A stretch of 21,391 bases of DNA from a virus: the IMG/VR virus record IMGVR_UViG_3300029892_000021, positions 1 to 21,391 of that record. One strand, given 5' to 3'. The position numbers and the translations under genes are program-made. Position 1 is the first letter of the stretch, and every line of letters starts with the position of its first letter. The notes under the pieces were generated by a model that worked only from the letters and a program-made list of their open reading frames with translations, was not told where the DNA came from and searched no databases. Of the stretch, positions 1 to 21,391 are shown one piece after another.

Positions 1-1
1 A

Positions 2-91
2 TGCGCGAAAAATAAGGACGGAGAGACTGGGACTGTAAAGCTTGCGTGGCAGCCTAAGTATATAAGGTTTTCGAATTTAGCCTATAAGTGA
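2..91 (+). CDS. Replicative DNA helicase (DnaB family), C-terminal tail only
   Basis: This reading frame is open from the window edge to a TGA at 89-91 and gives 29 residues. They contain 'KDGETGTVKLAW' followed by 'YIRFSNL', which resembles the extreme C-terminus of DnaB-type replicative helicases ('NGPTGTV-L-F...Y-RF-NL'). In that family this strand closes the RecA-like ATPase domain. The catalytic motifs lie outside the window, so function is inferred from the tail alone. A phage replication helicase fits the left end of this module. The next gene starts 33 bases downstream. Confidence 0.6.
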   Translation, partial: CAKNKDGETGTVKLAWQPKYIRFSNLAYK

Positions 92-124
92 ACACTTCCG
101 AATGTACAAAAAAGGGGTGATCTG

Positions 125-346
125 ATGCGCGGAAAGATGCTGATATTTTTGGTGCTGCTCTGCGTGTTTTTGCTGGCCTTCGGCGCCGGCTACCTCAACC
201 AGCAGGCCAAGCTACTTAATCAAGAGCGGGCCAGGCTGGAGGCGGAGATCGAGCTTTTGGAGGCGGAAAATGCTTATTTGAGGATGAAAATTCAAGAATT
301 GCGCAGCCGGCAAAGCGAGGTTCTGCATTGCAACAAACTACTATAA
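125..346 (+). CDS. Small membrane-anchored coiled-coil protein
   Basis: This 73-residue protein has a short basic N-terminus, one hydrophobic segment at about residues 5-23, and a strongly charged heptad-like region at about 30-63 rich in Glu, Leu, Arg and Ala that should form a coiled coil. The start ATG is preceded by GGGGTGAT at 115-122. The layout (one membrane helix, then a coiled coil) resembles FtsL/DivIC-type septum proteins and Rz-like spanins. It lies in an early/middle region rather than a lysis cassette, so neither identity can be assigned. I do not recognise a specific family. Confidence 0.6.
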   Translation: MRGKMLIFLVLLCVFLLAFGAGYLNQQAKLLNQERARLEAEIELLEAENAYLRMKIQELRSRQSEVLHCNKLL

Positions 347-370
347 AACAGTGGAGGTGGTGTATAAGAA

Positions 371-856
371 ATGACCAGAAACCGTGCGAAAGAGCTCTAC
401 GATGCACTTGGCGCTCCGACGGCGCTGGACGGAGATGATGAGCGTAGCTTCGAGCAGCAGATGAAAGACAATAATGTTGAAGTCGCGAAACCAGATATCG
501 AGTGGTACAAGCCTGCCATGGCCAGGAGAAACACTGGCTTAAAAGACAAAATAAGCATTAATAAAAGCGGGATTACCTTTGGTAATAAAATAATTGAAAA
601 GCTTGAAAAGGATCAATCCGGCAGTGTTTTTATATCCATCGGAATCATAAAAAAGAAAACCCGCGCTGGAAATGTATTGGCAATCAAGCCGGTAAAAAAC
701 CAAGGCGGTTTTACAATTACCAAGACAGAAAAGCGGTCGTATAGGGTTGGCACAAAGAAGCTTGTGAGGTGGCTTGCTGAAAGAGGTATCGAGCAGGGAG
801 TGTACGAGCTAAAGGAAGTTGAAGGCGGATTTATAGCTGTGCCGGAGGTGAGATAG
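371..856 (+). CDS. Phage protein of unknown function
   Basis: The product is 161 residues. The N-terminal third is acidic and polar, and the remainder is rich in Lys and beta-prone segments, ending in a basic 'KKLVRWLAERG' helix and an acidic beta hairpin. GGAGGTGG lies at 353-360 before the ATG. The gene ends immediately before the VRR-NUC gene (TAG then ATG), so the two are probably co-translated. The basic character could suit nucleic-acid or protein binding, but no catalytic motif is visible and I do not recognise the family. Confidence 0.65.
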   Translation: MTRNRAKELYDALGAPTALDGDDERSFEQQMKDNNVEVAKPDIEWYKPAMARRNTGLKDKISINKSGITFGNKIIEKLEKDQSGSVFISIGIIKKKTRAGNVLAIKPVKNQGGFTITKTEKRSYRVGTKKLVRWLAERGIEQGVYELKEVEGGFIAVPEVR

Positions 857-1183
857 ATGCCGGCAGCTTTCGTAAAAGAATCCAACATCAGAAAGACAAT
901 CCAGGATTATCTTCGCTGGGCGGGCTGGTTTGTTTATTACAACCTGCAGGGCCTTGGTTGCTACCCCGGACTGCCTGACCTGGTGGCAGTAAAAGACGGT
1001 CGGGTTGTGCATATTGAGGTAAAAGCTCCGAATGGTGTACAAAGCGAGAAGCAGAAGAAATTCCAGAAAAAGCTTGAAGCTGCCGGAGGAGAATATATCC
1101 TCGCCCGGGATGTTGAGGATGTCGAGCACCTGGGAGGCAAGAAACAGCTGCAGCTTGAAGATACCGGGAAGGGCCGGAGGTGA
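857..1183 (+). CDS. VRR-NUC domain nuclease
   Basis: The protein is 108 residues, the usual size of stand-alone phage VRR-NUC proteins. The PD-(D/E)XK core is visible: an N-terminal helix with Glu8, 'PGLPDLVAV' with Asp41, 'HIEVKAP' with Glu54 and Lys56, then a Gln/Lys-rich helix (Gln62, Gln66) and a final 'GGEYILARDVEDV' strand and helix. VRR-NUC enzymes cleave structured DNA such as junctions and flaps; in phages they usually sit beside replication genes, as here next to a helicase. The ATG directly follows the previous stop, with GGAGGTGA upstream. All core residues are present, so it is probably active. Confidence 0.88.
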   Translation: MPAAFVKESNIRKTIQDYLRWAGWFVYYNLQGLGCYPGLPDLVAVKDGRVVHIEVKAPNGVQSEKQKKFQKKLEAAGGEYILARDVEDVEHLGGKKQLQLEDTGKGRR

Positions 1184-1190
1184 GCGGGAT

Positions 1191-1547
1191 GTGGACGTAA
1201 GAGAAAAGCGCGAGCAGGCGCGGATCAATATATTCCTTTCCGAGCATTTCATAGAGAAGTGGTGTAAATACGTGGAGTCGGAGAAGAAAACAAAAATCCG
1301 CTCGGTGCTGAGGTCAGCAATTCGGAACAAAACCGTCTATGGCCGGAACGATGGCCGCTTTGAAGTATTCATAAACGGCACAAAAGCCATACTGGAGCTT
1401 ACCGCTGCCGGTTGGGTGGCGGTAACGGTCCTGCCACCGGACAGCGCGGAGATGGTACTGCATCATGCAGGTTTGGATGAGCTGGCCCGAAAATGGGGAG
1501 CGAGGCTGAGTTTTTGGAATCAAAAGAAACGGGAGGCAGGAGAATGA
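1191..1547 (+). CDS. Phage protein of unknown function
   Basis: The most likely start is GTG at 1191, eight bases after GGAGGTGA at 1176-1183. The frame is open further upstream but overlaps the nuclease gene and has no better ribosome binding site. The 118-residue product starts with a charged helix, has a central segment ('GRFEVFINGTKAILEL') that looks like a beta sheet, and ends in a basic Trp-containing helix. It overlaps the next gene by four bases (ATGA). I do not recognise the family. Confidence 0.6.
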   Translation: MDVREKREQARINIFLSEHFIEKWCKYVESEKKTKIRSVLRSAIRNKTVYGRNDGRFEVFINGTKAILELTAAGWVAVTVLPPDSAEMVLHHAGLDELARKWGARLSFWNQKKREAGE

Positions 1548-1840
1548 AGCAAGTAAAAAACTGTCCTGACTTGGCTGGTTACGTTCAACTGGGCTGGTCC
1601 GAGGACTTAAAAAAATGGAGTTTGACAGTATCAGTATGGATAAAGCCGTCGGAGTGGGACTTTCAAGAATGTGCTCCCAAAACAGAAGCTGCTGTGGCAG
1701 TTTTGTACAAGCATGAAGACGGGAGCTTCTACGTAGCAAAGTCATATGAGGAGCAAGTGGCGGTGCATGAAAAGTATGGAGTGCCGGTAGTGGCGCCGGG
1801 GGAATGGTTTAATAGGCGGGAGGTGCTACGCTGTGAGTAA
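1544..1840 (+). CDS. Small phage protein of unknown function
   Basis: The start is taken as ATG 1544, preceded by GGGAGGCAGGAG, rather than an upstream in-frame ATG at 1493 with no ribosome binding site. The 98-residue product is beta-rich with several Trp residues ('LGWSEDLKKWSL', 'PSEWDF', 'PGEWFNR'). It overlaps the preceding gene by four bases and the following small membrane gene by eight. No catalytic motif is visible and the family is not recognised. Confidence 0.55.
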   Translation: MKQVKNCPDLAGYVQLGWSEDLKKWSLTVSVWIKPSEWDFQECAPKTEAAVAVLYKHEDGSFYVAKSYEEQVAVHEKYGVPVVAPGEWFNRREVLRCE

Positions 1841-1991
1841 TTTTGTATTTGGTATTTTAGTGGGTGTAATTGTTACTCTGTTTTGTGTTTTCTGCATTGA
1901 CGCAGCAGCCAGGGATGCCAGGATTTCAGATTCGGAGATAGAGGCCTGGAAGGAGCATTTAAAAAAGGAGCGTGAAGATAGTGGACATTAA
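1833..1991 (+). CDS. Small membrane protein (52 aa)
   Basis: This short gene starts at GTG 1833, eight bases after GGGAGGTG at 1818-1825, and stops at TAA 1989-1991. The product begins with one hydrophobic helix at about residues 4-21, then a charged C-terminal helix ('EIEAWKEHLKKERED'). It looks like a type of short phage membrane protein that is common but uncharacterised. The strong ribosome binding site and tight coupling to its neighbours support it as a real gene. Confidence 0.55.
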   Translation: MSNFVFGILVGVIVTLFCVFCIDAAARDARISDSEIEAWKEHLKKEREDSGH

Positions 1992-2119
1992 TACCGGACA
2001 TCACGGATTATGACAGGAAAGCGCTTGAAAACTATCAGCCGGTTCCGAAGGAGCTTGAAGTGGCAGCGAAGAAGCTAAGAAAGATGCAGGAAGAGAGCAG
2101 GAGGAAGAATAGGAGTTGA
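1981..2119 (+). pseudogene. Possible frameshifted small gene
   Basis: A GTG at 1981 has a good ribosome binding site (AAGGAG at about 1966) but stops after 10 codons at 2011-2013. From about 1988 the +1 frame is open to TGA 2117-2119. It encodes a charged helix-rich stretch ('PDITDYDRKALENYQPVP' then a Lys/Glu-rich tail) with no usable start codon of its own. The simplest reading is a small gene broken by one indel; programmed shifting or chance are alternatives. Function unknown. Confidence 0.3.
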
Positions 2120-2123
2120 TTCT

Positions 2124-2963
2124 ATGTTATTCGAACCTTACGCATTAAATCGCTTCGGTCTCTATATCCCTGAGCGCATAGCCAGGCAACCAAGGCGACC
2201 AATTGCCATAGACCTGTTCTGTGGTGCCGGCGGCTTTAGCCTGGGCTTTATCCAGGCCGGGTTTGAAGTCGTGGCCGCTCTAGACAACGACTATTACTGC
2301 ATGATGACGTATTTAACCAATCTGGGTAGCTACCCGGTTAACATACACTGGATTGACCCTGCTGACAAAGAAAAAGTCAACGCTAAAATGGAGCGGGACA
2401 TGAAGCGGCAGGCAAAGAACGACATAACTGTGCCCTTTATCAGCGGCAGCGGCTGGATTAAGCATAATCCGCAGTATCCTCCGGTCAGGCATTTCTTCTT
2501 TGGTGACTGTCGTAAAATTACCGGCCAAGAAATACTTGATGCCTCGGGCCTGGGACAAGGCGACGTGGACTGCGTCATGGGCGGGCCTCCCTGCCAGGGG
2601 TTTAGCACTGCCGGCAAGCGCAACGTGATGGACCCGCGCAACAGCCTGGTGTTCGAATTTGCCCGCCTGGTGCTGGAGATACAGCCCAAAACCATGGTTT
2701 TTGAAAATGTTCCCGGGATCCTGAGCATGGTGACGCCGGAGGGGATCCCGGTTGTGGATGCGTTCTGCAAAATACTTTCGGACGGCGGATTCGGGGCTTA
2801 CGACGCGCTGAAACAGTCCCTGCTCATGACGGCAGGAACGGGGGCAGCGCTGAGAGGAAGCAGCAAGAAGCCGAGTAGAAAGGAAATCAGGGAAATGGAA
2901 ACAGGTATTGAGGAAGACGAAGAGGAAAGTGCATCTCAGTTATCGCTGGAAGGGGTTGTTTAG
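2124..2963 (+). CDS. C5-cytosine DNA methyltransferase-like protein lacking C-terminal motifs
   Basis: This 279-residue protein has the N-terminal half of a C5-cytosine DNA methyltransferase: motif I 'DLFCGAGGFSLGF' (S-adenosylmethionine binding), the following acidic strand 'VVAALDND', motif IV 'GGPPCQGFS' with the catalytic Cys at about residue 157, and motif VI 'FENVPGI'. After motif VI the protein ends in a short charged tail. I see no motif VIII (QxRxR), no target recognition domain, and no motifs IX or X. The family normally has 320 or more residues. The reading frame is intact, so this is either a truncated enzyme or a reduced phage subfamily that works with another subunit. The start is supported by AGGAG at 2111-2115. 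It is followed immediately by a deoxyribosyltransferase-like gene. Confidence 0.85.
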   Translation: MLFEPYALNRFGLYIPERIARQPRRPIAIDLFCGAGGFSLGFIQAGFEVVAALDNDYYCMMTYLTNLGSYPVNIHWIDPADKEKVNAKMERDMKRQAKNDITVPFISGSGWIKHNPQYPPVRHFFFGDCRKITGQEILDASGLGQGDVDCVMGGPPCQGFSTAGKRNVMDPRNSLVFEFARLVLEIQPKTMVFENVPGILSMVTPEGIPVVDAFCKILSDGGFGAYDALKQSLLMTAGTGAALRGSSKKPSRKEIREMETGIEEDEEESASQLSLEGVV

Positions 2964-3278
2964 GTGAACTTCTACATCGCTTCAAAACTCGAAAACGTCG
3001 CCCGGGTCCGAGAGTTGGCCCAGGAGCTGGAAAACTGGGGCTGGAAATGTACTTACAAATGGTTTAAGCATGGATCTGTATTTGGGGAAGAACAACTCCA
3101 GGCTACTGCAGCAGAAGAACTGGCCGGCGCGATACGGGCCCAGCTGGTGATCGTTCTGCTCCCTGGCGGCCGCGGGACGCATACGGAACTGGGGTTGGCA
3201 CTGGCACACGGAAAAGAGATTGTGCTCCACTCGGAGGAACCAGAGGTATTTAATAGTATTAGTCGTCACTCTCCTTAG
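2964..3278 (+). CDS. Nucleoside 2-deoxyribosyltransferase-like protein (short)
   Basis: The GTG start directly follows the methyltransferase stop. The 104-residue product has the Rossmann-like pattern of the nucleoside 2-deoxyribosyltransferase / TIR-like superfamily: 'FYIASKL' at the N-terminus, a central strand 'LVIVLLPGG' and 'GTHTELGLALAHGKEIVL' with Glu75 at the position of the family's catalytic Glu. Such enzymes swap bases on deoxynucleosides or hydrolyse deoxynucleotides. The protein stops about 30 residues short of typical members, and its last ten residues ('VFNSISRHSP') do not look like a normal end. It may be truncated or a minimal phage form. A strong terminator follows. Confidence 0.7.
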   Translation: MNFYIASKLENVARVRELAQELENWGWKCTYKWFKHGSVFGEEQLQATAAEELAGAIRAQLVIVLLPGGRGTHTELGLALAHGKEIVLHSEEPEVFNSISRHSP

Positions 3279-3296
3279 GCTACGCAAAAAAGCGAT

Positions 3297-3334
3297 GCCG
3301 ACCTTACCCGGTTTCCCGGGCGGTCGGCTTTTCT
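3297..3334 (+). terminator. Intrinsic terminator after early/middle gene block
   Basis: GCCGACC (3297-3303) pairs with GGTCGGC (3322-3328). Inside, CCCGG (3307-3311) pairs with CCGGG (3316-3320), and TTTTCTATTTT follows. It lies between the deoxyribosyltransferase-like gene and the late regulator gene. Confidence 0.85.
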
Positions 3335-3352
3335 ATTTTAGGAGGTGGTTGC

Positions 3353-3781
3353 TTGAAAAGAGCAATATTCCGATACGTAGAAGCGGAGCTCTACGACTAC
3401 CCATACACAAAAGAGGAGATCGAATCCCTGCGAGATAACATCATTGAGGCTGTTCCCGTTCTTGATAATATAGAGGGGGCTTCCAGGAAACCCACATATA
3501 AGCTCAGCGATCCGACATTCACCAAGGCCGGCCGGCTCCTCACTAACCGGAGGCTTCGGCGCATGGAAGAGACGGTTAACGCTATTGAAAGGGTCCTGGC
3601 TAGGCTGCCAAAAGAGAAGATGGAACTTGTGAAGCTGAAGTACTGGGACTGCCGGCTATCAAATAGAGGGGTGGCGGAAGCCCTTCATGTGAGCGATGCA
3701 ACCTATTACCGGTGGCGGAATGAGATAGTTACGGCCGTGGCTATAGAGATGGGGTTGGTCAATGCTGTGAAAGTAAGTTGA
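3353..3781 (+). CDS. RinA/ArpU-like phage late transcription regulator
   Basis: The start is TTG 3353, preceded by AGGAGGTGG at 3340-3348. The 142-residue product has an N-terminal alpha-helical region, then 'LPKEKMELVKLKYWDCRLS' and a helix-turn-helix at about residues 102-126 ('VAEALHVSDATYYRWRNEI'). This resembles sigma-70 region 4-like phage regulators of the RinA/ArpU/LmaC group, which switch on late packaging and structural genes in Gram-positive phages. Its position directly before the terminase genes is typical. The repeats at 3867-3910 are candidate binding sites. Confidence 0.75.
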   Translation: MKRAIFRYVEAELYDYPYTKEEIESLRDNIIEAVPVLDNIEGASRKPTYKLSDPTFTKAGRLLTNRRLRRMEETVNAIERVLARLPKEKMELVKLKYWDCRLSNRGVAEALHVSDATYYRWRNEIVTAVAIEMGLVNAVKVS

Positions 3782-3840
3782 AAAAAAGATGAGAGTTTTG
3801 AGGGGGTAAAATGTGGTAATATGGTAGCGAGAGAAAAAGG

Positions 3841-3864
3841 ACCCGCCGGGGATGCGGGTTTTTT
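3841..3864 (+). terminator. Intrinsic terminator after late regulator gene
   Basis: ACCCGC (3841-3846) pairs with GCGGGT (3854-3859) around a seven-base loop, followed by an uninterrupted T run to 3864. It separates the regulator gene from the packaging operon, so late transcription must start after it or read through it. Confidence 0.8.
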
Positions 3865-3866
3865 AT

Positions 3867-3913
3867 TTGACAACCTTGTCATTGACAACCTTGACATTGG
3901 CAATTGACAATCC
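3867..3913 (+). promoter_or_regulatory. Array of four TTGACA repeats upstream of packaging genes
   Basis: TTGACA occurs at 3867, 3882, 3891 and 3904. The first two lie in a 15-bp direct repeat (TTGACAACCTTG). TTGTCA-T-TGACAA at 3876-3888 is a perfect inverted repeat, and the last copy lies in the variant TTGACAATCCTG. The array lies between a terminator and the ribosome binding site of the small terminase gene, a natural place for a late activator or operator site. No convincing -10 box lies at the right distance. Confidence 0.5.
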
Positions 3914-3931
3914 TGATAGGAGGTGGCCCGG

Positions 3932-4450
3932 ATGCTGGCTGGGTACAGTGCCCGGTGTAAAGTCTGCAATTCGCCGCACCGGGCCGAAATAGAAAAGTGG
4001 TGCAAAGAAGAAGGTGTAAGCACCAGGGAGGCCGCCAGGCGCCTAGCTGAACTCGGGGAAAAGGTTAGTCATGAGGCTATTCGCCGGCACATGATTGAGC
4101 ATTTCGACGTTAAGGCCGAGGCCCGGGAGCAGTATCAGAAAAGCAAACAGCAGATGCAGCAGCTTGTCCAAAAGCAGCTTTCCGATATCGAGATGCTGGA
4201 GCGGGTATCGGCGGAAAACTACGAGTTAAGCCGACAGACGCTAGCCTGGCTTACCAGGTTTTGTGCCGAACAGGGGAAAGCCCCGCCATCGGCTCTGGTG
4301 AACTTACATGAGAAATTAACTGCGGAAATGCGACAGGCGATAAAGCAAAAAATGGAGCTCTTAGGCGACGATCCTTTAAGCCGTGTTGCGGACGGTATAG
4401 CTACCTGGACCGATATAGTTAAAGCGGCTGATGCTGATGAGGATGAATAA
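3932..4450 (+). CDS. Terminase small subunit-like protein
   Basis: The start is taken as ATG 3932, correctly spaced from AGGAGGTGG at 3918-3926. The 172-residue product begins with a CxxC-containing motif ('CKVCNSPHRAEIEKW') and a helix-turn-helix-like segment ('STREAARRLAELGEKVSHEAIRRHM'), then a long coiled coil (about residues 62-150). Small terminase subunits bind phage DNA through an N-terminal helix-turn-helix and oligomerise through helices. The gene ends inside the start of the large terminase gene, which strongly supports the call. The Cys/His cluster may bind zinc. Confidence 0.8.
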   Translation: MLAGYSARCKVCNSPHRAEIEKWCKEEGVSTREAARRLAELGEKVSHEAIRRHMIEHFDVKAEAREQYQKSKQQMQQLVQKQLSDIEMLERVSAENYELSRQTLAWLTRFCAEQGKAPPSALVNLHEKLTAEMRQAIKQKMELLGDDPLSRVADGIATWTDIVKAADADEDE

Positions 4451-5822
4451 AAAAGACATCAAGAAAGTCTTAGACCGAGCCAAAAAGGACCCGGTCTTTT
4501 TTATTACTCAGGTACTAGGTGGCGACCCGTGGGAGAGGCAAAAAGAGATACTTACTGCAGTAAAAAAACACAGGCGCATGGCTGTTCGGGCCTGCCACGG
4601 TGTGGGGAAAACAAAGGTGGCGGCATGGGCGGCGCTGTGGTTTCTTTATTGTCACAAGAACAGCAAAGTCATCACCACTGCTCCTACGTGGCACCAGGTA
4701 GAAAACTTGCTCTGGCGAGAGATAGTGGCTGCACATGCGGCTTCTAAATATCCGCTTGGGGGTAAGGTTCTACAAACGCAGATTGAGCTCGGAAAGCAGT
4801 GGTTTGCCCTTGGGTTGTCTACGGACAAACCGGAACGCTTCCAAGGATTCCACGCAGAGCATATATTGCTCATAGTAGACGAGGCCAGTGGCGTGGAGCA
4901 GCGCATCTTCGATGCTGGGGAAGGTTTTCTTACCAGCCCAGGAGCAAAGCTTTTGCTGGTGGGGAACCCGACACAGCTTTCTGGTGAATTTTATAATGCC
5001 TTTCGGTCGCCCCTGTACCACAAGATACACATTAGTGCGTTCGATAGTCCTAATCTTAAGACTGGGAAGATTATCCGGCCTTATTTAGTTACCCCGGAAT
5101 GGGTAGAAGAGAAGCGGCTCAAGTGGGGAGAAGAAAGTCCGCTGTGGTACAGCAAGGTCATGGGAGAATTTCCTGAACAGGGAGATGACACGCTTATCCC
5201 ACTTGCCTGGATCGAAGCGGCACAACAGAAATGGCAAACGATGCCTTCTGGAGAACCGGTAGAGCTCGGTGTAGACGTGGCCAGATTTGGTAGCGACGCC
5301 ACGGTAATTGTGTTGCGCCGAGGCGACAAGGGAGAGGCAATAAATCAAATACGGGGGCAGGACACTATGGCGGTGGCTGGAGCGGTTATTGATGCTTTGA
5401 GGAAAACAGGCGCAAAGACAGCAAAAATAGACGTTGTTGGCATAGGCGCCGGCGTAGTAGACCGGCTTAAAGAGCAACAATATCCAGTGGCCGAGATGAA
5501 CGCTGGGGAGGCGGCACAGAATAAAGAGCGGTTTGTTAACAAGAGGGCCGAATGGTACTGGGCTTTACGTGAAAGGTTTCAGACTGGCGATATTGCTATC
5601 TCCCCGGGTGATGACGAACTGGCTTCTCAGCTCGCAAGTTTGAAGTACAAATTCGACAGCAGGGGCCGCATACAGATTGAAAGCAAAGAAGATATGCGAA
5701 AGCGCGGGTTACCAAGTCCGGATAAGGCAGACGCATTGATGCTGGCCTTTGCTAGAAGCGGTAGTGAAGTCTTATCTGAAGATCTCAAAAACCTTTTCAA
5801 GGAGGCCAGCCTATATGGCTAA
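4431..5822 (+). CDS. terL: Terminase large subunit
   Basis: This is the packaging motor ATPase/nuclease. It shows Walker A 'ACHGVGKT' (residues 54-61), Walker B 'ILLIVDE' (145-151), the coupling motif 'LLVGNPT' (175-181), and an RNase H-like nuclease domain with Asp282 ('VDVARFGSDATVIV'), Asp334 ('KIDVVGIGAGVVDRL') and Asp431/Asp434 ('SPDKADALMLAF'). The length of 463 residues is normal. Three in-frame ATG codons cluster at 4431, 4437 and 4443 and overlap the small subunit's end, so the exact start is uncertain and translation is probably coupled. The nuclease residues appear complete. Confidence 0.95.
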   Translation: MLMRMNKKDIKKVLDRAKKDPVFFITQVLGGDPWERQKEILTAVKKHRRMAVRACHGVGKTKVAAWAALWFLYCHKNSKVITTAPTWHQVENLLWREIVAAHAASKYPLGGKVLQTQIELGKQWFALGLSTDKPERFQGFHAEHILLIVDEASGVEQRIFDAGEGFLTSPGAKLLLVGNPTQLSGEFYNAFRSPLYHKIHISAFDSPNLKTGKIIRPYLVTPEWVEEKRLKWGEESPLWYSKVMGEFPEQGDDTLIPLAWIEAAQQKWQTMPSGEPVELGVDVARFGSDATVIVLRRGDKGEAINQIRGQDTMAVAGAVIDALRKTGAKTAKIDVVGIGAGVVDRLKEQQYPVAEMNAGEAAQNKERFVNKRAEWYWALRERFQTGDIAISPGDDELASQLASLKYKFDSRGRIQIESKEDMRKRGLPSPDKADALMLAFARSGSEVLSEDLKNLFKEASLYG

Positions 5823-7299
5823 ATCAACACTCCGCCGGCAGCCCGGCTTCATACGCCGCATTCTTAGCGCCATCGGCGAGATTTCCGCGCTGCGCAGCCC
5901 CTGGGCTGCCGGATGGGGGTATCAATACATGACGCCGTACCGGCTGGACTCTAGCAGGGTGGACTATGACCTGGCCAGGCAGCTCTACAGGAATACGGCG
6001 GACAAGTACAAACTCGGCGCCGCTTTCGCCAAGCCGGTGATTAACACCACAGCCGGTTTCATGGGGGCGCCGCATTTTACACACACAGACCCCGAGGCCG
6101 ACCAGGCCCTGGAGCAAATTATGACCAGGTGGACTGGCAAGGTGCTGCGTATCAACCGCAATACCTTGCGTGACGGTGACGTGTTCGCACGGATCGTGAG
6201 AGTGCCGGATCGGGTTAATCCGAAGCTGGAGGCCTTCGATTTGACGCTGATACCGCCTGAATGGGTGACGCCGGTTCCGGACCCGCTTACCGGGCAATGG
6301 CTGAAGTTAATCATCCGGCATCCGGTGGCCCTGGTCGATGCTGCCGGGCGCAAGGTGGGCGACTACACGGTAACGGAGATACTGACGCCGAAGGAGCGGA
6401 TAATTGAAGCTGATGCCCATGCACCGACGGAAATCAGGGAGAGAAACGGGACCGAGGCCAATCCCTGGGGCTTCATCCCGGTGGTGCACTTCAAAAACGA
6501 AGCAGAAGAAAACCAGCTTTTCGGCTGCTCCGACCTGGAGCCAGTGGAGCCGTTCATGAAGGCATACCACGATACCTTACTATTTGCCGTCCAGGGGTCG
6601 AAGCTGTTTAGTAGGCCTAAAACCAAGTTTGCCCTGAAAGATGTACAGAAGTTCCTTAAAGATAACTTTGACGAGGCAGAAATAAAGTCCGGCAAGCTCA
6701 AATTCGCGGATAAGGAACTTTTTCTAATGCAGGAAGGCGATGATGTAGCGTTTATCACGGCCGAGAGCGGGCTGGCGGGGATAACGACGCTGCTAGAGTT
6801 CATCTTTATGAATATCGTGGATGTAAGCCAAGTGCCCGAGTTCGCCTTTGGGACGGCGGTGGCCAGCAGCAAGGCCTCTGTATCTGAGCAGATGGTCCCC
6901 CTGTCCCGCAACATCCGGCGTAAGCGGGGGATGTTCGAGGAACCCTACGGCGAGCTGGCCTCTATGTACCTGGCTATGTGGAGCAAGGTTGAAAATAAGC
7001 GGCTGGATACCTACCGGGTGGATATAGGTTGGGATGAACTGTCACCGAAAAATGACAAGGAAACGGCAGACACCATCAAGACCATGGTCGAAGGCCTGGT
7101 TACAGCTATCGAGGGCGGCCTGCTGTCCGTGGATGCCGCAGCGGAGTTCCTGCGCGAGTTCGTGCCGACGGCCTTGCCGTACGCGGATCCTGATGCCGAC
7201 GACGACGAGAGGCGCCGGATTGCGAAATCGTTCCTCTGGCGCAAGCGGATCGAGGACGCTGAAGGGTGGGAGACAGAGGAAGAGCAGGGTGAGCAGTAG
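5815..7299 (+). CDS. Portal protein
   Basis: The start is ATG 5815, six bases after AAGGAGG; it overlaps the terminase stop by eight bases. An upstream in-frame ATG at 5749 lies inside terminase and is unlikely. The 494-residue product has the size and composition of SPP1 gp6-like portals: an N-terminal 'YRNTADKYKLGAAFAKPVINTTAGF' region (shown here in part), a central 'NPWGFIPVVHFKN' clip/wing segment, a 'LAMWSKVENKR' region and an acidic tail. It forms the dodecameric DNA channel that docks terminase and later the connectors. The IsrB element begins a few bases after its stop codon. Confidence 0.88.
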   Translation: MAKSTLRRQPGFIRRILSAIGEISALRSPWAAGWGYQYMTPYRLDSSRVDYDLARQLYRNTADKYKLGAAFAKPVINTTAGFMGAPHFTHTDPEADQALEQIMTRWTGKVLRINRNTLRDGDVFARIVRVPDRVNPKLEAFDLTLIPPEWVTPVPDPLTGQWLKLIIRHPVALVDAAGRKVGDYTVTEILTPKERIIEADAHAPTEIRERNGTEANPWGFIPVVHFKNEAEENQLFGCSDLEPVEPFMKAYHDTLLFAVQGSKLFSRPKTKFALKDVQKFLKDNFDEAEIKSGKLKFADKELFLMQEGDDVAFITAESGLAGITTLLEFIFMNIVDVSQVPEFAFGTAVASSKASVSEQMVPLSRNIRRKRGMFEEPYGELASMYLAMWSKVENKRLDTYRVDIGWDELSPKNDKETADTIKTMVEGLVTAIEGGLLSVDAAAEFLREFVPTALPYADPDADDDERRRIAKSFLWRKRIEDAEGWETEEEQGEQ

Positions 7300-7540
7300 T
7301 CAAGTACCCCTGACTGAAGTCAGGGGCTTGCTGGAGTAGCGCAATGCCATGCGCGAGACGCAAGTTAAACACGAGACTAGGGTGGCCAAGGTCCGGCAGG
7401 GCCGTTTGAAGGCAACTGAACTGACTGAGCGTGGTAGCCCAAAACACAATACGGGTGCTCCCCTAGCCTGTATTCTCTGTGTCAGTCAGCCCCGAAGGGG
7501 ATAATTGCCGCCGAAAGGCGAGAAAAGGAGGTAACTCTCA
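7300..7540 (+). ncRNA. Candidate omega-RNA of the IsrB element
   Basis: The 240 bases before isrB contain no good reading frame but are full of complementary segments. These are: the left-end hairpin; GCGCA/TGCGC (7339-7343/7350-7354); CTAGGG/CCCTAG (7377-7382/7461-7466); CTGACTGA/TCAGTCAG (7421-7428/7482-7489); CCCC-GAA-GGGG (7490-7500); and CGCC-GAAA-GGCG (7509-7520). The third and fourth pairings cross, giving a pseudoknot. Known IscB/IsrB guide RNAs lie directly upstream of the nuclease gene, are about 200-300 nt, contain a pseudoknot, and carry their guide at the 5' end. The guide would then come from sequence at or just left of 7300. Structure was read by eye, not folded. Confidence 0.72.
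7301..7330 (+). repeat. Left-end hairpin of the IsrB element
   Basis: CCCCTGACTGAAGTCAGGGG at 7307-7326 forms a perfect 8-bp stem with a TGAA loop. CAAG (7301-7304) and CTTG (7327-7330) extend it after a TA bulge. The right-end hairpin is the same except for one swapped base pair. Confidence 0.8.
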
Positions 7541-8572
7541 ATGTTATATGTACCTGTAATTAGTAGCACTGGGAAACCATTGATGCCGTGTCATCCGGCA
7601 AGGGCTAGAGAATTAATTCGGAAGGGCCGTGCAGTGCGGCGGTTTAGCCGTGGTATCTTTTACATCCAGCTTTTGGACAGGGAAGACGGTAAAGTACAAG
7701 ATGTTGCTGTCGGTATAGACCCTGGCAGTAAAAAAGAAGCACTAACAGTTAAGTCCGAAGCACATACTTACTTGAATATCCAGGCAGACGCAGTAACCTG
7801 GGTTAAAGGTGCTGTTGAGGTTCGCCGTAATATGCGGCGAGCTAGGCGGTTTCGCAAAACCCCTTGCCGGGCGAACCGAAAAAACCGCTCCATGGGAGGT
7901 ATCTCACCATCAACTAAGGCCCGCTGGCAGTGGAAGCTCAGGCTGTGTCGTTGGTTGGCAAAGCTGTGCCCAATTACGTGCTTTGTAGTTGAGGACATAA
8001 AAGCACATTGCTTTGGTGGACGGCGCTGGAATCGTTCATTTTCACCGTTGCAGGTAGGCAAGGAGTGGTTCTATGGAGAGTTAAGCAAATTGGCGCGGTT
8101 AGAGACGAAGCAAGGCTATGAAACTAAAGAACTACGTGATGCGCAAGGACTGAAGAAGATCGGTAACAAGCAAGCCGAGGTTTTTGAGGCGCATTGTGTG
8201 GACTCCTGGGTGCTTGCAAACTGGTGGACGGGCGGGCATATCAAGCCGGACAATGTGCGTCTTTTGTGCATTACGCCGTTACGTTTCCACCGCAGGCAGT
8301 TACACCGTTTGCAGCCGGAAGCATGCGGAGTTCGCAAACCCTATGGTAGTACGCGTAGCCTTGGGTTTAAGCGCGGAAGTCTGGTCAAGCATGCAAAGTG
8401 GGGACTGGCATATGTCGGCGGCGCGACAAGAGACCGGATCAGCCTGCATTCGATTACAGACGGCAAGCGGCTGTGTCGGAATGCCAGACCGTCCGAAGTC
8501 AAGTTTCTTTCATTCAACTCATGGAGGGCGCGGCTCCTCCCCTGTCTGAAGACAGGGGTTTCCGCCGCGTAG
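7541..8572 (+). CDS. isrB: IsrB-like OMEGA RNA-guided nickase (PLMP + RuvC, no HNH)
   Basis: The 343-residue protein opens with the PLMP domain ('GKPLMPCHPARARELIRKGR'; residues 11-30), diagnostic of the IscB/IsrB/IshB group. RuvC-I follows ('GIDPGSK', Asp60), then an Arg-rich bridge helix (about 94-113), RuvC-II ('FVVEDIKA', Glu151) and RuvC-III ('AHCVDSW', His218 and Asp221). Only about 65 residues separate RuvC-II and RuvC-III, so the HNH domain of IscB is absent. Length and layout match IsrB, known to nick DNA under omega-RNA guidance. All RuvC residues are present, so it is probably active. AAGGAGG precedes the ATG with normal spacing. The last residues ('LPCLKTGVSAA') are encoded by the right-end hairpin. 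Confidence 0.9.
   Translation: MLYVPVISSTGKPLMPCHPARARELIRKGRAVRRFSRGIFYIQLLDREDGKVQDVAVGIDPGSKKEALTVKSEAHTYLNIQADAVTWVKGAVEVRRNMRRARRFRKTPCRANRKNRSMGGISPSTKARWQWKLRLCRWLAKLCPITCFVVEDIKAHCFGGRRWNRSFSPLQVGKEWFYGELSKLARLETKQGYETKELRDAQGLKKIGNKQAEVFEAHCVDSWVLANWWTGGHIKPDNVRLLCITPLRFHRRQLHRLQPEACGVRKPYGSTRSLGFKRGSLVKHAKWGLAYVGGATRDRISLHSITDGKRLCRNARPSEVKFLSFNSWRARLLPCLKTGVSAA
8529..8569 (+). repeat. Right-end hairpin of the IsrB element
   Basis: CCCCTGTCTGAAGACAGGGG at 8539-8558 is a perfect 8-bp stem with a TGAA loop. An outer stem CGCGGC/GCCGCG (8529-8534/8564-8569) encloses it. Compared with the left-end hairpin, an A-T pair is replaced by T-A, keeping the structure. It overlaps the 3' end of isrB. 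Confidence 0.8.
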
Positions 8573-8578
8573 AGTTTT

Positions 8579-10096
8579 ATGGCCATCCGCAGAGACGACA
8601 TTGCCCGGCTTTCGGGCAGCGATGAATACGCAAAGTACCTGCTGCGCGCCCGTAGGCGCTTTGAACAAGGTCAGGCTGCGACATTAAACCAGATTCGTGG
8701 CGTATACCGCCGGGCGGCGGAAGAGATACGCAAGGACATCAATAAGCTAACACCCGGTACGCTGCGGTACGAGCATTTGACAGCCTTGCAGACAAACTTG
8801 GACCGCCGGGCGGCGGAGATGAGCAAGGAGGTCGTGGCTGCGGTACACCAGGGTATCTGGATGGCCAGCACAGCAGGCTCTAGCGGCACTGCTGACGTGG
8901 CGGCTCACATGCTGCAGGGCGCCTTCCCCGCGGCAGATGTCAAGCGGTTGTTCGCCGGTATCAACGAGCGGGCGGTTTTGGCGATGCTGGCCCGGACCCG
9001 GCAGGACGGGTTGAAAATATCTGACCGGGTATGGCGGACCAGCGAACGGGCCCGGAACAGCATACGGATTATCGTTGAAGATGCCGTGGCCCGGGGCCAG
9101 GATGCCAGGACGACTGCGAAGCAGGTGCAGAAGTATTTGCAGCCGGGCGTCTGGACGGCGCATAAGGCCGAGACGAGAAAAAGGCTTGGTGTGCATAAGG
9201 ACGTCAGCTATGAGGCCATGCGCCTGGCCCGTACGGAGATGAACAACGCCTTCCATGAAGGGATGGTGGCGGCAAACCAGCACAGTCCGGGGTATCGGGG
9301 GATATACTGGCGGTTAAGCCTTGGCCGGGTGATGCCTCGTCCCGACGTTTGCGACGATATGGCTGCCAATACGAGCCATGGTGAGCCGGGGTTTTATCCG
9401 AAAGGGTATGAGCCGACTCGCCCACACCCCGCATGCATGTGTGTGACGATAAGTGCCTGGGAAAGTCCCGAGCAGTTCACCGAGCGCCTGCGGGAGTGGA
9501 TGAAAAACCCGGCGTTGCAGCCGGATATCGAAAAGTGGTATAATGAGGATGCAAGGCGGTTCATGGGGCGACCAGTGGCACCGTTAATGCCGACGACGCT
9601 TATTCAAACAGCGCTTCGTGCAAAGGAAGACGAAATCGCAAGATTACCACACGAGAGGATTTATATACTAGACAGACAAGGAAACGTGGTTTTTACTAAA
9701 GATGGAATGGTTAGTCAAATTGGGTTTACCGAAGCGGATATTCGGAGCATAGTGGCTGCCGGTCCAGAGATAGTAGCGACACATAATCATCCTACGGTAG
9801 GAGGGTCTTTCTCCTTGGATGATATACATTTTTCTATTCTAACGAACGTATCTGAAACACGCGCAGTAGGACGAACGTATGTGCACTCGATGCACAGACC
9901 GGAAGCCGGGTGGCCGCAACGGCAAGTAGTGGATGTTGAGTATAGTATTGCGAACAGTGCGGTGGAAAGCGATTTCTGGCAAAAAATTCATGCTGGTCAA
10001 ATGACGCCGGAGGCGGCACAAGCAGAACACCATCACACGGTTTGGACAGCTGTGGCGGAAAGGCTAGGGTTAAATTATGCGCGGGAGGTGCGTTAG
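8579..10096 (+). CDS. MuF/SPP1 gp7-like minor head protein with C-terminal JAMM domain
   Basis: The 505-residue protein has a helical N-terminal region (1-210), then a MuF head-morphogenesis domain at about 215-300 with 'LARTEMNNAFHEGM' and the ending 'HPACMCV'. Such proteins sit inside the capsid near the portal and may be ejected with DNA. From about residue 355 there is a separate domain with 'THNHPTVGGSFSLDDI'. His402, His404, Ser412 and Asp415 fit the JAMM pattern HxH-x7-S-x2-D, and Glu359 is a possible upstream Glu. JAMM enzymes are zinc isopeptidases/proteases. Coding DNA from about 9590 is more AT-rich than the 5' part, suggesting a swapped-in module. The start codon has a poor ribosome binding site because the IsrB element lies directly upstream. 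Confidence 0.85.
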   Translation: MAIRRDDIARLSGSDEYAKYLLRARRRFEQGQAATLNQIRGVYRRAAEEIRKDINKLTPGTLRYEHLTALQTNLDRRAAEMSKEVVAAVHQGIWMASTAGSSGTADVAAHMLQGAFPAADVKRLFAGINERAVLAMLARTRQDGLKISDRVWRTSERARNSIRIIVEDAVARGQDARTTAKQVQKYLQPGVWTAHKAETRKRLGVHKDVSYEAMRLARTEMNNAFHEGMVAANQHSPGYRGIYWRLSLGRVMPRPDVCDDMAANTSHGEPGFYPKGYEPTRPHPACMCVTISAWESPEQFTERLREWMKNPALQPDIEKWYNEDARRFMGRPVAPLMPTTLIQTALRAKEDEIARLPHERIYILDRQGNVVFTKDGMVSQIGFTEADIRSIVAAGPEIVATHNHPTVGGSFSLDDIHFSILTNVSETRAVGRTYVHSMHRPEAGWPQRQVVDVEYSIANSAVESDFWQKIHAGQMTPEAAQAEHHHTVWTAVAERLGLNYAREVR

Positions 10097-10097
10097 T

Positions 10098-10334
10098 ATG
10101 CCTGAGGCAAAAGATGGCGGCTGGATTTTGGATGACAGGAGCGTAGAGTATCCGAAATACGGATACCAGTGTGCGCGATGTAAACATCTTAGCTACGAGT
10201 CGCCTAAGGATTATATAGGGTCGAAGTGTGCTGCATTTTCCAGAATTCCGCGCGAAATCCTCGAAGGAACGCACGATCACAGGCTGCCCTTCCCGGGGGA
10301 CGGAGGGATACGGTTTGAACCAATTCAACAGTGA
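10098..10334 (+). CDS. Small Cys-containing protein, possible partner of the MuF-JAMM protein
   Basis: The start is ATG 10098, one base after the MuF stop and preceded by GGGAGGTG at 10083-10090. The 78-residue product has 'CARCKH' at about residues 24-29 and a later Cys in 'GSKCAAF', followed by 'IPREILEGTHDHR' and 'PFPGDGGIRFEP'. The CxxC plus third Cys may bind metal. I recall similar small proteins near phage head genes and elsewhere but know no established function. Its position directly after a polymorphic MuF protein is where an immunity protein would be expected, but nothing in the sequence proves that. Confidence 0.65.
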   Translation: MPEAKDGGWILDDRSVEYPKYGYQCARCKHLSYESPKDYIGSKCAAFSRIPREILEGTHDHRLPFPGDGGIRFEPIQQ

Positions 10335-10563
10335 GTTACCCAAGGGCATGTCTTTTCCCGAGGCACCGGAAACAAAAAAGCCGGTGCCTCTTAATTTGGG
10401 GTGCGGCAACTATGTCGCGGCCATCCGCCAGGCCTTATCTATTTTGCCAGTGGAAATTTGCATTGATAAGTGTATTATCGTTGAGCGGGCAGGCAGGTGC
10501 CCGGAGGTCCGGCTGACACTGACTGTCTTAGGCGAAAAGGGGGGCAGTGGAGAATGGCGATAA
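10315..10563 (+). CDS. Small phage protein of unknown function
   Basis: The start is taken as TTG 10315, seven bases after GGAGGG at 10302-10307; an in-frame ATG at 10348 is possible but has worse spacing. The 82-residue product has a Pro-rich N-terminus and a compact C-terminal half ('YVAAIRQALSILPVEICIDK' then a beta strand). It overlaps the genes on both sides, which supports expression within the operon. A perfect 10-bp inverted repeat lies inside it at 10360-10390. The family is not recognised. Confidence 0.5.
   Translation: MNQFNSELPKGMSFPEAPETKKPVPLNLGCGNYVAAIRQALSILPVEICIDKCIIVERAGRCPEVRLTLTVLGEKGGSGEWR
10360..10390 (+). repeat. Perfect 10-bp inverted repeat inside a small gene
   Basis: GAGGCACCGG (10360-10369) and CCGGTGCCTC (10381-10390) are perfectly complementary around an A-rich 11-base loop, followed by TTAATTT. 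In RNA this is a very stable hairpin and could act as an attenuator or processing site, although it lies within a reading frame. Confidence 0.6.
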
Positions 10564-12053
10564 TTAACAACAAGCGCGTTTCTGGCAAATCCTGGGATAC
10601 GATTGACAAAACAGCGCTGCGCAACAGGCTGCTGAAGCTCCTGGAGGAAGGCGTGGACGGCGCAGCGGAGGCGATAAGAGAGTGCTATGCAGTTATCCGG
10701 GGTGAAGCATTAGACGATGCGCCGAGCCAGAACTGGGTCATGCCCCATCATGAGCTCAGTGGCGACACGCTCATCCTCAACCGCGGCGGCCTCATCGCGG
10801 CTGCGGCTGCCCTGGCCGGAGCGCGCGCTGAGCCGGACCTGACGCCGGAACAAATGCGCCAGGCCGCCCGGCATATCCTGCGCCACTACCGGCAGAAGGA
10901 GGTCAACCTGGAGCCGCCTGAGAGCCTGCTGGAGCTGGCCGGGGCGGGCGAGATGGCATGGCTAATGGCCACGATCTCTGGAGAAATGGCGGTCCAGGAT
11001 ATCCCCTTAAACCCCCGAATTGACATAGCCACGCTGAAAGCGGGCGATGATAATCCGATGGAGGTCATAGTCGAAGTTCCGACTGGCAGGAGCAAGCGAG
11101 GTTGGAACTATAAACCGGAAGCGCTGCAAAAAATAGTCGGCGAAGTGATGCGCCAGGGGCTGCCTGGCTTTCTTGGCCATCAGAAGCCAGAAGATGTGGA
11201 TAGTCAGTTTCCTACGCCGGTCACACACTGGGTGGGGGCATTGTTTAGAGATGGGAAGGCATACTTCCGCGGGGTGATTGACAAGTCGGCTGCGGACTTA
11301 AAGCGGTGGATCCGGGCAGGGGCCGTCCGGACGGTGAGCATCTTTGGGGTGCCCACGTTGCAGACGGTCGGGGGAGAAACGCAGGTGGTTGATTACAAGC
11401 CGCTGAGCATAGACTGGACCCCGTTGGGGCGCGCGGGCATGCCTACCCAGGTGGTAGCTGTCGGTGAGATTGACGTGATTTCAAATAATAACGGAGGTGC
11501 AAAATCAATGACGTTGGCAGAGCTGTTAGCGGAACTGCGCAAGCTGGGTGTTAAGCCGGCGCAGGTTATCGGCGAAATGGGCTGGGATGTGAAAGTCCTG
11601 GCGAAGGAATTGGGTTGGAAGCTGGACGAGGTGGCCGGCGAGATCGGCGCTGAACGCTGGAACCAACTGCTTGAGGCGGTCAAGGCCATGGGAGAGATAG
11701 CGGAAGCGTTCGCGTTCAGCAAGGACGCCAAGCTGTCGGACTTGGTGGCGGCGGTCAAGGCGGCCAGGGAGGTCCAGCTCAAGGCAGTGGCTGCCGAGCA
11801 TGAGAAGCTGGTAGACAAAGTGGTTGGTGAGATGGTGCAAGCAGAAGCGGCCCGTCCGCTGGTCAAGCGGATGTTAAAGCTGGGCAGCGCAACGGACGAG
11901 GCGGCCATTAGAAAAGCCATCGGTGAAATGCTGGAGCAGGAGGACGTCAAAGAAGCACTGGCCGGCATCTTCAAGGACACGCCGATAACGCCTAAGGCCG
12001 ATGGCCGGGAGAAGCCGGGTAGCGGTGTTGTTGTCAAGAGAGTAGCAATCTAA
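10554..12053 (+). CDS. Prohead protease fused to scaffold domain
   Basis: ATG 10554 follows GTGGAGA and overlaps the previous gene; the frame is open further upstream without a better start. The 499-residue product has a helical N-terminal part, then a beta-rich domain at about residues 155-310 whose pattern suits a herpesvirus-type prohead protease. Candidate catalytic residues are His209 ('GFLGHQKPED') and Ser262 ('VRTVSIFG'), followed by 'LSIDWTPLGRAGMPTQVV'. From about 319 the protein is helical, Ala/Glu/Lys-rich and scaffold-like. Phage proteases cleave the scaffold and capsid N-termini during maturation. It lies directly before the decoration and major capsid genes, the usual place. An internal start probably yields scaffold alone. 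Confidence 0.75.
   Translation: MAIINNKRVSGKSWDTIDKTALRNRLLKLLEEGVDGAAEAIRECYAVIRGEALDDAPSQNWVMPHHELSGDTLILNRGGLIAAAAALAGARAEPDLTPEQMRQAARHILRHYRQKEVNLEPPESLLELAGAGEMAWLMATISGEMAVQDIPLNPRIDIATLKAGDDNPMEVIVEVPTGRSKRGWNYKPEALQKIVGEVMRQGLPGFLGHQKPEDVDSQFPTPVTHWVGALFRDGKAYFRGVIDKSAADLKRWIRAGAVRTVSIFGVPTLQTVGGETQVVDYKPLSIDWTPLGRAGMPTQVVAVGEIDVISNNNGGAKSMTLAELLAELRKLGVKPAQVIGEMGWDVKVLAKELGWKLDEVAGEIGAERWNQLLEAVKAMGEIAEAFAFSKDAKLSDLVAAVKAAREVQLKAVAAEHEKLVDKVVGEMVQAEAARPLVKRMLKLGSATDEAAIRKAIGEMLEQEDVKEALAGIFKDTPITPKADGREKPGSGVVVKRVAI
11508..12053 (+). CDS. Nested in-frame scaffold protein (internal start)
   Basis: Within the protease-scaffold gene, GGAGGTG at 11493-11499 lies eight bases before ATG 11508, in the same frame. 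Starting here gives a 181-residue helical, charged protein ('MTLAELLAELRKLGVKPAQV' onward) matching just the scaffold half. This mirrors lambda C/Nu3, where a protease gene contains an internal start for the scaffold. It ensures more scaffold than protease. The boundary falls where the protease domain ends, after an Asn/Gly linker, which supports it. Confidence 0.65.
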   Translation: MTLAELLAELRKLGVKPAQVIGEMGWDVKVLAKELGWKLDEVAGEIGAERWNQLLEAVKAMGEIAEAFAFSKDAKLSDLVAAVKAAREVQLKAVAAEHEKLVDKVVGEMVQAEAARPLVKRMLKLGSATDEAAIRKAIGEMLEQEDVKEALAGIFKDTPITPKADGREKPGSGVVVKRVAI

Positions 12054-12070
12054 AATAGGAGGTATGTAAA

Positions 12071-12595
12071 ATGGTTCAACTCGGACATCCTGTCCCGACG
12101 ACCACGGTTCCTGTGGCGCGGGCGAAGGTTAGTGACGGCAAGTCGGTTGTAGTGGTAGCGCCAACCGGAGGTGTGGAAGCCGGGAAGTTCTACCTGATCG
12201 GTGGTTGGTTCGGCGCGGCGTTTGCTACTGTCGCTGCGGGCGGGAACGTGGCATTAAACATTGAGCAGGCAGAGTACGAGAGCACCCAGGTGTTCAGGAC
12301 ACCGGCTTATAGTATAGGCCAGTTGCTTTATTGGGATCCGGTAGCTAACTTGATTACAAACGTCGCAGCAAGGGCGACTGCGCCCAACCGGCTCATTGGG
12401 CGGGCGACGTCTGCACTTACCGCAGGTAGCGCGGCCACTGTGCCGTTAAGATTCATCTTAGACGATCCGGCTAACGAGTTGATGGTCCAGGCGGCGGCTC
12501 AGGCTAACAGTACAGCTACGGATGTGGCCGGGATTGTGGCTGATTTCAATGCGCTGCTGGCAAAACTACGGGCTGCAGGCATTATAGCGAGCTAG
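12071..12595 (+). CDS. DUF2190-like capsid decoration protein
   Basis: The 174-residue product is rich in Ala, Val, Thr and Gly with short beta strands. It has features of DUF2190-type capsid cement proteins: 'GKFYLIGGWFGAAF', 'AYSIGQLLYWDPVANLITNV' and 'NRLIGRATSALTAGSAAT'. These trimeric proteins bind the capsid exterior and stabilise it, plausible for a thermophile phage. GGAGGT precedes the ATG, 17 bases after the protease gene. Its place between protease/scaffold and major capsid fits. A helical C-terminal tail of about 40 residues extends beyond the usual domain. Confidence 0.72.
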   Translation: MVQLGHPVPTTTVPVARAKVSDGKSVVVVAPTGGVEAGKFYLIGGWFGAAFATVAAGGNVALNIEQAEYESTQVFRTPAYSIGQLLYWDPVANLITNVAARATAPNRLIGRATSALTAGSAATVPLRFILDDPANELMVQAAAQANSTATDVAGIVADFNALLAKLRAAGIIAS

Positions 12596-12610
12596 GAGGG
12601 ATAAATAACG

Positions 12611-13633
12611 ATGTACAAAGTAGTTAGCAAAGAAGCGCTGTTAGCCGCACGGCGCCAGGGTACGTATGAAACCCAGGTGCCGTTTGCGCTTAACGGCAAA
12701 GTGGAATATGTAACAAAAAAGATCATCAACGGAGAGATGGAGACGCTGGCTCTGTCCCGTCCCATCGGCGAGATGATCACCAGCGGCGGCCTGGAGCAGT
12801 ACAAGGACCTGCTGCGTAAAGTGGTACTGGACGTGGAGCTTGGCCGTGAGGCCCAGCCCGTGGTGTACCAACCCATCTATGAGCGCATCGAGGACGCCAA
12901 CTTCCCACGTGCCTTGGACATGAAATGGGCACTTGCCGGCAAAGTCGTCTTTACCGAGTGGATTGAGGGCCAGGAAGTGCGCTTCGGCGTACTGGAGGCC
13001 GTGCATGGCCCGACGGCACGTATCCTGACTTATGCGGCAGGGTTCGAGTACACGAAGGAGATTGTGGATTTCAACGAGAGTTTCCGCGTGGAATTGCTCA
13101 ACCGGGCCGTCGGTGAGGCGTACAATGCCTTGCTGAACCACATGCACCTGGCGCCCATCCTCACGTTCACCTACCCGGCGGCCAACAAGACGGCTTACCA
13201 GGCTCCGCCGGCCGGGCAGCCTGCCTGGGTGGGCGTGTACCAGACACTGATTAAAGCGCAGAAGGATGCCGCAAAAGCGAAGCGCCCCGGTACCCTGCTT
13301 TTGGCGCATCCAGTCATGCAGCCTGAAATCAACTTGGCCATGCGTGGTGGACACCTGCTTGAGGGCACACAGTACCCGGCCATCACTGGTATCCAGACCG
13401 TGGTTTACTATGAAGGCGACGAGCGGCACGGCTATCCTGGTGTACCAGAGAACAAGGCATATCTTATCCGGCCCAAGCGCGGCCTTAAGGAGCTGGTCAA
13501 GCAGGACCTGCGCGTTGAGGCACAGGCCGGCGACCTGACCAGGCTCATCCAGGAGCAGATCGTGGCCTATGCTCACAGGGGAGTTTTTGCCGCAGTGGAG
13601 GAGAATGTGCAGGAGATCACAATCGCGGCTTAA
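12611..13633 (+). CDS. Major capsid protein
   Basis: The 340-residue product lies where the major capsid gene is expected, after the protease/scaffold and decoration genes and before the connector genes. The protein is soluble, with mixed alpha/beta composition, and has an N-terminal charged region with 'GKVEYVTKKIINGEMETLAL', a long 'DFNESFRVELLNRAVGEAYN' helix like the HK97 spine helix region, and a C-terminal helix before 'ENVQEITIAA'. It would form the icosahedral shell. AGGAGGG precedes the ATG. Assignment is from position, size and fold-like pattern, not from a diagnostic motif. Confidence 0.75.
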   Translation: MYKVVSKEALLAARRQGTYETQVPFALNGKVEYVTKKIINGEMETLALSRPIGEMITSGGLEQYKDLLRKVVLDVELGREAQPVVYQPIYERIEDANFPRALDMKWALAGKVVFTEWIEGQEVRFGVLEAVHGPTARILTYAAGFEYTKEIVDFNESFRVELLNRAVGEAYNALLNHMHLAPILTFTYPAANKTAYQAPPAGQPAWVGVYQTLIKAQKDAAKAKRPGTLLLAHPVMQPEINLAMRGGHLLEGTQYPAITGIQTVVYYEGDERHGYPGVPENKAYLIRPKRGLKELVKQDLRVEAQAGDLTRLIQEQIVAYAHRGVFAAVEENVQEITIAA

Positions 13634-13638
13634 GTATT

Positions 13639-13673
13639 GAGCTGCGCCTGGTTACACAGGCCGGGCGCAGCTC
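13639..13673 (+). terminator. Stem-loop after major capsid gene
   Basis: GAGCTGCGCC (13639-13648) pairs perfectly with GGCGCAGCTC (13664-13673). No T run follows, so it is a weak terminator at best. It may instead be an RNA processing or stability element protecting the abundant capsid message. Confidence 0.5.
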
Positions 13674-13697
13674 CCCCTAAATGGGAGGCGATACCAT

Positions 13698-14063
13698 ATG
13701 ACACCGACAGCAGAACTGCGTGAAAAGCTTCGCCAGCTTTTGGACGAGAAAATCCCGCCGGGCGGCAGCGATGCGGACACTCGTTTCCGGGATGGAGAGA
13801 TAGACGCGTTGCTCCAGGAAGCTAACCATATTCACGAAGCGGCGGCTGCGGGCTGGAAGCTGAAGGCGGCCTGGGCCATGAGCGAGCGCGGCGGCCTTGA
13901 GGAAAGCCAGGCCGGAGACGAAAGACATAAGTTCGTGAAGCTCACAGAGTACCGCGACCACTGCATGCAGATGGCGGACATGTATGCGTCTATGGCGCCC
14001 GGAATTGGGTCAAAGCTACTTGGCTATGACCTGCCTGCTGTGCCGGGGGTGGAGGCATCGTGA
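13698..14063 (+). CDS. Head-tail connector protein (probable)
   Basis: The 121-residue protein is mostly helical. Its N-terminal half includes 'TRFRDGEIDALLQEANHIHE', a pattern common in phage proteins encoded just after the capsid gene, and 'YRDHCMQMADMYASMAPG' comes later. Such proteins are small head-completion or connector adaptors that attach below the portal. GGGAGGCG precedes the ATG. It overlaps the next gene by four bases (GTGA). Assigned mainly by position. Confidence 0.6.
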   Translation: MTPTAELREKLRQLLDEKIPPGGSDADTRFRDGEIDALLQEANHIHEAAAAGWKLKAAWAMSERGGLEESQAGDERHKFVKLTEYRDHCMQMADMYASMAPGIGSKLLGYDLPAVPGVEAS

Positions 14064-14446
14064 GCAACGTTCTACAAGCCCTGCGGAAGGCAACAGAACA
14101 AAACATCGCTGAAAACCCCGTGACAGTTGTTATCCGCCGGAAGGTATACGTCCAGAACGCAAGTGGGGGCCGAACCGAACAGACCAGGGCCCTGCCGCCC
14201 TTCCAAGGGCGGCTGGTAACGACGAAGCAGCTGCCGCGCGTGTACCAGCCGGAGGCGGGGATGCACCAGGCCGTGTCCGGCTGGGCGCTCATTGCGCCGC
14301 ATGATGCTGACCTGCGCTGGGGCAGCGACGTTGTAGACGAATTTAAGCTTGTGGACGGGCGCTCTTACCGGGTGGTGCGCGTCATCCCACGGGGTTACAA
14401 CGGCGAAATTTACGCAGTCCATGCCCTGCTGGAGGAGGTGGCATGA
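14060..14446 (+). CDS. Head closure / head-tail joining protein (probable)
   Basis: The GTG start overlaps the previous stop. The 128-residue product is beta-rich in its second half, with 'PFQGRLVTTKQLPRVYQPEAG' (partly quoted) and 'DEFKLVDGRSYRVVRVIP', a pattern seen in phage head closure or stopper proteins that follow the connector adaptor. It would close the portal channel and join the tail. It overlaps the next gene by ATGA. Assigned by position and pattern. Confidence 0.6.
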   Translation: MSNVLQALRKATEQNIAENPVTVVIRRKVYVQNASGGRTEQTRALPPFQGRLVTTKQLPRVYQPEAGMHQAVSGWALIAPHDADLRWGSDVVDEFKLVDGRSYRVVRVIPRGYNGEIYAVHALLEEVA

Positions 14447-14781
14447 TGCCGGGCGGCGAAGAAGTGATCGGGAACATGAAAGACTGGGCTGAGCGGCGCC
14501 GGGAGGCGGTCATTGCATTAGCGAAGAACTGGGCAGGCCAGCTGGAGGGGCGGGCAAAAGAGAACGCTCCTTGGGAAAACCGGACACATAACGCGAGGAA
14601 TGGCTTGTTTGGTACGACGGAGCTGCGGGGCTTAATGCGGAATGAAGTAGTGATCCGGCTAGGACACTCCGTGGAGTACGGCGTATTCCTGGAATTGGCC
14701 CGGGATGGGCGGTACGCTATACTCAAGCCGACGATTGACGCCGCCATACCGGAAATCTGGGATAGCTATAAACGACTGTAG
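14443..14781 (+). CDS. HK97 gp10-like tail completion protein
   Basis: The 112-residue protein has the layout of HK97 gp10-like proteins: an N-terminal amphipathic helix ending 'LEGRAKENAPWENRTHNARN', a central beta region, then 'VEYGVFLELARDGRYAIL' and 'PTIDAAIPEIW'. The 'YG-FLE' and 'GRYAIL-PTI' pattern is typical of this family, which takes part in head-tail joining. Two consecutive ATG codons are at 14443 and 14446. Confidence 0.8.
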   Translation: MMPGGEEVIGNMKDWAERRREAVIALAKNWAGQLEGRAKENAPWENRTHNARNGLFGTTELRGLMRNEVVIRLGHSVEYGVFLELARDGRYAILKPTIDAAIPEIWDSYKRL

Positions 14782-14798
14782 GAGTAGAGGGGATAAAA

Positions 14799-15197
14799 AT
14801 GTCACTGCGCCGGGCTGTAATCCAGCAACTGAAAAGGCACGTATATCCGCTTGAGGGCCGGGCGTACCAGGCGTACCTTGCACCGGCCAACGTGGTATCT
14901 CCGTATGCGACCGTCAAGATGGCCGGTATCCGGGAGGCTCCAGATGTGCCTTTTGCCGGCGATCAGATCATCGAGGTGCGCATCTACCGGAGCCAGGACT
15001 GCTTCGTTACGCTCGACGCGCTGAGGCAGATGGCGGTTGTGGCCTTAAACGGTGTAGTGATTACCGATGACCAGTCTGGCGAGCGGTACTGGATCAAGTG
15101 GACGCCGTTTGGCGCAGGTGATTTTGTGGACGAAGAGCGGCGGCTGATCGGCTGTCTGGTGACGTTTGAGGCGGCAGTAATACATGAAAGGGGGTAA
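14799..15197 (+). CDS. Tail terminator-like protein
   Basis: The 132-residue product begins with a helix ('LRRAVIQQLKRHVYPLEG'), followed by alternating beta strands ('PYATVKMAGI', 'QIIEVRIYRS', 'RLIGCLVTFEAAV'). This matches the size, fold pattern and position of siphophage tail terminator proteins (lambda gpU / SPP1 gp17 type), which cap the tail tube at its correct length. The ATG lies after AGAGGGGAT. The next gene is a very small one before the tail tube gene. Confidence 0.65.
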   Translation: MSLRRAVIQQLKRHVYPLEGRAYQAYLAPANVVSPYATVKMAGIREAPDVPFAGDQIIEVRIYRSQDCFVTLDALRQMAVVALNGVVITDDQSGERYWIKWTPFGAGDFVDEERRLIGCLVTFEAAVIHERG

Positions 15198-15202
15198 CAG
15201 TT

Positions 15203-15379
15203 TTGAAGGCACTGGTGAACAGTATAATCTTCCATGAAGGTGTCGAATACCGGCTGACGGCGGGCAAAGAAGCGCCGGATATGCCGGTAGAGCTACAGGA
15301 AGTACTTGTGAAGCAAAAGTACGTGGAGAATCAGCCTCAGGCGACTTTTGAGAAAACCAAAGGAGGGCAAAGCAAATGA
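15203..15379 (+). CDS. Small conserved-type phage protein (58 aa)
   Basis: A TTG start at 15203 lies eight bases after GGGGG at 15190-15194, and the frame ends in TGA 15377-15379, overlapping the tail tube ATG. The 58-residue product is polar, with an N-terminal beta strand ('VNSIIFHEGVEYRLTAGKEA') and a Lys/Gln-rich end. Short genes like this are often found between tail terminator and tail tube genes in Gram-positive phages. Function unknown. Confidence 0.55.
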   Translation: MKALVNSIIFHEGVEYRLTAGKEAPDMPVELQEVLVKQKYVENQPQATFEKTKGGQSK

Positions 15380-15978
15380 CAACGGCATTGCCACAAGTTA
15401 AACGGGGTTATATACGCGGAGTACGAGGGCTGGTAGTCACATCGCTTACTGTCGCCGGACTGCCTGTAAGCCCGGCTGTCACGTATGGTATTAGAACGGC
15501 TCAGCAGGTCGGGGTATCTGTAGTTAGTGAGGGCGGGGAAGCGGCTATCCTGCGCGGTGGCGACGGCATCCTACTGCGCATCAAGGAGCCTGACACAATC
15601 GTTGGTGTGAATTTGACGTTGCAGGACGCCCGCTTCGACGCTAGAGCGATACAGCTTATAGCCGGCGGCACGCTGATTGAGATCGTCGAAGGCGCGGCTA
15701 CACGCATAAACGGCTGGGAAGCCCCGACCATTGCAGCGCAACAAAACCCGCCGTACTTCCGTGCGGAGGCATATGCGGTAAATTACAATGCTGCTGCTGG
15801 ATTAGACGGCTTTATCAAATACACCTTCCGCTACTGCCGCGCAACTTTTGGAAACGAGACCCTGCAAGACCGGACCTGGGTGATCCCGGAGATGAATATT
15901 GAATGTATGGAGAATCCGCAGGGTGGCGGGGTGTATCGCAAGGAATTCGTAGATACATTACCAACGGAGTTGAGCTAA
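15376..15978 (+). CDS. Major tail (tube) protein (probable)
   Basis: The 200-residue product is soluble and beta-rich, with 'GIRTAQQVGVSVVSEGGEAA', 'NLTLQDARFDARAIQLIAGG' and a 'FIKYTFRYCRATFGNETLQD' strand. Position between the tail terminator and the tail chaperone plus tape measure genes is diagnostic for the siphophage tube protein, which stacks as hexamers around the tape measure. AAAGGAGGGC precedes the ATG, as expected for a highly expressed protein. Identified mainly by context and size. Confidence 0.72.
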   Translation: MTTALPQVKRGYIRGVRGLVVTSLTVAGLPVSPAVTYGIRTAQQVGVSVVSEGGEAAILRGGDGILLRIKEPDTIVGVNLTLQDARFDARAIQLIAGGTLIEIVEGAATRINGWEAPTIAAQQNPPYFRAEAYAVNYNAAAGLDGFIKYTFRYCRATFGNETLQDRTWVIPEMNIECMENPQGGGVYRKEFVDTLPTELS

Positions 15979-16380
15979 ATGGCAGCTAAAACAGTCACAC
16001 CACTAGATGAAATACGCGCCCAGGCCGAGCCGGAGATCATCGAAATCCCCGGCTTCCGGCCTGGAGCTGTTATTAATGTGAAGGTACGTTTGCTTGATTT
16101 GACGCCAAAGCTCCTGCAGTTGCGAATCGGCAACCCGCTGTTGGCAGAAGTGCAGAAGCTGGCACAGGATGGTATGGGCAAAGATGAAATTGCAGCGAAG
16201 CTGGATAGCGGGGGCAATATCGCTGATATGCTGCCCATGCTGGATGAGATATCCCGCGAAGCATTGGTAGAGCCGGCATACGATGAGATAACGTCCATCC
16301 ATCCGCTGACGCTGGCGCAGAAGATGAAGATATTCAGCTACATCACGGGGGCAGAAGAACTGTCGCCCTTTCGTGGCTAG
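15979..16380 (+). CDS. Tail assembly chaperone (gpG-like)
   Basis: The 133-residue product directly follows the tail tube gene and precedes the tape measure gene, the standard place of the lambda gpG-type chaperone. It is helical and charged, with 'FRPGAVINVKVRLLDLTPKL' near the N-terminus. Such proteins coat the tape measure before tube assembly. Its end overlaps an open +1 frame from 16373. In many phages a frameshift here makes a gpGT fusion; the CCC-TTT-C context at 16366-16372 would permit a +1 slip. Confidence 0.75.
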   Translation: MAAKTVTPLDEIRAQAEPEIIEIPGFRPGAVINVKVRLLDLTPKLLQLRIGNPLLAEVQKLAQDGMGKDEIAAKLDSGGNIADMLPMLDEISREALVEPAYDEITSIHPLTLAQKMKIFSYITGAEELSPFRG

Positions 16381-16570
16381 TGAAGGTTTCGCGCGACTGG
16401 TCACGGTCGCAGCATATTGGAAAGTGCCCCCGTCAAGTTATTTACCTGCGCTGTCTGGACTGCAGCGCTTTTTCGTTGATGAGGCTGCGGTATGGTGGCT
16501 GGCGGAAAAAACGAATCAGACCGGTGCAGGAGCTGAAGACGGTGAGTGGGCCGGAGAAAATATTCTGTAA
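16373..16570 (+). CDS. Tail assembly chaperone extension (gpT-like), perhaps via +1 frameshift
   Basis: This frame could start at GTG 16373 but no ribosome binding site is well placed; it overlaps the gpG-like gene by eight bases. The 65-residue segment ('FARLVTVAAYWKVPPSSYL' and 'WWLAEKTNQ') is Trp/Tyr-rich, like the T parts of gpGT proteins. Reading CCC at 16366 then shifting +1 would join the frames as '...SP-F-V-A-S...'. A -2 slip or independent initiation are alternatives. It ends 15 bases before the tape measure start. Confidence 0.6.
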   Translation: MASEGFARLVTVAAYWKVPPSSYLPALSGLQRFFVDEAAVWWLAEKTNQTGAGAEDGEWAGENIL

Positions 16571-16585
16571 CAGGGGGGTCGATGT

Positions 16586-19500
16586 ATGGCAAGTCTTGGT
16601 ACTATCTGGGCGGAACTCGGGATCCGTCTTGACAAATTTGACAAAGGCATACGCGACGCCGAAGCGAAAATTAAAAAGGCGGAAGAGCGGTTCGAGGGCT
16701 TCCAGAAGGCCGGTGAGCGCCTGGGGGATATAGGCAAAACGCTAACCATGGGGATTACTCTGCCTATCGCAGGGGTTGCTGCTGCCGCCGTCAAGATGAC
16801 CGCTGACTTCGAGCAGGCGATGGCCAATGCTGCATCTGTCTCCGGTGCTACAGCTGAAGAGTTGAAAAAGATGGAGCAGGTGGCCCGCGAGATGGGCGCT
16901 ACTACCGCTTTCAGCGCAAAAGAAGCCGCTGATGCAATGTACTATATGGCCTGCCAACCGCCGGACGAGTTGATTATTACAGGCGAGTATAGGGTAGCTG
17001 AAATAGGTTCGTATCGTGAAAACCATGTTATAGGCAGCGCAGGGCTTCAGCAAAGAGTGCTTAAGCATACACTTCGCCCTTGCACAGAGGGATTCGTGCT
17101 GAAAATAAAGCCATTGTTACAGCCGGCATTTAGGGTTACGCCCAACCACCCCGTTCTGGTTGTTAGGGGCAAACCGTGCAGACCATATCAGCAGCATGGG
17201 GAAAGCAATTCTCCATCATTGTGTAACCCTTCCTGTCGTAAAAAACAAAGGGAGAAGTGCACTAAAAAATACTATGTTAATTACACTCCAGAATTTATAC
17301 CCGCTGGCGACATACAAAAGGGAGATATTCTTTTAATTCCGCGGATTAAAGAAGTTAAAGAGACTCCGTTAATCTGGGAACACAGAACACGCAAAAAACT
17401 GCCTGCAGTCCTGGACAGCGATTTAGCCTATTTTCTGGGCCTTATGACGGGCGACGGATGGGCAGACGACGAAAGGGTATTCTGCGTTTTTAACAATAAG
17501 GACAAGGAATCCAAAGACTGGCTTTGTTCTTATCTGGAGGGCCTTGGCTATTCGGTGCATGAACGGCCACAGATTAATTGCGTCCAAGTGGTGGCATGGA
17601 GCAGGCCTCTTGCTGCGCTCGTTACTGATTGGATTGGCAGAGGTGCTCAGAACAAAAGGATACCCCCGGCAATTTTTAACTCATCTCCAGAAATAGTTAT
17701 CAGCTATCTGAAAGGCTATTTTGCTTCCGATGGATACGTAAGTCATGAAACCGGTGTATTGGCGGCTTCCACAGTTTCGCCGAACATAGCTTATACGATT
17801 AACTACCTTGCCGCAAAGGTCGGAATGGCCTTTTCTATCGGAACAACGAAAGGTTGCCGAAAAGAAATGCCTTCTGGATATTTATCCGACTGTAAACGTA
17901 TTTACACTATCTCGACTACAAATCCCGACTATATCTATACATTAACTGGCATAAAAACAGAAAGGACTCTTCGCTACAACAAATTTTGGTTTGACGAAGA
18001 TTATTTGTACCTGCCCGTTTGGAGCATTCAAAGAGAAGACTATCATGGAATGGTATATAACCTGGAAACAGAAGACCATACTTACTCCACAGGCGTAATA
18101 GTGCATAATTCCGCAGGCTGGAAGGCAAACCAGATGGCAGAAGCTATCAAGCCCACTCTTGATCTGGCCGCCGCCACGCAAAGCGACCTGGCGTTTACAA
18201 CCGATACTGTTATCGCTACGTTGAACCAGTTTGGGCTTCAGGCGCAGGACACCGAGCGCGTGACCAACGTCTTCGCAGCTGCCATTGGCAACAGCCAAGC
18301 CACGATGGACAAACTGGCGTACTCCATGCGCTACGTTGGTCCTGTAGCTCATGCTTTGGGGTACAGTATCGAGGAATCTACAGCGGCGCTGATGGGGCTG
18401 TATGATGCCGGCTTCAAGGGTGAACAGGCAGGCACGGTACTACGCGGGGCATTGTCTCGTCTCATGGACCCCTCGGAGGATGTGGTAGAAGCACTTACGT
18501 CCCTTGGCCTGAAAGTTGAGGACGTGAACCCACAAGTCCACAGCCTGGCCGACATCATCGACAAACTGAAGAGCAGGAACATCGACGCGGCGACAGCAGT
18601 CCAGCTTTTTGGCCAGGAGGCAGGCCCTGGTATGCTGGCCTTAATTGCCCAAGGCGGTAATGCTCTTCGGCAGTACGAAGCGACAATCACCGGCACACAG
18701 GCGGCAATAGCGATGGCGGAGAAGCAGCTAGACACCTTCGCCGGGCAGATGAAGATCCTCTGGTCGGCAATCAGCGAGGTAGCCATACAGCTGGGGCAGA
18801 TACTTATCCCTGTCCTGCGCGACCTGGTGGAAAAGTACGTCATGCCTGCCGTGCAGTGGTTTTCAAATTTGGATGAAGGAACTAAGAAAATCATTATTAC
18901 GGTTGCACTATTAGCTGCAGCTATCGGCCCGCTGCTGGTTGTGTTTGGGGTGTTGTTCGGAGCGGTGGCGCAAATCGCAGCAGGGATAGCAGCCCTCAAG
19001 GGGGCCTTGCTGGTGGTAAAAGGAGCGTTTTTAGTACTCACCGGCCCCATCGGGCTTATTATTGCTGCAGTTGCTGCGTTAGCTGTCGGGGCATATTCCC
19101 TGATCAAGCATTGGGATGCTGTGAAAGAATTTTTCGTAGGACTATGGGAGACAGTAAAAGGCACATTCTTGGCAGCCTGGGAGTGGATTAAGCAGGTATT
19201 CCTTGATTATCACCCCGTTGGCCTGGTAATCAAGCATTGGGATATCGTGAGTGGGTTTTTTATTAATTTGTGGGAGACCGTTAAACAGATATTTGTAACC
19301 GCGTTGAATACAATTATAGACTTTTTCGGAGGCTTACCTGCAAGAATCAGTGAAGTGTTGGCGGAGGCAGGTGCATGGCTTTCAAAGTTTTTCATCGAGG
19401 ACTTACCTTACTGGACAGGTTATGCTGTCGGCGCACTAATCCGCTTCTTCCTCGACCTGCCTGGAAATATTTGGGATGGGTTGAAGCTGGCGGCAGGAAA

Positions 19501-20317
19501 GATGACGGAATGGTCGGTCATTGCCTGGAACTGGGCGAAGGATACCGGGTCCAGGCTCGTTGCTGATTTTATTGATTGGGTTCGACAGTTGCCCGACAGA
19601 GTGTGGGAATGGCTTGTGAATACGGTAGTTCGGCTGCGTCAGTTTACTGCAGAGGCCAGGGAAAGGACAATTGAAGCTGGGCGGAGCATTCTCGAAAATG
19701 TGATCACGTTTGTCCGTGAGCTACCGGGGCGCATTTGGGATTGGCTGCTCCGGACAGCAGAACGGGTTACATCCTTTGCATTAGAAGCCAGGACGAGGGC
19801 TATCAGCGCAGGGATGAATATAGTAACCGGCATTATGGATACCATCCGCAGCCTGCCGGGAGAAGTCTGGAATATCTTAACGCAAACAGCACAAAGACTG
19901 CTTGACATCGGGGGCACCCTTTGGCGCAACGCCAGGGAAGCGGCTAATAACCTGTGGAATGGATTTAAAAGGGGACTTGGCATTGCTTCTCCATCCTACA
20001 TCGAAAAGGCTTTAGAAAGAATTATAGAGAGTTCCAGGGAGGCGCTAGATAAACTAAAAAAAGATTTTTCTGCACTGTCCCGCCTTAAAGCAGAGCCTCA
20101 AATCACACTGGGAGTATTTCCTGTTCCGGTATATGCTGGCGCTGGATTGACCCCACGGCAGGTTATGGCCGGCGCAGCGCCGCCAGTCATAGAAAGGGGC
20201 CGCACGATTCAAATCAACGGCCCGCTGTTTAATGTTGAGAACCAGGTATTGTCTGATGAAGTTGACGCTGAAATAGTTTTCCGTGAACTAAGACGGCAGA
20301 TTGCAACTGTCTTTTGA
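16586..20317 (+). CDS. Tail tape measure protein with intein (857-residue mature exteins)
   Basis: The precursor is 1,243 residues. The N-extein has a coiled coil (about 15-50), then a TP901-type tape measure domain ending 'KEAADAMYYMA' at residue 122. An intein occupies 123-508. The C-extein restarts with 'SAGWKANQMAEAIK', so splicing restores the conserved 'YYMASAGW' motif. Hydrophobic segments lie at about 769-842, typical of tape measure proteins that insert in the membrane. Four repeats of 44 residues beginning 'LPG/D-x-W' start at 958, 1002, 1046 and 1090. The ATG follows AGGGGGGTC. The protein sets tail length and forms the DNA channel during infection. Confidence 0.93.
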   Translation: MASLGTIWAELGIRLDKFDKGIRDAEAKIKKAEERFEGFQKAGERLGDIGKTLTMGITLPIAGVAAAAVKMTADFEQAMANAASVSGATAEELKKMEQVAREMGATTAFSAKEAADAMYYMACQPPDELIITGEYRVAEIGSYRENHVIGSAGLQQRVLKHTLRPCTEGFVLKIKPLLQPAFRVTPNHPVLVVRGKPCRPYQQHGESNSPSLCNPSCRKKQREKCTKKYYVNYTPEFIPAGDIQKGDILLIPRIKEVKETPLIWEHRTRKKLPAVLDSDLAYFLGLMTGDGWADDERVFCVFNNKDKESKDWLCSYLEGLGYSVHERPQINCVQVVAWSRPLAALVTDWIGRGAQNKRIPPAIFNSSPEIVISYLKGYFASDGYVSHETGVLAASTVSPNIAYTINYLAAKVGMAFSIGTTKGCRKEMPSGYLSDCKRIYTISTTNPDYIYTLTGIKTERTLRYNKFWFDEDYLYLPVWSIQREDYHGMVYNLETEDHTYSTGVIVHNSAGWKANQMAEAIKPTLDLAAATQSDLAFTTDTVIATLNQFGLQAQDTERVTNVFAAAIGNSQATMDKLAYSMRYVGPVAHALGYSIEESTAALMGLYDAGFKGEQAGTVLRGALSRLMDPSEDVVEALTSLGLKVEDVNPQVHSLADIIDKLKSRNIDAATAVQLFGQEAGPGMLALIAQGGNALRQYEATITGTQAAIAMAEKQLDTFAGQMKILWSAISEVAIQLGQILIPVLRDLVEKYVMPAVQWFSNLDEGTKKIIITVALLAAAIGPLLVVFGVLFGAVAQIAAGIAALKGALLVVKGAFLVLTGPIGLIIAAVAALAVGAYSLIKHWDAVKEFFVGLWETVKGTFLAAWEWIKQVFLDYHPVGLVIKHWDIVSGFFINLWETVKQIFVTALNTIIDFFGGLPARISEVLAEAGAWLSKFFIEDLPYWTGYAVGALIRFFLDLPGNIWDGLKLAAGKMTEWSVIAWNWAKDTGSRLVADFIDWVRQLPDRVWEWLVNTVVRLRQFTAEARERTIEAGRSILENVITFVRELPGRIWDWLLRTAERVTSFALEARTRAISAGMNIVTGIMDTIRSLPGEVWNILTQTAQRLLDIGGTLWRNAREAANNLWNGFKRGLGIASPSYIEKALERIIESSREALDKLKKDFSALSRLKAEPQITLGVFPVPVYAGAGLTPRQVMAGAAPPVIERGRTIQINGPLFNVENQVLSDEVDAEIVFRELRRQIATVF
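16952..18109 (+). mobile_element. LAGLIDADG homing-endonuclease intein in tape measure gene
   Basis: The intein spans 386 codons. It starts with Cys123 ('CQPPDELIITGEYRVAEIG', block A). Block B is 'RVTPNHPVLVV' (His188). Two LAGLIDADG motifs follow: 'LAYFLGLMTGDG' (280-291) and 'VISYLKGYFASDG' (371-383). It ends with block F 'YHGMVYNLETEDHTYSTGV' and block G 'VHN' plus Ser509 as the +1 nucleophile. All splicing residues are present, so it is probably active for splicing and homing. Its DNA is more AT-rich than the exteins. A Cys cluster (198, 213, 217, 225) lies between the splicing and endonuclease parts. Confidence 0.95.
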
Positions 20318-20350
20318 TTTTCGCAGGGATAGTTTCCTAGGGACGACAAG

Positions 20351-20376
20351 GGGCAGGCTGATCGCTGCCCTTTCCT
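20351..20376 (+). terminator. Weak intrinsic terminator after tape measure gene
   Basis: GGGCAG (20351-20356) pairs with CTGCCC (20365-20370), followed by TTTCCT. The short stem and interrupted T run suggest partial termination, which is common between tail genes. Confidence 0.5.
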
Positions 20377-20410
20377 CTGCGGTTTTATATTTGTAAGGGA
20401 GGGGTTGAAA

Positions 20411-21001
20411 ATGAATATCAAACAACTCATTCACGCAATTCTCCAGGCCGCCAAACAAGGCGGCTCTTCTGTTTCTGATTACGGTATGGCACTGGAAAAC
20501 GTGGGAGTGTGTGCCTCTGTAGGCATCCATGAACATGCCTGCTGGCGGCCTCACTGGAAGATCGAGAAGTACCACGGCGAGGCTATGCCGGAAAACCTTT
20601 ACGCCGTTGATGAGTTCGACGGAAACATACTGCTGAATGAGGGTATCACTGCACTGTTGACCCTGCTTATCGGCGGCACGGCAACTGCGTTCAACAGTGC
20701 CAACGCCAGGATCGGCGTGGGCGACAGCACCACGGCGGCGGCAGCCACGCAGACCGGACTCCAGGCGACAGCGAACAGGACGTGGAGGCCGATGGACGCT
20801 ACATTCCCGCAGGTTTCCGGCCAGACCGTCACGTTCCGCGCGACATTCGGGACCGCGGACGCCAACTACGACTGGCAGGAGTTTACGGTTGTCAACGCGG
20901 CTGATGATACGGGAGTGAATTTGTGCAGGAGAGTGCAATATCTTGGCGTCAAAGCCAGCGGTACTACATGGGTAGTGACAGTAACCATAACCATATCCTA
21001 A
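20411..21001 (+). CDS. Tail-associated structural protein, unknown role
   Basis: ATG 20411 lies six bases after GGGAGGGG; a TTG at 20405 is possible. The 196-residue product has a helical start ('IKQLIHAILQAAKQGG') and then a Thr/Ala-rich beta domain: 'ANARIGVGDSTTAAAATQTG', 'WRPMDATFPQVSGQTVTFRA' and a final 'TTWVVTVTITIS' strand. This pattern is typical of small phage appendage proteins that carry one beta-sandwich domain. Its place after the tape measure and before a repeat protein suggests a tail tip or fibre-associated part. I cannot give a more specific name. Confidence 0.55.
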   Translation: MNIKQLIHAILQAAKQGGSSVSDYGMALENVGVCASVGIHEHACWRPHWKIEKYHGEAMPENLYAVDEFDGNILLNEGITALLTLLIGGTATAFNSANARIGVGDSTTAAAATQTGLQATANRTWRPMDATFPQVSGQTVTFRATFGTADANYDWQEFTVVNAADDTGVNLCRRVQYLGVKASGTTWVVTVTITIS

Positions 21002-21032
21002 ATTAACCGCATTTTGTGAAGGTGGTGAATCA

Positions 21033-21391
21033 ATGGCTGATCAATCGTTTACCATAGCCGACTACGGCACCAACCAGCAGGAAGCTGTGGGCATGGGCGC
21101 TGTCTACGATCCCAAGTTTGAGAGCGTGTCTGTCCAGGGCAGCATCCCCGTACTTGACACAGGAGCGGGGGCTGACACCATTGATTCGCTGCTAGCCAGT
21201 ATCTTCGCCGATGACACCGGAACCGGATTGGATGCCGCTACCATCGATGCCACGCTGATAATTTTCGAGGATACCGGCCACGGGGCAGATGCGGTGGCGG
21301 TAAGCGCGTCCATCCCGGTCAGCGACACCGGGACCGGCGCCGAAGCAGCAGGCGTGAACGCCAGCATTCCTGTAACCGACACCGGCACCGG
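21033..21391 (+). CDS. Repeat-containing tail protein, 5' part only
   Basis: ATG 21033 follows AAGGTGGTGA, and the frame remains open to the window end (119 codons). After an N-terminal 'FTIADYGTNQQEAVGMGA' segment, the sequence has at least five imperfect repeats of about 18-19 residues built on 'SIPV-DTGTGAEA': residues are mainly Asp, Thr, Gly, Ala and Ser. Such repeats suggest an extended beta structure like a tail fibre or spike shaft. The downstream part is missing, so full length and receptor-binding domains cannot be judged. Confidence 0.65.
   Translation, partial: MADQSFTIADYGTNQQEAVGMGAVYDPKFESVSVQGSIPVLDTGAGADTIDSLLASIFADDTGTGLDAATIDATLIIFEDTGHGADAVAVSASIPVSDTGTGAEAAGVNASIPVTDTGT

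What the first reader, a model, noticed from the sequence alone, without database searches (positions are those of the whole stretch)
7300..8576. Transposase-less IsrB (OMEGA nickase) element lodged precisely between portal and MuF genes of a phage
The protein has the PLMP domain and a complete RuvC (Asp60, Glu151, His218/Asp221) with no HNH insertion, the layout of IsrB. IsrB is the rarer relative of IscB and an ancestor-like form of Cas9. Here it is in the core head-gene operon of a phage, between two essential genes, without breaking either. It has no tnpA, so it depends on a partner or is kept for another benefit.
Basis: partly seen in the sequence, partly recalled or inferred. Interest (0 to 1): 0.8.

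Follow-up and report, generated by a model that had tools for sequence, protein, structure and literature searches.

The report
IsrB element inserted at start codon
A small mobile element that encodes an RNA-guided DNA-nicking enzyme of the family ancestral to Cas9 has landed exactly on the start codon of a phage head gene, and about 80 relatives in other phages and bacteria show that sitting immediately in front of start codons is its general habit, which explains how it can sit between essential genes without breaking them.

Summary
Confirmed, with sharper boundaries. The window is an IMG/VR phage fragment. ORF 7541-8572 encodes a full-length IsrB (best PDB match DtIsrB by sequence and fold; RuvC D60, E151, H218, D221 invariant; no HNH). 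The element runs 7299-8578: conserved GTCAA left end, a covarying omega-RNA, and two subterminal hairpins. About 80 related portal-MuF junctions lack IsrB, so it is a recent insertion; one holds an unrelated homing endonuclease. The reconstructed empty site is GAGCAGTA|ATGGCC: the element's first G rebuilds the portal stop and its right end abuts the MuF ATG.

New point: about 84 relatives in phages, Chloroflexota and cyanobacteria end at ATGA or ATGG, mostly a real start codon, separating ribosome-binding site from ATG. This matches published NTG/NTGA/NTGG TAMs. The TAM-reading residue (Q, or R/K) covaries with the fourth base (A, or G), and so does a base beside the right-end hairpin. In phages IsrB usually stops within 8 nt of the next ATG, suggesting translational coupling.

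Best reading: a transposase-less IS200/IS605-like OMEGA element, moved in trans to new start codons and kept by RNA-guided nicking of empty junctions. Movement and nicking are inferred. New member of a known kind; the start-codon rule may be new.

The parts
5749..7299 (+). portal protein gene (SPP1 Gp6-like); its stop codon TAG is TA of the flank plus the first G of the element
   Evidence: PF05133 E 3e-16; empty-site comparison
7279..7298 (+). left flank that would supply the omega-RNA guide (3' end of portal, includes GGTGA, the likely original MuF ribosome-binding site)
   Evidence: sequence; the guide being the 5' flank follows from published IscB/IsrB biology; length 16-20 nt inferred
7299..7299 (+). 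first base of the element (GTCAAG left end)
   Evidence: conserved GTCA[A/C] at the left end of relatives; HEARO model starts here
7299..7540 (+). omega-RNA scaffold region
   Evidence: RF02033 HEARO below gathering score, E 0.001; 18-sequence alignment, 40 pairs, 29 with compensatory changes
7307..7326 (+). left-end subterminal hairpin CCCCTGAC-TGAA-GTCAGGGG
   Evidence: z -4.8; covarying in relatives
7541..8572 (+). isrB, RNA-guided nickase, 343 aa; its 3' end runs through the right-end hairpin
8539..8558 (+). right-end subterminal hairpin CCCCTGTC-TGAA-GACAGGGG
   Evidence: z -4.5; same position in relatives
8559..8578 (+). right end after the hairpin (TTTCCGCCGCGTAGAGTTTT); holds the IsrB stop TAG, 6 nt before the MuF ATG
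   Evidence: distance distribution
8579..8582 (+). ATGG: inferred target-adjacent motif, which is the start codon of MuF plus one base
   Evidence: right-flank table; published NTG/NTGG TAMs (PMC9581776)
8579..10096 (+). MuF/head morphogenesis protein gene
   Evidence: PHROG 1657 E 3.7e-79

Best explanation
This is a complete IsrB OMEGA element (left end, omega-RNA, isrB, right end) that inserted precisely between the ribosome-binding site and the start codon of the phage MuF gene, at an ancestral portal-stop/MuF-start overlap ...TA|ATGG. [Shown by comparison] No target bases were lost: the element's first G restores the portal stop (TAG) and its right end leaves the MuF ATG intact. [Inferred] Because the original ribosome-binding site is now 1.28 kb away, MuF is translated by restart from the IsrB stop codon 6 nt upstream. 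[Inferred from published biochemistry of relatives] IsrB uses an omega-RNA whose guide is the portal 3' end, finds that sequence followed by the start codon ATGG (TAM) in phages lacking the element, and nicks them. The occupied locus is immune because GTCA follows the guide match. This favours copying of the element into co-infecting relatives by recombination, as nicking homing endonucleases do. [Inferred] Jumps to new start codons need a Y1 (TnpA-type) transposase acting in trans on the two hairpin ends.
For: IsrB identity. Omega-RNA with 29 compensatory pairs. Empty sites in related phages, many with TAATG or TGATG overlaps. Right flank ATGA/ATGG in about 84 relatives. TAM residue versus fourth base: Q-A 72, Q-G 1, R/K-G 9, R/K-A 2, Fisher p 1.5e-9; window R313 with ATGG, its sisters L002, L003, L030 Q with ATGA. 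Start codons: viral loci 18 of 21 against 8.6% of all ATG[A/G] and 39% of non-disruptive ones. Left flank carries a Shine-Dalgarno match in 17 of 22 viral loci against 3 of 22 further upstream; IsrB stop lies within 8 nt of the next ATG in 14 of 22. In cultured phage Ma-LMM01 the IsrB homologue gp171 abuts the annotated start codon of gp170 exactly. Downstream proteins align to family profiles from their first residues. Same elements occur in contigs with no detectable match to the window's portal or terminase. A different endonuclease gene occupies the same junction in L039.
Against: No activity was tested. No phage was found whose junction matches the window's guide exactly (the 15-mer hits are not portal junctions), so homing to a real present-day target is not shown. 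IsrB nicks rather than cuts, so efficiency of homing is uncertain. The window's right-end base (T) predicts ATGA, yet the flank is ATGG: either the flank changed after insertion or the element did not arrive by TnpA pairing. About four in ten cyanobacterial copies are not at recognisable long genes.
Confidence: 0.78

Rival explanations
1. A passive transposon passenger: the element was put there once by a TnpA in trans, and IsrB plays no homing role in the phage; position at the start codon only reflects TnpA target choice plus purifying selection against gene damage.
For: Ends look like IS200/IS605 ends and a base next to the right hairpin covaries with the flank (T with ATGA 36, C with ATGG 5), which is a transposase-side signal independent of IsrB. 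Selection for non-disruption explains part of the start-codon excess (39% of harmless viral sites are starts).
Against: The IsrB TAM residue also tracks the flank, including L016, L017 and L027 where no right-end hairpin of the usual kind could be found (R with ATGG), and in the window itself where the transposon-end base does not match but R313 does. RuvC residues are all kept. Start-codon excess remains after restricting to harmless sites (p 1e-5 viral, 3e-12 cyanobacterial).
Confidence: 0.3
2. A phage-domesticated gene kept for its own benefit, for example a regulator of the portal/MuF operon or a weapon against co-infecting phages (marker exclusion), no longer mobile.
For: Guide and TAM coincide with ribosome-binding site and start codon, the place where a repressor would bind; phage-encoded TnpB-derived RNA-guided repressors exist (TldR, PMC13418256, seen only as a search result). 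Some relatives (L016, L017, L027) seem to have lost the right end.
Against: Catalytic residues intact; both ends intact in the window; none of about 80 related junctions carries it; its sister elements sit at other genes in contigs without detectable match to the window's portal or terminase.
Confidence: 0.12
3. Chance or artefact: a misassembly or a random ORF resembling IsrB.
For: Single metagenomic contig.
Against: Full-length homology, covarying RNA, matching ends, and an 87% identical independent copy L002; base composition continuous with the phage.
Confidence: 0.02

Closest known systems
IsrB of Desulfovirgula thermocuniculi (DtIsrB, PDB 8dmb) and its omega-RNA
   Same: Domain order PLMP, RuvC without HNH, bridge helix, C-terminal TAM-reading domain; upstream omega-RNA; NTG(A) TAM (PMC9581776)
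   Different: About 31% identical by structure alignment; the window has R at the position of DtIsrB Q326 and sits at ATGG; carried by a phage at a start codon
K2IsrB and BbIsrB (PMC9581776)
   Same: NTG and NTGG TAMs; K2IsrB came from a viral metagenome
   Different: Sequences were not compared here; the paper text contains no mention of start codons
HEARO RNA (RF02033) / IscB-HEARO systems
   Same: RNA upstream of the ORF, same 5' start GUCAAC and 5' hairpin; over 16% of HEARO fragments reported viral or prophage-derived (PMC9755519)
   Different: Those nucleases have HNH; the window RNA scores below the Rfam gathering cut-off
IS200/IS605 family ends (IS608, ISDra2)
   Same: Subterminal imperfect hairpins, no target duplication, fixed short target motif next to one end, a base beside the hairpin that pairs with the target (inferred; the comparison itself is from memory)
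   Different: No tnpA in the element or record
Free-standing homing endonucleases of phages
   Same: Sit between essential genes without breaking them; relatives with empty sites; L039 carries a NUMOD3/DUF559 endonuclease at this very junction
   Different: Site recognition is by RNA guide plus TAM rather than by protein; predicted to nick

Membership tests
IsrB (OMEGA nickase) | Homology to DtIsrB over the whole length, fold included | tested here: met
   E 2.6e-41 residues 3-324; TM 0.76 to 8dmb
IsrB (OMEGA nickase) | PLMP motif, complete RuvC, no HNH insertion | tested here: met
   PLMP at residues 13-16; D60, E151, H218, D221 invariant; 66 residues between RuvC-II and III
IsrB (OMEGA nickase) | Structured omega-RNA directly upstream | tested here: met
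   29 of 40 pairs with compensatory changes; weak HEARO match
IsrB (OMEGA nickase) | NTG-type TAM next to the insertion | tested here: met
   ATGG flank with R313; family-wide table
IsrB (OMEGA nickase) | RNA-guided nicking activity | not testable with these tools
   needs purified RNP
IscB | HNH domain inserted in RuvC; NF040563 above cut-off | tested here: not met
   NF040563 101.6 bits against cut-off 175, N-terminal half only
IS200/IS605-type transposable element | Subterminal hairpins at both ends, insertion without target duplication | tested here: met
IS200/IS605-type transposable element | Y1 transposase encoded in the element | tested here: not met
   PF01797 absent from the record
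IS200/IS605-type transposable element | Mobilised in trans by a Y1 transposase | not testable with these tools
   host unknown; two Chloroflexota MAGs with three copies and one copy show no PF01797, but MAGs may be incomplete
Homing element (functional likeness) | Empty alleles in relatives at the recognised site | tested here: met
   about 80 related junctions without IsrB
Homing element (functional likeness) | Guide matches an existing empty site | tested here: inconclusive
   no close enough relative found

The most novel reading that the evidence does not exclude
This IsrB lineage is a start-codon parasite: its TAM is the start codon itself and its guide is the ribosome-binding region, so that every insertion displaces a gene's ribosome-binding site and the element supplies translation restart in its place (IsrB stop codon next to the ATG, or a Shine-Dalgarno in its right end). 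In phages it spreads between co-infecting relatives by RNA-guided homing, without any transposase of its own.
Probability: 0.4. Interest if true: 0.8.

Novelty: new member of a known kind. Interest (0 to 1): 0.62.

Why it matters
IsrB is regarded as close to the ancestor of Cas9, and why these nucleases recognise NTG motifs and how transposase-less copies persist are open questions. If the TAM is the start codon, the motif has a biological reason: it is the one place in a packed genome where an insertion upstream of an intact gene is tolerated. The covariation of protein residue, transposon-end base and flank gives a way to predict the TAM of an IsrB from sequence alone, and the phage system offers a simple test of RNA-guided homing.

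Tried and rejected
Rfam at gathering threshold found nothing in the window or in 14 relatives; only the permissive search showed HEARO. A 15-mer spanning the reconstructed empty site found 55 viral stretches, none of them a portal junction, so chance. The exact left end of the window element is in no other viral contig. blastn of the head genes against cultured phages found nothing. My first automatic detectors of the right end mis-placed some junctions; those were corrected by reading the sequences, so the final table is partly hand-curated. L115 was dropped from the residue test because only its N-terminal half aligned. In L004 an ATGG lies 11 nt beyond the ATGA used; I counted it as an exception. 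Considered and rejected: IscB (no HNH), random ORF. Papers: no held text was found that states the start-codon rule; the 2009 HEARO paper and the 2021 OMEGA paper could not be read here, and from memory the former mentions ATGA or GTGA at insertion sites, so part of the rule may already be on record.

Full report
WHAT IS THERE. The window is a 21,391-base IMG/VR virus record. It carries a siphophage-like morphogenesis operon: terminase, portal, MuF, capsid-region genes and tape measure. Between portal (ending 7299) and MuF (starting 8579) lies one ORF, 7541-8572, 343 aa. Pfam gives only RRXRR (E 2e-33) and NCBIfam IscB scores below its cut-off. The best solved relative is DtIsrB, aligned over nearly the whole length (E 2.6e-41). 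The AlphaFold2 model is confident (pLDDT 83.7) and matches DtIsrB first (TM 0.76). D60, E151, H218 and D221 are invariant in 32 sequences. There is no HNH.

THE RNA AND THE ENDS. The 242 bases upstream of isrB align across 18 relatives, and the consensus fold has 40 pairs, 29 of them with compensatory changes. Rfam's HEARO model matches weakly but from exactly base 7299. Relatives almost always begin GTCAA or GTCAC, so the element starts at the G that also completes the portal stop codon. Both ends carry a hairpin with 8-bp stems and a TGAA loop. The isrB reading frame runs through the right hairpin and stops 6 nt before the MuF ATG.

EMPTY SITES. About 80 phages with related portals were examined, not all independent of one another, and none has IsrB at this junction. 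In nearly all, portal and MuF abut or overlap, often as TAATG or TGATG. One (L039) holds a 305-aa NUMOD3/DUF559 homing-type endonuclease there instead. One (L198) has about 600 bp of other ORFs. The reconstructed empty site is GAGCAGTA|ATGGCC. The insertion is thus recent, precise and harmless to both reading frames.

THE GENERAL RULE. I collected 33 viral and 71 bacterial loci. Where the right end could be placed, about 84 junctions, the next bases are ATGA or ATGG. In the viral set 18 of 21 scorable ATGs open a reading frame of at least 100 codons with an upstream in-frame stop, against 8.6% of all ATG[A/G] sites in the same contigs. Against only those sites where insertion would not break a gene the figures are 86% against 39% (viral), 69% against 28% (other bacteria) and 58% against 11% (cyanobacteria). 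So avoidance of damage alone does not explain it. The left flanks of viral copies end in a Shine-Dalgarno match in 17 of 22 cases, against 3 of 22 in the stretch just upstream: the element splits ribosome-binding site from ATG. This left-flank signal is not clear in the bacterial sets (8 of 16 against 6; 11 of 38 against 10). Several downstream proteins align to their family profile from residue 2-4 (cysteine desulfurase-like in L061, cold-shock protein in L027, DNA polymerase in L030). In the cultured cyanophage Ma-LMM01 the homologue gp171 ends exactly at the annotated start of gp170.

WHY THIS IS THE TAM. Published assays give NTGA for DtIsrB, NTG for four orthologues and NTGG for one; Q326 of DtIsrB reads the fourth base and Q326R accepts G (PMC9581776). 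At the equivalent position relatives have Q with ATGA in 72 cases and with ATGG in one, R or K with ATGG in nine and with ATGA in two (Fisher p 1.5e-9, not corrected for kinship; the R/K states lie in at least six places of the tree). The window has R313 and ATGG, while its closest kin L002, L003 and L030 have Q and ATGA.

A TRANSPOSASE-SIDE SIGNAL. The base before CC just after the right hairpin is T in 36 ATGA elements and C in five ATGG elements. On the other strand these would pair with the flank (A with T, G with C), like the guide/target pairing of IS200/IS605 ends. That points to a Y1 transposase as the original mover. The window is the one clear mismatch (T with ATGG) among well-placed ends. 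No Y1 transposase is in the record or in 13 of 16 other phage contigs. Two Chloroflexota genomes with three copies and one copy also show none, though they are MAGs.

MECHANISM, WITH STATUS. Shown by sequence: precise insertion at the start codon, intact protein, covarying RNA, intact ends, empty relatives. Following from published biochemistry of relatives: RNA-guided nicking next to NTG(G). Inferred: guide taken from the portal 3' end; nicking of empty junctions in co-infecting phages and copying by recombination; translation of MuF by restart after the IsrB stop (in 14 of 22 viral loci the stop lies within 8 nt of the ATG); transposition to new sites by a transposase in trans.

VERDICT. The element itself is a new member of IsrB. 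The start-codon rule and the double covariation are the interesting part; I found no statement of the rule in the papers I could read, but key papers were not available. Interest 0.62.

Noticed in passing
window 16586-20317: The tape measure gene carries an in-frame intein with a LAGLIDADG endonuclease, so this phage has two unrelated mobile elements in its morphogenesis operon.
   Followed up: partly
L039 3680-4597: A NUMOD3/DUF559 (Vsr-like) homing-type endonuclease occupies the same portal-MuF junction in a related phage: the junction looks like a recurrent landing site.
   Followed up: yes
L016 1190-1206 and around 2450-2480: No usual right-end hairpin was found, and a near copy of the left flank (GGAGCCGACCG / GGAGGCCGACCG) stands before the ATGG start codon, as if the ribosome-binding site had been duplicated.
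   Followed up: partly
L029 upstream of 4551 and downstream of 5830: The interrupted gene's first codons seem to be present twice, left of the element (MPIYQTHD) and right of it in altered form (MTIYQSHD), as if the guide-matching sequence had been recoded.
   Followed up: partly
G019 (Chloroflexi CFX5), loci L055, L057, L106: Three IsrB copies at different ATGA sites in one MAG with no Y1 transposase detected.
   Followed up: partly
window 8579-10096: The MuF protein has an extra C-terminal region with THNHP...SFSLDD, reminiscent of a JAB/RadC-type metal site; the MuF of L039 is only 329 aa long.
   Followed up: no
window 2124-2963: A C5-cytosine methylase ORF of 279 aa that matches only part of the family profile in its best stretch; it may be truncated or rearranged.
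   Followed up: no
L249 1150-1350 (Ma-LMM01): Several copies of the left-end motif GTCACTAACC lie in tandem upstream of gp171.
   Followed up: no
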